The notes below the pieces were generated by a model. That model saw nothing but the letters and a program-made list of their open reading frames with translations, was not told the DNA's origin and ran no database searches. 64,000 bases of DNA from Syntrophobotulus glycolicus DSM 8271. GTDB lineage: Bacteria; Bacillota; Desulfitobacteriia; Desulfitobacteriales; Syntrophobotulaceae. The DNA lies in NCBI RefSeq assembly GCF_000190635.1, contig NC_015172.1:1798001-1862000 (forward strand), read 5' to 3'. Below are positions 1 to 64,000 of the stretch, piece by piece. Positions within the stretch are counted from its first letter, which is position 1. Every line of letters begins with the position of its first letter. The position numbers were made by a program, and so were the translations under genes.

Positions 1-91
1 ATTTCTTGCCAGCAGTCAAAGGACCTTATCTCTCTTTTCAGGAGCTCAATTGTATTTTTCAGGTTATCTTAAATCTATTCAAGGGCCTTTT

Positions 92-538
92 TCACATATT
101 ATTGTTTTGGGAAATAAACTTATCACATTCGGTATTCCCATCCTTATCTTTACATGTAGCATGAGCGGGACAAGTGATACAGGCATCTTCTTCAGGATCA
201 GCGGTATCAAATTGCAAGGCTCCCGTTAAAATATTGTTGATTTCCTGCAAGAGGGCGGTAAATTTGTTATGGGCCGCCATGTAGTTGAGTAAAACAGGAT
301 GATTTTCCACCTTGGCTTCAATAAATTCAATTGAACGCTGATCTTGTTCGGACAGCTCTTTTCCCTCTTCCAGATCTTTTTGTACTCGTTGGTAAACTTT
401 CTGCCAACGTTCATTCAGGTTATTGGCAACCTTATCCTCGCGGATTTTTTTCTCTGCTTCCCGTACTTCAATGGCCTCCGGACTGTTATGAATTGCTTCA
501 GCCAGCTCGGATGCTTTTAAATATAATTCTGAGTTCAT
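92..538 (-). CDS. YlbF/YmcA (RicA-like) family protein with four-cysteine tail
   Basis: Small, charged, helical protein of about 148 residues resembling the YlbF/YmcA family, which in Bacillus works with YaaT as an iron-sulfur-binding complex that assists RNase Y-dependent mRNA maturation and developmental switches. The body (about residues 1-105) is amphipathic helix. The tail carries four cysteines spaced C-X2-C-X5-C-X8-C (starting CITCPAHATC), suitable for a 4Fe-4S cluster. It lies directly downstream of miaB on the same strand, as ymcA does in Bacillus, which supports the assignment. The ATG at 538 is chosen because GGAGGTG sits 9 nt before it; the open frame extends to a TTG at 556 with no ribosome binding site. 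YmcA and YlbF cannot be separated with certainty from sequence alone. Confidence 0.75.
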   Translation of the reverse strand: MNSELYLKASELAEAIHNSPEAIEVREAEKKIREDKVANNLNERWQKVYQRVQKDLEEGKELSEQDQRSIEFIEAKVENHPVLLNYMAAHNKFTALLQEINNILTGALQFDTADPEEDACITCPAHATCKDKDGNTECDKFISQNNNM

Positions 539-606
539 TTGCTGTAACACCTCCAAAATTAATTAATTTGCCAAGGTAACCGGTTTCTCCTGATCACAAG
601 CAGGTC

Positions 607-629
607 AATATATATTCTGAATATATATT
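607..629. repeat. Perfect 23-nt AT-rich palindrome
   Basis: Two 11-base arms (AATATATATTC and its complement) flank a single central T, immediately after the miaB stop codon and before the ricA-like gene. There is no following T tract, so it is not a standard terminator. It could be an operator or a processing hairpin between the two genes. Confidence 0.5.
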
Positions 630-1964
630 TTATACCAACTCTCCCCATAAAGTCCATGAGTTTACGGATTGTATCCTAACTAGGACCAAGGTTCCGGCCA
701 GATCGAGGTGGCCGGGGAAGACGACCACTTCATTCCCTCTTGTCCGGCCTGTCAGCATTTCAGGGTTATTCTTGCTGGGGCCTTCAACCAACACTTCGTA
801 TTCCTTCCCGGTCATTTGCTCGCGCCAGCTCAGGCTCCGGGCATTTTGAATGCTCATTAAGCGCTGAAGCCTTCGCTTCTTAACATCAAGCGGGATCTGC
901 TCCTCATATGAGGCAGCGGCTGTACCGGATCGTTTGGAATACATAAAAGTGAAGGCCTGGGAAAAATGCACCTTTTGAACCAGATCGATGGTTTGTTCGA
1001 AATCCTCCTCGGTCTCCCCGGGAAATCCGACAATGATATCCGTTGTAAGCCTGACTTCCGGGATCATTCCCAAAATTGCTTTTATGCGCTCCAGATAATA
1101 TTCCCTGGTATAATTCCGGTTCATTGCCCGCAAAATAGTGTTGCTTCCGGCCTGGAAAGGCAGATGAATGTGTTCACATATCTTTTGACCTTCCGCAATG
1201 GTTTTGATTAAAAGATCACTAAGATCTTTAGGGTGAGAAGTAATAAAACGAATTCTGTCCAGATTCGGCAATTGATCAACTTCCTGCAAAAGGTTGGAGA
1301 AATCATAAGCAAAGCCGTCTCTGAGTCCGTAGGAATTCACGTTTTGACCGAGTAAAGTGACCTCTTTGCAGCCGCCTTGGACCAAGACCCCGATTTCTTC
1401 GCAGATGTCTTCTTTCGGTCTGCTCCGTTCCTCTCCTCGGACAAAAGGAACAATACAATAAGCGCAGTAATTATTACAACCGTACATGATATTGACATTT
1501 GCCTTTAATTTTCCGTATTCAGCGGTGGAGATTTCCCGGTCTCCGTTCTTCTGGGCCTCCTGAGAAACACAGATGATTTTGCTGTTTTCGGAAGCTGATT
1601 TCAACAATTGGGCAAAATTACCGATATCATTTGTCCCGGTCCAGATATCGACATGAGCCGCTCTTTTGCTGAGCTTTTCCGCCGTACCCGGTTGTTGGAC
1701 CATACACCCGCATACCGCAATTTTAAGAGAAGGCTTTTTTTCTTTATAGTTTTTCAGCTGACCTATTTTACCGATAATTTTGTTTTCCGCACTTTCCCGG
1801 ACACAACAGGTATTAATAATAATCAGATCTGCCTGTTCAAGCTCTGTCGTTTTTTCATAACCCTGCTGCCGGGCAACAGAAGAGAATGTTTCGGCGTCTC
1901 TTTCCGACATCTGGCAGCCATAGGATAAAGTGAGATATTTTTTTTTATTCCCTTGCATGGCCAA
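630..1964 (-). CDS. miaB: tRNA-2-methylthio-N6-dimethylallyladenosine synthase MiaB
   Basis: Radical SAM methylthiotransferase that adds a methylthio group to i6A37 of tRNAs reading UNN codons. The N-terminal UPF0004 domain carries the cysteines of the auxiliary cluster (YGCQMSERDAE near residue 17, NTCCVRESAENK, VCGCMVQQ). The radical SAM motif is CNNYCAYC, followed by FVRGEERSRP, a MiaB hallmark. The C-terminal part of about 65 residues fits a TRAM RNA-binding domain. The length of 444 residues is normal. The start is probably the TTG at 1964, 7 nt after GAGG; an ATG two codons later is further from that site. It probably forms an operon with the ricA-like gene. Confidence 0.95.
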   Translation of the reverse strand: MAMQGNKKKYLTLSYGCQMSERDAETFSSVARQQGYEKTTELEQADLIIINTCCVRESAENKIIGKIGQLKNYKEKKPSLKIAVCGCMVQQPGTAEKLSKRAAHVDIWTGTNDIGNFAQLLKSASENSKIICVSQEAQKNGDREISTAEYGKLKANVNIMYGCNNYCAYCIVPFVRGEERSRPKEDICEEIGVLVQGGCKEVTLLGQNVNSYGLRDGFAYDFSNLLQEVDQLPNLDRIRFITSHPKDLSDLLIKTIAEGQKICEHIHLPFQAGSNTILRAMNRNYTREYYLERIKAILGMIPEVRLTTDIIVGFPGETEEDFEQTIDLVQKVHFSQAFTFMYSKRSGTAAASYEEQIPLDVKKRRLQRLMSIQNARSLSWREQMTGKEYEVLVEGPSKNNPEMLTGRTRGNEVVVFPGHLDLAGTLVLVRIQSVNSWTLWGELV

Positions 1965-2081
1965 TGATCATCCTCATTTTATGTTGTCATTATCTAATAT
2001 GCCATAAATTTTCTAATGTATAACACAATCCGGGAAAGCAATGATTGACGGTGCTCTTAATTTCCCTTCCTCTGTACAAAC

Positions 2082-2918
2082 CTATTTTGCCAGGTAACAC
2101 AGGGCAATGGTGCCGGGGCCGGTATGGCTGCCGACCACACAGCCAATATCGCCGATAAGGAGATCCTGGACCTGAATAGCGGCGCGAATTTCTTCCGCCA
2201 AAAATTCTGCTTCTTCGGGACAAGCCGAGTGGGCAATAGCCATAATCTGGTTCTCCGGCTCATCAGCATCATTTTTCATTGTTTCAATGATTTTATGCAG
2301 GGCGCTTTTTCTGGTTCTGACTTTGTCAAATACTTCAATCTTGCCGTTTTGCAAATGCAGCAACGGTTTAACATTTAAAAGCCCTCCGACAAAGCCCGCG
2401 GCCTTGCTGAGCCGTCCCCCCTTAACCAGATATTCCAGATGGTCGGGAGTAAATAAATAACGCATCTTGTCCCGGACTTGAATAATTTCCGGTTCTGCTT
2501 CCTCCCAGCTCTTGTCTTTGACGATTTGCGCCGTATAGATGGCCAGCAGCCCAAACCCGATTGTTGCCCCTAAGCTATCAACAACATGGACCTTATCCGG
2601 CTGAGAAGACATTTCCTTGACCATACATGCTGTCTGATAGGTCGAGCTTAATCCCGAAGAGAGATGAATAGCTACAACCTCGTTGCCTTCTTTTAGAACT
2701 TGTTCATAGACCTCTAGAATGTCCTGGGGATTGGGCTGCGATGTTTTAGGAACCTCGCTGTAGTGTTTAAAGTCTTGATAAAAACGATCAGGAAAAATAT
2801 CTATCCCTTCAGCAAATGATTTTCCATCAATAATGACTGGCATGGGAATAATGATAAAATCATCTTTAACCTTCTCGGGGATATCGGAAGAACTGTCGAC
2901 AACAACCTTCAGCGCCAT
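2082..2918 (-). CDS. DegV family fatty-acid-binding protein
   Basis: Two-domain DegV protein of 278 residues. The family binds fatty acids and can serve as the acyl carrier for a fatty acid kinase (FakB role), supplying acyl-phosphate for phospholipid synthesis. Family signatures are the N-terminal VVDSSSDIP, the SGLSSTYQTA segment that contacts the carboxylate, VDSLGATIGFG, YLVKGGRLSKAAGFVG, and the C-terminal GCVVGSHTGPGT. The ATG at 2918 has GGGAGG just upstream, and a TTTAAA-17 nt-TATAAT promoter precedes it. No fakA partner lies in the window, so the FakB role is inferred from the family. Confidence 0.9.
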   Translation of the reverse strand: MALKVVVDSSSDIPEKVKDDFIIIPMPVIIDGKSFAEGIDIFPDRFYQDFKHYSEVPKTSQPNPQDILEVYEQVLKEGNEVVAIHLSSGLSSTYQTACMVKEMSSQPDKVHVVDSLGATIGFGLLAIYTAQIVKDKSWEEAEPEIIQVRDKMRYLFTPDHLEYLVKGGRLSKAAGFVGGLLNVKPLLHLQNGKIEVFDKVRTRKSALHKIIETMKNDADEPENQIMAIAHSACPEEAEFLAEEIRAAIQVQDLLIGDIGCVVGSHTGPGTIALCYLAK

Positions 2919-2943
2919 TTTTTTCCTCCCTGATCTTATGGAT

Positions 2944-2972
2944 ATTATACAATCAATTTCAAATTATTTAAA
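2944..2972 (-). promoter_or_regulatory. Probable sigma-A promoter of degV gene
   Basis: On the minus strand a TTTAAA box (2967-2972) and a perfect TATAAT (2944-2949) are separated by 17 nt, just upstream of the GGGAGG and ATG of the DegV gene. The -10 is strong and the -35 moderate. Confidence 0.55.
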
Positions 2973-2979
2973 GTAATTA

Positions 2980-4059
2980 TTAAATAAAATTCTTTTTAAT
3001 TTTATTAATAAACGATCTTATTCCTGTCGGTTTTTCCAGTGTGACCTTATTTCCCAATAATCGATTGGCGATCTGGAAAGCCTGCTGGGAATATTCGGCC
3101 GTCGGGTTGGTCAACAGGATAGGTTCCTGGCTCTTTAGAGACTTGGTCACTCTTTTGTCTTCAATGATCCAACCTAAAAGCTCAGGCTTGAGCTTCAGAA
3201 ACTTTGAAGAAGCCTGATGAAAGATTTCATAGCATTTCATCGCTTCATGTTCAGAATCACATCTGTTAAAAATCAGGTTGGGTTGAATTTCTTGATTCCT
3301 GTAGGCCAAGGCTTTCGTGAGTGAATAGGTATCCATCATGGCATGAGGCTCTGTTGTTGTGATCAGGAGTAAATTATCGGCAGATTCTAAAAACTTTAAT
3401 ACAAGTTCCGATATTCCCGCCCCGGTATCAATGATTAAAATATCACATTGATTTTCCAGGCTCACAAAGCCGGAAAAAATCCGGTTAAATTGTAAGGCAT
3501 TTAAGTTCGTTAAGGATGAGATGCCGCTTGAACCGGGCAGTACTTTAATCCCTCCCGGCCCTTGGGTGAGGATGTCCATGAGAGTACAATCCCCATTGAT
3601 GACATTTGTGAGATTTTTCGCATTATTGAGTTTGAGCAGAACTTCCACATTCGCCATCCCGACATCCGCATCGAGAACGACTGTTCTCAGTCCCAGCTTG
3701 GCAAAAGCTAAAGCCAGGTTAATGGAAAAGGAAGTTTTACCTACTCCTCCTTTCCCGCTGCCAACGGCAATCACCCTTGACTTTCTTTCCCGCTGAATGA
3801 GTTTGGGTATCGTGACACTCCAGCTCTGCTGGGCCGGAGTTCGGGATACTGTTTCAGAACAATAATTCTCTAATGCGGGATTTAACCACTTAATTTGCGT
3901 ACCGATAGGAATGAGGAGCAAGTACCCCTTATGCAGTGCAATGGCCAGTTCAATCCTGTCAGGAAATATCCCCACTATTTCAGATTCATAGATGTCATTA
4001 TACAATGCAGAATTTGTAGTAAAAGAAAGCCTCTGACCGATCTTAAATTCCAGCTGCAT
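2980..4059 (-). CDS. MinD/FlhG-type P-loop ATPase with N-terminal PilZN-like domain
   Basis: A 359-residue ParA/MinD superfamily ATPase. Residues 1 to about 60 (starting FKIGQRLSF, with SEIVGIFPDRIEL and a later PIGTQIKWL) resemble the PilZN (YcgR N-terminal) beta domain. After a linker comes the deviant Walker A GSGKGGVGKTS near residue 101, then DADVGMANVEVLL, the FlhG-type signature after Walker A', and DILIIDTGAG as Walker B. FlhG/MinD proteins act at the membrane to control flagellar number or positioning. No flagellar or min genes are nearby and no PilZ domain follows, so the client is unknown. The start at 4059 has a GGGAGG. The PilZN assignment is by pattern only. Confidence 0.75.
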   Translation of the reverse strand: MQLEFKIGQRLSFTTNSALYNDIYESEIVGIFPDRIELAIALHKGYLLLIPIGTQIKWLNPALENYCSETVSRTPAQQSWSVTIPKLIQRERKSRVIAVGSGKGGVGKTSFSINLALAFAKLGLRTVVLDADVGMANVEVLLKLNNAKNLTNVINGDCTLMDILTQGPGGIKVLPGSSGISSLTNLNALQFNRIFSGFVSLENQCDILIIDTGAGISELVLKFLESADNLLLITTTEPHAMMDTYSLTKALAYRNQEIQPNLIFNRCDSEHEAMKCYEIFHQASSKFLKLKPELLGWIIEDKRVTKSLKSQEPILLTNPTAEYSQQAFQIANRLLGNKVTLEKPTGIRSFINKIKKNFI

Positions 4060-4146
4060 ACTATTCCTCCCGGTAGGTAAACTGTTTAACTCAAATTAGG
4101 TTTTTCTACATTATAATCCAGTTACCTTCTTAAAATAAAGACAATT

Positions 4147-4174
4147 AAAAAAAAGAACCCTAAAATAAGGGCTC
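4147..4174 (-). terminator. Rho-independent terminator after pyk
   Basis: On the minus strand the 7-bp stem GAGCCCT/AGGGTTC (one G-U pair) with loop TATTTT is followed by eight T residues, 12 nt past the pyk stop codon. It ends the gap-pyk transcript. Confidence 0.85.
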
Positions 4175-4186
4175 GGAAAATCATGT

Positions 4187-5914
4187 TCAGATGATATTGA
4201 CGATCCCTTCATAGACAACACCGGCATAAGCGTCAACAGTAATCGACTGGCCTTCGCGGATCTTTGACAGGGCGTTCTCAGCACCTACAATGGCCGGGAT
4301 CCCATACTGCAAAGCCGCGATGGCGGCGTAAGAAGTCAATCCGCCTTCTTCCACGACCAGGGCTCCCGCTTTGGCTAAAAAGGGATTGACCTCAGAATCG
4401 GTATAAGAAGCAATCAGAATATCGCCCTGATTAAACTGTTCAATATCCTGTTGTGTACGGGCCGTACCTGAAAGCAATCTTTTGCCGATACCGGTCCCTC
4501 TGGCTAAAACATTTCCGACAACCTGAACTTTGATCATATTTGTGGTGCCTGTTTTTCCAACCGGTACTCCGGCTGTCAGGACAACAATATCGCCTGCTTT
4601 GACCAAGTCACGGGTTAAAGCGCCTGTTACGGCAATCGTCAGCAGCTCATCAGTTTCATGACTGATTGGAACAAGCATGGTGTGCACTCCCCAATTTAAG
4701 GCAAGACTCCTGGCTGTTGCTTCAAAAGGAGTAGCCGCAATAATCAGAGCCTTGGGCCTGAAACGGGAAATCATCCGGGGGGTAATGCCGGAATGGGTCG
4801 GAGTAATGATTGCTGTGGCATTTAAATCTGTTGCAATGGTATTGCTGGCATGCCCTATTCCTTCGGCGATATTTTGGATTTTAAATGTGGTATTGTTGCT
4901 TTTGAAAAGAATTTGCTCCGTTTGTTTAGCGATCTTATCCATCGTCTTTACCGCTTCTAAAGGATAACTTCCGGCTGCCGTTTCCCCCGAAAGCATGATC
5001 CCATCGGCACCGTCCAGAATCGCATTGGCCACATCGCTAGCTTCCGCTCTGGTTGGTCTTGGCTGTCTGATCATAGAATCCAGCATCTGGGTAGCGACGA
5101 CAACCGGTTTGCCGATCTCATTACAAAGGGCAATAATATTTTTTTGGTGAATGGGAACTTCTTCTACGGGGATCTCTACACCTAAATCTCCTCTGGCGAT
5201 CATGATGCCGTCAGAGACCTCAAGGATTTCTTCAAGGTTATTTAAGCCTTCCCTGTTTTCGATTTTAGCAATAATCCTTACGTTTGCCCCTGCTTCCTCT
5301 ACGATTCTCCGGACTTCCAGGATATCGGTGGCTTTCCTGGCAAAGGAAGCGGCAATGAAGTCGATTTCATTTGCCAAACCAAAGATAATATCTTCGACAT
5401 CTTTAGACGTGAGAGCAGGCAGCTGCACGTTTACTCCGGGAGCGTTAACCCCTTTTTGGGATTTCAAAAAACCGCCATTGCAGACTCTGGTTTCGATTTT
5501 TTCTTCCGCAATATGGATAACTTCCAAATCAATCAGGCCGTCATCAACCAGGATATGTGTTCCGGTTTTTACTTCCTGCCAGAGGCTGGCATAGCTGATC
5601 GATACCCTTTCAGAAGAACCCAACTCCCGGGAAGTATCCAGGATAAATTTGGCTCCCTTGACCAGCTCAATACCTTTTTCAGGAACGATTCCGGTTCTGA
5701 TTTCCGGTCCTTTGGTATCCAGGAGGATCGCAAGACTAACGCCTGCTTTGGCTGCTTCTTCCTTGAGAACCTTGATTCTCCGACCGTGCTCTTCATGTGT
5801 ACCATGCGAGAAGTTCAGCCTGGCCACGTTCATCCCGGCGGATAAGAGTTTTTGGACCATTTCCGGTGATTCACTGGCAGGACCTATTGTGCATATAATC
5901 TTTGTTCTCCGCAT
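4187..5914 (-). CDS. pyk: Pyruvate kinase with C-terminal PEP-utilizer-like domain
   Basis: Converts phosphoenolpyruvate and ADP to pyruvate and ATP, the last step of glycolysis. The N-terminus RRTKIICTIGPASESPEM, the substrate loop MNVARLNFSHGTHEEH, the metal/PEP region IMIARGDLGVEIP and MLDSMIRQPRPTRAE are all present. At 575 residues it is about 100 longer than basic pyruvate kinases. The extra C-terminus (from about residue 480, with GALVVEEGGLTSYAAIAAL) is the PEP-utilizing-enzyme-like domain seen in Bacillus and Clostridia, but the catalytic His of PEP synthases in TXHX form is replaced by TSYA, so this domain is probably structural. The ribosome binding site is weak (AGCAGG). It follows gap by 28 nt. 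Confidence 0.96.
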   Translation of the reverse strand: MRRTKIICTIGPASESPEMVQKLLSAGMNVARLNFSHGTHEEHGRRIKVLKEEAAKAGVSLAILLDTKGPEIRTGIVPEKGIELVKGAKFILDTSRELGSSERVSISYASLWQEVKTGTHILVDDGLIDLEVIHIAEEKIETRVCNGGFLKSQKGVNAPGVNVQLPALTSKDVEDIIFGLANEIDFIAASFARKATDILEVRRIVEEAGANVRIIAKIENREGLNNLEEILEVSDGIMIARGDLGVEIPVEEVPIHQKNIIALCNEIGKPVVVATQMLDSMIRQPRPTRAEASDVANAILDGADGIMLSGETAAGSYPLEAVKTMDKIAKQTEQILFKSNNTTFKIQNIAEGIGHASNTIATDLNATAIITPTHSGITPRMISRFRPKALIIAATPFEATARSLALNWGVHTMLVPISHETDELLTIAVTGALTRDLVKAGDIVVLTAGVPVGKTGTTNMIKVQVVGNVLARGTGIGKRLLSGTARTQQDIEQFNQGDILIASYTDSEVNPFLAKAGALVVEEGGLTSYAAIAALQYGIPAIVGAENALSKIREGQSITVDAYAGVVYEGIVNII

Positions 5915-5942
5915 AAGTTCAACCTGCTTTCAATATTGCTCA

Positions 5943-6956
5943 CTATTCAATGCCCCTGGAAATGATATAGTTGATTAAATCAACCACTCTGTTGGAATAG
6001 CCCCATTCATTATCATACCAGGCCAGGACTTTCAGCATCTTGTCCCCCAGAAGCATGGTCGAAAGGCCGTCTACGATAGAGCTGTTCGGGTTGCCGTTAT
6101 AGTCATGGGAGACCAATGGAAGCTCATTGTAATCGAGAATACCTTTGAGTTTACCGTTAGCGGCTTCCTTAAACCTGGCATTCACTTCTTCTTTGGTTGT
6201 TGCCTGAGAAAGATTGCAGACAAAATCAACAAGGGAAACATTGGGGGTCGGCACCCGCACCGCAAGACCGGTAAGCTTTCCTTCCAGTTCGGGTATGACT
6301 AACGTGACCGCCTTTGCCGCGCCTGTAGTAGTCGGAATCATGGATTGAAAAGCCGCTCTTGCCCTGCGCAGATCAGAGTGCGGCAAGTCCAAAATTCTCT
6401 GGTCATTGGTGACAGAATGTGTCGTTGTCATCATTCCCTGTTCAATTCCGAATTCTTCATGTAAAACTTTGATGACAGGAGCCAGGCAATTTGTGGTGCA
6501 GGAGGCGTTGGAAATAATATGATGCTCCTGAGGGTTATATTGATCTTCATTGACCCCCATAACAATCGTGATGTCTTCTTTTTTGGCGGGAGCGGAAATA
6601 ATAACTTTCTTTGCCCCTGCTTTCAGATGCAGGGCTGCTCCTTCCCGGGAAGTAAAGCGACCGGTGGACTCAATCACAATATCTACGCCCAGTTCTTTCC
6701 AAGGCAGGCTTTCAGGAGCTTTTTCGGCTAATATTTTGACCTTGTTTTTTTCTACTTTCATGATGTCATCTTCGACTTCGACAGGATATGGCAAAATGCC
6801 GTGGATAGAATCATATTTAAATAAGTGGGCTAATGTTCCTGGGTCTCCAAGGTCATTAATTGCTACGACTTCAATTTCACCTTTTGATTCCAAAGCTGCT
6901 CGCAGGGTTAGTCTGCCAATTCTGCCAAATCCATTAATACCAATACGTACTGTCAT
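5943..6956 (-). CDS. gap: Glyceraldehyde-3-phosphate dehydrogenase
   Basis: Oxidises and phosphorylates glyceraldehyde-3-phosphate to 1,3-bisphosphoglycerate with NAD(P). The Rossmann start [16 protein letters not shown], the catalytic Cys in [12 protein letters not shown] (about residue 152), the His-containing TTHSVTNDQ and the C-terminal [12 protein letters not shown] are intact. The residue after [13 protein letters not shown]... beta-2 reads INDLGD, the Asp-containing NAD-type end. Length of 337 residues is standard. The ATG at 6956 has a perfect GGGAGG. It is paired with pyk rather than the more common pgk-tpi-gpm genes. Confidence 0.97.
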
Positions 6957-7026
6957 AATATCCTCCCGAAAATAATATATTCTTCGCTGTCTTCATTATT
7001 ATTCTGTACAAAGAAAGAGAATCCTC

Positions 7027-7056
7027 CCTATAATTCCTGGATTTTAAGATTATAGG
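7027..7056. promoter_or_regulatory. Inverted repeat upstream of gap, possible operator
   Basis: Perfect 8-bp arms CCTATAAT and ATTATAGG are separated by 14 nt in the short gap between cbiET and gap. On the minus strand both arms also contain -10-like sequences. It may be an operator or overlapping promoter for gap; I do not recognise the binding protein. Confidence 0.3.
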
Positions 7057-7082
7057 TATCTTACAGTGCATTTTTAGGTTTT

Positions 7083-8309
7083 TTACAAAGTGTATCCTGT
7101 CGTTTTCTTTTTAGCGGATAAAATAAATACCGGATTCAGAGACTGAGGGAGATGAAAGCCGTTTATCACCTGCCACCGGGCGGCTTGCAAAGAAATAACC
7201 TCGATGTCTTCATAGTCCAATGTATAAAGCAATTCTAAGCTCTTGGAGACCTTTTCCAAACTGATCGCCGCGATGACCAGTCTTCCTCCCTCCACTAAAG
7301 GCAGCTCTTCCAGAACTTCCTTGAGACGGCCTTTGGTTCCATTAATAATGCAAACATTGACCACCGGGATTTTGGAGAATACTTCGGGGGCTGTCCCGGA
7401 AACCAGTTTGAGGTTTGATACGGCAAATTTGCGCATGTTGGCATTGATCAGCTGCTGAGCCTCGGCATTATTCTCAATGGCAAAAACCTTGCCCTGATTG
7501 GCGATCGCAGCCGCTTCGATACTGATGCTCCCGGTCCCGGACCCGACATCCAAAACATAATCACATAAGGAAATTTGGGCTTTGGCCAGAATTTGAACCC
7601 TGATTTCCGCTTTGGTCATCGGAGCTTCCCCCCGGATAAATTCCTTATCGGGTATCCCGATTCTAAGGCCCATAGGCTGACCGGCATTGTCAGGCGGGTT
7701 AGGATGGACAATCAAAGTACAGTCCCGGATCAACTTGGGATACCTGATCAATTTAACGGCATTCATCGTAGCAAAAAATTCTTTGGCGGTACCTAAAGAA
7801 TTTCCCAGAGAAATATCCGGGTTCATTCCTCTGTCAATAAATAATTGAGCAACGTCCTGAGCAGTGTACTCTTCGCTGATTAAAACAGCTATCGGATCAA
7901 ACAAGGTTCGCGGAATCGCCGAGATATTTTTACTTTCGAGATCAATATAGACGGCATTGTTCCATGGTATCCCTGCCCGGGCGAACATCATTTGCAGTGT
8001 GCTGATTCCCGGATAGACGGTCATTTCTTGATCGGGAAATTCTTCTTTCACCAGTGGAATGAGGCCAAAAAACCCCGGGTCTCCCGAGACAAGCAAACCA
8101 ATTTCCCGATAATTGCCGATGTTGTTTTTCAGCAGTTCGATGGTTTGAACCGGGCTGCCGGAAAAAATATATTTTGCTTTGGGTTTATGACTGAATACAT
8201 TGCGGTACTTGGCATTTCCCAGAAGCAGATCACAAGTTTCAACAACTTCTTCAATGATTGGCGGCAGCCAGTGTTTTTCTCCCGGCCCCATTCCTATTAT
8301 ATGTAACAT
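7083..8309 (-). CDS. cbiET: Bifunctional cobalt-precorrin-7 C5-methyltransferase / precorrin-6B C15-methyltransferase (decarboxylating), CbiET
   Basis: Two-domain enzyme of anaerobic corrin-ring synthesis that methylates C5 and C15 and removes the C12 acetate carboxylate. The N-terminal half (about residues 1-200) is the CbiE tetrapyrrole methylase fold, with MLHIIGMGPGE at the start and the LVSGDPGFFGL SAM loop. The C-terminal half is CbiT, a class I methyltransferase with LDVGSGTGSISIEAA. Start chosen at ATG 8309, which begins exactly at the family start and has AGAGGAGG upstream; the frame runs on to 8366 but would overlap larB. No other cobalamin genes lie in the window. Confidence 0.92.
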   Translation of the reverse strand: MLHIIGMGPGEKHWLPPIIEEVVETCDLLLGNAKYRNVFSHKPKAKYIFSGSPVQTIELLKNNIGNYREIGLLVSGDPGFFGLIPLVKEEFPDQEMTVYPGISTLQMMFARAGIPWNNAVYIDLESKNISAIPRTLFDPIAVLISEEYTAQDVAQLFIDRGMNPDISLGNSLGTAKEFFATMNAVKLIRYPKLIRDCTLIVHPNPPDNAGQPMGLRIGIPDKEFIRGEAPMTKAEIRVQILAKAQISLCDYVLDVGSGTGSISIEAAAIANQGKVFAIENNAEAQQLINANMRKFAVSNLKLVSGTAPEVFSKIPVVNVCIINGTKGRLKEVLEELPLVEGGRLVIAAISLEKVSKSLELLYTLDYEDIEVISLQAARWQVINGFHLPQSLNPVFILSAKKKTTGYTL

Positions 8310-8359
8310 GAAATTGTTTATCCTCCTCTGCTGATGATAACCAAATTGATTCGTTTTTC

Positions 8360-9112
8360 TTAGCACTGTGGATGATTAATCAAGGAAGCTAAAAAACCGG
8401 CTCCAAAGCCATTGTCAATATTCACTACCCCAATACCGGCCGAACAGCTGTTCAGCATGGTCAGAAGAGCAGACAAACCTCCGAAGTTTGCTCCATAACC
8501 GACGCTTGTCGGAACAGCAATCACAGGCTTATTCACCAGACCTCCGATGACACTGGGCAAAGCTCCTTCCATACCGGCCACCGCGATAATCACTCTGGCA
8601 CTGTTCAATTTGTCTGTCTGGGCCAATAAGCGGTGCAGACCGGCAACTCCGGTATCGTAAACCCTCGTAACATCGTTGCCCATGGTCTCAGCAGTGACTG
8701 CCGCCTCTTCCGCTACCGGGATATCTGAGGTCCCGGCGGAAATCACCAGAATATGTCCTGTTGATTTTTGCGGACCTTTTTTGATGACAATAGTTTGGGC
8801 CAATTCATTATACTCCGCTGTACTGATCTCTGCACAAACAGCCAGGTAGACCTCATGATTTGCTCTTGTGGCCAGAATATTCCCTCGCGAATGTTCATTT
8901 AATTTGCGGGCAATAGCCACCACCTGAGCAGTTGTCTTGCCCTGACAGTAGATGACTTCCGAAAAACCGCAGCGGTCCTGACGCTGGATATCTACCTTCG
9001 CAAAATCAAGATCAGAATAGTACATTTCCTTTATTTGATTGATCCCGGTTTCTACTGAAAGCAAACCGCTGTTGATTTGTTCCAGCAATACGCGCAATAT
9101 TTCTTCGTTCAT
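8360..9112 (-). CDS. larB: Pyridinium-3,5-biscarboxylic acid mononucleotide synthase LarB
   Basis: LarB carboxylates and hydrolyses nicotinic acid adenine dinucleotide to start synthesis of the nickel-pincer nucleotide, the cofactor of lactate racemase and related LarA enzymes. The C-terminal PurE-like domain shows the family segments VISAGTSDIPVAEEAA, AGMEGALPSVIGGL, PVIAVPTSVGYGANFGG and NIDNGFGAGFLAS. Length of 250 residues is typical. Its stop lies 50 nt before cbiET and its ATG overlaps the preceding peptidase stop by 4 nt (ATGA type). larC, larE and larA are not in the window, so this is an isolated pathway gene here. Confidence 0.93.
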   Translation of the reverse strand: MNEEILRVLLEQINSGLLSVETGINQIKEMYYSDLDFAKVDIQRQDRCGFSEVIYCQGKTTAQVVAIARKLNEHSRGNILATRANHEVYLAVCAEISTAEYNELAQTIVIKKGPQKSTGHILVISAGTSDIPVAEEAAVTAETMGNDVTRVYDTGVAGLHRLLAQTDKLNSARVIIAVAGMEGALPSVIGGLVNKPVIAVPTSVGYGANFGGLSALLTMLNSCSAGIGVVNIDNGFGAGFLASLINHPQC

Positions 9113-10116
9113 GTTTTTCTTTCACTCGCCTCAGATGTATTCAGCAGGGCATAAAGGAGATCAGCCGCAGCCTGAATGTCATTTTTATCAGCGATTTCTC
9201 CCGGAGTATGAATGTGTCTGATGGGAATGCTGATTCCGCCGGTCAGGATGCCTCCATGAGCCAGGTGAATCGGTCCGGAATCGGTGCCCCCCTTATCGAG
9301 GATTTCCCACTGAAAGGGAATCTGCTTTTCCCGGGCAATTCCCGCGATCCATTCCCTGATTTCCGGGGAAATGATGATTGAACGGTCCATGACTTTGATC
9401 CCGCAGCCCTTGCCTAACGCAATCGTGCAGTTCTTATTTTCCGGAAAATCATCGGCTATTGTGGCATCCAAAACAATAGCCAGATCCGGCTGCAGGACAT
9501 TGGCGGCGATCTTCGCCCCTCTGGTTCCAACCTCCTCCTGGACCGTAAACACAACATATAAATCATCCCTGGACTGAATCTGTTTGAGAACCTCGACAGC
9601 CGCAAAACATCCCGCCCGGTTGTCCAGGGACTTGGCAATCACCCTGTCCTTGCTTTCATTGTATGGTCCGAACAAGACAGCCATTTCTCCAATCAGGTCT
9701 TGAGAGCAAGCCTCGATGGCCGGGGAATCGATATAATATTTCTCGAGTTTTTTTTCTCCGTAAATATCGGTTTCCTTAGAAATCATACCATAAACGTCGT
9801 TTTCAAACCTGACTCTGGTATGAACCAAATCCCTGGATCTTAGTCCCCCGACAGCCGAATACCGGAGAAAACCTTTTGGATCCACATTGGTAATTATGAG
9901 CCCGATTTCATCCATATGGACGGCAACCAGTACCTTTTTCCCCGGACCTTTTTTGTGGACAATCAGATTCCCCAGCCGGTCACAGATGATTTCGTCACAG
10001 TGATCTTTGACCAGGGAGATGAGTAACCGGCGAATGCTTTCCTCACGACCGGAAGGGCCGAAGGACTGGGTCAATTTGTTTAACACTGAGTAATCTAAAG
10101 TGATTTTTTCGCGCAT
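9109..10116 (-). CDS. M42 family (TET) metallo-aminopeptidase, copy 1
   Basis: Dinuclear-metal aminopeptidase of family M42, usually a dodecameric tetrahedral cytosolic particle trimming short peptides. All metal and catalytic motifs are intact: AVHMDEIGLI (His, Asp), KSLDNRAGC (bridging Asp), VQEEVGTRGA (catalytic and metal Glu pair), IVLDATIADD (Asp) and RHIHTPGE (His). Length of 335 residues is normal. The ATG at 10116 has GGAGG and overlaps the previous peptidase gene by 22 nt; its own stop overlaps larB. It is the last of three M42 paralogues in one transcript. Substrate preference cannot be read. Confidence 0.92.
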   Translation of the reverse strand: MREKITLDYSVLNKLTQSFGPSGREESIRRLLISLVKDHCDEIICDRLGNLIVHKKGPGKKVLVAVHMDEIGLIITNVDPKGFLRYSAVGGLRSRDLVHTRVRFENDVYGMISKETDIYGEKKLEKYYIDSPAIEACSQDLIGEMAVLFGPYNESKDRVIAKSLDNRAGCFAAVEVLKQIQSRDDLYVVFTVQEEVGTRGAKIAANVLQPDLAIVLDATIADDFPENKNCTIALGKGCGIKVMDRSIIISPEIREWIAGIAREKQIPFQWEILDKGGTDSGPIHLAHGGILTGGISIPIRHIHTPGEIADKNDIQAAADLLYALLNTSEASERKT

Positions 10117-11141
10117 TCAGATTCCTCCCAGTTATTGTTTTTGATGTTCTGAAGAAATTGATGGATTAAAGCATAACAATTTTCGTAGTCATTTTTATTG
10201 ATCATTGAGTTAGCCGCATGGATATACCGGCAGGGAATGCTGACGGCCATTGTTCTGATCCCTTCACCGGCCAGATGGATATTGCCCGAGTCGTTGCCGG
10301 CTTGTGTTCCCTGCCGGATCTGATAAGGGATAGCATGGTGCTCTGCCGTCTTGATCAAATGGTGAAATAATCCCCGGTCATAAATCGTTGTCTGGTCCAT
10401 GATGGATAAAGCCGGACCTTTGCCCAGGCTGACAACCCAATCCTCTTCTTCTATACTTAAGAAATCTGCCGCTCCCGTGCTTTCAAGCAACAGGGCCAGA
10501 TCAGCCTTTACCCAGTTGCTGATCACTTTGGACCCGCGCAAGCCGATCTCTTCCTGAACGGTAAAAACAGCCATAATCGTGCAGTCATAACGATCTTGTA
10601 AGATTCGGGCAATAATTGAGCAACCTGCCCTGTCATCCAGAGATTTTGCTGAAATGCTGTCCTCATGATCGAAATAATCAGAGGCAAAGCAGGCATAATC
10701 TCCCAGGCTGACGGCTTTTTCAGCATCTTCTTTTGATCCGGCTCCAATGTCGATATAGAGCTGTTCTGAAGTGAAGACCTTTCTGCGTTCATCCATTTTT
10801 TGGAGATGAATCGCCTTAATCCCGATCACTCCGTATGTTTTGCGGTTGATCAGAACCGGTTTGGAGATTAAGATCCGTTCATCTATTCCTCCGATCGGTT
10901 CGAATTTCAAATAGCCATCGGCAGTGATGTCGGTGATCATAAAACCGACTTCATCCATATGAGCGGACAATAAAATCGTGGGGGCAGATGTTGATGTACC
11001 GTTTTTGACAGCAATCAAATTGCCCATTTTATCGACAGACAAGGAATCAACAACATCTTTCAGATAGTCTTGGAGATAATTGCGGACTGCTGTTTCATCA
11101 CCGGACACCCCGGAAAGAGAACATAATTCTTTTAAAAGCAT
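10095..11141 (-). CDS. M42 family (TET) metallo-aminopeptidase, copy 2, with Asp-to-Glu change at a metal site
   Basis: Second M42 paralogue, 348 residues. Motifs LSAHMDEVGFMI, KSLDDRAGC, VQEEIGLRGSK and CRYIHAANS keep the His-Asp-Glu-Glu-His set. The fourth metal-ligand motif reads LLLESTGAAD, so Glu220 stands where its neighbours have Asp (LDAT, LDVT). Glu is found at this position in some M42/M28 relatives, so the enzyme may still be active, with altered metal preference. It overlaps both neighbours (10 nt with copy 3, 22 nt with copy 1), indicating translational coupling. GGAGG precedes the ATG at 11141. Confidence 0.9.
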   Translation of the reverse strand: MLLKELCSLSGVSGDETAVRNYLQDYLKDVVDSLSVDKMGNLIAVKNGTSTSAPTILLSAHMDEVGFMITDITADGYLKFEPIGGIDERILISKPVLINRKTYGVIGIKAIHLQKMDERRKVFTSEQLYIDIGAGSKEDAEKAVSLGDYACFASDYFDHEDSISAKSLDDRAGCSIIARILQDRYDCTIMAVFTVQEEIGLRGSKVISNWVKADLALLLESTGAADFLSIEEEDWVVSLGKGPALSIMDQTTIYDRGLFHHLIKTAEHHAIPYQIRQGTQAGNDSGNIHLAGEGIRTMAVSIPCRYIHAANSMINKNDYENCYALIHQFLQNIKNNNWEESECAKKSL

Positions 11142-12190
11142 AAGATTTCCTCCAGGTCTTCAGGTAGATTGGCAATCAGTTGGGCCAGCAAAATTCCGCA
11201 GGAAACGATATCCGATAAGGAAATCGTCTCAATGGAGGAGTGCATGTAACGCAGAGGAACGCTCAGCAGCGCAGTCGGTATTCCTGCTCCGGTCAGCTGG
11301 ATGACCCGGGCATCCGTGCCTGTTGCCCGGGGTGTCGGATCAAGCTGAACCGGAATTCTATGATCCTTGGCGCAGGTCCGTACATAGCGCAGTAAACCGC
11401 TGTGGATATTCGGGCCCAGAGCAATGACCGGCCCTTTACCCAGTGCAACTTTGACCTTATCCTTGCTGTCTGTTGTTTGGGCATGAGTAACATCCAGGAT
11501 AAAGGCGATATCCGGTTCGATTTGATGGGAACTTACGGCGGCGCCCCGCAATCCGACTTCCTCTTGAACTGTAGCTACGGCATAAACATCATGTGCATGT
11601 CTTAGCCTGGTTAATTCCCGTAAGCAAACAGCCATCGCCGTGATGCCTGCCCGGTTATCAAAGGCCTTCCCGCTGGCCAGGCCGTTTAGAAGCCGTAAAT
11701 TCCTGCCTTCTATCGAAACGATGTCTCCGGGCCGGATCAGTTCCCGGACTTTAGCTGCAGGCAAGCCAAGATCAATCCCCATTCTGGAGCTGGGCACAGC
11801 AATATTTCTTTCTGTTTCCCGCAGAAGGGATCTCGGTTCATAACAGATGATTCCTTTGAGATCCCTTCTGCCATGAACGATCACCGTCTGATTCAGCAAG
11901 GTTTTATGATCGATTCCGCCAACCGGCGTAAAGGTTAAGATTCCCCTCTCATCCATCCCGGTAATCATCAAGCCTATTTCATCAAAATGAGCCGCCAGCA
12001 TGATTTTTCCCCGGCCGGCCCCGCCTTTTTTCAGAAAGGTCGTATTCCCCATAGGGTCCCGGGCAGCTTCTGCCGCCAGAGAGGCAAATACGGATTGCAA
12101 AGCAGAAAGGCTTTTTTGCTCAAAACCGGATATTGCGCTGCAATCGGCAAGCTTAAATAATATCTCTTCAGCAAAGTTTTCATGATTCAT
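11132..12190 (-). CDS. M42 family (TET) metallo-aminopeptidase, copy 3 (first in operon)
   Basis: First gene of the peptidase run, 352 residues. Ligand motifs are AAHFDEIGLMI, KAFDNRAGIT, VQEEVGLRGA, FILDVTHAQ and LRYMHSSIE, all complete. It differs from the other copies in the ATDARVIQL-like segment (GTDARVIQLTGAG), where copies 1 and 2 have DSGPIHLA and DSGNIHLA, a region near the active site, suggesting a different substrate. Start ATG at 12190 follows AAGGGA. The three paralogues could build mixed TET particles; this is inference from co-expression and known heteromeric TETs in Pyrococcus. Confidence 0.9.
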   Translation of the reverse strand: MNHENFAEEILFKLADCSAISGFEQKSLSALQSVFASLAAEAARDPMGNTTFLKKGGAGRGKIMLAAHFDEIGLMITGMDERGILTFTPVGGIDHKTLLNQTVIVHGRRDLKGIICYEPRSLLRETERNIAVPSSRMGIDLGLPAAKVRELIRPGDIVSIEGRNLRLLNGLASGKAFDNRAGITAMAVCLRELTRLRHAHDVYAVATVQEEVGLRGAAVSSHQIEPDIAFILDVTHAQTTDSKDKVKVALGKGPVIALGPNIHSGLLRYVRTCAKDHRIPVQLDPTPRATGTDARVIQLTGAGIPTALLSVPLRYMHSSIETISLSDIVSCGILLAQLIANLPEDLEEILCF

Positions 12191-12260
12191 CGGTGTATCC
12201 CTTCTCTTACCGTATTGATCAAGTGTGATGCTTTAATAGTATAGTGTTTAACGCCATAGA

Positions 12261-14207
12261 TTATGTTTGGCCACTAAAAACGACTTCCACACAATCACCT
12301 TTATTCACGATCTTCCCCGGTTCCGGAAATTGCTTTGTAACGGTTCCGCTTCCCTGGAATTTATAGCGGAGCTCTAATTTGCCCAGTTCTTCTCCGACTT
12401 TCCTGATTGTCAAGCCAGTCAGATCCGGTATCATGACTTCCCCGTTTACAGGCTCTCTTTCAGGTGTAACGGTTTTAGGCTGGGGCCTTGTCGCTTCTCC
12501 TTCAAGGAAATTATTCACATCACTGGGGGTATCCGAGGAAACTGGTATTCCATAGTATTGCAAAGCACCCTCAAGAATTTTTTTGACATGCGGTCCTGCC
12601 ATAACCCCGCCCTGGACAAAATCGCCTTTCGGGGTATCTAAAATGGCAAGCACTGCAATCTTCGGATTATCTGCAGGGGCATAAGCAACAAAGGAAGCAA
12701 TTTTATCTGTTTCGGAATAAGCTAAAGTTACGGGATCGATTTTTTGGGCCGTACCCGTTTTACCGGCGACTTTAATCCCTTCGATCTTGGTGGATGCTCC
12801 TGTGCCGTTTTCAACGACATTGACCAGAATATCATTCATTTCCCGGCAGGTTTTTGGAGATAAAATTTTCCGGACAGTTTTCGGTTCGTTTTGTTTGAGG
12901 ATTTTTCCCTCAGTTGAAAGAACCCGGTCAATTACATAGGGTTGATATAAAGTACCGCCGTTGGCAACGGAAGAAATCGCTGTCAACAATTGAACCGGGG
13001 TAACCAGATTTGCCTGGCCAAAAGCCATGGTGGAAAGCTCCAGATCCTTGACTCTGCTCTGATCAATCAATAAACCTTGTTCTTCCCCGCTTAAATCCAC
13101 TTTCGTTTTCGTACCGAACCCAAAAGATTTCAAATAGGTATAGAAGGTCTCTTTGCCTATTTTCTGTCCGGCCAAGGCAAGAACCACATTAGAAGATAAT
13201 CTCATCCCATCCGAAAATGTAATCAGACCGTGAGGTTTGCGGTCTGAATCCCAATTGGTAATGGTACGGGATCCTACATTCAGGTATCCGGGATCGTCAA
13301 ACTTCTCTTCAGGGGAGATAATATTCTCTTCCAGACCAATTGATCCTGTAATAATTTTAAAGGTGGAACCCGGCTCATAGATCATACTGACACCAAGGTT
13401 TTTTCTGTCTTCATTTTTAGTGTTTCGATAATCGTTGGGATCAAAGGTCGGCCTTGAACCCATACCAAGAATTTTACCGGTCATGGGGTCCATGGCAAGT
13501 ATTGTCGTCCGTTTAGGGCTGTACTCTCCCACGATGCCGTCCAGTTCCTGCTCAAGAAGATATTGAATCGTGGAATCTATGGTCAGGACAATATTGTTTC
13601 CTCTGTTTTCATCGTCTAAAACATTGAGAAGGTCTTGATCGGCTGTCTTTTCCACACCCTCAATCCCATGACCGGTGGCATCGACAATGCCTAATACTGA
13701 TGAAGCCGTATTTCCCATCGGATAGACCCTTTTATAGGAATCAGAAAAATTGATCCCCGGAAAACCCAATTGTTTAATTTTCTGGGCATGATCTAAATCA
13801 ATATTTTTTGTTAAAACGATGTAATAGCTGTCTTTATGCAGCAATGCCAGAATTTCATCACTTGATTTTCCAAGCAGCGGCGCCAGCTGGGCGGCAATCG
13901 TATCCTTGGTCAGGCCGTCTTTCCGTTTAGGCAGAAGCTCATTCATGTTTTTGGTGTCGGCATAGACATCTTTTGTTTCTATGCTTTTGGCCAAAATATT
14001 ATGCTGAAAATCATATATTGTTCCTCTTTCAATAATCGGTTCCTGAAGATTTGATTTCATATCCAGACCTTTGGCTCTCAACTCATCCGCATGGATCACC
14101 TGCAGTAAAAAGAGTTTACCGATGATCAGCAAAAAGACAGTGAAGACAAAAATATAGATGAGCGTTTCTCTGGTAAATTTTGTTTTATTGTTCGTTTTTT
14201 TCACCAA
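12261..14207 (-). CDS. Class B penicillin-binding protein (transpeptidase) with one PASTA domain
   Basis: Bitopic peptidoglycan transpeptidase of the FtsI/PbpB/SpoVD group. One membrane helix lies near residues 17-37, followed by the dimerisation domain (IIERGTIYDF) and the transpeptidase domain with SxxK in YEPGSTFKI (about residue 282), SxN in RLSSNVV and KTGT in VAGKTGTAQ (about residue 485). A C-terminal PASTA domain starts near residue 590 (VMIPDLTGLTIRKVGEELG). It stands alone, outside a mur/mra cluster, so it may be a second septal or a spore-cortex (SpoVD-like) enzyme rather than the housekeeping FtsI. The start is TTG 14207 or the adjacent GTG; AAAGG lies 8-11 nt upstream. Confidence 0.93.
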   Translation of the reverse strand: MVKKTNNKTKFTRETLIYIFVFTVFLLIIGKLFLLQVIHADELRAKGLDMKSNLQEPIIERGTIYDFQHNILAKSIETKDVYADTKNMNELLPKRKDGLTKDTIAAQLAPLLGKSSDEILALLHKDSYYIVLTKNIDLDHAQKIKQLGFPGINFSDSYKRVYPMGNTASSVLGIVDATGHGIEGVEKTADQDLLNVLDDENRGNNIVLTIDSTIQYLLEQELDGIVGEYSPKRTTILAMDPMTGKILGMGSRPTFDPNDYRNTKNEDRKNLGVSMIYEPGSTFKIITGSIGLEENIISPEEKFDDPGYLNVGSRTITNWDSDRKPHGLITFSDGMRLSSNVVLALAGQKIGKETFYTYLKSFGFGTKTKVDLSGEEQGLLIDQSRVKDLELSTMAFGQANLVTPVQLLTAISSVANGGTLYQPYVIDRVLSTEGKILKQNEPKTVRKILSPKTCREMNDILVNVVENGTGASTKIEGIKVAGKTGTAQKIDPVTLAYSETDKIASFVAYAPADNPKIAVLAILDTPKGDFVQGGVMAGPHVKKILEGALQYYGIPVSSDTPSDVNNFLEGEATRPQPKTVTPEREPVNGEVMIPDLTGLTIRKVGEELGKLELRYKFQGSGTVTKQFPEPGKIVNKGDCVEVVFSGQT

Positions 14208-14253
14208 ACAAATAACCTTTCCCTATTGATGTGAAAAATCTTTCCAAATACAA

Positions 14254-14382
14254 TTATAGCGAGTTTCTTTCCCAAATTAAATAGTATTCGTACGGCTTGC
14301 CTGATAAATATAAGCCCACGTCAATCCTAACTATCGATGGCAGATAATAAAACCACCTTGCTAAGATCTCTCGTGAGCTCAT
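14254..14382 (-). CDS. Possible small protein gene, 42 residues, unknown function
   Basis: A short open frame between the rhomboid gene and the PBP gene begins at ATG 14382 with AGGAGAG 7 nt upstream and ends at TAA 14254. The product starts MSSREILARWFYYLP and contains many aromatic residues (W, F, Y) and a central SGKPYEYYL segment, which looks protein-like. No signal peptide or known domain is seen. A second ATG 4 nt earlier (14386) in another frame would give only 19 residues from the same ribosome binding site. The 3' end overlaps the probable PBP promoter region. Not recognised; it could be chance. Confidence 0.4.
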   Translation of the reverse strand: MSSREILARWFYYLPSIVRIDVGLYLSGKPYEYYLIWERNSL

Positions 14383-14427
14383 TCATATTCTCTCCTATAT
14401 TGGTTAAACAATTCGATGAAATAAATG

Positions 14428-14997
14428 TCATCTCTGTTGACGATAAATGATTCCGATAATCAAGCCGGTCAGCATTCCCCCGATATGGGCGTAATTATCA
14501 ATTCCCGTGGTGATTAAACCAAAAAGGATATTGAATCCGATCACAAAAAGAAGATTGGCAATTAATCCGCTGCGCCACATTCCGGCATTTTTCCAGCCGT
14601 AAGAAACCAAGGCTCCCAGCAAGCCAAAGATTGCCCCTGAGGCTCCGGCTGAGATTGCTTCACTGAATAAATAGCTGGCGGTTGCTCCGCCGATGCCGCT
14701 CAGCAAATAAAGCAGTGCAAACTTCAAGTGACCGAAGACGGCCTCCGATATTTGGCCGACAGCAATTAAGGCATAGGAATTCAATAATAGATGGACAATG
14801 CCAATGTGAATAAAAATAGAAGTCAATAAACGCCAATATTGACCTAAATCGATTAATTGGTTCACCTTGGCGCCGAAAATCACCAGCACGACTTGGTTTG
14901 TTGTGCCGCCCGCCAGAGTCATCACAAGAAAGACGAGGATGTTCATAATCAGGAAAGTATTGGTTACAATACTCTTAGTACGATTTTTATTGATCAT
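14428..14997 (-). CDS. Rhomboid family intramembrane serine protease
   Basis: Multi-pass membrane protease of 189 residues that cleaves transmembrane segments. Six hydrophobic helices can be traced. The catalytic Ser lies in GASGAIFGLLGA (about residue 113) and the catalytic His in NYAHIGGMLTGLIIG near the C-terminus, giving the Ser-His dyad. The loop-1 region reads YWRLLTSIFIHIGIVHLLLNSYAL, with the WR and HxxxN family features. The substrate is unknown. It lies 11 nt after the end of trxB on the same strand, so the two may be cotranscribed. Confidence 0.92.
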   Translation of the reverse strand: MINKNRTKSIVTNTFLIMNILVFLVMTLAGGTTNQVVLVIFGAKVNQLIDLGQYWRLLTSIFIHIGIVHLLLNSYALIAVGQISEAVFGHLKFALLYLLSGIGGATASYLFSEAISAGASGAIFGLLGALVSYGWKNAGMWRSGLIANLLFVIGFNILFGLITTGIDNYAHIGGMLTGLIIGIIYRQQR

Positions 14998-15008
14998 CTT
15001 GCTGTTCC

Positions 15009-15926
15009 CTATTTAAATTTGCGAGAAATATATTTTTCTGCCTCAACGGCGGCCAGGGCTCCGTCTCCGACAGCGGTTGCGACCTGGCGCAAAGGAGTAT
15101 TTCTGATATCGCCCGCTGCAAATACGCCATCGACATTGCTGCGCAGGAATTCATCAGTCATCATATAACCTGTGTCATTGGTTGTAAAGTACTTCCTGGC
15201 AAACTGAGAATTTGGTTGAGAGCCGATGTAAATAAATACGCCGTCCACATTGATCTCTTGGAGTTCTTCATTTTTGAGGTTACGGACCACAATCTTTTCT
15301 ACTTTATCCGTCCCTTCGATTGATTGAATCACCGAGTCCAGGATAAAAGATATTTTGGGATTATTTCGGGCATGCTCAAGTGCCGTATGGGCAGCGTTAA
15401 ATTCATCTCTGCGGTGAATAATTGTGACTTTGGAAGCAAATTTAGTCAGGTAGACCCCTTCTTCCAGAGCGGCATTGCCTCCTCCGACTACCGCTACCTG
15501 CTTTTCTTTATAAAACGCCCCATCGCAGGTTGCGCAATAGGAGACCCCCCGACCATGAAATTTTTCCTCCCCCGGCACACCAAGAAAACGCGGTTTTGAT
15601 CCCGCACAAATGATGATCGCCTTTGCTTCATAGACCTGCTTATCTGTAATCACCTTTTTGGTGTCTCCTGTGAAATCAAAGCCGGTCGCCGCTTCGAAAA
15701 GGAATTCCGCTCCTTGATTAAGGGCCTGACGATGGAACGTATTCATCAGCTCATAGCCGGAGATTCCATCGGGAAACCCGGGATAGTTGTCTATTTTTTC
15801 CGTTAAGGCGGCCTGTCCACCGGGCATCATCGATTCAAGAACGGCTGTCTTCAAACCGCCCCTTGCCCCATAAATTGCTGCTGTCAAGCCTGCCGGCCCG
15901 CTCCCTACAATGAGAAGGTCATACAT
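15009..15926 (-). CDS. trxB: Thioredoxin reductase (NADPH)
   Basis: FAD-dependent pyridine nucleotide-disulfide oxidoreductase that reduces thioredoxin. The N-terminal FAD site LLIVGSGPAGLTAAIYGAR, redox-active CATC (in VSYCATCDGAFYK, about residues 131-134), the NAD(P)H site AVVGGGNAALEEGVYL and the C-terminal FAD site GVFAAGDIRNTPLRQVATAVGDGA are all present. The start is ATG 15926, which places the Rossmann motif right at the N-terminus and has AAAGGAGAG upstream; the frame extends to 16010 without support. This gives 305 residues, typical for TrxB. A few clostridial relatives use ferredoxin-type donors instead of NADPH. Confidence 0.95.
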   Translation of the reverse strand: MYDLLIVGSGPAGLTAAIYGARGGLKTAVLESMMPGGQAALTEKIDNYPGFPDGISGYELMNTFHRQALNQGAEFLFEAATGFDFTGDTKKVITDKQVYEAKAIIICAGSKPRFLGVPGEEKFHGRGVSYCATCDGAFYKEKQVAVVGGGNAALEEGVYLTKFASKVTIIHRRDEFNAAHTALEHARNNPKISFILDSVIQSIEGTDKVEKIVVRNLKNEELQEINVDGVFIYIGSQPNSQFARKYFTTNDTGYMMTDEFLRSNVDGVFAAGDIRNTPLRQVATAVGDGALAAVEAEKYISRKFK

Positions 15927-16031
15927 CAGTATCTCTCCTTTAGCATAAGATCTCTTATTATTTTTTAGTCTGAAAGGGTTTTCTCCATCTAAAAAGAATA
16001 ATATTATCATAATTCTTTAGAGATATATTTT

Positions 16032-16050
16032 ACATTAATCTATTTAATGT
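16032..16050. promoter_or_regulatory. Inverted repeat in divergent trxB/UPF0182 promoter region
   Basis: Arms ACATTAA and TTAATGT are separated by 5 nt between the divergent trxB and UPF0182 genes, 25 nt before the latter start codon. It may be an operator, but the arms are short and AT-rich. Confidence 0.25.
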
Positions 16051-16074
16051 GCAAATACAAGGAGGATCATAAAT

Positions 16075-18789
16075 TTGAAAGTAGTTTTACGAATATTTAT
16101 CCTACTGGCCCTGTTTTTGGGAATACTTAAAGCGGCGAGCGGCTTTTACGAGGACTGGCTGTGGTTCTCCGATTTAGGATATGCCGATTTATTTTGGACT
16201 CCCGTGTTAAGCAAAGCAGTGATTCAGATCATCAATGGGACAATTCTTTTCATTCTTTTATCGATCACGCTTCTTTCAAGCAGGCATGCCATACTGACTT
16301 ACTATAACGAAAATTTGCGGAAACGCCTGCGTCTGGTCGAAGATATGGGCACTCCATCCTTCTATTTGAATTCAAAACAAATCACTGTTTTTCTCTTAGT
16401 TTTAGCCGCAATCATCAGTTTTATTATCAGCTTTATTGTTGGTTTTACCGGCTGGCTGGATGTCCTGGCCTTTATCAATTCCTCGGACTTTTATTTAACC
16501 GATCCCATTTTTGGCAAAGACTTCAGTTTTTTTGTTTTCAGACTGCCTTTCCTGGTAACCATCTATAACGCGTTCTTTCCGCCTTTAGTGCTCCTGACCA
16601 TAGCAACCGCTTCTTTCTACTTTTTGACCAAAGTGTTCAGGATTCATTCCTTCAAATTTTGGAAAAGAAATTCTGTATCGGTAAATCCCACGGCCCGGAA
16701 ACATATGGCCATCCTTCTGACCGTTCTTTTTACCCTGAAAGCTTTCGGTTATTATATCAGTATTTACAGTCTGGTTTATTCCCAGGAAGGTCACGTGATC
16801 GGTGCCGGGTATACCGATATCCATGTCACTGTCCCCGTTCTTAAAATCCTCATCGGGATCTGTTTATTATGCTCGCTTTTATCCGTACTGGCTTATTTCC
16901 TGAAAGACGCCCGCTTTCTTTCTGTTCCGGTGCCGTTGGTCGTCGTCTTGTCCCTCGTTTTATATGGAATTCTTCCTTCGGCATTTCAGTCTTTTCTGGT
17001 CGTGCCCAATGAGCTGGAAAAGGAGGCCCCTTATTTAGCGAATGAAATCCAAATGACACGATATGGTTATGGTTTGGATAAAATCGAAGAAAGAGATTAT
17101 GCCGGGAATGCCGAGGTGACAGCAGACGGTTTGAAAGGAGAGGCGGAAACCCTGGCAAACATCCGAATCAACGATACCCGTCCTCTGCTCAAGGCGTATA
17201 CCCAAGAACAGGGAATCCGGCTGTATTATAAATATAATGACATCGATGTCGATAGGTACAAGATCAATGGACAGAACAGACAAATCATGCTTTCTTTACG
17301 GGAAATTTCCACTGCTGATCTGGATGAGAAAGCCCAGACTTTTGTAAACACAAGGTTCAAATATACCCACGGGTTCGGACTGACGGCTTCTTTTGCCAAT
17401 GAGGTGACGTCAAAGGGGCTTCCGGCTTTCGCTGTCCAAAACATTCCGCCTCAAACCGATTTTACCCCGTTGAGTCTGGAAGAACCCCGAATTTATTACG
17501 GTGAACTGACCAATAACTGGGTTGTGGTCAATACTCTGGTTAAGGAATTTGATTATCCCCAGGGAAGTGAAAATGCCGAGAATAATTACGCAGGCCGAAC
17601 CGGTATAACCTTTACCCCCTTCAATAAACTGATGCTCTCCCTCTCTCAGACTACGGCCAGATTCTATCTGGCCCAGGAAATAACATCCCAAAGCAGAATT
17701 CTGCTTCACCGCAATATTGTGGAACGAGTCAATAAACTGATGCCTTTTATCAAGTATGACGGGGATCCCTATGCGGTGATTGACAATGGCAGGATTAAAT
17801 GGTTCATTGATGGCTATACCACCGCCAGAACGATCCCCTATTCCACATCCAGCAGTGACCAGAATATCAATTATATCCGCAATTCGGTCAAAGTCATCGT
17901 TGATGCTTATGACGGTACGGTCGATTTTTATTCTGTTGATCAAGAAGATCCGGTGCTTGCCACTTACAAAAAAATCTTTCCGGGGGTCTTTAAAGATCTG
18001 GCCGATATGCCGTCCTCTTTAAAAGCCCATTTGCGTTATCCGGAAACGATGTTTAAGATGCAGTGCCAGATGCTGAATCATTTTCATATGACAAACCCGA
18101 GAGTATTTTATAACAAAGAGGATGCCTGGGATCTGGCCAAAGAAGTGTCCAACACCCAAACGGAGAGTGTCGATCCTTACTATGTCATCATGAAGCTCCC
18201 CGACGAGAGCAAAGCGGAGTTCATATTGATGCAGCCTTTTACCCCCGCTTCAAGCGAAACCAATGTTCGCAATAATATGATTTCGTGGCTGGCGGCCAGA
18301 TCGGATGGTGATTATTATGGAAAACTGGTCCTTTACAAGCTCCCTAAAACCATTCAAATTGACGGTCCGTTTCAGGTGGAATCCAGAATCGACCAAGACC
18401 CCGAGATTTCTAAACAACTGGCCCTCTGGAATCAAAAAGGCTCCAGTGTGATTAGAGGAAATCTGCTGGCCCTTCCCTTTGCCGGTAATTTCCTGTTTAT
18501 CGAACCTGTTTATCTGCAATCCAATACCAGTGGAAGCATTCCAGAGATGAAAAGAATTGTTGCCGTACTGGGTGACAAAGTCGTGATGGAAGAAACGCTG
18601 GATAAGGCAATTCAGGGTGTCTTAGGCGAGACTGAACCGGTAACGACGGTTGAACCTAAAAATGAGTCTGTCCCGGAAACCACTTCGCCCAGCCAGGATC
18701 TGGATACCATCAAGCAGCAGCTTGACCAAATACGAACCATTTTAGACCAGCTGGAAAAACAGTTGGATACGGCAAATCAGACTGAGTAA
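16075..18789 (+). CDS. UPF0182 family large membrane protein
   Basis: Polytopic membrane protein of 904 residues belonging to the uncharacterised UPF0182 family found in many Firmicutes, Actinobacteria and cyanobacteria. The N-terminal ~310 residues hold about seven membrane helices; the long remainder (about 320-850) is a predicted extracytoplasmic domain with FxPFNKLM and TPASSETNVRNNMISWLAARSDG-type family segments (only parts cited). The last ~50 residues are acidic/glutamine-rich and likely coiled coil (QQLDQIRTILDQLEKQ). The start is TTG 16075 with AAGGAGGATCAT upstream. The function is unknown. Confidence 0.9.
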   Translation: MKVVLRIFILLALFLGILKAASGFYEDWLWFSDLGYADLFWTPVLSKAVIQIINGTILFILLSITLLSSRHAILTYYNENLRKRLRLVEDMGTPSFYLNSKQITVFLLVLAAIISFIISFIVGFTGWLDVLAFINSSDFYLTDPIFGKDFSFFVFRLPFLVTIYNAFFPPLVLLTIATASFYFLTKVFRIHSFKFWKRNSVSVNPTARKHMAILLTVLFTLKAFGYYISIYSLVYSQEGHVIGAGYTDIHVTVPVLKILIGICLLCSLLSVLAYFLKDARFLSVPVPLVVVLSLVLYGILPSAFQSFLVVPNELEKEAPYLANEIQMTRYGYGLDKIEERDYAGNAEVTADGLKGEAETLANIRINDTRPLLKAYTQEQGIRLYYKYNDIDVDRYKINGQNRQIMLSLREISTADLDEKAQTFVNTRFKYTHGFGLTASFANEVTSKGLPAFAVQNIPPQTDFTPLSLEEPRIYYGELTNNWVVVNTLVKEFDYPQGSENAENNYAGRTGITFTPFNKLMLSLSQTTARFYLAQEITSQSRILLHRNIVERVNKLMPFIKYDGDPYAVIDNGRIKWFIDGYTTARTIPYSTSSSDQNINYIRNSVKVIVDAYDGTVDFYSVDQEDPVLATYKKIFPGVFKDLADMPSSLKAHLRYPETMFKMQCQMLNHFHMTNPRVFYNKEDAWDLAKEVSNTQTESVDPYYVIMKLPDESKAEFILMQPFTPASSETNVRNNMISWLAARSDGDYYGKLVLYKLPKTIQIDGPFQVESRIDQDPEISKQLALWNQKGSSVIRGNLLALPFAGNFLFIEPVYLQSNTSGSIPEMKRIVAVLGDKVVMEETLDKAIQGVLGETEPVTTVEPKNESVPETTSPSQDLDTIKQQLDQIRTILDQLEKQLDTANQTE

Positions 18790-18833
18790 GAGCCTAAGAA
18801 TCTCTTTCAGACAATGCTTGCGCTCAATCAGAA

Positions 18834-18873
18834 AACTCTGAGAATAGACCAAAATTCTCAGAGTTTCATTTTT
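18834..18873. terminator. Bidirectional intrinsic terminator between convergent genes
   Basis: A 12-bp stem AACTCTGAGAAT/ATTCTCAGAGTT (18834-18865, loop AGACCAAA) is followed on the plus strand by TCATTTTTC. It separates the UPF0182 gene from the convergent ANTAR regulator, whose stop codon begins at the stem edge, and can serve the plus strand best. Confidence 0.8.
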
Positions 18874-19444
18874 CTTCGGTAGGCAGCCATAAACCCTTAA
18901 CGATGCTTACGGCAACAGAGCGAATGGACTTGCGGGTGGTCATGGCCTGCTTTCTGATCAAGGCATAGGCCGCTTCTTCTTCCAAGCCCAACGGAATCAG
19001 TTTTAAGATGGCTTGATATAATATTTTCCTTGTTGTCACTTCATCATTGAGTTTTCTGATTTCGTCCCTGTGCATGAGTTCCGTATGATATCTGTGCTCG
19101 GCCTGAACGACCCCTGCAATGATGTCTACAGCCCGAATGGGCGCTGTAATGATTTGATGGACGCCTGTCTTGACGGCATACTGAAGACTGTTTTGATCTT
19201 TCTGCTCTAAAACAAGAATGACCGGACAAAGATTGGCTTGAATCAGGTTTTGCACCAGATCCAAAGCTGAAATCCCCTGAATGTCCCAACTGCAGATGAT
19301 CAGATTAGGTTCAAGCCTTTGGGCAATGCGCAGGGCTTCAATCCCGTTTTCCGTTTTGGATATGGTCTGATAATTAACAAGCGGCAGTACAGGATTGATC
19401 TCCTGAATTAATTTTTCTTTTAAAACCAGAAACGCTCTATTCAT
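18866..19444 (-). CDS. ANTAR-domain response regulator with degenerate receiver
   Basis: A 192-residue protein with a receiver-like fold (about 1-120), a short coiled segment and a C-terminal ANTAR RNA-binding domain (LNDEVTTRKILYQAILKL ... AYALIRKQAMTTRKS). ANTAR proteins bind paired RNA hairpins and prevent transcription termination. The usual phosphoacceptor segment reads LIICSWDIQGIS, which on alignment puts Ser at the Asp position, and the conserved KP after beta-5 reads TAPI, so phosphorylation is unlikely. Start chosen at ATG 19444 with GGAG 6 nt before it; the frame extends seven codons further. The RNA target is not known; a strong hairpin lies 70 nt upstream. Confidence 0.82.
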   Translation of the reverse strand: MNRAFLVLKEKLIQEINPVLPLVNYQTISKTENGIEALRIAQRLEPNLIICSWDIQGISALDLVQNLIQANLCPVILVLEQKDQNSLQYAVKTGVHQIITAPIRAVDIIAGVVQAEHRYHTELMHRDEIRKLNDEVTTRKILYQAILKLIPLGLEEEAAYALIRKQAMTTRKSIRSVAVSIVKGLWLPTEEK

Positions 19445-19511
19445 AGATATCTCCAAAAAGATCATAATGACACAATTTACAATTCAATTATATTATTATA
19501 CTATCTGATCT

Positions 19512-19574
19512 GATAAAACAAAAGAAGCATCATACATAAAAATTTCTGATTATGCAATGCTTCTTTGTTTTATC
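19512..19574. repeat. Long imperfect inverted repeat (hairpin) between ANTAR gene and upstream gene
   Basis: Arms of 19 and 18 nt (GATAAAACAAAAGAAGCAT at 19512-19530, and its complement lacking one base at 19557-19574) flank a 26-nt loop. No T tract follows on either strand. On the minus strand it sits between the end of the membrane-protein gene (19691) and the ANTAR gene start (19444), upstream of TATAAT-like sequences. Confidence 0.6.
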
Positions 19575-19690
19575 ATCATATGGTTTTTTCGGCCTCTGAA
19601 TATACGCGTATTTTGCTGTCAATATCAAGAGGATGACTTTGCTCTTTCCCCTGTCCTGTTTTCTATTTTATTGGTTTTTGAGATTAATGC

Positions 19691-20245
19691 TCATTTTATC
19701 GAAGAATCAACATTAAACAGAGTTTTGGCTTCGGTGTTTTGAGTGACGGCCCCGGCAGGATTGGAGCTGATACTGATGATCAATTCATGCTGGCCTGCGG
19801 TTGCGCTTTTGCCTTTGGCGTCTCCAAGCGCTTTAACATTCTCAAAGGTAACTTTGGCGGTCTTCCCTGGCTCTAAAGTAGGAATATTCCCTAATTTGCT
19901 GGCTTTTTTGTCTTTTTGATCTGTTAAAGATAGATCAAATTTTATGGGAATATTTGTCATGGTTTTGTTTGTTGTGTTTTGGATAATTGCGGATACTCCG
20001 AACTTATCCGCTTTAAGCACCTGTTGCCCTTTAAAGACCTCGCTGCCGTATGTAACATCGCGAAGTTCCATGTTGGGCTGAAAGTCAAGGCTCACTATTT
20101 TTAATTCAGGTTCAATCTTTTCCGCTACCGCATCTGCCTGACTGACTTTCCAGATGCTTATTCCAACAGTTCCCGCAAAGGCAACTAAAAGAACCAGGGC
20201 ACCATAAAGGACATATCTGCGTTTTAGAGTAACAAATGTTGTCAT
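19691..20245 (-). CDS. Membrane-anchored extracytoplasmic protein, unknown function
   Basis: A 184-residue protein with one N-terminal membrane anchor (about residues 11-33, VLYGALVLLVAFAGTVGIS) preceded by positive charges, and an extracytoplasmic beta-rich domain. The segment VLKADKFGVSAIIQNTTNKTMTN followed by LEPGKTAKVTFENV (cited in parts) has the look of a CARDB- or BACON-like immunoglobulin fold that often serves in surface adhesion or assembly. No lipobox is present. Start chosen at ATG 20245 with GGAGG 9 nt before; the frame runs upstream to 20290 into the preceding terminator. I cannot assign a function. Confidence 0.7.
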   Translation of the reverse strand: MTTFVTLKRRYVLYGALVLLVAFAGTVGISIWKVSQADAVAEKIEPELKIVSLDFQPNMELRDVTYGSEVFKGQQVLKADKFGVSAIIQNTTNKTMTNIPIKFDLSLTDQKDKKASKLGNIPTLEPGKTAKVTFENVKALGDAKGKSATAGQHELIISISSNPAGAVTQNTEAKTLFNVDSSIK

Positions 20246-20275
20246 ACTTATTCGCCTCCACATTTTTATCTTTAT

Positions 20276-20316
20276 AAAAAAACTATGCATGTCCTGAAAT
20301 GACCATGCATAGTTTT
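20276..20316 (-). terminator. Rho-independent terminator of the dnaD-dnaI operon
   Basis: Perfect 13-bp stem (AAAACTATGCATG and complement, 20279-20291 and 20304-20316) with a 12-nt loop, followed on the minus strand by a T-rich run. It lies 44 nt past the helicase-loader stop codon. Confidence 0.88.
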
Positions 20317-20359
20317 GGCAAATTCTTATAAATTATTTTTTATCCAATTGCAATGAAAT

Positions 20360-21085
20360 TTATTTTCCTTCTCTTTTTTGATATTTTTGGTAGCGGATAT
20401 CTGTTTCTATCGTTAATTTGAAGACCCGGCACATTTGCAGCAATCTGGAACATGTCCTGTCTCCTAAATAGACTTCAATATCTCCGAAGTCCAAATTACT
20501 GGTGATCACTGTCGGCAATTGTTCATTCATACGGTAATTCAGAATGGAATAAATCCTGTTTTTTGTCCACTCCGTATAGTTATGAGCCCCAAGGTCATCC
20601 AGGATCAGAACGGGAACCGTTCTGGCAATATCAAGCAGGTCAATTTCACTCGCCGTGTTTTTGGAAAAAGAAGCCCTCAACTCATCAAGCATGTCGGGAA
20701 CGACCAGGAACAGCAGGTTAATCCGGTTGGCGACCAGATTATTGGCAATCGCGGCCGCCAGAAATGTTTTTCCGGAACCGACCGGACCGGTGAGCAACAG
20801 ACCGGTTTCATTTTTATGATTAAGCAGGTTTCCGGCGAAAGCCCTGGCTGCCTGCAAAGCCTTCTCAGCATGATGCAAGTGGATTTTTTCCGGATCATTG
20901 GGATCCTGATAATAGTCCAGATTAAATTGTCGGAAATCGCAGCCCAGGAGATCCTTAGATAAACGGGCGTATTTAAAAGAATTATCCAATCTTTTTTGCA
21001 GCATGCAGGTGCAAGGGATTGCGGTGTCTCCCTCCACAACAATTCCCCTATCCAAACATTTTGCACATTGATAGAAATCCGTCAA
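20360..21085 (-). CDS. Replicative helicase loader, DnaI/DnaC-type AAA+ ATPase
   Basis: AAA+ ATPase that loads the DnaB-type replicative helicase. Near the N-terminus a zinc-ribbon-like set of cysteines (CAKC, then CTC) is followed by the AAA+ domain with Walker A LTGPVGSGKTFLAAA, Walker B VLILDDLGAH and a sensor-1 VITSNL with arginine finger region RTCSRLL. Length is about 241 residues from TTG 21085, chosen because AAGGAG lies 10 nt upstream; another TTG at 21121 has no ribosome binding site. The dnaD-like gene is immediately upstream, giving a primosome gene pair. Which helicase it serves is inferred. Confidence 0.88.
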   Translation of the reverse strand: MTDFYQCAKCLDRGIVVEGDTAIPCTCMLQKRLDNSFKYARLSKDLLGCDFRQFNLDYYQDPNDPEKIHLHHAEKALQAARAFAGNLLNHKNETGLLLTGPVGSGKTFLAAAIANNLVANRINLLFLVVPDMLDELRASFSKNTASEIDLLDIARTVPVLILDDLGAHNYTEWTKNRIYSILNYRMNEQLPTVITSNLDFGDIEVYLGDRTCSRLLQMCRVFKLTIETDIRYQKYQKREGK

Positions 21086-21150
21086 TTTGAAACAACTCCT
21101 TAACCATGGTTCCTTTACCAATCTGAAAACCGCGATGTCAGGGAACCGCT

Positions 21151-21894
21151 TTAGAGATAAATATTGTCATACTTGCTTTTATTCTTCCCAGTATTCTTTT
21201 TACCTGCCGGCCGCTCTGTTTTATTTTTGCTCTGCTTGGATTGAAAATACTCGTCCTCAGCCTGAACCTCAGGCAAGGTTTTCAACCCCTTTTTTTCCCA
21301 CTCCCGCAATATCGAGTCCAGATATCTGAAATTCCTGATCCCGGCACTCACGCCCCTCCGAAGAGCCTCAATAATCAACTCTTGAGAAAAAGAGGCCGTC
21401 AGCCATTTTTCAATATGTTCACACTCAAAACCGGTCAAAGGCCGGCCTATTTCATGTTCAAACACTGTGGTGATTTTTTGCATGCTCAAATCAGTTTCTT
21501 TGTTAATTTGGACCTTTGCCCCTTTTTTCTCAGCAAGCTGTTTAAACTTGTTAATTCCCCATATTTCAAACAGCTGGTCAATCAGCCCTTCAAAATCATA
21601 TTTTGTATGTTTTGCCGTACTGTTTTTTACTCTCACAACGAGGTTCATCTGCGCCAAGTGCTCAATCATACTTTCGATTTCAGCAACGGGGGTATTCATT
21701 TTTCTGCTGATATTCCCGATCAGCTCCAGATCTCCGGGTTGATGGTCTTTCTCCGCCAGCAGGTGGATAATCAGCATCATTTCCCCGGGCGTAATACCCA
21801 GTTCAAAATAATGATCCAATAAATATTCCGGTACGGATATTCCGCCTGAAAAGGTAAACGACTGGAGAAAGCCGCCATAAAACTTTTTATCCAA
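21151..21894 (-). CDS. DnaD-like primosomal replication protein
   Basis: About 247 residues with an N-terminal winged-helix domain (DnaB_N/DnaD_N type, residues about 1-100) and a C-terminal DnaB_2 domain (about 130-205) whose FEHEIGRPLTGFECEHIEKW and FRYLDSILREWEKKGLKT features are the family signature (YxxxI motif area). The last 40 residues are lysine-rich and probably disordered. DnaD remodels DNA with DnaA/DnaB at oriC and restart sites and works with the helicase loader encoded next. The start is likely TTG 21894, 6 nt after GAGGTG, rather than the GTG overlapping that site at 21903. Confidence 0.9.
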   Translation of the reverse strand: MDKKFYGGFLQSFTFSGGISVPEYLLDHYFELGITPGEMMLIIHLLAEKDHQPGDLELIGNISRKMNTPVAEIESMIEHLAQMNLVVRVKNSTAKHTKYDFEGLIDQLFEIWGINKFKQLAEKKGAKVQINKETDLSMQKITTVFEHEIGRPLTGFECEHIEKWLTASFSQELIIEALRRGVSAGIRNFRYLDSILREWEKKGLKTLPEVQAEDEYFQSKQSKNKTERPAGKKNTGKNKSKYDNIYL

Positions 21895-22079
21895 AAAAAC
21901 CACCTCATAAATATATTAGCTCATCTTCGCAAAAAAAGAGAACTATAATCAGAAATATTCTAAAAGAAACGTAATAATAATTTTTTTATCGAACAACATC
22001 GATATTCTTTCCATTTACAGGGAGGTTTTTTCAGGAGCTTTAGCGTATTTTTATGTTTAAAAAGAAGGTGGTGTCTGGA

Positions 22080-22670
22080 ATGGATCTTAATCAGGATATC
22101 ATGAAATTAATCATGAATTCAGGAGCACATCCCGCGCTTGGCTGGAAACACTGCCAAAGGGTTTTTTATCTGGCGAAAGAATTGGCCCAACAATACACCC
22201 TTGACGAAGAGATCCTGTATCTTGCCTGTATGCTGCATGACATCGGAAAATACCCCGGTTATGCCCTGCCAAACATTGATCATGTCCTTAGATCGAAAGG
22301 AATTGCCTCAAATATCCTGAAAAAATATTCTTATGAACAGAGCAAGCTCAACAAAGTTCTGGATGCAATCGAATCCCACATGTATTATTCAGAGCCGCAG
22401 GGAACGGAAGAAGCCATCTATCTTCGTGATGCCAATATCTTAGACAGTATCGGCAATATCGGCATAATGAAGATCTTTTCTTTGATCGGTCATGATGAAT
22501 TGATTGAGACTCCCGAAGAAGCCATTGCCCGTGTCCAGACATTTGCAGATGCCCTGCCCAAAAAGGTTTCGACCAAAAACGGGAAAAGAATAGCCTTAAA
22601 AAGACGGGAGGAAATGATGCGCTTTTTGGGCGGAATCAGAAAACAGACCTCCGAGTATGCCTGGGTATAG
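22080..22670 (+). CDS. HD-domain metal-dependent phosphohydrolase-like protein
   Basis: A 196-residue protein with an HD fold: WKHCQRVFYLAKEL supplies the first His, ACMLHDIGKYPGY the HD pair, and later IESHMYY and LRDANILDSIGNIGI the distal His and Asp. HD proteins of this size hydrolyse phosphate esters of nucleotides or similar compounds; the substrate cannot be assigned. Start chosen at ATG 22080, 8 nt after AAGGTGG; an ATG at 22053 lacks a well-placed site. It is divergent from dnaD and convergent with the beta-CASP gene, whose stop codon lies 1 nt away. Confidence 0.85.
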   Translation: MDLNQDIMKLIMNSGAHPALGWKHCQRVFYLAKELAQQYTLDEEILYLACMLHDIGKYPGYALPNIDHVLRSKGIASNILKKYSYEQSKLNKVLDAIESHMYYSEPQGTEEAIYLRDANILDSIGNIGIMKIFSLIGHDELIETPEEAIARVQTFADALPKKVSTKNGKRIALKRREEMMRFLGGIRKQTSEYAWV

Positions 22671-22671
22671 T

Positions 22672-24336
22672 TTATTTTATCGAGTCAAGCATATTCGATA
22701 TTTCTTTGAGGGTTTCGATCAATACCTCATAGCTTTCTTCATTTCTTTTCTTATCCATCGCAATTCTGAGCTTTCTTCTGAGCCCGGAATAAAGCTGGTT
22801 GGCTCTTGCAACGAGGACTTTTTTCTTCACGGGGGCTTTTCTGGCGACAAAAGGCTTCAGTTTTTCATCTTCAATTTCAGACAGTCTTTCTTCCATCACT
22901 TTAAGCCACGGTTTGTCCGGCTTAACGCAAATAATTTGGCCGTCTTTAAACTCAATGCTTTCTCCCAATTCCGGAATGAGCGGTTGTTTATTCAATTTTT
23001 CTTGCAGTAATAAAGAAAATCCATCTAAAGATTCTCGTTCCCCATGCACCAGAATAATCTCTTCAGCGTCTTTTCCGGCGTATTCCACCCAGTCCAGGAG
23101 CTCACGTTGATCGGCATGTGAAGAAAAACCCATGAGCTGCACAATATTCGCTTTTACGGTGATCGTTTCCCCGTGGATGGTCACCTCTTCCGCACCGTCG
23201 ACAAGTCTTCGGCCTAAAGTTCCTTCCGCCTGATAACCGACGAAAATGACGGTTGTATTTTCTTTCCACAGGTTATGTTTCAAGTGATGTTTGATCCTGC
23301 CGGCGTCAGCCATGCCGCTGGCCGAGATAATGATCGCCCTTTCCTGCAAATTATTCAGCCTGATGGAATCATCTGTGGTCACACTAAAATGAAGATTTTT
23401 CATGACTAAAGGATTATTGCCCTGATCGATTTTCTCTGTCGTTTCATCATCAAAGACATCCGGATGCCTGTTGAAAATCTTTGTTGCGGCCACAGCCAGG
23501 GGGCTGTCAACATAAATCGGGATAACAGGGATCATTTTCTTGTCCTGAAGGTCTTTGAGGTAATACAGGAGATCCTGAGTCCTCTCAACAGCAAATGCCG
23601 GGATGATGATATGATCTCCCCGGGCAAAGGCATCTTGAATAATCTGGGCAAACCTTTCCAGGCGCTGCGGTTTTTCCGTATGCATCCGGTCACCATAAGT
23701 GGTTTCCATAATGACAACATCTGCCCCGCCGACCTTGCTGGGATTTTCAATATAGGGTTGATCAGACGAACCGATATCACCGGAAAACAAGATTTTTTTA
23801 ACCCCATCACCCTCGGTGATTTTCAGCATGACATACGAGGAACCTAAAATATGTCCGGCGTCATAAAATTCAAACTCCGCACCGTCCCCTAAGACCACAT
23901 TCTGGTGATACGGAACAGATAAAAAGGAGTTAAGGGCAGCCAAGCCCTGTTCGGCAGTATAAATTGGGGCAAGAGGAAGCAAGCCAGCCCGAACTCTCTT
24001 TCTGTTTTTCCTTTCGATTTCCATTTCCTGAATATGACCGCTGTCCGGCAGCATGACTTCACAAAAGGCTTTCGTGGCCGGTGTGGCATAGACTTTCCCA
24101 TTATAGCCGCTTTTGATGAGCTTCGGAATAAGTCCGGAATGATCAATATGGGCATGGGTCAGAATTACTGCATCAATGGACAGAGGATCAAAGGGAAAGT
24201 CACCATAGTTTAATTCCTTGATAATTTTGGACCCCTGAAACATCCCGCAATCAATCAAAATACGGAAGCCGGAAGCTTCCACTAAATAACAAGATCCGGT
24301 AACCGTGCCTGACGCTCCAAAAAAATTGATTTTCAT
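22672..24336 (-). CDS. Metallo-beta-lactamase / beta-CASP family ribonuclease-like hydrolase
   Basis: A 554-residue beta-CASP protein of the CPSF73/YSH1-like group. Metal-binding motifs are LTHAHIDHSG (motif II), PDSGHIQEME region with His (motif III), LFSGDIGSSDQP (Asp, motif IV), the beta-CASP segment and FSSHADQRELLDW (RMMBL motif). These enzymes cut RNA as endo- or 5'-exonucleases; some bacterial members act on other substrates. A C-terminal tail of about 80 residues is basic and helical (PVKKKVLVARANQL), possibly RNA-binding, and not present in the shorter family members. Start is ATG 24336 with GGAGGA 5 nt upstream. Confidence 0.88.
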   Translation of the reverse strand: MKINFFGASGTVTGSCYLVEASGFRILIDCGMFQGSKIIKELNYGDFPFDPLSIDAVILTHAHIDHSGLIPKLIKSGYNGKVYATPATKAFCEVMLPDSGHIQEMEIERKNRKRVRAGLLPLAPIYTAEQGLAALNSFLSVPYHQNVVLGDGAEFEFYDAGHILGSSYVMLKITEGDGVKKILFSGDIGSSDQPYIENPSKVGGADVVIMETTYGDRMHTEKPQRLERFAQIIQDAFARGDHIIIPAFAVERTQDLLYYLKDLQDKKMIPVIPIYVDSPLAVAATKIFNRHPDVFDDETTEKIDQGNNPLVMKNLHFSVTTDDSIRLNNLQERAIIISASGMADAGRIKHHLKHNLWKENTTVIFVGYQAEGTLGRRLVDGAEEVTIHGETITVKANIVQLMGFSSHADQRELLDWVEYAGKDAEEIILVHGERESLDGFSLLLQEKLNKQPLIPELGESIEFKDGQIICVKPDKPWLKVMEERLSEIEDEKLKPFVARKAPVKKKVLVARANQLYSGLRRKLRIAMDKKRNEESYEVLIETLKEISNMLDSIK

Positions 24337-24434
24337 ATCTTCCTCCATAAATGTTTATGGGTTTGTCGGCCTGAATTGTTTTATTCTTTTTCTTATCTAG
24401 CCTGATATTATATTATGTTTCCTGCTTGATCCTG

Positions 24435-25073
24435 TCATTCCAAATGAACAAGATTAAGTTTGACCGCTTTGATTGCGGCCTGAGTCCGGTCTTCAACCTC
24501 AAGCTTTCGAAAAATATTGGATAAATGGTTTTTAACGGTTTTTTCACTGATATATAGAGAAATACCGATTTCTTTATTTGATGATCCCCTGGCCACGGCC
24601 CGCAAAATTTCCATTTCCCGTTTGCTTAAACCAAAGCTGTTTTTATTTTTGGACGGAGTAGAAATCTGGCCGAGCAATTTGCCGGTTACGGAGGGAGCCA
24701 AGATGGGTTCCCCGGAGTAGACCTTACGAATAGAATTGACGAGAGTTTTGGGAAAAACATCTTTTAAAAGATAGCCGGCTACCCCGGTTTGCAGAACCTG
24801 AAAGACTTTCTCGTCGGAATCATCCACAGTCAGGACGATAATGCCGATTTCAGGACGTTCCCGGCGAATGACCCTGCATGCCTCCAGCCCATTCATTCCA
24901 GGCATATTTAAATCCATAAGCAGGATATCAAAGGTTAAGCTGCGGGCAATATTAATCGCCCCTTGCCCATCCCCTACTTCTGTTACAACCTGAATTCCCG
25001 GTTCAAATTCTAAGATGCGCCGCAATCCTTCCCTGAGTAAAGGATGGTCATCAGCGATCACCACTTTAATCAT
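24435..25073 (-). CDS. NarL/FixJ-family response regulator, DegU-like
   Basis: Two-component regulator of 212 residues. The receiver (residues 1-120) has the acidic pair DDHPLL, phosphoacceptor Asp in LLMDLNMPGMNGL (about residue 54), the Thr of VLTVDD and the Lys of LLKDVFP. The C-terminal LuxR-type helix-turn-helix (LSKREMEILRAVARGSSNKEIGISLYIS, cited in part; recognition helix EKTVKNHLSNIFRKL) is complete. The start at 25073 overlaps the kinase stop by 8 nt, so the two are translationally coupled. The sequence is close to Bacillus DegU in layout; the regulon is unknown. Confidence 0.92.
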   Translation of the reverse strand: MIKVVIADDHPLLREGLRRILEFEPGIQVVTEVGDGQGAINIARSLTFDILLMDLNMPGMNGLEACRVIRRERPEIGIIVLTVDDSDEKVFQVLQTGVAGYLLKDVFPKTLVNSIRKVYSGEPILAPSVTGKLLGQISTPSKNKNSFGLSKREMEILRAVARGSSNKEIGISLYISEKTVKNHLSNIFRKLEVEDRTQAAIKAVKLNLVHLE

Positions 25074-26208
25074 TTTCCCGCCCCCCTTTGCTGTGATACG
25101 GTATGACGAAAGAATACTGGGTACCATTACCGGCAGAGGATAGAATAGACAACTGTCCCGAATACATTTCAACTCGTTCTCTCATGCCAACCAATCCGAA
25201 ATGTTCCCCCGGATCTTTCCAAAAGTCATCCGGACTAAATCCTATTCCATCATCAATGATTTTGGCGTCAAGCCTGTCCCGTAAAAAACCAAGAGAAACT
25301 TTACACATAGTGGAAGAGGCGTGCTTAGCCACATTTGTCATGCCTTCCTGAATAATTCTGAATATCGGGATAGATAAAGAATGATTAAAATTTTTCGAAT
25401 CTCCCGTCAACTCAAGTTTTGCCTGAATCCCATACATCTTCTCATATTTAATCATATAATTCCTGACCGTTTCAATAAAATCAGTATCCTCCATATCAAT
25501 TGGCCGTAAATCAAAAATAATGCGCCTCATGTCTTTCAGATTGGAACGGACTAAATGATTTAAATCCTGAATCTCTTTTTTTACCTTTTCCTGATCGATC
25601 TCCAATAGTTTTTCGGCAATTTCCAAACGCAAAATAATATTGGCAAGGTTTTGCGCAGGCCCGTCATGAACTTCTCTGGCGATTCTCTTGCGCTCTTCAT
25701 CCTGAACCTTAATAATCCGCAAAGCGATTTCTTTGCGAACATCATTGTGATATAGAGTGTTCATATCAGAAATCCCCTGTTTTAACAGGGAAATGGCAAG
25801 GCTGACTTGATTCATCAGATTATCGGCCCGTTCAACCGTATGATCAAGATTCTTAAGAGAACGCTCCAATTCATCTCTGCGGTGTCTTAATTGGAGTTCC
25901 TTTTCCTGGATCAATTGAAGATCGATCTGGGAATTTTTTGCTTCAATATACACTTCCATCATTTGCTTTTCCGTATATCTCTTGTAATTGAGGCTGGTTT
26001 CCATAAGAACCTGTCTGAGCTGCTTTTCTTTTTTCTGCTGAGCGTCAACATTTTTAATTGTTTCCGAAATTTCCACTTTTAAATAGTCCAATTCTTTGTT
26101 TAAATGTTGAAACTCCAGCCTTGTGGTTTCCGCAATATTAAATATTTCTTCTTTTCCATTCTCAACTGCTTTTAGGGTTGCTTCGAAAGCCGCGTTTAAC
26201 CGTTCCAT
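25066..26208 (-). CDS. Cytoplasmic sensor histidine kinase, DegS-like
   Basis: A soluble kinase of 380 residues. Residues 1 to about 165 are a long coiled coil (sensor region, DegS type), with no membrane segment. The HisKA_3 phosphoacceptor His181 lies in [17 protein letters not shown], nearly the same as in DegS, followed by an HATPase_c domain with NVAKHA (N box), [12 protein letters not shown] (G1) and [11 protein letters not shown] (G2). Start chosen at ATG 26208 with GGAG 8 nt upstream; a TTG at 26226 lacks one. Its partner regulator is encoded immediately downstream. Confidence 0.92.
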
Positions 26209-26297
26209 TTCCGACACTCCGAACAATTATTCTGAATTCCCAATAGTAATTCGACACTATTTTGCTTTTTCCTACTATACTGAAAAAATTGATCCTC

Positions 26298-26326
26298 TTG
26301 ACATAGAATAACCTGTTTGCTATGAT
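26298..26326 (+). promoter_or_regulatory. Consensus sigma-A promoter of tRNA-Pro
   Basis: TTGACA (26298-26303), 17 nt, TATGAT (26321-26326), 14 nt before the first tRNA base. This is almost the perfect housekeeping consensus, as expected for a stable RNA. Confidence 0.85.
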
Positions 26327-26340
26327 TTATTTTGACTTGA

Positions 26341-26417
26341 CGGGGCGTAGCGCAGTTTGGTAGCGTGCTTGGTTCGGGACCAAGAGGTCGCGTGTTCGAA
26401 TCACGTCGCCCCGACCA
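26341..26417 (+). tRNA. tRNA-Pro (anticodon CGG)
   Basis: A 77-nt cloverleaf including an encoded CCA end. The acceptor stem is CGGGGCG/CGCCCCG followed by ACCA, the D arm is GCGCAGTTTGGTAGCGT, the anticodon stem CTTGG/CCAAG encloses the loop TTCGGGA with anticodon CGG, and the T arm is CGTGTTCGAATCACG. It reads the proline codon CCG. Confidence 0.96.
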
Positions 26418-26444
26418 TTGAATTACAGTTCATTTGGAAGAGGA

Positions 26445-26475
26445 GAAGTTTGACTTTGTCAAACTTCATTTTCAT
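26445..26475 (+). terminator. Terminator after tRNA-Pro
   Basis: A 10-bp stem GAAGTTTGAC/GTCAAACTTC (26445-26467, loop TTT) is followed by ATTTTCAT, 27 nt past the tRNA. The T tract is interrupted, so efficiency is uncertain. It also lies in the 5' leader of the acetyltransferase gene if transcription continues. Confidence 0.65.
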
Positions 26476-26508
26476 ATTTGATAAAGTATCCGGAAAGGTG
26501 CTGAGATC

Positions 26509-27033
26509 ATGCTGAAAGGCCGGAAAACAATCATCAGGCCCTTGGAAACTGATGATTTGGATATTCTTTATACCTGGTTTAACGACGGAGAATTTTCTCA
26601 CTGGCTTACCGGCGGCTGGCCCTTGCGTACTCTTCTGCGCCGGGAGGAGATAGAAAGGGTGATCTATGACGATGATCCGCAAAGATATGCAATCCTGGAT
26701 ATTGCCGATCATTCAATGATCGGCACAATTGGTTTCGGGGAAGTCAATGTCCCTTCCAGGAACGCTTCACTCTATATTGGCATAGGAGAAAAAGACCATT
26801 GGAGTAAGGGGTATGGATCTGATGCTTTGCATAGCTTTATTGCTTTTCTGTTCAACTCCTGGAATTTACACCGTCTCACGATAAAAACATGGTCCGGCAA
26901 CAGCCGGGCTTCTTCCTGCTATCAAAAACTGGGCTTTCAACTGGAAGGCCGGCTCCGGGACGCTTATTATGTTGACGGCGCATATCAGGATGAGTTGGTC
27001 TTTGGTCTGCTCAAGGAAGAATGCAAGTTTTAA
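26509..27033 (+). CDS. GNAT family N-acetyltransferase (RimJ/RimL-type)
   Basis: A 174-residue acetyltransferase of the Acetyltransf_3 group (RimJ/RimL/SpeG-like) that uses acetyl-CoA to acetylate an N-terminal or polyamine-type amine. The fold is recognisable from the start IIRPLETDDLDIL, the acetyl-CoA loop IGIGEKDHWSKGYGSDAL (pyrophosphate-binding GYGSDAL) and the C-terminal YQKLGFQLEGRLRDAYYVDG, typical of this group. AAAGGTG precedes the ATG. It lies alone between tRNA-Pro and the riboflavin leader. The substrate cannot be told. Confidence 0.88.
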   Translation: MLKGRKTIIRPLETDDLDILYTWFNDGEFSHWLTGGWPLRTLLRREEIERVIYDDDPQRYAILDIADHSMIGTIGFGEVNVPSRNASLYIGIGEKDHWSKGYGSDALHSFIAFLFNSWNLHRLTIKTWSGNSRASSCYQKLGFQLEGRLRDAYYVDGAYQDELVFGLLKEECKF

Positions 27034-27087
27034 TTTTTTCACGGTCTCCTTTTGACTTTTTTGCCCGGACGAAGTTTTTGATTAATA

Positions 27088-27116
27088 TTGATAATATTGT
27101 ACAATTGCAGTAAAAT
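27088..27116 (+). promoter_or_regulatory. Promoter of the riboflavin operon
   Basis: TTGATA (27088-27093), 17 nt, TAAAAT (27111-27116) precede the FMN riboswitch by about 26 nt. Spacing is ideal and both hexamers are one or two bases from consensus. Confidence 0.7.
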
Positions 27117-27142
27117 ATAAATAATTGAATTAGACAATTTTA

Positions 27143-27249
27143 GTTTCTGGGGACAGGTGCAATTCCTTACCGGCGGTAAAGCCCGCAAGCCGCAAGGCCG
27201 ATTCGTTGAAATTACGAAGCCGACAGTTAAAGTCTGGATGGGAAGAAAC
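27143..27249 (+). ncRNA. FMN riboswitch (RFN element)
   Basis: The conserved core segments GGGGACAGGTGCAATTCC, ACCGGCGGTAAAGCCCGC, GCAAGGCCGATTCG, AAGCCGACAG and AGTCTGGATGGGAAGA occur in RFN order. The closing P1 stem is GTTTCT (27143-27148) with AGAAAC (27244-27249). It is followed by an intrinsic terminator 50 nt later, so FMN binding most likely ends transcription before ribD. Confidence 0.97.
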
Positions 27250-27301
27250 GTTTTCTGATGTCGTTGAACATTGGATTAATTGTTTTTGCGTCGAAAAATC
27301 C

Positions 27302-27331
27302 CTCGGAATTTAAAATTTCCGAGTTTTTTTA
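27302..27331 (+). terminator. Riboswitch-controlled terminator before ribD
   Basis: The stem CTCGGAA/TTCCGAG (27302-27308 and 27317-27323) is followed by eight T residues. It lies between the FMN aptamer and the ribD ribosome binding site and is the expected expression platform. Confidence 0.9.
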
Positions 27332-27347
27332 TTTAAGGGTGATTAAA

Positions 27348-28454
27348 ATGCAAACCGGTTTTTCTGATCAAGATAAGTTTTATATGCAAAGAGCGCTTGA
27401 TCTTGCTGAGATGGCCGAGGGCCGGACCAGCCCCAATCCCATGGTAGGCTGCCTGATCGTGAAAGATGGTCTGATTATCGGCGAAGGATACCATCAAAAG
27501 GCCGGTACTCCTCATGCTGAAGTCCACGCTTTGACCGCGGCCGGAAAGAGAGCCTCCGGAGCGGATGTCTATGTGACGTTGGAACCCTGCTCTCACTTTG
27601 GCCGGACTCCTCCCTGCTGTGACGCTTTGATTCAGGCTGGGGTGAAGCGGGTATTTGTCGCTCTTGTTGATCCCAATCCTCTTGTCCGGGGAAAAGGAAT
27701 TCAAAAAATGCGGGCTGCCGGAATTGAAGTATTTACGGGATTACTGGAAAATGAAGCGGCTAAATTGAACGAACCCTTTGTGAAAGCCATGAAAACAAAC
27801 CTGCCTTTTGTTTTGTATAAATCCGCAAGCACCGCTGACGGCAAGACAGCCTCCTGCACCGGTGATTCCCGGTGGATCACCAATGACCTCTCCCGTAAAT
27901 ATGTTCATGAGCTGCGCAACAGCTATGATGTCATTATGGTTGGCAGTAAGACCATTCTCCAAGACAATCCTCAATTAACCTGCCGGATAGCCGGAGGACG
28001 TCACCCGGTAAGACTTATTGTCGATGGCACCCTTTCCATCCCAGAAGAAGCCAGGCTTCTCTCTCTTTCCGAAGGGTCGACAATTATTGCAACTACCCGG
28101 GCGGCATCTCCGAAAAAAATAGATAAATTAAAAAAGATCAGGAACAATATTGAGGTATGGGTTTATTCCGAAGAAAGGTACGTACCGCTGAAAACGTTAA
28201 TGCAGGATATTTTAGAAAAGGGTTATCAGAGTGTTTTACTGGAAGGCGGCGGTACTTTAGCCGGACAGATGATTGCGGAAAAGCTTGTTGATAAGGTGAA
28301 TTTATTTATTGCCCCCAAGATCATCGGGCAAAGCAGCTTCTCCCCCATTTCCGGGTTTTGTATAAATTCGATGGCCGATGCCGTTATGATCAGGGAGATG
28401 GAAATGAAAGAATTTGCCGGAGATATTCTGCTTTCCGGTTATTTAAAACAATAA
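27348..28454 (+). CDS. ribD: Bifunctional diaminohydroxyphosphoribosylaminopyrimidine deaminase / 5-amino-6-(5-phosphoribosylamino)uracil reductase
   Basis: Catalyses the second and third steps of riboflavin synthesis. The deaminase half (residues 1-145) has the zinc motifs PHAEVHAL and CSHFGRTPPCCDAL; the reductase half (about 150-368) has KSASTADGKTA, GDSRWITND and LLEGGGTLAGQM of the RibD_C fold. The start is ATG 27348 with AAGGGTG upstream; the open frame extends back to 27258 across the terminator and is not used. It is the first gene of the FMN-controlled operon. Confidence 0.96.
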   Translation: MQTGFSDQDKFYMQRALDLAEMAEGRTSPNPMVGCLIVKDGLIIGEGYHQKAGTPHAEVHALTAAGKRASGADVYVTLEPCSHFGRTPPCCDALIQAGVKRVFVALVDPNPLVRGKGIQKMRAAGIEVFTGLLENEAAKLNEPFVKAMKTNLPFVLYKSASTADGKTASCTGDSRWITNDLSRKYVHELRNSYDVIMVGSKTILQDNPQLTCRIAGGRHPVRLIVDGTLSIPEEARLLSLSEGSTIIATTRAASPKKIDKLKKIRNNIEVWVYSEERYVPLKTLMQDILEKGYQSVLLEGGGTLAGQMIAEKLVDKVNLFIAPKIIGQSSFSPISGFCINSMADAVMIREMEMKEFAGDILLSGYLKQ

Positions 28455-28473
28455 AGCACGGAGGAACACGAAG

Positions 28474-29130
28474 ATGTTCACTGGCCTGATTGAAGAACTT
28501 GGTTCGATAGAAAACATTGAAATTGGCGGAGAATCAGCAGCCTTAACCGTTAACGCAACTAAAGTGCTGGAAGGTACAGTTCCGGGGGACAGCATCGCGG
28601 TCAATGGGGTTTGTCTGACTGTGACCAGGATGGGCAACAAGCTGTTTACGGTTGATGTCATGGCTGAGACCCTTCAGAAAACCGGCCTGCAAGAACTGAA
28701 ACCCATGTCCAGGGTCAATTTGGAAAGAGCCTTAAGACTGAGTTCCCGGTTAGGCGGTCATCTGGTCAGCGGACACGTTGACGGTGTCGGGACGGTGCGG
28801 TCCGTCAAACAGGTCGGTATCGCTAAAGTCTATTCGATTCAGACAACTCCGGCAATCATGCATTATTTAATCCCCAAGGGCTCGGTGGCTGTGGACGGAA
28901 TATCCCTCACAGTAGTCGAAACAGGTACGGATTACTTCACGATTTCGATTATCCCCCATACTTTCCAAAACACAACTCTCTATGATAAAAAAGCAGGCTC
29001 CAGGGTTAACCTGGAAACCGATTTGATCGGAAAATATGTCGCCAAGTTTCTTAAAACCGATGAACCGCCGGACCAGAGGGGCTCTCAAGGGATCACACTT
29101 GAACAGCTCTCCAGGTTTGGCTTTATTTAA
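28474..29130 (+). CDS. ribE: Riboflavin synthase, alpha subunit
   Basis: Dismutates two 6,7-dimethyl-8-ribityllumazine molecules into riboflavin and a pyrimidine. The protein of 218 residues is a tandem of two lumazine-binding barrels: MFTGLIEELGSI with SIAVNGVCLTVT in the first, and GGHLVSGHVDGVGTV with SVAVDGISLTVVE in the second. GGAGG precedes the ATG. It lies 19 nt after ribD in the riboflavin operon. Confidence 0.97.
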   Translation: MFTGLIEELGSIENIEIGGESAALTVNATKVLEGTVPGDSIAVNGVCLTVTRMGNKLFTVDVMAETLQKTGLQELKPMSRVNLERALRLSSRLGGHLVSGHVDGVGTVRSVKQVGIAKVYSIQTTPAIMHYLIPKGSVAVDGISLTVVETGTDYFTISIIPHTFQNTTLYDKKAGSRVNLETDLIGKYVAKFLKTDEPPDQRGSQGITLEQLSRFGFI

Positions 29131-29144
29131 AGGAGTGATATATT

Positions 29145-30362
29145 GTGGCAACCGAAAGAACTCTTTTTGACACGATTGAAGAGGCTATCGAGGAAATCAG
29201 GGATGGTAAAATGATCATTGTGGTGGATGATGAGGATCGCGAGAATGAAGGCGACCTTGTGATGGCAGCCGAAAAAGCCACACCAGAGGCAATAAACTTT
29301 ATGGCTACTTATGGACGCGGCTTGATCTGCGCTCCTCTGACGAGACAACGCATGCATGAACTGAAACTGGATCCTATGGTGGAGGAAAATACTGATCCTC
29401 ACGGAACCGCTTTCACCGTCAGTGTGGACGCTTCGACCAGCACAACCGGAATCTCAGCGTTTGAACGAGCGGCTACGATCCGGGCGCTTGTCGATTACAG
29501 GACAAACCCCGCGGATTTGCGCCGCCCCGGCCATATTTTCCCTTTGCAAGCCAAAGAAGGGGGTGTTCTGGTCCGCACCGGTCATACTGAAGGTTCCGTA
29601 GATCTGGCCCGTTTAGCGGGCTTACAGCCTGCCGGTGTCTTATGTGAAATCATGAATGATGACGGAACGATGGCCAGAATTCCTGACTTGATGGTTTTTA
29701 AAGAAAAGCACAAGCTGAAAATGATTTCCATCAAGGAGTTAATTCAATACCGCCGCCGTACAGAAAAGCTGATTGAGATGACTGAGATAATTAACTTCCC
29801 TACAGATTTCGGGATATTCAAAGCGACTGGGTACCGCAGTATTTTGGATAATAAGGAGCACCTTGCTTTAATTAAGGGGGATATCTCCGACGGCAAGCCG
29901 GTCCTGGTCAGGGTACATTCCGAATGCCTGACAGGTGATGTATTCTTCTCTCAAAGATGCGACTGCCGCGATCAGTTATCTGCGGCCTTAACGCAAATTG
30001 AACGTGAAGGGCGCGGTGTCCTGCTCTACATGCGCCAGGAAGGAAGAGGAATCGGCTTGCTGAATAAGCTCAAAGCTTACAAACTTCAGGAAGAAGGCAA
30101 AGATACCGTAGAAGCCAATATCGCTCTTGGCTTCCCTGCCGATCTGCGGGACTATGGTGTCGGGGCCCAGATTCTGGCCGATCTGGGAATTACCCAAATC
30201 AGGCTGATGACCAATAATCCCAAAAAAATCATTGGGCTTGAAGGTTATGGAATTCAGGTTGTGGAACGGGTTCCCATCGAAATGTCTGTGAAACCGGAGA
30301 ATAAAAAGTATTTATTCACCAAAAAAGCGAAAATGGGACACTATTTAACCAAAGTTCAATAG
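29145..30362 (+). CDS. ribBA: Bifunctional 3,4-dihydroxy-2-butanone-4-phosphate synthase / GTP cyclohydrolase II
   Basis: Supplies both precursors of riboflavin. The DHBP synthase half (residues 1-200) shows [18 protein letters not shown] and [16 protein letters not shown]. The GTP cyclohydrolase II half (about 205-405) shows the zinc cysteines in [17 protein letters not shown] and the [13 protein letters not shown] motif. The start is GTG 29145 with AAAGGAGTG upstream, 14 nt after ribE. Length of 405 residues is standard. Confidence 0.97.
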
Positions 30363-30410
30363 GATATTTTTCAGAAAACCTGCTCAAAATCACATGAAGG
30401 AGAGAAAAAA

Positions 30411-30875
30411 ATGATCATACATGAAGGTCATCTTTTAGCGAAGGATTTAAAATTTGCCATTGTTGCCGGACGGTTCAATGAGTTTATTACCAGCAAGCTG
30501 ATTGGCGGGGCCCTGGATGCCTTGAAAAGGCATGGCGCCGACGAAGGAAACATTGAGATGGTTTGGGTGCCGGGAGCATTTGAAATCCCTTTACTTGCGA
30601 AAAAAATAGCGGAAACAAAACGTTTTGATGCCGTCATCTGCCTGGGAGCGGTAATCAGAGGAGCTACTCCCCATTTTGAATATGTCAGCAGTGAAGTCAG
30701 CAAAGGTGTTGCTCATGTCGGACTGGAAACCGGTATCCCCGTTATTTTCGGGGTACTGACGACCGATACCATTGAACAGGCGATAGAAAGGGCCGGAACC
30801 AAAGCCGGTAATAAAGGCTTTGACGCCGCTGTCACAGCTATTGAAACCGCGGACCTGATCAGGAACCTGAAATAG
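30411..30875 (+). CDS. ribH: 6,7-dimethyl-8-ribityllumazine synthase
   Basis: Condenses 5-amino-6-ribitylaminouracil with dihydroxybutanone phosphate, the step before riboflavin synthase; the family forms pentamers or 60-mer capsids. Recognised by [47 protein letters not shown] and [19 protein letters not shown]. Length of 154 residues is standard. AAGGAGAG precedes the ATG. It closes the canonical part of the riboflavin operon. Confidence 0.97.
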
Positions 30876-30883
30876 AAAAAAGC

Positions 30884-31657
30884 ATGTCGTTCATTCAACT
30901 TAATGGGATAAATCTCAATGTGGAAATCCGGGGCGAAGGCCCTCCCCTGATCTTCATTCATGGCTTGGGCTGTGACCATACGCAATGGAACCAGGAAGCG
31001 GCCAGATTGTCCTCGGCTTTTCAAACGATCGTTTTTGATTGCCGGGGACATGGTAAATCCGATAAACCGGTTTATTATTCGCTCCATGATCATATTCAGG
31101 ATGTTCTTGCTTTAACGGACTATTTTGCTTTGCATGACATTATCCTTTACGGGTCGTCCATGGGAAGCTATATCGCCCAAGGCACGGCAATCGCCCAATC
31201 TCAAAGGATCCATAAGCTTATTCTGGTCGCGCCGAAATCAAATGGGCTGACCTCCTCCACCCAGTGGTTATTTCAGGAGCACGCCGGAGAACTGAAAACG
31301 ATGGACAAACAAGAGAAACGAATGTTTTTTTATCGACATATGGTTTACGATCCCCAGCTGCTGGTTGAACACCCGGACTTGCTCAAAAGCACCCTGACCC
31401 CTAAGCAAAAACTGGCTGCTAATAAAGCCCTGGCAGGATTTGATTTCAGAAAAGGATTGCCTGGGATCACAGCGCGGACTCTCGTGATCAGCGGCAAATA
31501 TGACGGCTTAAATCCTCCTGCCGAGGGACAAATATGCGCTTCGTTAATTCCCGATTCAACCTTTGTCGAGATGCAGTATTCCGGTCATTTGCCCATGTAT
31601 GAGGAACCCGATCTATATAGAAGTGTGATTGACCGTTTTCTTTTCCAAACAAAATGA
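30884..31657 (+). CDS. Alpha/beta hydrolase, last gene of riboflavin operon
   Basis: A 257-residue alpha/beta hydrolase. The oxyanion motif is LIFIHGLGCDHTQW, the nucleophile Ser lies in LYGSSMGSYIAQG, an acid Asp in VISGKYDGLNPP and the catalytic His in MQYSGHLPMYEEP. This is the layout of small-molecule esterases and of MenH/BioH-like hydrolases. It starts 8 nt after ribH, with no clear ribosome binding site, so it is probably translated by coupling. Its substrate is unknown; it is not a standard riboflavin gene. Confidence 0.85.
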   Translation: MSFIQLNGINLNVEIRGEGPPLIFIHGLGCDHTQWNQEAARLSSAFQTIVFDCRGHGKSDKPVYYSLHDHIQDVLALTDYFALHDIILYGSSMGSYIAQGTAIAQSQRIHKLILVAPKSNGLTSSTQWLFQEHAGELKTMDKQEKRMFFYRHMVYDPQLLVEHPDLLKSTLTPKQKLAANKALAGFDFRKGLPGITARTLVISGKYDGLNPPAEGQICASLIPDSTFVEMQYSGHLPMYEEPDLYRSVIDRFLFQTK

Positions 31658-31673
31658 AAAAACTTCTGTATGC

Positions 31674-31726
31674 AGAAACTGACCAAGCCGGTTCTTTCCA
31701 AAAAGAGACCGGCTTGGTCAGTTTCT
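31674..31726. terminator. Long-stem terminator between convergent genes
   Basis: A perfect 19-bp stem (31674-31692 with 31708-31726, 15-nt loop) follows the riboflavin operon and faces the convergent small helical-protein genes. T tracts on both sides are poor, but the stem is the only end signal for either unit. Confidence 0.7.
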
Positions 31727-31760
31727 CTGATGATTATTTCATGGTTATTTATGTTTTAGC

Positions 31761-31958
31761 CTAGGATATTCCGCCTCTTTTTTCGATCAGACGGCTGACT
31801 TTACTGTGAACCTTCCCTGCTTCATTAGCCAGCTTAAAATACTTATCCCGAAGATGCTCATCCGCCACTCTGGTAGCCAGTGTGATATAGCCTGAGGCAG
31901 CCGCGGCAACATCCTTTTCATAATCATAAAGCATATCTACATCAGTGTATTTCATCAA
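31761..31958 (-). CDS. Small ferritin-like/spore-coat-like helical protein
   Basis: A 65-residue, entirely helical protein containing YDYEKDVAAAASGYITLATRVADEHLR, cited in part, which resembles one helical hairpin of CotF/ferritin-like spore-associated proteins. The start is TTG 31958 or the next ATG; AAAGGAG lies 8-11 nt upstream. It follows a similar small gene by 15 nt. No metal-binding E-x-x-H is complete, so enzymatic function is unlikely. The spore-coat connection is family-level inference. Confidence 0.6.
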   Translation of the reverse strand: MMKYTDVDMLYDYEKDVAAAASGYITLATRVADEHLRDKYFKLANEAGKVHSKVSRLIEKRGGIS

Positions 31959-31973
31959 AATAAAGCTCCTTTC

Positions 31974-32183
31974 TTAAGACAGATCTGCCAAATGACTTCT
32001 CAAGTAACGGGTAACGCCGTCCAAGGCATCAGATTGTTCCTGGAAAAAGCTTCTTACATCTTTGTCATTGGCCAATTCGCTGTATAAACGGCACTTTTTC
32101 ATGGAAACTTCACTTTCAAGAATAGAACGCACGATCGTACCTTCATCAAATACTCTTTTCATTTCAGTCCTGTTTGTTTCCAT
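31974..32183 (-). CDS. Small ferritin-like/spore-coat-like helical protein
   Basis: A 69-residue helical protein with ILESEVSMKKCRLYSELAND, again a single helical-hairpin ferritin-like pattern. The ATG at 32183 has a perfect GGGAGG 7 nt upstream. The ribosome binding site is partly inside an inverted repeat spanning 32195-32272. Together with the following 65-residue gene it forms a two-gene unit; similar pairs of small helical proteins occur in spore-forming Clostridia. I cannot name a function. Confidence 0.65.
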   Translation of the reverse strand: METNRTEMKRVFDEGTIVRSILESEVSMKKCRLYSELANDKDVRSFFQEQSDALDGVTRYLRSHLADLS

Positions 32184-32194
32184 TGTAAAACCTC

Positions 32195-32272
32195 CCTTTA
32201 GCAGTATTTACACCTTTAAGGTTTGACAAAAATACAATTTTTATGCATTGTATTGCTTCTTTCTGCTAAAGG
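32195..32272 (-). promoter_or_regulatory. Nested inverted repeats that could mask the ribosome binding site of the small helical-protein operon
   Basis: On the minus strand CCTTTAGCAG (32272-32263) pairs with CTGCTAAAGG (32204-32195), whose last bases are the start of the AAAGGGAGG ribosome binding site. Inside lies a second hairpin, AATACAA/TTGTATT (32254-32231). Folding would hide part of the site. Confidence 0.45.
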
Positions 32273-32306
32273 TATTGAACCGGCAAATGAGTAGAATTAT
32301 CTTCCT

Positions 32307-34085
32307 TTAGAGTTTTATCCCGTATTGACTCCATCTCTGATCAACTAAACGAACGGTTTTTTCATCAGGGGTAACGACACCGGGATAAAATGGCTTCATT
32401 CTGGCATCAATGATGACCGGTCCGTGGAAGACCACCCGGTTGTCTTTGATTTCCTGTTGAGCGTAAAGATCATTTCCGGGAGAAAATCGTGTGAATACCT
32501 CCCATAAAAAAGCAGTTTGGTCCTTGATCGTTTGGACATGATCGACAATGATGATGAAAGGCCACTTCTGCAATTCCGCAGAGAATTCCGGGATGTTTGT
32601 GCTCTCCAGAATCCGTCGGGGAAGTTGTTCATCCCTTGTATAATCCCCGCCTGAAATAAGCAAGCAGCCCGGACAGAAAGAGGTTATTTCACTGATTCCC
32701 GGCAAGCCTTCCCCCTCAAATCTTTCCGGAAGCTCCCTGATGGGATGACCCAGGCCCAGCATCACTGCTTTACTGCCTTGATTAAACTTCCTGCCCGTAT
32801 AATCCAGGGTATCCATTGGCGTATCACTGATGATGAATAAATCCGACTCCGGTCGGAATCTTCGCAGTACTTCCGGCAGCAGGGTGCGGAAATTCCGCAA
32901 ATCTGTCCGGACATTAGTTAAAATCAAGAATTTAGTCAAGCTCAGCTGACCTTCCCCTAAGATCCGGAAAGCATGAATCAGGGCTTCTTTATCATAACTC
33001 TCACGGATGACGGCAGATGTCAGAGCATGAAAGCCTGTTTCGGCATATGTCCACAGGGACTCCACTCCCGGCATGACTAGAGGGAACAAAGGCGCCAATA
33101 AGGATTGCAGGTACTCTCCGATAAAATAGTCCTCCTGTCTCGGCTTCCCGACAACGGTTGCCGGATAAACAGCATTCTTGCGGTGGCGAATCGACTTGAT
33201 ATGGAAAACCGGAAAATCATGGGTCACCGAATAATAACCGTAGTGGTCGCCAAAAGGCCCTTCCGGTCGGCGGATTTTCGGTGCGACAGTTCCCGAAACG
33301 GCAAATTCAGCTTCCGCAATCAAGGGATGAGGACTAGTTCCCCGGGCGGTCAAATCAATTTTTTTCTGCATTAAAAAAGAAGCAAACAGCAATTCCGGCA
33401 CATTCTCCGGCAGCGGAGCAATAGCGGAAAGGATTAACGCCGGCGGTCCGCCGATAAATAAAGTGACAGGCAGCTCCCGGTTTTTTTGTTCGGCCAGGTG
33501 ATAATGAAAGCCCCCTCCCTTTTGGATTTGCCAGTGGATACCGGTCTGGTCAGGCGCATAGGTCTGAATCCGGTACATCCCCAGATTGTGTGATCTATTT
33601 TCCGGGTTCTCTGTATAAATCAAAGGCAAGGTGACAAAAGGACCTCCGTCATCCGGCCAGCTTGTCAGGACAGGCAGGGCGGTAATATCCGGAGGGTTCA
33701 TACTTGTCTGGGCTACCGGGGCATTGGCTAACGGAACCTTTTTTGTCCCTATTTTTGTGAGCTTAAACAAGAGATTCCTTTGCTCCCACAATACTTTTGG
33801 GGACAAAGACATCAGCTGATCGACGGACTGTACGGCTTCCCGGACGATTTTTTCCGGCTCTTGCCCTACAGCCAGATCGACCCTTGCTCTGGTGCCAAAT
33901 AAATTTGTGACAACAGGGAACTTACTCCCTTTAACTTTCTGAAAAAAAAGCACCGGCCCTTCATTTTCTATCACTCTTCGATGAATTTCGGCCAGCTCCA
34001 GATGAGGATCAACCTCTACATCAATTTCCTGAACCTGGTTGTGCCTTTTTAAAGCAGCGATAAATTCCCTCAGATTATTATGCAA
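32307..34085 (-). CDS. UbiD family prenyl-FMN-dependent decarboxylase
   Basis: About 592 residues, of the UbiD family that reversibly decarboxylates aromatic or unsaturated acids using prenylated FMN. The prFMN region NLGMYRIQ with Arg, and EGPFGDHYGYYS with the catalytic Glu, match the E-R-E catalytic network, and an upstream FPVVTNLFGTRARV motif is typical. The length fits the longer UbiD/MqnL-type members rather than 450-residue ones. No ubiX-type flavin prenyltransferase is in the window. The start is probably TTG 34085, 8 nt after AAGGGG; a GTG at 34094 overlaps that site. The substrate is unknown (menaquinone precursor or aromatic acid). Confidence 0.85.
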   Translation of the reverse strand: MHNNLREFIAALKRHNQVQEIDVEVDPHLELAEIHRRVIENEGPVLFFQKVKGSKFPVVTNLFGTRARVDLAVGQEPEKIVREAVQSVDQLMSLSPKVLWEQRNLLFKLTKIGTKKVPLANAPVAQTSMNPPDITALPVLTSWPDDGGPFVTLPLIYTENPENRSHNLGMYRIQTYAPDQTGIHWQIQKGGGFHYHLAEQKNRELPVTLFIGGPPALILSAIAPLPENVPELLFASFLMQKKIDLTARGTSPHPLIAEAEFAVSGTVAPKIRRPEGPFGDHYGYYSVTHDFPVFHIKSIRHRKNAVYPATVVGKPRQEDYFIGEYLQSLLAPLFPLVMPGVESLWTYAETGFHALTSAVIRESYDKEALIHAFRILGEGQLSLTKFLILTNVRTDLRNFRTLLPEVLRRFRPESDLFIISDTPMDTLDYTGRKFNQGSKAVMLGLGHPIRELPERFEGEGLPGISEITSFCPGCLLISGGDYTRDEQLPRRILESTNIPEFSAELQKWPFIIIVDHVQTIKDQTAFLWEVFTRFSPGNDLYAQQEIKDNRVVFHGPVIIDARMKPFYPGVVTPDEKTVRLVDQRWSQYGIKL

Positions 34086-34128
34086 AGACGACACCCCTTA
34101 ATATCTCATTTACCTGAATAACAAATCA

Positions 34129-34165
34129 GGATGATGATCTGATCTATAGGCTCAGATCATCATCC
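34129..34165. repeat. 14-bp hairpin upstream of the UbiD gene
   Basis: GGATGATGATCTGA (34129-34142) and its exact complement (34152-34165) enclose a 9-nt loop. On the minus strand it lies between the nitroreductase stop and the UbiD start. No T run follows, so it is either a leader hairpin of the UbiD mRNA or a weak terminator. Confidence 0.55.
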
Positions 34166-34224
34166 ATCTATAAGTATATACAATAATTTAAGATTAAAAA
34201 GGAAAACTTTTTGCCTCTTTGACT

Positions 34225-34773
34225 TTATTTGATATAATGAACAACATTCATTTTCCTTTTAGGCGCCTGCTGATGCTCAAGCACTTTGTAGCCAAATACC
34301 GCACCGTAATAAGGCTCATAGCCTTCAGGGATCTTTAGGGCTTTGACCTCTTCCCGGGCAAAGTAAAATCTGAGCAGACCGAGCCAAACTGACCCTATAT
34401 TTAAGCTTTCTGCGGCGATAAGCATATTTTGAATAGCCGCGGCACAATCCGCCGGCCAGGCCAGGGCATCTTTCCTCCCGGATACGACGATCAAGGTCGG
34501 AGCACCATAAGTTACCTTGAAATCAGTTTTGGATGCCATCTTTTGAATCCAGTCCACCTCGGATTCAAGCATTGACTCTCTGGTTTTCAGGTTAATATCC
34601 TGTAGCAATTCTTTATTCTGGATAACCGTGAAATGCCATGGCTGCTGATTATGAGCCGAGGGAGCAAATATTCCTGCTTCAATGATCGTATTCAAGATAT
34701 CTTCATTGATTTGCTCCGGTTTGTATTTGCGAACGCTTCTCCTGTTTTTGATCGCCTTTACAACTTCATTCAT
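34225..34773 (-). CDS. Nitroreductase family FMN oxidoreductase
   Basis: A 182-residue NAD(P)H/FMN oxidoreductase of the nitroreductase fold. AIKNRRSVRKY gives the N-terminal FMN-phosphate contacts, PSAHNQQPWHF the second flavin loop, and LIAAESLNIGSVWLG the third. The family reduces nitro groups, quinones or flavins; specific substrate not deducible. Start chosen at ATG 34773 with GGAG upstream; the frame continues 10 codons further. It precedes the UbiD gene on the same strand by about 140 nt. Confidence 0.9.
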   Translation of the reverse strand: MNEVVKAIKNRRSVRKYKPEQINEDILNTIIEAGIFAPSAHNQQPWHFTVIQNKELLQDINLKTRESMLESEVDWIQKMASKTDFKVTYGAPTLIVVSGRKDALAWPADCAAAIQNMLIAAESLNIGSVWLGLLRFYFAREEVKALKIPEGYEPYYGAVFGYKVLEHQQAPKRKMNVVHYIK

Positions 34774-34879
34774 CAGACCTTCTCCTGACTTTATAAATTC
34801 CAAAAGTATTGAGTACCGTATTGAAAAATTTATGAGTATGGGGAGTTGCTGTAATCAAATCAAATCGGTCTATGAATTA

Positions 34880-35665
34880 TTAGTGTTCAATTCTTTTCTC
34901 CATCAGCCAGGAAGTACCCATCAGCAATCCGATAAACATCAGAATATCAAAAAATAATGAACTTAAAGAATAATTTATTCCCAAAATATGATAGGTATGA
35001 ATCGGTATCTTCTCCATTTGCAAACCGATATTCCCAATAATGACAACAGAAAGAATAAATACCCCTATACCAATTGGTACCGCGAATCTTTTCTTGTGGG
35101 AAAATGATTTTGAGGTTGCGATACAAAAGAAAAACAACATATAAATCTCCAGGATCAAAAAGGTCAGATAGCCTACAGCGACAATACTTTTGAATTGATT
35201 AAGGGAAAGATGATTTAAAATCAAATTAATAACAGACTGATTGAAATTACCGATAATGAAGACTGCAGCGAAAATACTGAATCCGACCAACGTCAGACAA
35301 ACAATTGCGGCGCAAATCGTGGCAATCAATTTGGAGAGGATCTTTTTCCATGATATGATCGGAATCATCAGTTCAAGCACCGACTGTTTCCCCGAAAGGT
35401 CTCGTTCAAAACGATAGATACTTTCGAAAAACGGATACATACTCAAAATTAATGTGGCAGTGAAAAACAGTATAACTGAGCAGACAAATAAAAACGAGAG
35501 TTGCTGTCCGCTATTTTGATTGATTATCTCCGACAAATTGTTATTCCATAAGTAGAGCTTCATGAGCAAGATCAATACAAATGCTAAGAATAGATAGCCG
35601 ATAAGGAAATATCTTGAGGCTTTCCATTTTTTCAATAATTCATATTTTGTGAGTTTTATCAGCAT
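34880..35665 (-). CDS. ABC-2 type transporter permease
   Basis: A 261-residue membrane protein with about six hydrophobic helices, starting LIKLTKYELLKKWKASRYFL, typical of ABC-2 permeases of the YtrC/NatB kind. A short basic cluster and amphipathic N-terminus precede the first helix. The start at 35665 has GGGAGG and overlaps the ATPase stop by 7 nt. It forms a GntR-ATPase-permease unit; the transported substrate is unknown, but ytr-like systems respond to cell-wall-acting agents. Confidence 0.85.
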   Translation of the reverse strand: MLIKLTKYELLKKWKASRYFLIGYLFLAFVLILLMKLYLWNNNLSEIINQNSGQQLSFLFVCSVILFFTATLILSMYPFFESIYRFERDLSGKQSVLELMIPIISWKKILSKLIATICAAIVCLTLVGFSIFAAVFIIGNFNQSVINLILNHLSLNQFKSIVAVGYLTFLILEIYMLFFFCIATSKSFSHKKRFAVPIGIGVFILSVVIIGNIGLQMEKIPIHTYHILGINYSLSSLFFDILMFIGLLMGTSWLMEKRIEH

Positions 35666-36354
35666 ACAAAGACCTCCCTGTAAACCTCGTCAAGAGTCAT
35701 GTTTTTTTCGTTTCTGATATCTTCAGTCACTCCCGAGAATTCTATTTTTCCTTCTTTAAGAAAATACGCCTCGTCCAGAATGCCCTCGATTTCATTGATC
35801 AAATGACTGGTAATCAGAATCGCGTTCTCGGGATGGAATCCTTTCAGGATAGCGCCCAAAATTTGTTCCCTGGCAACCGGGTCTACTCCGTTTAACGGCT
35901 CATCAAGGATGGTAAGCCGGGCGTCTCTGGCCAGGGTTAAAGCCAGAGCAAGTTTCTCCTTCATTCCTTTGGATAACTCTTTTACTCTCATTTTTTGGTC
36001 TAAATTCATAAAATTCAAGATCTCATCAAATTTGTTCTCATTAAAATCCATGAAAAAATCAGAATAGACCTTCTTGGCTTCACTGATTTTCATCCAGGCA
36101 TATAGAAAATCACTGTCTGGAAGATAAGCAACAATTTCCTTGGTCCCCTGCCCAATTATCCTGTTGCAGATTTTTATCTTCCCTGTCGAGGGTCTGATTA
36201 GTCCGGCTATGATTTTTAAAAAAGTTGTTTTTCCGCTTCCGTTCGGGCCCAGAAGTCCAACGATCTTTCCCTGTTCAATGTTTAGATTGATTTCTTCCAA
36301 GGCCTGCTTTTTAAAATATTTTTTGCCGACAGATTCAGCAATCAGTATCTCCAT
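35659..36354 (-). CDS. ABC transporter ATP-binding protein (ABC-2 exporter, YtrB-like)
   Basis: A 231-residue ABC ATPase. Walker A is LLGPNGSGKTTFLKIIAGL, the signature VKELSKGMKEKLALAL (an LSKG variant frequent in this ABC-2 subgroup), Walker B RLTILDEPLNGVDP and the H-loop ITSH. Start chosen at ATG 36354, 7 nt after GGAGG. It overlaps the permease and lies 2 nt after the GntR gene, so all three are cotranscribed. Confidence 0.92.
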   Translation of the reverse strand: MEILIAESVGKKYFKKQALEEINLNIEQGKIVGLLGPNGSGKTTFLKIIAGLIRPSTGKIKICNRIIGQGTKEIVAYLPDSDFLYAWMKISEAKKVYSDFFMDFNENKFDEILNFMNLDQKMRVKELSKGMKEKLALALTLARDARLTILDEPLNGVDPVAREQILGAILKGFHPENAILITSHLINEIEGILDEAYFLKEGKIEFSGVTEDIRNEKNMTLDEVYREVFVC

Positions 36355-36356
36355 CT

Positions 36357-36716
36357 TTAATCCTCCCAAGCTTTGTTCAGGTATTCAACGATCTCTTCTT
36401 TACGCATCCCCAGTTCTTTCATTTCAGCCGCAAATCTTCTGGCATATTTTTGAGCCAGTGTATCTTTCAGTTTCTCCAAAATTTCTTTTCCTTCAACGAT
36501 AAAAGTACCAACCCCCCTTTGGGAGTAAGTGATCCCTTCTCTTTCCAGCTCCAGAAAAACGCGCTGAATCGTATTTGGATTGACCTTTAAGCTTTCAGAG
36601 TACTCTCGGACAGACATCATTTTGTCTCCGCCTTTGAGCCTTCCGGAAACGATGTCCGCTTTGATCTTTTGCATGATTTGCAGATATATTGGTGTGCTTT
36701 CTCTAAAAACAATCAC
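36357..36716 (-). CDS. GntR family (YtrA subfamily) transcriptional regulator
   Basis: A 119-residue repressor with the GntR winged helix (FRESTPIYLQIMQKIKADIV, YSESLKVNPNTIQRVFLELE) and only a short C-terminal helical tail, the mark of the YtrA subfamily. The recognition helix is VNPNTIQRVFLELE. YtrA-type repressors control an adjacent ABC exporter, as here. The start is GTG 36716, 10 nt after GGAG. Its operator is likely the large palindrome at 36745-36780 overlapping its own promoter. Confidence 0.93.
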   Translation of the reverse strand: MIVFRESTPIYLQIMQKIKADIVSGRLKGGDKMMSVREYSESLKVNPNTIQRVFLELEREGITYSQRGVGTFIVEGKEILEKLKDTLAQKYARRFAAEMKELGMRKEEIVEYLNKAWED

Positions 36717-36744
36717 ATAATGACATCTCCAATCTCTTTAAATG

Positions 36745-36790
36745 CGTTTTAGTGTACTATTATCATAGTACACTAAAACGTGTAAGTCAA
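36745..36790 (-). promoter_or_regulatory. Promoter and palindromic operator of the GntR-ABC operon
   Basis: On the minus strand TTGACT (36785-36790), 17 nt and TATGAT (36762-36767) form a promoter. A 14-bp perfect inverted repeat, arms CGTTTTAGTGTACT and complement with an 8-nt centre (36745-36780), covers the spacer and the -10 box. This is the expected site for the GntR repressor. Confidence 0.85.
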
Positions 36791-36820
36791 TTCCTTTGAT
36801 TACGCAAATTTTTTTTTATT

Positions 36821-36849
36821 ATGACACATCCCGCCATTTGTATTATAAT
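36821..36849 (+). promoter_or_regulatory. Promoter of the small membrane-protein gene
   Basis: ATGACA (36821-36826), 17 nt, TATAAT (36844-36849) on the plus strand, 47 nt before the start codon of the next gene and divergent from the GntR promoter. Confidence 0.7.
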
Positions 36850-36896
36850 GTTCATATTCTATCCAGCGAGAAAAATACCAGCAAGGAGAGATCCAC

Positions 36897-37316
36897 ATGC
36901 CAATCAAACTCAATAACAAACTGCTGTTGATCTGTCTGCTCCTGTGCTCCTTGCTTTTCACAGGCAATTTTGGTCTTTTTACGTCCCCCGGATACTTTGA
37001 TGCAATTACCTTTGATACAGTTGCTCTTGATCCGTTCTCTTTCTCCGGAGAAAGCAGCCATTCAATAAATGACAAAATGAATAGCGGTTATTTTGGTTAT
37101 CTGTTTTCCACGAATACACTAATCAGCTTTTCCAGCCTTTCAATGAAGCAGCTGCGCTGGCTGGGTGCCAAATCCGGCTGGGGTCTTATTGCGGCATTCA
37201 TTGCCGCTCTAATGGCCTGTTTACTCTATTATTCAAGGCTCTCGGCAGAAACCTATACCATTTTGTGTTCCAGTATACTGGTTATCTTCCTTCATAAAAA
37301 AGACGGGATGAAATGA
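36897..37316 (+). CDS. Small exported or membrane protein of unknown function
   Basis: A 139-residue protein. The N-terminus (basic start then LLLICLLLCSLLFTG, residues 8-22) is a signal peptide or first helix; a second hydrophobic stretch (about 98-113) and a third (about 118-132) follow. The middle, rich in Ser and Phe (FDPFSFSGESS region), would be outside. A perfect AAGGAGAG precedes the ATG and a good promoter lies upstream, so it is probably real. It is divergent from the GntR operon, whose operator ends 41 nt before its promoter. No family recognised. Confidence 0.65.
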   Translation: MPIKLNNKLLLICLLLCSLLFTGNFGLFTSPGYFDAITFDTVALDPFSFSGESSHSINDKMNSGYFGYLFSTNTLISFSSLSMKQLRWLGAKSGWGLIAAFIAALMACLLYYSRLSAETYTILCSSILVIFLHKKDGMK

Positions 37317-37350
37317 CACGATCGGACATGATAAAGGACAGGGACGATTA

Positions 37351-37440
37351 AATGTCTCACGGCGGACAAGTAAAGGCTTGGTCCGCGGCAGTTTATCCGT
37401 CTGGGCCGCCTTACTGAGAACAAAGCGGACAGGACGGTTA
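37351..37440 (+). other. Hairpin-rich leader of secD
   Basis: The 140-nt region before secD contains a bulged stem GCGGAC-AAG/CTT-GTCCGC (37362-37386) and a second, GCGGC/GCCGC (37385-37409), plus a third GC-rich repeat near 37425. No known riboswitch class is recognised. It could be a regulated secDF leader or simply structured DNA. Confidence 0.35.
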
Positions 37441-37456
37441 TTATTGGAGGAATATT

Positions 37457-38716
37457 ATGGATTCTAAACGAGTATTTTTTATCGTCGTTTTATTAACGGC
37501 CGCTTTGTTTTACGTTTCGATCATGGGCCTGCAAATAGGGAGTTTAGAAATTAAAGGCGCAAGCCAGATGCGTTACGGGATAGATATACGCGGTGGAGTT
37601 GAAGCGACCTATGAGCCAAAGGGGCTGGGACGGGCACCGACGGACACTGAGCTGGAAGCGGCCAGAAGCATTATTGAAACCCGTATGGATGCCAAAAACA
37701 TCACTGACCGGGATGTAACAATAGATAAAACCAACGGCAAAATTATTGTCCGGTTTCCCTGGAAATCTGACGAAGCAGATTTTGATCCCCAAAAGTCCGT
37801 ATCTGAGCTTGGTGAAACAGCAAAGTTAACCTTTAGAGAGCCCAGCGGTAAAATTGTCCTGGAAGGTACAGATGTGGTAAAAAGCTCCGCCCAATTGAAT
37901 CAGACGGATGGAAAACCGGTTGTCGTGCTGGAGCTGTCTACGGGTGGGGCTGCCAAATTTTCAGAGGCTACGGCCAAGCTGATTGGTCAGCAGATCTCCA
38001 TCTATATGGATGAAACCCTCATTTCTGCCCCCACTGTACAAACACAGATCACCGGCGGCAATGCGGAGATCACGAACATGGCAAGCCTGGAGTCCGCGTC
38101 CGAGCTTTCCAATAAAATCAATTCCGGTTCCCTGCCCTTTTCACTCGAAGCAAAAAACTGCAACATTATCAGTCCGACACTCGGCAGCAATGCCCTCGCC
38201 GTTATGGTTACGGCAGGTAAGGTGGCCTTTATGCTGGTTTGCTTGTATATGCTCCTGTATTACCGTTTACCCGGTCTGGTTGCCTGTATCGCTTTGACAT
38301 TACAAGTAACCGGCCAGCTCCTGGCATTATCGATCCCGCAGTTTACCCTGACTCTTCCCGGTATTGCCGGTGTGATTCTGTCCATCGGCATGGGGGTGGA
38401 TGCCAATATTATTGTATCTGAACGGGTTAAAGAGGAGCTAAACACAGGCAAAACTGTGCGCAGGGCCATTGAAATAGGCTTTGATAAGGCTTTTTCCTCC
38501 GTTTTTGACGGCAATATTACCGTGATTATCATTGCCATTATCTTGATCATTTTGGGCTCCGGTTCCATGCTTTCTTTTGGTTATACACTTTTATGCGGTG
38601 TAATCATGAACTTTATCGCCGGGGTCACGGCATCACGCCTGATGATCCGCTCGCTTAGCAATTTCAAGGTATTTCGCAAACCGCAGTTGTTTGGAGCAAG
38701 GGGGGTCGCAAAATGA
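37457..38716 (+). CDS. secD: Protein translocase subunit SecD
   Basis: Membrane subunit of SecDF, which uses the proton-motive force to pull exported proteins through SecYEG. One N-terminal helix, a large P1 domain (about residues 35-240; GIDIRGGVEATY, RMDAKNITDRDV), then five helices of the RND-type membrane domain with LYYRLPGLVACIALTLQV, GIAGVILSIGMGVDANIIVSER (the proton-path Asp) and the final helices. At 419 residues it is a short P1 form. It overlaps secF by 4 nt (ATGA). GGAGGAATATT precedes the ATG. yajC is absent nearby. Confidence 0.95.
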   Translation: MDSKRVFFIVVLLTAALFYVSIMGLQIGSLEIKGASQMRYGIDIRGGVEATYEPKGLGRAPTDTELEAARSIIETRMDAKNITDRDVTIDKTNGKIIVRFPWKSDEADFDPQKSVSELGETAKLTFREPSGKIVLEGTDVVKSSAQLNQTDGKPVVVLELSTGGAAKFSEATAKLIGQQISIYMDETLISAPTVQTQITGGNAEITNMASLESASELSNKINSGSLPFSLEAKNCNIISPTLGSNALAVMVTAGKVAFMLVCLYMLLYYRLPGLVACIALTLQVTGQLLALSIPQFTLTLPGIAGVILSIGMGVDANIIVSERVKEELNTGKTVRRAIEIGFDKAFSSVFDGNITVIIIAIILIILGSGSMLSFGYTLLCGVIMNFIAGVTASRLMIRSLSNFKVFRKPQLFGARGVAK

Positions 38717-39639
38717 TCAGATTCTATAAACGCAGGTATATCTACTTTACGATTTCGATTTGTTTCGTTTTATTGGGGATAGTCGCCGCTTTTATCAATG
38801 GAATTCAGCTTGATATCCAGTTTAAAGGAGGGACTATTCTCAAATATACCTATTCCGATACCATTGATGCTGATCAAGCCAATAAATTTGTTGAACAGGC
38901 AGTTGGAAGAACAACAAACTGTCAGTTGCAGTCAAATATGGCGAAGAATGAACAAATCCTTATTGTCAGCCTTGGCAGCAAGGAAGCACTTTCTTCACAG
39001 GAACAGGAAGCTGTCACTTCCGCGCTCACCACGGCATATCCCAATGCCAATCTGGCCTTGTCGGAATCATTGACGGTTGAGCCGTTCATTGGCAAACATT
39101 TCTTTACCAACGGTATGCTTGCCATTGGTCTATCCTTTTTGTTGATTTTGATTTATGTCGGACTGCGGTTCAGAAATATCGGAGGCCTTTCCGCGGGTGT
39201 TATGGCAATCATCGCCTTGTTCCATGACGTATTTATTGTCACGGCGGCTTTTGTCATCTTTAAAATTCCATTAAATGATTCGTTTATCGCAGCAATACTG
39301 ACCATCATCGGTTTTTCCATCAATGATACGATTGTGATTTACGACCGCATCAGGGAAAATGAACGTCTGTTCAGCAAAAAAGTTCCTAAGGAAGAACTGG
39401 TTGACACCAGTATCAACCAGTCAATGATGCGCTCAGTCAATACCAATATTGCCGTCTTTGTCAGCATCACCGTAATTTATATTTTTGCCCAGATTTATGA
39501 TATCGGGTCGATCAGGGACTTTGCGCTGCCCATGATGTTTGGTACGGTTTCCGGCTGCTACTCAACCATTTGTATTGCGGGACCGCTGTGGACCATGTGG
39601 CAGAACCGTAAGAAAACCAGGCTCTCTAAAACGGCATAA
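38713..39639 (+). CDS. secF: Protein translocase subunit SecF
   Basis: Partner of SecD, 308 residues, six membrane helices with a short periplasmic P4 domain. Signatures are IQLDIQFKGGTIL after the first helix, LRFRNIGGLSAGVMAIIALFHDV, and GFSINDTIVIYDRIREN, which carries the conserved Asp-Asn motif. A GGGG-type ribosome binding site lies within secD. The final segment ends MWQNRKKTR. Cotranscribed with secD and followed by a terminator. Confidence 0.95.
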   Translation: MIRFYKRRYIYFTISICFVLLGIVAAFINGIQLDIQFKGGTILKYTYSDTIDADQANKFVEQAVGRTTNCQLQSNMAKNEQILIVSLGSKEALSSQEQEAVTSALTTAYPNANLALSESLTVEPFIGKHFFTNGMLAIGLSFLLILIYVGLRFRNIGGLSAGVMAIIALFHDVFIVTAAFVIFKIPLNDSFIAAILTIIGFSINDTIVIYDRIRENERLFSKKVPKEELVDTSINQSMMRSVNTNIAVFVSITVIYIFAQIYDIGSIRDFALPMMFGTVSGCYSTICIAGPLWTMWQNRKKTRLSKTA

Positions 39640-39650
39640 ACTGAAAATAA

Positions 39651-39712
39651 ATGCTCCCCTTGCGTACCAGCTCATATAGCTGGCTACTCAAGGGGAGCAT
39701 TTTTATTCTTTT
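39651..39712. terminator. Intrinsic terminator after secF, usable on both strands
   Basis: A 12-bp stem ATGCTCCCCTTG/CAAGGGGAGCAT with an inner CCAGCTC...TAGCTGG hairpin (39651-39700), followed by TTTTTATTCTTTT on plus and TTTATTTT on minus. It separates secF from the convergent exporter operon. Confidence 0.9.
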
Positions 39713-39827
39713 GGCGTCCAGGAGGTTTCATGAATCGTCTAAGTTCCGTAACATAGACAACATCATCTTCTTTTTCACATTAAGGAATCAAAGATAAAAT
39801 GATCTGGTTTTCTTGAAGGATCACATA

Positions 39828-41564
39828 TTATCGGATAGACCAACTACTGATTTTCTGCGATTTTTTCCACAGATCGATATACAGCCCATCCGAATTTAGC
39901 AAATCCTGGTGGCTGCCTATCTGATGGATCTTCCCATCGATTCCCAGTACGATGATTTGATGAGCGTTCTTGATGGCAGCCAGCTTGTGGGCGACTACAA
40001 ATACCGTTTTTTCCCGTACAAGTGCATTGATTGCCTGTTGGATCAGTTTTTCATTTTCAGGGTCTATATTTGCTGTCACTTCATCCAACAGAACAATAGG
40101 GGCATCTTTAAGCAAAGACCTTGCAATGGCAATACGCTGCCGTTCACCGCCGGACAAGGTGCTTCCCGCTTCGCCAATAACCGTATCATATCCATTCTTT
40201 AAGCGTACAATAAATTCGTGACAATGGGCTTTCTGCGCAGCCGCTATTACTTCCTGATGTGTGGTGTGAGGATTGCCGAAACGGATATTGCTTTCGATCG
40301 TATCGTGGAACAGATAGGCCTTCTGAAATACCACGCTGATATTCTCCAGCACCCGGTTGCATTTCATGTTCCTGACGTCAACTCCACCAATTTCAATACT
40401 GCCTTGGCCTACGTCCCAGAATCGTGCAATTAAATTGAGCATAGTACTCTTTCCGCTTCCTGACGGGCCCACGATGGCCGTCATCGTATGCTCCGGGGCA
40501 TGAAAGCTTACATCGGATAAAACTTGCTTTTGGCCATAAGCAAAAGACACATTTTTGAAAACGATATCAAAGCTGGTCAGTCGGATGTCCTCTCCGTCCT
40601 CATCCATAAGAGGATAATCCATAATGCCCTCCATCCTGTCCAGGCAGGCATTCATCAAGCGGAGAATCCCGGAGGACAGGCCGATAAGCTCCATTGGAGC
40701 ATAAAAAGTGAAAAGCATGACCACAAAGAGAAGCATCGATGACAGCGTCATACTGGCTCCGATATAGAAAAATACCACAGTTCCCAGAATCAGGGCGGTA
40801 CCTAGATGAAAACAACACAAATATAGCCCGATGAGCGGTGCAACCTTCATTTCGAAGTCATAGGATACTACTTCCAGCCTTTTCAGGACACGCTCCAAGC
40901 GGGAGCCTTGTTTACCCGCAAGTCGAAAGGCCTTAATGACATGAATGCCCTGCAAATATTCCAGCATAACCGAAGAAGTTTCGGCATGAGCCTGCTGCCG
41001 CATGGCTGAATTCTTACTATACATCTTCTGTATGGCTTTAGCCGGCAGCCACGCGGCAGGATAAAAGATGGATGCCATAAGCGCAACATGCCAATCAATA
41101 AAGAACAAAAAGACTGTGATCAGAATCGCGCTTACAAAGCCGCTAATCATTTTTGAAAGGAAATTGATCGATGTATTTTCAATAAAAACCAGGTCAGCAT
41201 TTAAAACGGAGGATATGTTACCCGCATCCGTGTCACTGTAAAAGCCCATCGAAAGATGCAGGAGCTTTTCGCCCAACCTTAATCTTTTGTCGCTGATCAT
41301 TTCATATCCCACGCCGCTTTGAAAGATATATTCCAACAGCTTGAACAAATACCGCAGTAACGCCGCTCCGGAAAGGAATAGAAACAGGTAAGCGATCCGT
41401 GCAGTGTCAATCGTCCCTTCCGTAATCCATTTAAGCGCCAGATAAACGGCGAACAAGGATGAGGATGCCATCGTGCTTTCCAAAAAGCTCATCACAAAAG
41501 ATAAAATCAGCCTTCCTCTGTATTTACCTGAAATCCGCAGGATTCTGCCGATAATGTTCAGCAT
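39828..41564 (-). CDS. ABC exporter-fold half-transporter, second of a heterodimeric pair
   Basis: A 578-residue fused membrane domain (six helices, residues 1-310) and ATPase. ATPase motifs are intact: VGPSGSGKSTMLNLIARFW, STLSGGERQRIAIARSLL, IVLLDEVTANIDPE and VVAHKLAAI. With the preceding gene it forms a heterodimer. This type includes drug exporters but also YbtP/YbtQ and IrtA/IrtB, which import siderophores. It is the last gene of the AraC-controlled operon with a nickel/peptide-type importer, favouring a chelate-related role; direction is inference. Start ATG 41564 with GGGGAGG, 7 nt overlap with the previous gene. Confidence 0.9.
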   Translation of the reverse strand: MLNIIGRILRISGKYRGRLILSFVMSFLESTMASSSLFAVYLALKWITEGTIDTARIAYLFLFLSGAALLRYLFKLLEYIFQSGVGYEMISDKRLRLGEKLLHLSMGFYSDTDAGNISSVLNADLVFIENTSINFLSKMISGFVSAILITVFLFFIDWHVALMASIFYPAAWLPAKAIQKMYSKNSAMRQQAHAETSSVMLEYLQGIHVIKAFRLAGKQGSRLERVLKRLEVVSYDFEMKVAPLIGLYLCCFHLGTALILGTVVFFYIGASMTLSSMLLFVVMLFTFYAPMELIGLSSGILRLMNACLDRMEGIMDYPLMDEDGEDIRLTSFDIVFKNVSFAYGQKQVLSDVSFHAPEHTMTAIVGPSGSGKSTMLNLIARFWDVGQGSIEIGGVDVRNMKCNRVLENISVVFQKAYLFHDTIESNIRFGNPHTTHQEVIAAAQKAHCHEFIVRLKNGYDTVIGEAGSTLSGGERQRIAIARSLLKDAPIVLLDEVTANIDPENEKLIQQAINALVREKTVFVVAHKLAAIKNAHQIIVLGIDGKIHQIGSHQDLLNSDGLYIDLWKKSQKISSWSIR

Positions 41565-43312
41565 AGGTGTTCCTCCCCGCCCAGAGTCCAGCTTTCTGTA
41601 TAGGTATAAGCATGATAAATCATCTTATATTCAGAACTGCTGTTCAGCAGCTCCTGATGATTGCCACAGGCGCAAATCCGCCCATCTTTCATAACCAGAA
41701 TCTGATCAAAGCCCATCACTGTACGAATGCGATGCGCAATGACAAGCAGCGTTTTATCTCTCGTAAGCTCACCAATAGCTTCCTGTATCTGCTCCTCGCT
41801 GTCCGGGTCAATGCTGGCGGTAGCCTCGTCCAAGACAAGAATGGGCGCATCTTTGAGGATTGCCCGCGCGATGCAAATTCGCTGCCGCTCACCGCCCGAT
41901 AAACGGTTTCCGGCGTCGCCGGCAAGGGTATGATAGCCATCCGGTGTTTTTAGGATAAAATCGTGGCAGCGCGCTAACTTTGCCGCCCGCTGAATCTCAG
42001 CGTCTGTAGCTTCTGGTTTACCGGCCCGTATGTTGTCGGCGATTGAAAGATTCAATAGGAAAGCATCCTGAAACACAAAGCTGATTTTTTCCATGAGCTG
42101 CGATGTTGGAAGTCTCCGAACATCTACACCGCCTATGCTGATTGTACCGCCGGAGACGTCCCAGAACCTGCAGATCAGCTTGGCAATCGTGCTTTTTCCG
42201 CTGCCGGACGGCCCGATCAGAGCAGTGGATTGCCCTTCCTTCGCAACAAAGGAGACGCCTTTTACGACATCGGTCGCACCATCATAGGAGAAATTCACAT
42301 CCAGAAAAGAAATGGTGTTATCCTGCACTTCTTGTTTCCTATCCGTATCCCGCATCTCTTCTTCGGACAAAATAGAGTGGATGTTCTGCTCCGCACCCAC
42401 AACCAGTATCAGACCGTCCGCAAACTCTGTCAGCTTGATCAGCGGAGCGGTAAACCCCATCGACATCATCAGGAACAAAATCAGCTCCGACAGGGAAAGA
42501 CTGCCCCTGCCATAGAAAAGCAATCCAACAGGCAATACAGTTACCAGCGTTGCCTGGATGAATACATAATAAGCTGTCATAAAAGGCCAGGATGATCGAT
42601 ACCATTCCAGCACATAACGGCGATACCCCTCAATTGCTTCGCGGAAGCGGGAAAAGGAACTTTGGGACTGGTTGAATGCCTTAATTTCCTTCATACCGTT
42701 GACAAATTCTACAACTACAGCGTTCATCTTGTCCACTGCGGTGTAATATTTTTTCATTTTCTCTTTTGAACCGTTCATCATCAGGCCGTAAAAAAGCACA
42801 GCCAAGGGGATAAATCCCAGCATCGCCAGAGTCAGACGCCAATCAATAAAGGAAAGATACACCAGCACGGCAGCCGGAACAACGGCGCTGGAGATCGTTT
42901 CCGGGATGTTGTGCGCAAGAAACCGTTCCAGTTCTTCCACATCATTTTCCATCACCTTTTTCACGACGCCTGATTCCTGTTCAAGCACATATCCCAAGGG
43001 CAGCCGCGTCAGCTTATTTGCAAGCTGAACCCGCACATTCCGCAGGATTCGGTAAGCTCCGCGGTGAGAAAGGCGGGTGGAGGTCAAAAACAATACCGTT
43101 TTGCATATCAGGCAGACTCCAAGGAGAGCAGCGAAGAGCATCAAATAGGTCAAGTCCGGAGATGGCCTGAGAATCGCTATGATGAACTGTTGAATCAGGA
43201 AGTACGGAAGCAGGCCTGCCGCCACGCTTGCGATTGCGCACAAAATGGATGCGCCCAGTTGAGTCTTGTATTCACCGGCCATTTGGAACAATCTCTTTAT
43301 ACTTTGGACCAT
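41558..43312 (-). CDS. ABC exporter-fold half-transporter, first of a heterodimeric pair
   Basis: A 584-residue half-transporter with six N-terminal helices, then ATPase motifs LIGPSGSGKSTIAKLICRFW, NRLSGGERQRICIARAILK, ILVLDEATASIDPD and VIAHRIRTV, all catalytic. Coupled to its partner by overlap of 7 nt and to the lipoprotein gene by 16 nt. Its position in a metal/peptide uptake operon and the AraC regulator suggests a YbtPQ-like chelate importer or a metallophore exporter. The start is ATG 43312; the ribosome binding site is GGGG within the previous gene. Confidence 0.9.
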   Translation of the reverse strand: MVQSIKRLFQMAGEYKTQLGASILCAIASVAAGLLPYFLIQQFIIAILRPSPDLTYLMLFAALLGVCLICKTVLFLTSTRLSHRGAYRILRNVRVQLANKLTRLPLGYVLEQESGVVKKVMENDVEELERFLAHNIPETISSAVVPAAVLVYLSFIDWRLTLAMLGFIPLAVLFYGLMMNGSKEKMKKYYTAVDKMNAVVVEFVNGMKEIKAFNQSQSSFSRFREAIEGYRRYVLEWYRSSWPFMTAYYVFIQATLVTVLPVGLLFYGRGSLSLSELILFLMMSMGFTAPLIKLTEFADGLILVVGAEQNIHSILSEEEMRDTDRKQEVQDNTISFLDVNFSYDGATDVVKGVSFVAKEGQSTALIGPSGSGKSTIAKLICRFWDVSGGTISIGGVDVRRLPTSQLMEKISFVFQDAFLLNLSIADNIRAGKPEATDAEIQRAAKLARCHDFILKTPDGYHTLAGDAGNRLSGGERQRICIARAILKDAPILVLDEATASIDPDSEEQIQEAIGELTRDKTLLVIAHRIRTVMGFDQILVMKDGRICACGNHQELLNSSSEYKMIYHAYTYTESWTLGGEEHLC

Positions 43313-44913
43313 GAAATCCCCCTATTGAGTACAATGCGCGTCACATCCAATGTAAAGGGCCTGTCGTCAAAGGTGATTCCGGAAATAACCTCCGGGTTAT
43401 AGATTGCCATTTCCTTAGCGTAGGAAACCGGTACATTGACTGCTTCTTTGTGAAGCGTGGTAAGCACATAGCGGTAATCCTCCTGTATGACGGCCGCATC
43501 CACCGTTTGCATCATATTGGCGATATGACTGTCAATTTCGGTTTTTTGCGAAAGTCCCTGCTGTGAGGTTTTATCCAGCCCATCGTCCATCATGGCCGTC
43601 AGGAATACATGAGGGTCTTGCGGGAAGCCGTAGGTGTCGTTTACAGATAAATCAAATTCACCCAGTGTGCCTTTCTCAAACCAGGTCATCGTTTCATAAC
43701 CCTGTATAGAAAGGTCTATGCCGATTTCAGCCAATTGGCCTTTCAACGCCATCAGGATCTGTTCATCAACAGGTTTTTCGCTTTGGTAAATGGCCTGTAA
43801 ATGCAAAGTTTGCCCTTCCTTTATGCGGATACCCTGAGCATTGGTTTTCGTCCAACCGGAGGTTTCCAATAATGAGATTGCCTGCTTAGGGTTGTAATCG
43901 TATGAGTTCAGTTCCACATCGCAGTTCGGTGTTTCTTTGGTGAACAGGGTATCCGCTTTCAATTCCTCACCGTGAAGAACCGTGGCGATAATCTGTTCTT
44001 TGTCGATCCCATGCTGGATTGCCTTACGCACATTGTGGTCGCTGAGTACAGCCCCGGAAGCATTGAGCAGAATATTGCGCGTGATGTAGAGGTTATCGGA
44101 GAAAATAGTTTCGAGCCTTGAATTGCTCTCAAGCTGTGACAACATGTCATAAGTAATTTGATAAGAACCAAATAATAAATCAATTTCGCCGGACTGAAGC
44201 GCCATCATACGGCTGTCGGCGTCCGGAATAATCTTCACGGTAAAGGAATCCGGTCCGGATTCAGCACCGTGCCATGTCGCATTCTTTGTAAAGGTATAAG
44301 ACTGTCCGGCGATGGTATTCTTTGCTTTTAATTCAAAAGGCCCCGTTCCTGCTGTATCCTCCAGTGTACTGCCGTAAGGGTTGTTTCCGTTCTCAAACAT
44401 TTTCGGCGACAGTAGGCCGAAGCTACTGGCGCTTAATTCCTGCAAAACAGCGTAATAAGGAGCATCATAGACAAAACGCACCGTACTTTCGTCCATCACC
44501 TGAACACTGGTAATCCGTGACACGGCACCATAATAGCCAAAATAGTCCCCGACAAACTCCTGCAATTTTTCTATATTCAGCTGAACTGTCTCTGCATTGA
44601 AGGGACTGCCGTCCGTAAAGCTTACGTCTTTTTTCAGGTGGAATGTCCATGTTGTTCCATCGTTCTGCCAGCTTTCAGCAAGACAAGGCTTCGCTTCTCC
44701 GTTTTCATAGCGTATCAGAGTTTCATAAACCAGAGGGGAATACCGGATAAAGCCTTGCCCGTCCATAATCCCGATGGGGTCGTAGCTTGCAAAAGCCACG
44801 GATTCACCAACCGTAATGCTCTTTTCCCTGTTTGCCTGTTTCTGACTTTGGCAGCCTGCGAAGCTAAACAACACCGCAAGCGACAATAAAATACTGACCA
44901 TTCTTTTGTTCAT
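43297..44913 (-). CDS. Nickel/oligopeptide-type extracellular solute-binding lipoprotein
   Basis: SBP_bac_5 family protein of 538 residues, with signal peptide VSILLSLAVLFSFAGC ending at the lipobox LFSFAGC. Typical segments are LVYETLIRYENGEAKPCLAESW, WTFHLKKDVSFTDGSPFNAE and ILLNASGAVLSDHNVRKAIQHGIDKE (cited in parts). It belongs with NikA and the peptide-binding proteins and is placed with the two permeases and two ATPases of the same operon. Start chosen at ATG 44913 with AAGGAG. The ligand (nickel, another metal chelate or a peptide) is not readable. Confidence 0.9.
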   Translation of the reverse strand: MNKRMVSILLSLAVLFSFAGCQSQKQANREKSITVGESVAFASYDPIGIMDGQGFIRYSPLVYETLIRYENGEAKPCLAESWQNDGTTWTFHLKKDVSFTDGSPFNAETVQLNIEKLQEFVGDYFGYYGAVSRITSVQVMDESTVRFVYDAPYYAVLQELSASSFGLLSPKMFENGNNPYGSTLEDTAGTGPFELKAKNTIAGQSYTFTKNATWHGAESGPDSFTVKIIPDADSRMMALQSGEIDLLFGSYQITYDMLSQLESNSRLETIFSDNLYITRNILLNASGAVLSDHNVRKAIQHGIDKEQIIATVLHGEELKADTLFTKETPNCDVELNSYDYNPKQAISLLETSGWTKTNAQGIRIKEGQTLHLQAIYQSEKPVDEQILMALKGQLAEIGIDLSIQGYETMTWFEKGTLGEFDLSVNDTYGFPQDPHVFLTAMMDDGLDKTSQQGLSQKTEIDSHIANMMQTVDAAVIQEDYRYVLTTLHKEAVNVPVSYAKEMAIYNPEVISGITFDDRPFTLDVTRIVLNRGISWSKV

Positions 44914-44914
44914 T

Positions 44915-45679
44915 CTAATTCTCCTTAAATAAGTTTTGCATGAGTGTTCTGGAATGGGGGTGGGAGAAATCATTGGGGCCGGTGGTATTTTCGATCGTTT
45001 CTACAATCGTCCCACCCTGCATAACGGCCAGGGTAGCCGACATGAAAAAGGCGGCTTTCACATCATGCGTGATAAAAAGGTAAGAACAACCGATTTCCTT
45101 TTGGATGTTTTTGAGCAGTCGCAGAATTTTCAGCATTACCGTAGCGTCCAAGCCGGACACCGCCTCGTCCAGTAAAACGAATCTCGGCCGGATGGAAATG
45201 GCCCGGGCGATACAAACTCGTTTTTGCTGTCCCCCGGATAGTTCATGCGGATACTTGTCCAGTACAGAAGAGGACAGGCCTACTAATTCCAGCAGATATT
45301 TGACTTGACGCTCCATTTCCCGGCCCCCCGGATGCAGGTAATTCCGCATTGGTTCCAGCAGGCTTGCGCGAATCTTCCAACGGGGATTGAAACAGCCGGA
45401 ATTGTCTTGAAAAACAGGCTGGATTTCTTGATAAAGCTCCTTTTTTCTGTATTGCCGGGCAAAAACGCTTTGCCCATTCCATGTAAGGCGGCCGGAATCC
45501 GGCCTTTCCAGTCCGAGAATCAGCCTTCCAAGCGTACTTTTTCCGCTGCCGCTTTCACCAACCAGGGATACGCTATCCCCATCACGCACCTGTAAAGACA
45601 CGGATTTCAGTACACTTTCGTTGCGCCCCCGGACATCGGTTCCCCGGTAGCTTTTGCTGACGCGGTCAACGATTAGCAT
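44915..45679 (-). CDS. Nickel/peptide-type ABC transporter ATPase, NikE/OppF-like
   Basis: A 254-residue ATPase of the oligopeptide/nickel group. Walker A SLVGESGSGKSTLGRLILGL, signature ELSGGQQKRVCIARAI and Walker B FVLLDEAVSGLDATV. The Q-loop region has EIQPVFQDNSGCFNPRW, typical for OppF-type. Start is ATG 45679 with GGAGG 7 nt upstream, overlapping the preceding ATPase by 7 nt. The lack of the usual C-terminal OppF cysteine cluster fits NikE. Works with the ATPase encoded before it. Confidence 0.9.
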   Translation of the reverse strand: MLIVDRVSKSYRGTDVRGRNESVLKSVSLQVRDGDSVSLVGESGSGKSTLGRLILGLERPDSGRLTWNGQSVFARQYRKKELYQEIQPVFQDNSGCFNPRWKIRASLLEPMRNYLHPGGREMERQVKYLLELVGLSSSVLDKYPHELSGGQQKRVCIARAISIRPRFVLLDEAVSGLDATVMLKILRLLKNIQKEIGCSYLFITHDVKAAFFMSATLAVMQGGTIVETIENTTGPNDFSHPHSRTLMQNLFKEN

Positions 45680-46473
45680 CGGCCTTCCTCCCATGTGAAT
45701 CTGCTTGCTTCTATAAGCTGGCAGGTATATTCATGCTGAGGGTTTTCCAAGACACGTTTGACAGACCCGCTTTCCACAATTCGGCCTTGATACATAATTG
45801 CGATGTCTTCCGCCATTTTTTCCATCAGGTTCATATCGTGGGACACGAGCAGCATAGCGGGGCAATACTCGCGCATAACAAAAGATAAAAGATCCAGCAC
45901 AGTTTCGCGGCTTTGGGTATCGAGAGCAGTTGTTGGCTCATCCGCGATAATCAAAATTGGATTCATGGAAATTGCTATTGCGGTCATGATCCTCTGGAGC
46001 ATACCGCCGCTCAAGCTGCCGGGATAGCTGTTCATCATCCTGTCGGCATGAGAAAGACCTACCCGCTCAAGCATTTCAAGGCCCAGGCAGAGCGCGTCCC
46101 GTTTGCTGCATGGCAGGTGTGCGCGTATCGTTTCAGAAAAATGCGCGCTGATTTTCAGGCAGGGATCAAATGCAGCCATCGGATTTTGCATAATATATCC
46201 GATATCCTTTCCGTTAATTGCTCTGTGTTGGTCACCGGATAAATCCGTGAGTTCGCGCCCGCAAAACCGGATACTCCCGCTGAAAATTGAAGTCCTGTTT
46301 TCTAATAAACCCAATATCGCCTTGCAGATGGAACTTTTTCCACTTCCGCTTTCACCGGCCAAACCAAAAACTGCGCCCCGCCGTACAGAGAAGGTAATAT
46401 CCTGTATTTTGGTTTCCTCTCCGGGATATGCAATATGTAAGCCTTTCACGCTAAGCACAATATCATTATTCAT
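45673..46473 (-). CDS. Nickel/peptide-type ABC transporter ATPase, NikD/OppD-like
   Basis: A 266-residue ATPase partner of the NikE-like protein. Walker A GLAGESGSGKSSICKAILGL, signature GSLSGGMLQRIMTAIAI, Walker B LIIADEPTTALDTQS and LLVSHDMNLM. Start chosen at ATG 46473, where the family N-terminus begins and GGGG lies upstream; the open frame runs 35 codons further into the permease gene. It overlaps that gene by 8 nt. Confidence 0.9.
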   Translation of the reverse strand: MNNDIVLSVKGLHIAYPGEETKIQDITFSVRRGAVFGLAGESGSGKSSICKAILGLLENRTSIFSGSIRFCGRELTDLSGDQHRAINGKDIGYIMQNPMAAFDPCLKISAHFSETIRAHLPCSKRDALCLGLEMLERVGLSHADRMMNSYPGSLSGGMLQRIMTAIAISMNPILIIADEPTTALDTQSRETVLDLLSFVMREYCPAMLLVSHDMNLMEKMAEDIAIMYQGRIVESGSVKRVLENPQHEYTCQLIEASRFTWEEGRC

Positions 46474-47296
46474 AGTCCGGCCCCTTTCGGTAAGGTGAAA
46501 GCTCAAAGCGCAGTCCTTCCCCCAAAAGGTTGAATGCGCAGACCGTAAACAGCACGCAAATTCCCGGATAGACAGCAAACTGTGGAGCTTGCAATAAAGT
46601 GCTTTTAGATTCAGCCAGCATCGCTCCCCACTCCGGTGTGCCAGGCGGCAATCCGATTCCTAAAAACGAAAAACCGGAAATCATCAGGATGGCGTCCCCG
46701 ATTCCAATGGACAAAAGGACAATGAGGTTGGGCAAAATATTCGGCAGAATATGGTACAACATAATACCTGCGCTTGATGTGCCTCCTGTTTTCGCATACA
46801 CCACATAACCTTTTCCAAGCTCTGTCTGTGCATAGCTCCGTAACATCCTCCCATACCACCCCCAATAGGAAAAAATGGAGATGAACAACAGATTGCTTAT
46901 CCCATTTCCCATTACGCCCATAATCGCCAGAACAAGAACAGTAGGCGGCATTGCCATACTGATATCGCAGGACAGCAGAAAAAGACGATCCGCGACTCCT
47001 CCTTTATAAGCGGCAGTAAGACCGAGAGTAACGGCCAGTGGAACGACTGCGCCGATAATCAAGGCAGCCAGTCCGATGGAGTATCGAGTGCCATAGAGCA
47101 GCCTTGACAACACACATCGACCATAGGTGTCCGCGCCAAGCGGCATCTGAGTCGATGGCGCAGAAAAGCGGAGGGACATATCGATTTTTTCAGGGTCGTT
47201 TGGGGCCAGTATCCCAGCGAATGTCATCACAAAAACGATAAAAACCACCATAACAATACTGACCCCAAACCCAGGACTTTTTCTTTTAGCTCTCAT
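46466..47296 (-). CDS. Nickel/peptide-type ABC transporter permease, NikC/OppC-like
   Basis: A 276-residue permease. The segment PLGADTYGRCVLSRLLYGTRYS is the NikC/DppC signature, and the EAA loop is in GKGYVVYAKTGGTSS followed by ILPNILPNL. Five to six helices are visible. Start is ATG 47296 with GGAGGG 7 nt upstream; its ATGA overlaps the stop of the first permease gene. It completes the membrane part of the importer. Confidence 0.92.
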   Translation of the reverse strand: MRAKRKSPGFGVSIVMVVFIVFVMTFAGILAPNDPEKIDMSLRFSAPSTQMPLGADTYGRCVLSRLLYGTRYSIGLAALIIGAVVPLAVTLGLTAAYKGGVADRLFLLSCDISMAMPPTVLVLAIMGVMGNGISNLLFISIFSYWGWYGRMLRSYAQTELGKGYVVYAKTGGTSSAGIMLYHILPNILPNLIVLLSIGIGDAILMISGFSFLGIGLPPGTPEWGAMLAESKSTLLQAPQFAVYPGICVLFTVCAFNLLGEGLRFELSPYRKGPDYE

Positions 47297-48222
47297 CGGC
47301 AATCCCTCCGCAAACTCGGATTCAGCAGTGTACTGATGATCTCCGCTGAGAGATTACAAAGCACAAAAAACAGAGCCATTAAAACGATATAGCCGTTGAT
47401 GACAGGAAAATCCCGGTTGAAGGCTGCAGTCAGCGCATATTGGCCGAGGCCCGGCGTGGAGAATATTGTTTCGACAATGGCTGTACCGGCAATCAAATAA
47501 CCAATATTTTGGCCAAACATCGTTATGCAGGATGGCGCCGCATTGCGCAATAAATGCCGCACCATAATGTTTTTCTTGCTGATTCCCCTGGCTTTAGCAT
47601 ATTGGATGTATTCCTTTTCCCTGTTTTCCAGCAGAAGCGAACGCAAAATGCGGATTAAGGAACCGATCATCGGTAAGGCCAGAACAAATGCTGCAAAAAT
47701 AATGCTAACAAGATTTCCGTGTCCGATCACGGGAAACAAGTGCAGCTTCATTCCAAAAAGCATCAGGAACAATAACCCCACAAAATAGCTGGGGATAGAA
47801 ACACTGAGGAAAGACAATCCGCCGATGATTTTATCCGGTATTTTGCCTTCATCGTGCGAAGACAGAATGCCCAAAGGCACAGCCAATACAAGAATAAACA
47901 CTGCTGCAGAACCAGCAATAAGCAGTGTTGTAGGTAAAGCCGTCTCCATCTCCTGCAATACGGGTTTTTTTGTAATGTAGGAACTGCCAAAATCCAGCCG
48001 CACTACCTGCCCCAACCATGACAGATACTGCTCTGGGACGGACCTGTGAAATCCCATTTCCTCACGATATTTCTCTATGCTTTGTTCACTGGCAGTCATG
48101 GAAATGTGCCGTGCATACGCTTCCGCAGGGTCGACCGGCGATATATTGGCAAGTAGGAAAGAAAGGAAAGAAATACAAAACAGTACAAGGAGAAGATAGC
48201 ATGCTCTCTTGATAATAAATAT
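47293..48222 (-). CDS. Nickel/peptide-type ABC transporter permease, NikB/OppB-like, with non-standard start
   Basis: The permease has about 309 residues if translation begins near 48222. The upstream stretch 48100-48222 encodes a first membrane helix and a motif (YLLLVLFCISFLSFLLANIS, then PVDPAEAYA) matching the NikB/DppB N-terminus and its PGDPA motif. No ATG, GTG or TTG occurs there before an in-frame TGA; candidates are ATA 48222, 11 nt after AGAGGTG, or ATT 48231. The first standard ATG is at 48099 and would delete helix 1. The rest is normal, with EAA loop KEYIQYAKARGISKKNI. A sequence error is possible. Confidence 0.75.
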   Translation of the reverse strand: MFIIKRACYLLLVLFCISFLSFLLANISPVDPAEAYARHISMTASEQSIEKYREEMGFHRSVPEQYLSWLGQVVRLDFGSSYITKKPVLQEMETALPTTLLIAGSAAVFILVLAVPLGILSSHDEGKIPDKIIGGLSFLSVSIPSYFVGLLFLMLFGMKLHLFPVIGHGNLVSIIFAAFVLALPMIGSLIRILRSLLLENREKEYIQYAKARGISKKNIMVRHLLRNAAPSCITMFGQNIGYLIAGTAIVETIFSTPGLGQYALTAAFNRDFPVINGYIVLMALFFVLCNLSAEIISTLLNPSLRRDCR

Positions 48223-48349
48223 TGCCGTAATATCACCTCTTCAAGATTGGGTTCAGCCAGCCCGGCAAATAAAAAATAAGTGCCGAACTTGACACTTATT
48301 TTACCAATACCGTATTCTGTTTCGCTGCTCCAATCAGGAGTTTTTATGC

Positions 48350-49330
48350 TCAAAAGCGCAAATCGCTGGGATTCATGCCATGTACCTTTCGGAAGGCTCT
48401 CGTAAAATGACTTACATTTAAATACCCCACCTCATAGGCAATCTGACTGATATTCATTTCCCTGTTTTCCAGTAAAGCCTTCGCGTTTGACATTTTCAAG
48501 CCCTGTGTAAATTCGTGAACGGTTTTCCCGAACAATTCCTTGAACCCCCGCTTCAGACGATATTCATTCAGGGCAACCATTCTTGCGAGCTCCGGTATGG
48601 TAGGCGGCTTCATATATTGCTCAGTGAGAATATCACGCGCATCAAACAGAGCGGCGCGGTCGGCCGAAAGATCAGTATTTTTTATGTTTTTCGTCAAGGG
48701 ATCGATAACATATGCCTGCCATAATGAAGAGAGAATTAGTTTTGCTCCGCCCTCGTAAAAAGAGAGGCGCAAGGACGGATCAAGAGAATTATTTGCGAGC
48801 TGTCCGAAAAGATTGTATAACTGCACACCTGGAGTACGAGGCCTCATCAGGACATTGGCTAAATGCGATTTTTCGCCAAGCGGCTGAATCACACTCTCCT
48901 CCTTATAGGGCAGATTATTCCAAAAACGATTTTGTCCAAGCAAGGAAACGGCCAAAATTTCCTCCCCGGACGGAAACATCATCATGCCACGGCTGCTTTG
49001 CTTAATGTAGATTCCCATTTCGTTTTGCGAAAGCTGTGTATCAATAACCCCTGTCTCGTTGTATACAATCCGTCCCTTCAAACAGCAGGTCGTTTCAAAT
49101 TTCGAATCGTAGTCCTCATAGTTCATCATCAAAGGCCGTTTCAATTTCATATGCATGATAGATAAGCCGATATCTTCATTTGGAAAAACATTGCGAATAA
49201 AGCCTTGGCCTATGTCCGCAGGGATGCGATATGTTTGCCCGCACTTTTCTTTAACGCATGAAAATCCAAACTGTTCCCGCAGGATTATGTCATAATCATC
49301 TATTTGTCGTAAAACCATTGCAGATTTCAT
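48350..49330 (-). CDS. AraC family transcriptional regulator of the transport operon
   Basis: A 326-residue regulator with a C-terminal double helix-turn-helix AraC domain (about 225-326): ARMVALNEYRLKRGFKELFG, then QIAYEVGYLNVSHFTRAFRKV. The N-terminal domain resembles the siderophore-responsive PchR/YbtA type by layout, and has cysteines FSCVKEKC and TTCCLKG that could bind metal. It is first in the operon, 128 nt before the permease. Its own promoter is TTGACT-17-TATTCT at 49382-49410, with an inverted repeat just after it. The ligand is unknown. Confidence 0.85.
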   Translation of the reverse strand: MKSAMVLRQIDDYDIILREQFGFSCVKEKCGQTYRIPADIGQGFIRNVFPNEDIGLSIMHMKLKRPLMMNYEDYDSKFETTCCLKGRIVYNETGVIDTQLSQNEMGIYIKQSSRGMMMFPSGEEILAVSLLGQNRFWNNLPYKEESVIQPLGEKSHLANVLMRPRTPGVQLYNLFGQLANNSLDPSLRLSFYEGGAKLILSSLWQAYVIDPLTKNIKNTDLSADRAALFDARDILTEQYMKPPTIPELARMVALNEYRLKRGFKELFGKTVHEFTQGLKMSNAKALLENREMNISQIAYEVGYLNVSHFTRAFRKVHGMNPSDLRF

Positions 49331-49363
49331 GGCAGATTAACTTCTTTCAATAACACAGAATTT

Positions 49364-49410
49364 GTTAGTATTATCTAACTTAGAATATCATTTTGACCAT
49401 CCTCAGTCAA
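49364..49410 (-). promoter_or_regulatory. Promoter and possible metalloregulator operator of the AraC-transport operon
   Basis: On the minus strand TTGACT (49405-49410), 17 nt and TATTCT (49382-49387) form a promoter. Directly downstream, GTTAG/CTAAC arms with 6 nt between (49364-49379) give a TTAG...CTAA dyad, the half-site shape of DtxR/IdeR boxes, at the likely start of transcription. Confidence 0.6.
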
Positions 49411-49459
49411 TCTTATCTTTGCCCTGCACTTGACTGGGAATTGATTTCACTTGTGTTTT

Positions 49460-50689
49460 TCAGGGGCTCTTGTCAGTGCTCCTCAGGGGTGTATATCCTG
49501 TTTTTTCTACAAGGTACTGTCCCTGATCAGATCGGATCCATTCTATAAACTTTTCCACGTTAGGATTCTTTGTTCCGGCAGTTACCGCATAAAACTCGGC
49601 GACATACGGATACGTTTCATTTGCGACATTCTCCCTTGTCGGAGCAACTCCGTTTACGGCTAATAGCTTAATTTTATTGTCATTTACCATTTCAGTGGCG
49701 AAAAATAAAAATGAGTAGCCGATAGCGTTATCGTAATTTTTATAGGATGAAACCCTTTGGACTATTTCACCCATGCCTGTTGCAACATTTTTTTGGGGAG
49801 GTGTTGTAAGAGGAATATCGCCCATAAATTTGATCAGCGCTGTTTGGCTGCCCGAATTTTCGGGGCGCTGAAAGGCTCTGATTTTGGTGTTTTGTCCGCC
49901 AAGGTCCCTCCAGTTTTTAATCTTCCCAGAATAAATTCCTTGAATGTCAGTTATGGAAAGAGCACTGACGGGATTTTGAGCGTTTACAAAGAACACAAAC
50001 GCTTCACGGCCGATAGGAGTCAATTTCAATTCCACATTTGATTCTCTCGCCATTTGAAGCTGTTCCGCTGAAGGCCCAGCCACAAAGATGATGTCTGCTT
50101 CTCCTTCAATCAACCGCCCGTATGCATTGCGGGTGTTCGTACAGGCAACTATCTCATTGGCCATTTTAGCGAAAGCCACCCCATCTTTGCCCTTTTCATC
50201 ATCAAGACCGTTAGACTCAGCGGTATTCTCTGCCGGATAAACAGCCTTTGCAAAGGCCGAGTACAGAGGATAAAGGGCGGTGGCCCCATCTATTCTGGGC
50301 GGATTGCCCGCTATTTTCAGCGACGATGGTTCAATTAACGGTACGGCCAGCGTGTCCTCCCGAAATGGATCATATAGCGATAGATCGACGCCTTGTTCAT
50401 TGACTTCCTCAATGCTGTTGTCATATGCTTTATTGATTTCATACGCAGTAACGGTTAAAAGTACTGCGGAAACCGTCACCCCTAACGCGATTCGTCTTAC
50501 TTTCGGCTTAAACAGTCCCCAAATCTGTATGATAACGAATAACCATATGACCACAGCACTAACGATAACCAATGCCTGGTAAAAAACATCTTTCCCGGTA
50601 AAGGCAACGATAAGCAGAACAATAAATCCGCCAAACAAAACTGTGGCAGAAGCGAGAACGCTAATTAATACTTTCCATGCTGAGTTCAA
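49460..50689 (-). CDS. Membrane-anchored PstS-like substrate-binding protein
   Basis: About 409 residues with three N-terminal membrane helices (about 8-32, 39-62, 68-86), then an extracytoplasmic PBP_like_2 (phosphate-binding type) domain: RIDGATALYPLYSAFAKAVYP, NRPENSGSQTALIKFMGD-type loop (ENSGSQTALI) and YDNAIGYSFLFFATEM. The SGSQ and GATALYP segments are the phosphate-binding loops of PstS. No pstCAB genes are nearby, and a three-helix anchor is unusual for PstS. Start is TTG 50689, 7 nt after AGGTGG. It may be a phosphate sensor or scavenger; this is inference. Confidence 0.82.
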   Translation of the reverse strand: MNSAWKVLISVLASATVLFGGFIVLLIVAFTGKDVFYQALVIVSAVVIWLFVIIQIWGLFKPKVRRIALGVTVSAVLLTVTAYEINKAYDNSIEEVNEQGVDLSLYDPFREDTLAVPLIEPSSLKIAGNPPRIDGATALYPLYSAFAKAVYPAENTAESNGLDDEKGKDGVAFAKMANEIVACTNTRNAYGRLIEGEADIIFVAGPSAEQLQMARESNVELKLTPIGREAFVFFVNAQNPVSALSITDIQGIYSGKIKNWRDLGGQNTKIRAFQRPENSGSQTALIKFMGDIPLTTPPQKNVATGMGEIVQRVSSYKNYDNAIGYSFLFFATEMVNDNKIKLLAVNGVAPTRENVANETYPYVAEFYAVTAGTKNPNVEKFIEWIRSDQGQYLVEKTGYTPLRSTDKSP

Positions 50690-50763
50690 AAACACACCAC
50701 CTGTTCAAAATACAAACGATGATCCGCCAAGTTTTTCATGACGAACGATTAATCATTATACTC

Positions 50764-50776
50764 ATATCAATGATAT
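50764..50776. repeat. 13-nt perfect palindrome in the PstS-like gene promoter region
   Basis: ATATCA-A-TGATAT, upstream of a TATAAT-like -10 on the minus strand for the PstS-like gene. A short operator candidate. Confidence 0.3.
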
Positions 50777-50809
50777 ATTATTTCATATCTTGAACGCTAT
50801 CCACTGCCA

Positions 50810-50839
50810 GGAAAAGGAGAGGCCAAGCTCTCCTTTTCC
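50810..50839 (-). terminator. Hairpin at end of dnaJ-clpB operon
   Basis: A 12-bp stem GGAAAAGGAGAG/CTCTCCTTTTCC with 6-nt loop lies about 30 nt past the clpB stop. The T residues are inside the stem and no long T run follows, so termination is likely but not textbook. Confidence 0.65.
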
Positions 50840-50868
50840 CTATCACATCTTCATTCATTTAAGGCTTT

Positions 50869-53460
50869 CTAAATCGTCTTAAACACAAATTCATCTTTCT
50901 CATCAACATCCACCAGGATTTTAGCCCCGGCTAACGTATTCCCTTCCAGCAAAATCATGGCAATTCTATTCTGGATCCTCTGCTGAATCGCCCTTTTCAA
51001 AGGCCTTGCCCCATAAACCGGATCATAGCCTTCTTCAATCAATCTGTCGCGGGCCTTATCCGAAAGTTCCAGGTTAATGCCCCGTTCCCGCAGTCTGGCT
51101 TTGAGCTTTTCGAGCTGAATGTCAATAATCTGGGAAATGCTTTCTTTATCATGCGGGTCGAAAATGATGATTTCATCAACACGGTTAATAAATTCCGGAC
51201 GAAAGTATTTGCTTAGCTCCGTATTCACAGTGCTGCGAAGCCGTTGAGGGTCCTTGATTGAGCCGCCCAATTCTCTGATGGCTGAGCTGGCAATATTGCT
51301 GGTCATAATGATGACTGAATTTTTGAAATTGACAACGCGTCCCTGTCCATCGGTCAGTCTGCCGTCATCAAGCAGCTGCAGAAGAATATTAAAGACTTCG
51401 TGATGAGCTTTTTCGATTTCATCCAGCAGGATGACACTATAGGGTTTACGGCGGACTGCTTCGGTCAGCTGGCCGCCCTCTTCATATCCGACATATCCGG
51501 GAGGGGCCCCGACCAGTCTGGATACCGCGTGTTTTTCCATATATTCGGACATATCTATTCGGATCAAAGCTTGCTCATCATCAAATAAGAATTCCGCCAG
51601 AGCTTTGGCCAGCTCTGTCTTCCCTACTCCGGTCGGACCAAGGAAGAGGAATGAGCCTAAAGGCCTGTTGGGATCATGAAGTCCTGTACGGGCCCGGCGG
51701 ATGCCGTCTGAGACGGCTTTCACCGCCTGTTCCTGGCCAATCACCCTGCGATGCAGGTTTTCTTCCATCTGGAGCAGTTTGGCGGTTTCACTTTCCAAAA
51801 GCTTGGTCACTGGGATATTTGTCCACTTGGCAATGATTTCCGCAATGTCGCTGTCCGTAACCTCTTGCTTGAGCAATGGATTGTCTTTTTCATTCACTTG
51901 CTCCTGAATGGCGGTTAATTCTTTCTCCAGCTTCGGCAGAACACCGTATTGGAGTTCAGCCGCTCTGTTATAGTCATAACGAATCTGGGCCTGCTCCATT
52001 TCAAGTCGTATTCTGTCGATATCTTCTTTCAGTTTTTGAATTTTACCGATTTTCTCCCTTTCCCCGGAAAGCTTGACCTCGAGCAGATTGCGTTTTTCCT
52101 GGAGGTTGGCCAGTTCCTTTTCAATATTGTCCAGTCTCTCCTTGCTGGCCTGGTCTTTTTCTTTTTTGAGAGCCTCTTTTTCAATCTCCAGCTGCATCAT
52201 CCGGCGCTTCAGGTCATCCAATTCCTGGGGTTCGCTGGTGATTTCCATGCGAAGCCTGGCAGCGGCCTCATCCATCAGGTCGATGGCTTTGTCCGGTAAA
52301 AACCGGTCACTGATATAGCGGTCGGAAAGCGTGCTGGCGGCAATAATCGCGCTGTCGGCAATTCTTACACCATGGTGAGTTTCGTATCTTTCCTTAAGCC
52401 CGCGAAGGATGGAGATCGTATCCTCGACACTGGGCGGTGATACGATTACTGTCTGAAAACGCCTCTCCAGGGCCGCGTCTTTTTCAATATGCTTACGGTA
52501 TTCATCTAAAGTGGTTGCCCCGACCAGCCTCAGCTCTCCGCGGGCCAGCATAGGCTTCAGCATATTGCCGGCATCCATGGCCCCTTCGGCTGCCCCTGCT
52601 CCCACCACTGTATGCAGTTCATCAATGAACAAGATGACATTTTCCTTTTCCTGTACTTCTTTAAGCACCGCTTTAAGCCTTTCCTCAAACTCACCGCGGT
52701 ATTTGGCCCCGGCGATCAAAGCGCCCATATCCAAGGAAATCACATCTTTGTTTTTGATCGATTCCGGAACATCGCCCCGGACAATTCTTTGAGCGAGGCC
52801 CTCCACAATAGCGGTTTTCCCTACTCCCGGTTCACCGATCAGAACAGGGTTGTTTTTGGTGCGGCGGGAGAGAATCTGAATGACCCTTCTGATCTCATCA
52901 TCCCTGCCGATGACGGGATCAAGCTTGCCGCGCCGGGCCCAGGTGACCAGGTTGCGGCCGTACTGCTCCAAAGCGGCATACGTGCTTTCCGGGTTTTGAC
53001 CGGTGACCCTCTGTGATCCCCTGATTTCTTTGAGGACACCCAGGAGAACCTCACGGGTAATTCCGGCTTTTTTAAGAATTTTTTCCGCGTCGCCCTGAGC
53101 CTTGGCTAAAATAGCTAAAAGAAGGTGTTCTGTGCTGACATATTCATCACCAAACGGTTCCATTTCATCATGGGCCGCCACAATGACTGTGCGTGTTCTT
53201 TGAGAATACATGATTTGCGCGGCGCTGCCGGTGATGCTGGGAAGCTTGTTTAGGCCGGCTTTTACCTCGGCGATAACAGACTGAGCAGAGATATTCAGCT
53301 TTTGCAGGATCTGCGGAACTACGCCTTCTTCCTGCTCCAGCAGGGCAAGGAGTAAGTGTTCAGGTTCAATCAGGCTGTTTTTTCTCTGCTCGGCCAGATT
53401 ATTGGCCTGGATCATTGCCTCTTGTGATTTCTGGGTTAATCTGTTGGTATCAAACGCCAT
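50869..53460 (-). CDS. clpB: ATP-dependent chaperone ClpB
   Basis: Hexameric disaggregase that works with DnaK/DnaJ to resolve protein aggregates. The 863-residue protein has a Clp_N domain, first AAA+ ([32 protein letters not shown]), a middle coiled coil (about 395-520, [20 protein letters not shown]) and a second AAA+ ([31 protein letters not shown]). The ATG at 53460 has AAGGAGG upstream. It follows the dnaJ-like gene by 39 nt in one transcript from a CtsR-type promoter. Confidence 0.97.
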
Positions 53461-53499
53461 CGTAATTCCTCCTTTGCAAATCAAATCATCATTTCTTTT

Positions 53500-54453
53500 T
53501 TATTGATTGTGATACTTGGCATATAGTTCTCTCAACGCTTCGATTTCCCCTTCTGCCATTGTCTCAGGCAAAACTATGGCAATTTTAAGATATAAATCTC
53601 CATGGTTTTTGGGATCTTTGAGAATCGGCATTCCTTTACCCTTCAGCCTGATGCTTTTTCCGTTCTGAGTATTGGCGGGCAAATTGAATTTCACTTCACC
53701 ATTAATCGTCTTTACTTTGATTTCTCCGCCCAGTACGGCTGTATAAAAATCAACCGGAACAGTCAGGCTCAAATCATCATTTTCTCTGATAAAGCTGGGA
53801 TGCGGAGCAATCCGGATCTTTAGAAAAAGGTCTCCTCTTTGCCCTCCGTTGACGCCTTCCTTCCCCTGTCCTGCCAACCTGATTTTAGAGTTATCCCGGA
53901 CGCCCGGAGGGACCTTGGCCTGAATCCTCCTGTTCGGACCGATATTGATCAGTCTGGTCGTGCCCTGAAAAGCTTCCTCCAATGAAATCTCTATCTCACC
54001 TTCCAGGTCGTTTCCTTTTCGTGAGCGGCGGCCCTGCTGTGCAGCCCCATAGGAGAAACCTTTTCCTCCCATACCGAAAATATTGGAGAAAAAGTCGGAA
54101 TATCCCCCGTATTCTCCAAACAGGTCGGAAAAATCTTCCGGGGACATTGTTCTGCTGTACGTTCCGCTATTGGGAGCGGCCTGCCATGCTCCCCAGTCAT
54201 AGCTGCCTCTGCCCCCCTGGTTCTGCCAGTGCTGGTAGTCCTGACGCAGCTCGTCGTACTTTTGCCGTTTGGCCGGATCACCTACAGCCTGATAAGCTTC
54301 ATTGACTTCTTTGAATTTTTCTTCAGACTTCTTGTCTCCGGGATTTTTATCGGGATGATATTTTTTGGCCAGTTCTTTATACTTCTTTTTGATCTCTTTT
54401 ATATCTGCTGTCGGAGCGACTCCTAAAACACTGTAATAATCTTTAAAATCCAT
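53500..54453 (-). CDS. DnaJ/CbpA-type co-chaperone without zinc finger
   Basis: A 317-residue J-domain protein: J domain (residues 1-70, with HPD in KKYHPDKNPGD), a Gly/Phe/Tyr-rich linker (about 85-145), and two C-terminal beta domains. No CxxCxGxG zinc finger is present, so it is a CbpA-type DnaJ. It stimulates Hsp70 and here is paired with ClpB. AAAGAGGTG precedes the ATG, and the operon promoter lies 78 nt upstream. Confidence 0.93.
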   Translation of the reverse strand: MDFKDYYSVLGVAPTADIKEIKKKYKELAKKYHPDKNPGDKKSEEKFKEVNEAYQAVGDPAKRQKYDELRQDYQHWQNQGGRGSYDWGAWQAAPNSGTYSRTMSPEDFSDLFGEYGGYSDFFSNIFGMGGKGFSYGAAQQGRRSRKGNDLEGEIEISLEEAFQGTTRLINIGPNRRIQAKVPPGVRDNSKIRLAGQGKEGVNGGQRGDLFLKIRIAPHPSFIRENDDLSLTVPVDFYTAVLGGEIKVKTINGEVKFNLPANTQNGKSIRLKGKGMPILKDPKNHGDLYLKIAIVLPETMAEGEIEALRELYAKYHNQ

Positions 54454-54530
54454 AAAAATAACACCTCTTTTTAAGTAAAATCATTGTTAGATTAACCATT
54501 CATAGCAATAATAACCAACTGGCTGCCTCT

Positions 54531-54570
54531 ATTATAAGACGAAAATTTTCAAAGGTCAATATTGGTCAAA
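54531..54570 (-). promoter_or_regulatory. Heat-shock promoter with CtsR-type direct repeat
   Basis: On the minus strand TTGACC (54554-54559), 17 nt and TATAAT (54531-54536) form a strong promoter. On the plus strand GGTCAAT-ATT-GGTCAAA (54554-54570) is a tandem heptad very close to the CtsR operator GGTCAAA-NAN-GGTCAAA and covers the -35 box. It would repress dnaJ-clpB outside stress. Confidence 0.8.
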
Positions 54571-54693
54571 TAATATTTTGTTATTCACTGACATTAAGAG
54601 CGGTGCCGGTATTCGTGAATAAATTTCTTGGATTCAGATGAAGAAGCTCTCTTTCGTCAAAAACTTCATGGATTTATCTATATCGAAAAGTTC

Positions 54694-54722
54694 TTGACAA
54701 TTTTTGAGTTTCTTTTTATATT
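54694..54722 (+). promoter_or_regulatory. Sigma-A promoter upstream of the acyltransferase gene
   Basis: Perfect TTGACA (54694-54699), 17 nt, TATATT (54717-54722) on the plus strand, 102 nt before the first start codon. The stretch between the dnaJ promoter (54570) and this promoter holds no gene. Confidence 0.7.
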
Positions 54723-54771
54723 TTAACTTTTTTGTAACCATTTTTAAGTCTTTTGTAAAGCTATTTGTAAC
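54721..54771 (+). promoter_or_regulatory. Five direct repeats TT(G/T)TAA spaced about 11 bp
   Basis: TTTTAAC at 54721, TTGTAAC at 54732, TTTTAAG at 54742, TTGTAAA at 54753 and TTGTAAC at 54765 repeat with starts 11, 10, 11 and 12 bp apart, about one helical turn, so all on one DNA face. OmpR/PhoP-type response regulators bind such arrays. A TTGTAA-16-TATCTT second promoter (54765-54792) could be activated from it. Confidence 0.55.
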
Positions 54772-54823
54772 AAAAATTGGTATCTTTATCTTAGGATGTC
54801 CTAATTTTTACTGAAGAAGGGGA

Positions 54824-56728
54824 ATGATCGTGATGCTGAAAGAAAAAGAACAAAAACGGAATACATACATTCCCGGCTTGGATGGACTGCGGGCAATAGC
54901 TGTTTTGGCGGTGATTGCCTATCATTTGAACTTCAAATGGGCCTCGGGAGGGCTTTTGGGGGTCTGTTTGTTCTTTGTTTTATCAGGCTATCTGATTACC
55001 GATCTCCTGGTCAGCCAGTGGAATTTGTCGGCGCGGATCGATTTTAAGGATTTTTTCCAGCGGCGTGCTCGCCGGCTGCTGCCGGCCTTACTGGTCATGC
55101 TGGCAGGAACTGTGATTTGGACTGTCCTGCTGAATCCCGCCCGTTTAGATTCCCTCAAAGGGGATATTCTGGCCGCCGTTTTTTACCTGAATAATTGGTG
55201 GTTAATTTTTCACGATGTTTCCTACTTTGCCAGCTTCGGTCCTCCTTCCCCTCTGGGCCATTTGTGGTCTTTGGCTGTAGAAGGGCAATTCTACCTGGTT
55301 TGGCCGGTATTGTTAGGGCTGGGGCTGCGTTACCTGCCGCGCAGAGGCTGGCTGGTTGTCCTGACTTTGGCTGGGATTTTGGCTTCAGGTATAGCGATGG
55401 CCCTGCTTTATCAGCCCGGTACGGATCCCAGCCGGGTCTATTATGGTACGGATACAAGAGTTTCGGCCCTGCTGATCGGAGCAATACTGGCTCTTGCCCT
55501 GCCGCGGCAGAAATTATCCCTTACCCTGCCATCCAGAGACCGTTTGCTTCTGGATCTGGTTGGAGCAGCCGCGTTGATTGCTGTTCTGCTGATGATCTGG
55601 CAAACGAACGAATATGATTCTTTCCTTTATCGTGGCGGACTGCTGTTATTTTCCCTGATCTCAGCCGTCTTGATCGCCGTCCTCGCCCATCCTGCCGGCC
55701 GTCTGGCCAAACTGTTGGGGAAACAGCCCCTGCGGTGGCTTGGTGTTCGTTCTTACGCGATTTATTTATGGCATTATCCTGTTATTCTCTTAACAAGCCC
55801 TTCTGTAAATACCGGGGGGCTGGATATGATGCTGGTTTTGAAGCAATTGGCGGCCATAATCATTTTGGCTGAATTATCCTGGCAGCTGATTGAAAAGCCG
55901 GTCCGCTTTCGGGCTGAACAAAGGCAGCCCGGGAAATTTCCTGATCTGAAATACAGGCTGAGATCCTTGGGCCGCAGTATGCGCTTTGCCTTAGCGTTTT
56001 ATTTTCTGGGGTTATCTGTTCTCACCATAGCAGGAGTAACGTGTTTAAAGACAAAGGACCTGGATACTGTCTTATCCATAATTGGTGTTTCTTCAGCCCC
56101 GGAAATCAAGACCGCAGAACAAATTGATTTTGCTTCTGCCTCATCGTCGATGGCTGTCCTCAATCTGCCGGCGGCAAAGCCTAAACCTGAGCCTGAAGCA
56201 GAGTCTGAGTCAAAACCCGAAGCGGCACAGCCTCCGGTCTCACCCCCAAAAACCGGCTCAGGCCAAGGTGTGATCATTATCGGCGATTCGGTAATAGCCG
56301 GTGCCAAATCCGCCCTGGAAGAACGCTTACCGGGCATTGAAATTGACGCCCAGATTGGACGCCAGATGGATGAAGCAGTAGGTTTAGTCAACAGGCTGAA
56401 AACACAAAGCTTATTAGGTGAACGGGTTATTATTGAGCTGGGGACCAACGGGCCGTTCAGCCAGGTGCAATTGAGAGACCTGCTGGATTCCTTGGGTCAG
56501 GTCAAGCAGATTATTCTGGTCAATACCCGTGTTCCGCGTCCCTGGCAAGATGAGGTCAATGAAACACTGGAACGAGCTGCCGTTTCCTATCCCGGGACTA
56601 AGCTTGTAGACTGGTATTTGGCGAGCACCGGTCATCATGAGTATTTTTACGAGGATGGTGTCCATCTTACTCCAAAAGGTATTGAAGTATATTGCCAGCT
56701 TTTGCAGAACGCCCTTACTCCCCTGTAA
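54824..56728 (+). CDS. OatA-like membrane acyltransferase with SGNH domain
   Basis: A 634-residue O-acyltransferase. The N-terminal acyltransferase_3 domain (ten or more helices, residues about 15-360; GLDGLRAIAVLAVIAYH, YLWHYPVILL) passes acyl groups across the membrane. After a linker (about 430-475, acidic, E/S/P-rich) comes a SGNH esterase-fold domain with VIIIGDSVIAGAKSALEE (Ser), IELGTNGPF (Asn) and EDGVHLTPKG (Asp-His). This is the layout of OatA, which O-acetylates peptidoglycan. Start: ATG 54824, GTG 54830 or ATG 54833, all next to AAGGGG; the last two are better spaced. Confidence 0.9.
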   Translation: MIVMLKEKEQKRNTYIPGLDGLRAIAVLAVIAYHLNFKWASGGLLGVCLFFVLSGYLITDLLVSQWNLSARIDFKDFFQRRARRLLPALLVMLAGTVIWTVLLNPARLDSLKGDILAAVFYLNNWWLIFHDVSYFASFGPPSPLGHLWSLAVEGQFYLVWPVLLGLGLRYLPRRGWLVVLTLAGILASGIAMALLYQPGTDPSRVYYGTDTRVSALLIGAILALALPRQKLSLTLPSRDRLLLDLVGAAALIAVLLMIWQTNEYDSFLYRGGLLLFSLISAVLIAVLAHPAGRLAKLLGKQPLRWLGVRSYAIYLWHYPVILLTSPSVNTGGLDMMLVLKQLAAIIILAELSWQLIEKPVRFRAEQRQPGKFPDLKYRLRSLGRSMRFALAFYFLGLSVLTIAGVTCLKTKDLDTVLSIIGVSSAPEIKTAEQIDFASASSSMAVLNLPAAKPKPEPEAESESKPEAAQPPVSPPKTGSGQGVIIIGDSVIAGAKSALEERLPGIEIDAQIGRQMDEAVGLVNRLKTQSLLGERVIIELGTNGPFSQVQLRDLLDSLGQVKQIILVNTRVPRPWQDEVNETLERAAVSYPGTKLVDWYLASTGHHEYFYEDGVHLTPKGIEVYCQLLQNALTPL

Positions 56729-56823
56729 GTAATAATTGAAACAGAGGACTATCCTAAATCTCCCGAGTTGGTTTAAAATAAAAGAAGATATCAGCTTTGA
56801 ATTACCGATGCGGAGTGATTGAA

Positions 56824-57522
56824 TTGAACAGAAAAAAGATAAAAATCCTGGTCGTTGAAGATGAGGAATCGATCCGGCGTTTTATTACCCTTAACTTGAA
56901 CGCGGCCGGCTATCTGGTGAGTGAAGCCGTTTCCGGAGAGGAGGCCCTCGACAAGCTTAAAATGCTTGATCCTGATATTGTCGTACTGGATATCATGCTG
57001 CCCGGTATCGACGGGTTTGAAGTTTGTCAGCATATTTGCGCCACTATGCCGGAAACCAGGGTCATTATGCTGACGGCCAGAGGACAGGATACGGATAAAA
57101 TCCTGGGCTTGGAGCTCGGAGCAGACGATTATATTGTCAAACCGTTTAACCCTATAGAATTGACGGCCCGGATCAAAGCGGTTCTGCGGCGCAGGAACGG
57201 ACCGAAAGAGACAAAGCAAGTCCTGAACTGCGGAAAATTGTGTTTGGATATCACGGCTAATAAATTATTCAAAGATGAACTTGAAATTGAATTAACACCC
57301 AATGAATTTGCCTTACTGAAATTTTTTATGGAAAACCAGGGAAAAGCCCTTAAACGGTATGAAATCTTAAATGCTGTCTGGGGTGAGAACTATTTCGGGG
57401 ATACAAAAACCCTGGATGTCCATATCAGGCGGTTACGGGAAAAAATAGAGGATCACCCTTCCTATCCGGATTATATTAAAACCGTATGGGGTTCCGGATA
57501 CAGATGGCAGCAGGAGTCTTAA
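56824..57522 (+). CDS. OmpR/PhoB-family response regulator
   Basis: A 232-residue regulator. Receiver: KILVVEDEESIRRF (acidic pair), PDIVVLDIMLPGIDG (phospho-Asp), VIMLTARGQDTDK and IVKPFNPIEL (Lys). C-terminal winged helix: LTPNEFALLKFFMEN, VWGENYFGDTKTLDVHIRRLREKI. Start is TTG 56824 with GGAGTG 6 nt upstream; the frame begins nine codons earlier. Its stop is directly followed by the kinase start. It may control the repeats upstream of the acyltransferase gene; this is inference. Confidence 0.95.
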   Translation: MNRKKIKILVVEDEESIRRFITLNLNAAGYLVSEAVSGEEALDKLKMLDPDIVVLDIMLPGIDGFEVCQHICATMPETRVIMLTARGQDTDKILGLELGADDYIVKPFNPIELTARIKAVLRRRNGPKETKQVLNCGKLCLDITANKLFKDELEIELTPNEFALLKFFMENQGKALKRYEILNAVWGENYFGDTKTLDVHIRRLREKIEDHPSYPDYIKTVWGSGYRWQQES

Positions 57523-58917
57523 ATGAGAGGGATTAGAGCAAGACTGACCGTCAATTTCATGATCGTGATTATGATTACCGTAACAATCCTTGAGATCCTT
57601 CTTATTTATGCTGTCCGGCAAAATTACTATGCCAGCCTGAGGAGCAGCCTGACAAGCCAAATCAAAATCTCTGCGGACCTATATGCGAAGTATTTTTCAG
57701 ATACGTCTCTCCAGGAAAACATTCTTTACAATGTGGACGCTTTTTGGAATCAAAGTAATGCCGAAGTGGAAATTGTCGATAAAGACGGCAAGATTGTTAT
57801 GGATTCACTGGGGGTCATTCAACAGGATCTGGTGGCGGCTGATGATATCAGTGAAGCTTTGGAGGGAAGACTGGGCGAATGGATTGGAATGTTTAACGGT
57901 CAAAAGGTGATGAGTGTCGCCTATCCATTAAAATCCAATAATGAAATCGTAGGAGCATTACGCTTTATTGCCTCATTGAGTACTGTTGATCAGGATATCC
58001 AAAATACGGCGAAAATCTTTATCTCCATTGGCCTTCTGGTGATCTTCATTGCAGGCTTAATCAGCATTTTTTTAGCAAATACCATTATTGTGCCGCTAAA
58101 AGAAGTGACAAAAGCCGCTCAGGAAATTGCTGCGGGCAATTTTAAAGCAAGAAGCAGAAAAACCCATGAAGATGAAATCGGTAAGCTTTCCGATACCTTA
58201 AATTATATGGCTGATGAAATCGTGAAAAAAGAACAGTTAAAGAACGACTTTATTTCATCAGTTTCCCATGAGCTGCGAACCCCGCTCACTTCAATTATGG
58301 GTTGGGCGATTACTTTGCAAAATGAACAATTTCAACAAAAAGATATGCTCAAAGACGGCTTAAATATCATTGCCAAAGAAAGTGAACGCCTGACCCACAT
58401 GGTTGAGGAATTATTGGATTTCTCCAAATTTGTTTCCGGTCGGATCAAGCTGCATAATGAGCCGATCCATATTGTTCATCTGATGGAACACATCCACAAA
58501 CAATTGACCCCTCGCGCCGTGCGGGAAAATATTAATTTTTCTCTTTGCTGTCCGGAGGATCTGCCTTGTCTGGTTTCTGACATCAACCGTCTGAAACAAC
58601 TGTTCATCAATATCCTGGATAATGCTTTCAATTTTACCCCTGCAGGCGGGAGCATTATGTTGAAAGCAGAGAACTTCGACAAAGAAATTCGCTTTACCAT
58701 TTCGGACAGTGGTTGTGGAATAAGTACTGAGGAATTGCCTATGGTGAAAGAAAAGTTTTATAAGGGAAAAAGCTCCCGCTCCAAAAACGGCATTGGCCTG
58801 TCCATCTGTGAAGAAATCGTGGTTCTGATGAAGGGTCAATTAGAGATAAATAGTGAGCTTGATCAAGGAACAACTGTACGAATTACCTTACCCCAAGGGG
58901 AGGTTTTGAATGAGTAG
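57523..58917 (+). CDS. Membrane sensor histidine kinase (PhoR/ResE/WalK type)
   Basis: A 464-residue kinase with two membrane helices (about 9-31 and 163-188) enclosing an extracytoplasmic sensor domain of about 130 residues, a HAMP domain (NTIIVPLKEVTKAAQEIAAG), HisKA with His249 in FISSVSHELRTPLTSIMG, and HATPase_c with NAFNFTPAGG, TISDSGCGIS and KNGIGLSICEE. It starts at the base after the regulator stop. Its stop overlaps the lipoprotein start by 8 nt, so a three-gene unit is formed. Confidence 0.94.
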   Translation: MRGIRARLTVNFMIVIMITVTILEILLIYAVRQNYYASLRSSLTSQIKISADLYAKYFSDTSLQENILYNVDAFWNQSNAEVEIVDKDGKIVMDSLGVIQQDLVAADDISEALEGRLGEWIGMFNGQKVMSVAYPLKSNNEIVGALRFIASLSTVDQDIQNTAKIFISIGLLVIFIAGLISIFLANTIIVPLKEVTKAAQEIAAGNFKARSRKTHEDEIGKLSDTLNYMADEIVKKEQLKNDFISSVSHELRTPLTSIMGWAITLQNEQFQQKDMLKDGLNIIAKESERLTHMVEELLDFSKFVSGRIKLHNEPIHIVHLMEHIHKQLTPRAVRENINFSLCCPEDLPCLVSDINRLKQLFINILDNAFNFTPAGGSIMLKAENFDKEIRFTISDSGCGISTEELPMVKEKFYKGKSSRSKNGIGLSICEEIVVLMKGQLEINSELDQGTTVRITLPQGEVLNE

Positions 58918-60334
58918 GATTTTAAAGTTTTTGCTGATCACATTTTTGCTCTTTTTGCTTACCGGCTGTTCCGATCTTTCCTGGACAACAGCCGGTAAGA
59001 TCATGCCTCCGGTTAATGAGGTCTGTCCTTTGGAAGGAAAGTGGGCGGTCCTTGAGGATCTGGACAACGGCAAACCCCTGCAAAAGGATGAGCAGCAAAA
59101 GATTGAGAATATCGCCCAATTTACCAGGGAATTCACTATGATTAAGGGTTCTTTATGGGAGCATCCCACTTATAAACTGAAAAAGGTCAATGCGGCGGAT
59201 TATTTCAAGACAAAGTCCTTAAATTCAATCAACAGCCTGGTGCCGGTCCAAGAAGTTACCGTCATCACCGTCTCAACTTCCGATGGGAATTTTCTGGGGG
59301 AATTTATGAAAGTCAATGAGATCAAAATCATCGCTTTTGTGCAAAATCAGGCGTTTTTGATGGAGAAGATTTTGGATCAGGCGGATTCTTCTTTAGTTCC
59401 AATAAATCGTGATACTGTCCGGCTGAACAGTCGGGGTCAAACAGAAATTTCCGGTGTTTTGCTGGGACTGAGAACACCTCAAGACAAAGGTTTTACGTAT
59501 CAAACACTATGGCTGGCAGCTGATAATAAGAAACTTCACCAGGTGTTGACTCTTGACAGTATCTTTTTTCCGCGCAACAGCGGCTTTTGGAAACTGGAAG
59601 CGGGCCAAAGTGAGACGACTCAAAATGAGGCTTTAAGCGCTTATGATGTTTCCAATAAACAAAAAGACCAAATTCAAACGGAGAATAGAATTGTGAACTA
59701 TATCGGTAATGATTATGCTGTAATTGAAAGCAATGTTAAGGGGATCAGTCAATTACAGGTTTTACCGGTAGATAAGCTCTCCTCGCCGACAGGTCTTAAG
59801 GTCTCCGATTTTTTTGGCGACAGCGACTTAACCGCTTATCATAACGCCCGGGACAAGACACGCCGGGATATTCTTAAAAACGGGGTTGCCATAATCAACG
59901 AAAGCCATTTCGAGGAGAATTTCGGGCTGGCCCGTAAAAACGGACATTGGTATCTTCACGGGAGACTGAACTATCTGGATGGAATGCAACCCAAATTTTT
60001 AGATTTTAACGTAAATGTGATTCCCCCCAAAGAATTGATTTATTATGACACCTTGTGTTTAAACTGGCAAAGTATTAAAGACCGTATTCCCGACGCGGCA
60101 GATGCTTTCACTTCTCCGAGCCAGGATATTGCTCTTGTTTTGACCAAAAATACGCTCTATGTCTATGGTCTCAGTATGGGGCAGCTGGATAACGAACCTT
60201 TGATCAAAATCAAACTTCGGGAAGGGCAAACTGTGATTATGGCGGAATGGGCCACAGGCTCTTATGTTGACAATTGGGAAAAAGCCTTTCTTTCCAACGG
60301 GGCCCAGGTGTTTACCGGCGCAAACCCCGGATGA
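58910..60334 (+). CDS. Lipoprotein of unknown function, coupled to the two-component system
   Basis: A 474-residue exported protein with signal peptide and lipobox LLTGC (Cys20) so attached to the membrane outer face. The mature part is mostly beta with repeats such as KVNAADYFKTKSLNSINSL and DKTRRDILKNGVAIINESHFEENF-type segments; no family recognised. Its start overlaps the kinase stop by 8 nt, an arrangement common for accessory sensors of membrane kinases. A role as signal-modulating partner is inference. A coding frame of this length with normal composition leaves little doubt that the gene is real. Confidence 0.8.
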   Translation: MSRILKFLLITFLLFLLTGCSDLSWTTAGKIMPPVNEVCPLEGKWAVLEDLDNGKPLQKDEQQKIENIAQFTREFTMIKGSLWEHPTYKLKKVNAADYFKTKSLNSINSLVPVQEVTVITVSTSDGNFLGEFMKVNEIKIIAFVQNQAFLMEKILDQADSSLVPINRDTVRLNSRGQTEISGVLLGLRTPQDKGFTYQTLWLAADNKKLHQVLTLDSIFFPRNSGFWKLEAGQSETTQNEALSAYDVSNKQKDQIQTENRIVNYIGNDYAVIESNVKGISQLQVLPVDKLSSPTGLKVSDFFGDSDLTAYHNARDKTRRDILKNGVAIINESHFEENFGLARKNGHWYLHGRLNYLDGMQPKFLDFNVNVIPPKELIYYDTLCLNWQSIKDRIPDAADAFTSPSQDIALVLTKNTLYVYGLSMGQLDNEPLIKIKLREGQTVIMAEWATGSYVDNWEKAFLSNGAQVFTGANPG

Positions 60335-60361
60335 CCTTTTCGGCTCCTCTCGGGGAAAAAT

Positions 60362-62368
60362 TCATTCTTGATCATTGGTGACTTTCTTCATTTTTCTTTT
60401 TGCTCTGAATAAAGACACTGAATTATAGAGAATATCCTCACTGGAATCCCGATTCTTGTCCTGACTGCTTTCCCTTGCTCTGATCCGGTCTAAGACCTCT
60501 TCCTCATTGTGACACTCTCTCAGGCTGTGGTATTTCATCCTGATCCGCCCTGCCCCTCCTGTAATCCCGGCAAGCTCCAAGGGGTATTCCATTGAAGTTG
60601 AAGCCGGCACAAATCCCTTGATCATGATTTCAGTGCCCTGACTTTCCGTTGTGGTATATTCCCCATTCATTTTTAAAATATCGGCAAGTATCCTTCCGGC
60701 AAAATCGTTAGGGATGACAAGGTTAAATTCCATGATGGGTTCTAAGAGCAAAAGCTGATTATTCTCCAGGGCCTGTTGAATTGCCCTGATCGTTGCAATG
60801 CGAAAATCCCCGCCATGAGTATGCTCCAGGTGGTGTTTGCCGGCAATCAACCTGATCACCACATCCTGAACAGGCAAATGAGCAAGGGCTCCTCTTTTCA
60901 GGGCTTCCTCCACTGTCTTGCGGATCACTGTCTGGTACTGGAGAGGAAAATCATCCGGATTGACCAGAGACTGAAACTCATTGCCCCTGCCCCGTTCATT
61001 GGGAGATAGTTCAATCTCCACCTCCGCGTAATGTTTTTTCGGTTCGAAGTGACAGAACCCTTTGCTCTTGGCGGTTACTGTCTCATAATACATGACATAA
61101 GGTTTACCCAGTTTAATCTGCAAACCGAATCTTTCGGCAAAAATTTCTTCTAAGATTTCCATCTGGACGAGGCCCATCACTTTAATGGTGATTTCTTTCG
61201 CCGAACTGTCTATCTCAGCGGCCAGGACAGGATTTTCCGCTTCCAGTATTTCCAAGGCTTTGAGCAGGGCCGGATAATCCTCTTCCTGCTCCAATTCAAT
61301 TTTAGTTAAAAGGATCGGTTTAAGCTCCGGGTTTTCGTTGGTGATTTCATTCTGGCCGATAACATCCCCGGCTTTTACGGTGCCCAGCCCGCTCAGGACT
61401 CCAAGATCACCAGCTTCCAAACGATCCGCGAGGATAAACTTAGGGCCGTTGTACAATCTGATCTGGTTAATTTTGCATACCTGATTTTCCTCCAGAATAA
61501 CGGAGTCCTTAACCTGAATTTGTCCGGAAAGCACTTTGACATAAGCCAGGCGGCCCGCTTTGGGATCATGTCTGACCTTATATATCCTGGCCCGCAGGTC
61601 TTGCGCAGAGAGAGCCTCTCTGTCCGGCGGCTGAAATAAATCAACTGCGCAATCAAGCAGATTGACAACCCCGATACCTTTGGCAGCGGAGCCCAGCAAG
61701 ACCGGATAAAGCTCTCTCTGTAAAAATAGTTTTTGAGCTGCCGCAAGCAATTCGTCCGCTGATACTTCTGTTCCGCTGAGGTACTTTTCCAGAATGGAAT
61801 CATCCTTTTCGGCAAGGTGTTCCAAAATTGCGGAATCGCTCGTTTGTTGGAGCAGCAGGTCCTCGATCCCGGCCAAATCGCTTTCGCCATATTTAGCCTC
61901 CTGAACAAGAAGGGCATGGGGAGAGAGCCTTTGCCGGATTTCCGTGATCACTTTTTGATGATCTGAGCCGGTCCTGTCCATTTTATTCAGAAAGAAAATA
62001 ACCGGAAGCTTTTTTTTACCGGCCAAATCCCAAATTTTTTCTGTGTTTTGCTGAATACCATCGACAGCTGAAATGAGAATGACCGCGATGTCCGCTACAC
62101 TCAACGACATTTCCAACTCTGTGTAGAAATCTGTATGTCCGGGAGTATCCAGAATATTCAGCTTAATCCCCCGCCGGTGCACAAAAGCCTGTTCGGCAAA
62201 AACCGTTATCCCCCGCTTTTTTTCAATCTCTGTCCAATCTAAGCGCGAAGATCCTTTATTGACATCTCCGGCTTTCAGAAGAGTGCCGGTCTGAAACAAA
62301 ATCTGTTCGGCCAGAGTGGTTTTTCCGGAATCAACATGAGCCGCTAAAGCAAGATTGATCATGTTCAT
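60362..62368 (-). CDS. Tet(M)/EF-G-like translational GTPase
   Basis: A 668-residue GTPase with the domain order of EF-G and Tet(M)/TetW: G domain with AHVDSGKTT, EKKRGITVF, DTPGHTDFYTE and NKMD, followed by domains II, III, IV and V. The G domain resembles the ribosomal-protection group (SVADIAVILISAVDGIQ) more than EF-G. Such proteins release tetracycline or related drugs from ribosomes, but chromosomal paralogues of unclear role are frequent in Clostridia, so resistance cannot be assumed. It overlaps the CPBP gene (ATGA) with GGAG upstream. Confidence 0.88.
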   Translation of the reverse strand: MNMINLALAAHVDSGKTTLAEQILFQTGTLLKAGDVNKGSSRLDWTEIEKKRGITVFAEQAFVHRRGIKLNILDTPGHTDFYTELEMSLSVADIAVILISAVDGIQQNTEKIWDLAGKKKLPVIFFLNKMDRTGSDHQKVITEIRQRLSPHALLVQEAKYGESDLAGIEDLLLQQTSDSAILEHLAEKDDSILEKYLSGTEVSADELLAAAQKLFLQRELYPVLLGSAAKGIGVVNLLDCAVDLFQPPDREALSAQDLRARIYKVRHDPKAGRLAYVKVLSGQIQVKDSVILEENQVCKINQIRLYNGPKFILADRLEAGDLGVLSGLGTVKAGDVIGQNEITNENPELKPILLTKIELEQEEDYPALLKALEILEAENPVLAAEIDSSAKEITIKVMGLVQMEILEEIFAERFGLQIKLGKPYVMYYETVTAKSKGFCHFEPKKHYAEVEIELSPNERGRGNEFQSLVNPDDFPLQYQTVIRKTVEEALKRGALAHLPVQDVVIRLIAGKHHLEHTHGGDFRIATIRAIQQALENNQLLLLEPIMEFNLVIPNDFAGRILADILKMNGEYTTTESQGTEIMIKGFVPASTSMEYPLELAGITGGAGRIRMKYHSLRECHNEEEVLDRIRARESSQDKNRDSSEDILYNSVSLFRAKRKMKKVTNDQE

Positions 62369-62949
62369 GCTTCATCTCCATACGATTTTTTGGATATTTT
62401 ATTGATGGTGCCTGTCTTTTCCAGGACAGCCATGCTCAAATTCAGGCAGAAATGAATGGCAACCACAACCCAGAACACCCCTGTCAGCCAGTAAGCGCAG
62501 CCCAGAACGAGACCAATCATCAATACCTGAATCAGGATATACGGTTTTGTGAGATAACGATAATGGGCCAACGCAAAAAGGACACTGGATAAAACCGGGC
62601 CGGTATAAGATTGGAGCACAACTCTGAACAATAATTCTTCAACGATTGCCCCAAAAAGAAAAACTGCCGCGAGTTCAGGATAAGAGAGGGATTCAAATAA
62701 TCGTTCGTTGATTTCATCATTGAGCTTCTCTTGGGGAATCAGGACTGTAAAAATCAAGACTACGGTCAACAGCAAAAAAGTAAAGCCTGCTGTTTGAAGG
62801 ATGGCGGAGAGAACTCCTTGGGAGGAAAACAGAACAAAATTTAACTTTGGCAAAGCCAGATATTTCAACAAAAGTAAGCCAACGATCAAAAGAATGACAT
62901 TGGAAAGAAGAAGATTCAACAGTAAACCATTTCGGTTAATTCCTCGCAT
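62365..62949 (-). CDS. CPBP family intramembrane protease-like protein
   Basis: A 194-residue membrane protein (about six helices) of the CPBP/abortive-infection family. Motif 1 EELLFRVVLQS, motif 2 FALAHYRYL and the motif 3 His/Asn in VVVAIHFCLNLSMA are present, so the metalloprotease-like site is intact. Start chosen at ATG 62949 with GGAG upstream; the frame runs to 63000. It is coupled to the Tet(M)-like GTPase gene by a 4-nt overlap. Family members process bacteriocins, prenylated proteins or membrane proteins; the substrate is unknown. Confidence 0.85.
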   Translation of the reverse strand: MRGINRNGLLLNLLLSNVILLIVGLLLLKYLALPKLNFVLFSSQGVLSAILQTAGFTFLLLTVVLIFTVLIPQEKLNDEINERLFESLSYPELAAVFLFGAIVEELLFRVVLQSYTGPVLSSVLFALAHYRYLTKPYILIQVLMIGLVLGCAYWLTGVFWVVVAIHFCLNLSMAVLEKTGTINKISKKSYGDEA

Positions 62950-63046
62950 AATCAATCCTTCTCCAAATTTTCTGCCGCAATAATTTCCTGATGAATACAA
63001 AATTCATTTATCTATCCATATTGCATTTTCCCAGATTATTGCTTAC

Positions 63047-63052
63047 TATAAT
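63047..63052 (+). promoter_or_regulatory. Probable -10 box of the PII gene
   Basis: TATAAT on the plus strand (63047-63052). The -35 is weak (TTGCAT at 20 nt or CATTTT at 17 nt). Transcription would start near 63059, leaving a leader of about 70 nt that contains a terminator. Confidence 0.55.
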
Positions 63053-63080
63053 ATTGTGAATATCTTCTGGACAAAGAAGT

Positions 63081-63107
63081 CCTCGAATTGTTTTCGAGGG
63101 TTTTTTT
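63081..63107 (+). terminator. Intrinsic terminator inside the PII gene leader
   Basis: CCTCGAA (63081-63087), loop TTGTT, TTCGAGG (63093-63099), then G and seven T residues. No plus-strand gene precedes it (its neighbour is divergent), so it must act on the leader of the PII gene as an attenuator. Confidence 0.8.
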
Positions 63108-63109
63108 AA

Positions 63110-64000
<891 letters not shown>

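Follow-up and report, generated by a model that had tools for sequence, protein, structure and literature searches.

The window, a 64,000-nt stretch of the Syntrophobotulus glycolicus DSM 8271 genome, carries one after another on its forward strand genes for an OatA-like acyltransferase, an OmpR-family response regulator, a sensor histidine kinase and a lipoprotein, headed by an array of short direct repeats (Table 1). The oatA-like gene combines an acyltransferase-3 membrane domain with an SGNH domain, the combination that marks OatA proteins, and its C-terminal domain (residues 483-627) matches the crystallised acetyltransferase domains 6wn9/6vjp with an E value of about 2e-30; its product is predicted to be an OatA-type peptidoglycan O-acetyltransferase. 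Judged from the spacing to a GGGG ribosome site, translation possibly starts at the ATG at 54833. The first-pass annotation had placed an OmpR-family regulator gene two genes downstream of the array; such a gene is present, but it is the next gene after oatA, which alone separates it from the array. Its open reading frame opens at 56797, and homology begins at 56824. Also in the window, at 49460-50695 on the reverse strand, is a gene for a PstS-family binding protein that carries a membrane segment at its N terminus; the complete pst operon lies far away, near 131 kb.

Table 1. Coordinates of the array, the predicted promoter elements and the genes of the locus (positions within the window)
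Feature	Coordinates	Strand	Description
Predicted sigma-A-like promoter	54694-54722	+	TTGACA-17-TATATT, 11/12 match; -10 overlaps unit 1
Repeat unit 1	54721-54726	+	TTTTAA; NTTAAC in relatives; kept in promoter alignments
Repeat unit 2	54732-54737	+	TTGTAA; TTYGTAA in relatives; proposed first dimer site with unit 1
Repeat unit 3	54742-54747	+	TTTTAA; NTTAAG in relatives
Repeat unit 4	54753-54758	+	TTGTAA; about -40 to -35; proposed second dimer site with unit 3
Repeat unit 5	54765-54770	+	TTGTAA; 12 nt past unit 4
Predicted -10 with upstream TG	54778-54786 (hexamer 54781-54786)	+	TGG-TATCTT; 22 nt past unit 4
oatA-like gene	54824-56728	+	Acyl_transf_3 membrane domain (PF01757, 1.3e-32) and C-terminal SGNH-type domain
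Response regulator	56824-57522	+	OmpR/PhoB family; Response_reg PF00072 and Trans_reg_C PF00486
Sensor histidine kinase	57523-58917	+	HAMP, HisKA, HATPase, weak extracellular Cache
Lipoprotein	58910-60334	+	Third member of the conserved module

The kinase has no PAS domain detectable with Pfam, and its best NCBIfam model is WalK, at 262 bits against a cut-off of 725; the WalK of Clostridioides difficile is likewise PAS-less (PMC9210968). The lipoprotein matched no Pfam or NCBIfam family, yet it belongs to a family of its own, with a lipobox and many invariant W, G and P residues, whose members nearly always lie directly behind the kinase gene (loci L125-L150). Members were detected in 22 of 398 genomes sampled from the phylum. 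Searching with an alignment of the lipoproteins brought up 51 named loci, belonging to Desulfosporosinus, Pelotomaculum, Syntrophomonas, Desulforamulus, Sinanaerobacter, Geosporobacter, Alkaliphilus and other genera, and most of these loci have the same operon and array. The predicted structural model of the S. glycolicus lipoprotein has a mean pLDDT of 79.8, and a structure search returned weak propeller-like matches alone (TM ≤0.23), on which we claim no fold.

All five TT(G/T)TAA units described by the first-pass annotation are present, spaced 11, 10, 11 and 12 nt apart. When the 224-nt region upstream of oatA was shuffled 50,000 times with its dinucleotide content preserved, the longest chain of units at 10-12-nt spacing was three (reached 10 times), against five observed, and a chain of at least four units never arose. 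The genome scan that the first-pass annotation had proposed as a check singled the array out: the pattern of four TTNTAA units at 11-10-11 spacing matched the 3.4-Mb genome once with zero to two mismatches, at the oatA array, and at two other sites with three mismatches each, compared with 10 whole-genome matches at up to three mismatches for the same pattern read backwards. A profile built from 11 promoters of relatives and S. glycolicus scored the array at 45.1 bits (E value 4e-11) and the next site in the genome at 13.6 bits; a second promoter profile gave 50.5 and 12.7 bits. Because the S. glycolicus array contributes a row to each profile, its score is inherently inflated, and the informative quantity is the gap to the next site. 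Neither profile revealed a second convincing array site in the genome, and none of the five polysaccharide deacetylase genes of S. glycolicus that were checked carries an array. There is thus no support for a wide regulon in S. glycolicus, where the operon itself is the likely target.

Units 1-4, with their 11-10-11 spacing, recur upstream of the oat homologs of relatives (consensus TTAACTTTTTYGTAANNATTYTTAAGNNTTTTGTAAAGC) and are kept before homologous operons in several Firmicutes classes. The array is thus found at the very place where, according to the first-pass annotation, its absence would have spoken against a regulatory role. A profile search across the class detected arrays in 26 of 82 genomes, and orthologs of the regulator were found in 30; both were present in 24 genomes, the array alone in 2, the regulator alone in 6 and neither in 50 (Fisher p 5e-13, a value that overstates independence since the genomes are related). 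One of the two genomes with the array alone is 82% complete and has a weak match, and the other is 78% complete; on inspection, three genomes scored as having the regulator alone (G025, G044 and G070) do contain arrays. No array was detected in G006, G014 or G019, where oat is present and the regulator absent. The array follows the regulator rather than oat. Further arrays in regulator-bearing genomes precede deacetylase genes, an unlinked oat and genes for LCP proteins, for an SLH-domain YcdB-type protein and for beta-propeller lipoproteins, every one of them an envelope gene. In Geosporobacter and Alkaliphilus the array is on the other strand, before a divergent deacetylase gene.

Several individual loci add detail. 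Arrays at L154, L157 and L158, in regulator-bearing Desulfosporosinus-type genomes, stand before PD40 beta-propeller lipoprotein genes, some of whose products resemble LpqB-type Gmad1 propellers. At L199 (3694-3758) and L202 (3763-3829), the Geosporobacter and Alkaliphilus loci, the reverse-strand array separates the regulator operon from a divergent deacetylase gene, at which it points. Five-unit arrays with regular 11-nt spacing precede the regulator operon at L192 and L193 (CEB3 and Acididesulfobacillus), with copies of a longer repeat upstream at L193. A broken further copy of oat (G054:C22:17626-18295) is found near an intact array-bearing oat.

The regulator-kinase-lipoprotein order is kept in 28 of the 29 regulator loci outside the window, the exception being G075, whose regulator (57% identity) has neither kinase nor lipoprotein beside it. 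An array heads the operon at 26 of the 29 module loci of the class; of the remainder, G007 retains a two-unit remnant, G072 lies at a contig edge and G049 has no recognisable array. The first gene, by contrast, is swapped between lineages (operon heads L125-L153) while the array and the regulator module stay. It is oat in S. glycolicus, G005, G007, G026, G031, G032 and G057; a polysaccharide deacetylase gene in G037, G039, G040, G046, G049-G051, G053, G054, G062, G066 and G070; and a gene for an LCP protein in G045 and G072. In G025, G029, G042-G044, G047, G063 and G065 there is no head gene. We favor, with some reserve, the reading that the operon encodes a three-component wall-sensing system of deep-branching Firmicutes, made up of the regulator, a PAS-less kinase and the lipoprotein, which departs from the Wal systems studied so far in being autoregulated by way of a four-unit operator, and which has a head gene exchanged between lineages among peptidoglycan-modifying enzymes (O-acetyltransferase, N-deacetylase and LCP protein). 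If this is true, the operon head would be a plug-in site for wall modification.

OmpR/PhoB-type operators consist of at least two direct repeats with a period of about 10-11 nt; the array has this layout, and it is most likely an operator of this familiar kind. The region is 70% A+T, and T-rich repeats could arise in such sequence without function; the shuffles, the uniqueness of the array in the genome and its retention across several Firmicutes classes, which already contradicts such an origin, leave this explanation practically no probability. How the predicted operator would act is suggested by the sequence downstream of it. Among 48 distinct arrays collected with a pattern that demanded units 2-4 and no -10, TANNNT lies exactly 22 nt past unit 4 in 46, and no conserved -35 hexamer was detected at the usual place across the arrays. 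A -10 at fixed distance together with the lack of a conserved -35 is what one expects where transcription depends on an activator, and transcription would start near 54793. The promoters counted for building the 72-nt profile were gathered with a pattern in which part of the motif is fixed; for this reason the 22-nt register count alone is used here as evidence. Two other arrangements can be weighed against this layout. The 11/12 consensus sigma-A-like promoter just upstream overlaps unit 1 with its -10, so that a bound regulator might block that start in S. glycolicus, much as MtrA of Corynebacterium glutamicum represses from a site near the -10 (PMC3353115). However, this putative promoter is private to the S. 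glycolicus genome and unconserved in relatives, a match of at least 10 to the sigma-A promoter being found in the sequence surrounding 2 of 42 arrays, the S. glycolicus one included, and what is conserved is the downstream -10 typical of activation; we consider repression unlikely. Still less probable is a promoter in which unit 5 serves as the -35, as the first-pass annotation had suggested, paired across a 16-nt spacer with the second TATCTT at 54787-54792. Each hexamer matches 4/6, but a unit 5 at 12 nt is found in the S. glycolicus array alone among 46 aligned arrays (G042 and G047 have a fifth unit 11 nt after unit 4), the second TATCTT falls outside the conserved register that the first occupies, and the conserved -10 lies only 10 nt beyond unit 5. 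A role of unit 5 as the -35 is accordingly unsupported.

Which regulator reads the predicted activator-type operator is a separate question. The S. glycolicus genome encodes 18 OmpR-type regulators, and the units resemble both Pho-box repeats and the WalR half-site TGTWAH with N5 spacing (PMC4168254), so that phosphate PhoP or a canonical WalR might be the binder. Since the units resemble WalR and MtrA half-sites alike, motif shape alone names no regulator. The first-pass annotation had assigned the pattern to OmpR/PhoP regulators: the repeats are indeed of the OmpR/PhoB type, conserved, and track the adjacent regulator, but phosphate PhoP is a separate protein encoded in the pst-phoU-phoP-phoR locus. 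The pst promoter contains Pho-box-like TTTACA/TTAACA and gave no match with either array model. The operon's regulator scores below the NCBIfam cut-offs of PhoB (TIGR02154, its best-scoring model; 233 against 296 bits), YycF (224 against 340) and MtrA (215.5 against 300). No protein of the genome matched the YycF/WalR model at an E value of 1e-75 or better. In a tree with the other OmpR-type regulators of the genome and three canonical WalR proteins, the module regulators group together in a separate clade (support 0.91). On the TIGR02154 score, the separate pst-locus protein and the tree, phosphate PhoP was rejected as the likeliest binder; canonical WalR was rejected on the YycF score and the position of the module regulators outside the WalR clade. 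Array-bearing modules share the recognition helix GDTKTLDVHIRRLREKIE with hardly any variation; it differs from those of PhoP and the other aligned paralogs of the genome, and it has changed in the distant modules L200, L204 and L205, which lack a clear array. The array co-occurs with the module regulator in the genome comparison and stands directly before the regulator gene where the head gene is absent. A different regulator of the genome as the reader of the array is accordingly quite improbable, and we infer that the operon's own regulator binds it.

Taken together, we hold it likely that the array serves an autoregulated, activator-dependent promoter as its operator and that the operon's own regulator binds it as two tandem dimers, with peptidoglycan modification as the output; its place at the operon head is what suggests autoregulation. 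Two head-to-tail dimers of the phosphorylated regulator would sit on the same DNA face, one at units 1-2 and the other at units 3-4, spanning about -72 to -35, and would recruit RNA polymerase to the -10 at 54781-54786, which has no recognisable -35. This promoter would drive oatA, the response regulator, the kinase and the lipoprotein as one operon, giving O-acetylation in S. glycolicus, to which relatives would add N-deacetylation and LCP-type wall attachment. Computation provides the array, its conservation, the fixed -10 register and the linkage to the regulator; binding, activation rather than repression, the dimer stoichiometry and the signal are what we infer.

The nearest studied analog is the Wal system of C. 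difficile, whose walA-walR-walK operon encodes a lipoprotein and a PAS-less Cache kinase, with pgdA among the most strongly induced WalR targets (PMC9210968). The two systems have in common an OmpR-type regulator, a PAS-less kinase with Cache and HAMP domains, wall-modification targets and a lipoprotein, the last likened by its presence in the operon. They differ in that walA comes first and the S. glycolicus lipoprotein last, that the C. difficile operon is reported not to be autoregulated (PMC9210968) whereas an array heads that of S. glycolicus, and that the S. glycolicus regulator falls outside the canonical WalR clade. Actinobacterial MtrA-MtrB-LpqB shares the regulator-kinase-lipoprotein order and a role in wall metabolism. 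MtrA binds a direct repeat with an RTAAC core and an 11-nt period (PMC3353115), and (R)TAAC-core direct repeats at this period, in putative activator sites upstream of the -35, are found here too. However, the MtrA box is a two-unit 8-bp repeat and the S. glycolicus array has four units with 5-6 conserved bases; the sequence of the lipoprotein matches no LpqB domain, and the regulator lies below the MtrA cut-off. The canonical WalR (YycF) box of Bacillus and Staphylococcus, TGTWAH-N5-TGTWAH (PMC4168254), resembles the array in its two hexamers at an 11-nt period and in its association with wall genes. Here, in contrast, four units form two tandem pairs, of which units 2 and 4 fit TGTWAH and units 1 and 3 (TTTAAC, TTTAAG) do not, and the regulator misses the YycF cut-off. 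Pho boxes of PhoP/PhoB are likewise direct repeats one helical turn apart, but the regulator falls short of the PhoB cut-off and the genome has its separate PhoP in the pst locus. The S. glycolicus system is predicted to work like the Wal and Mtr systems, yet it fails the sequence cut-offs of each. It stands apart from the C. difficile and actinobacterial systems in carrying an array at the head of its operon and in having an exchangeable first gene. In the open-access literature we found no papers on autoregulation or regulons of such a system in Peptococcaceae-like bacteria, and an apparently autoregulated system with an exchangeable wall-modifying head gene is apparently an undescribed variant there.

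The analysis ties a motif noticed in raw sequence to one particular regulator, and for bacteria whose regulation is sparsely documented it predicts a small regulon of wall-modification genes. With the 72-nt promoter model, target genes may be found by sequence alone. The operon may also serve as a test case for how Wal- and Mtr-like systems acquire lipoprotein partners, autoregulation and output genes that can be exchanged.
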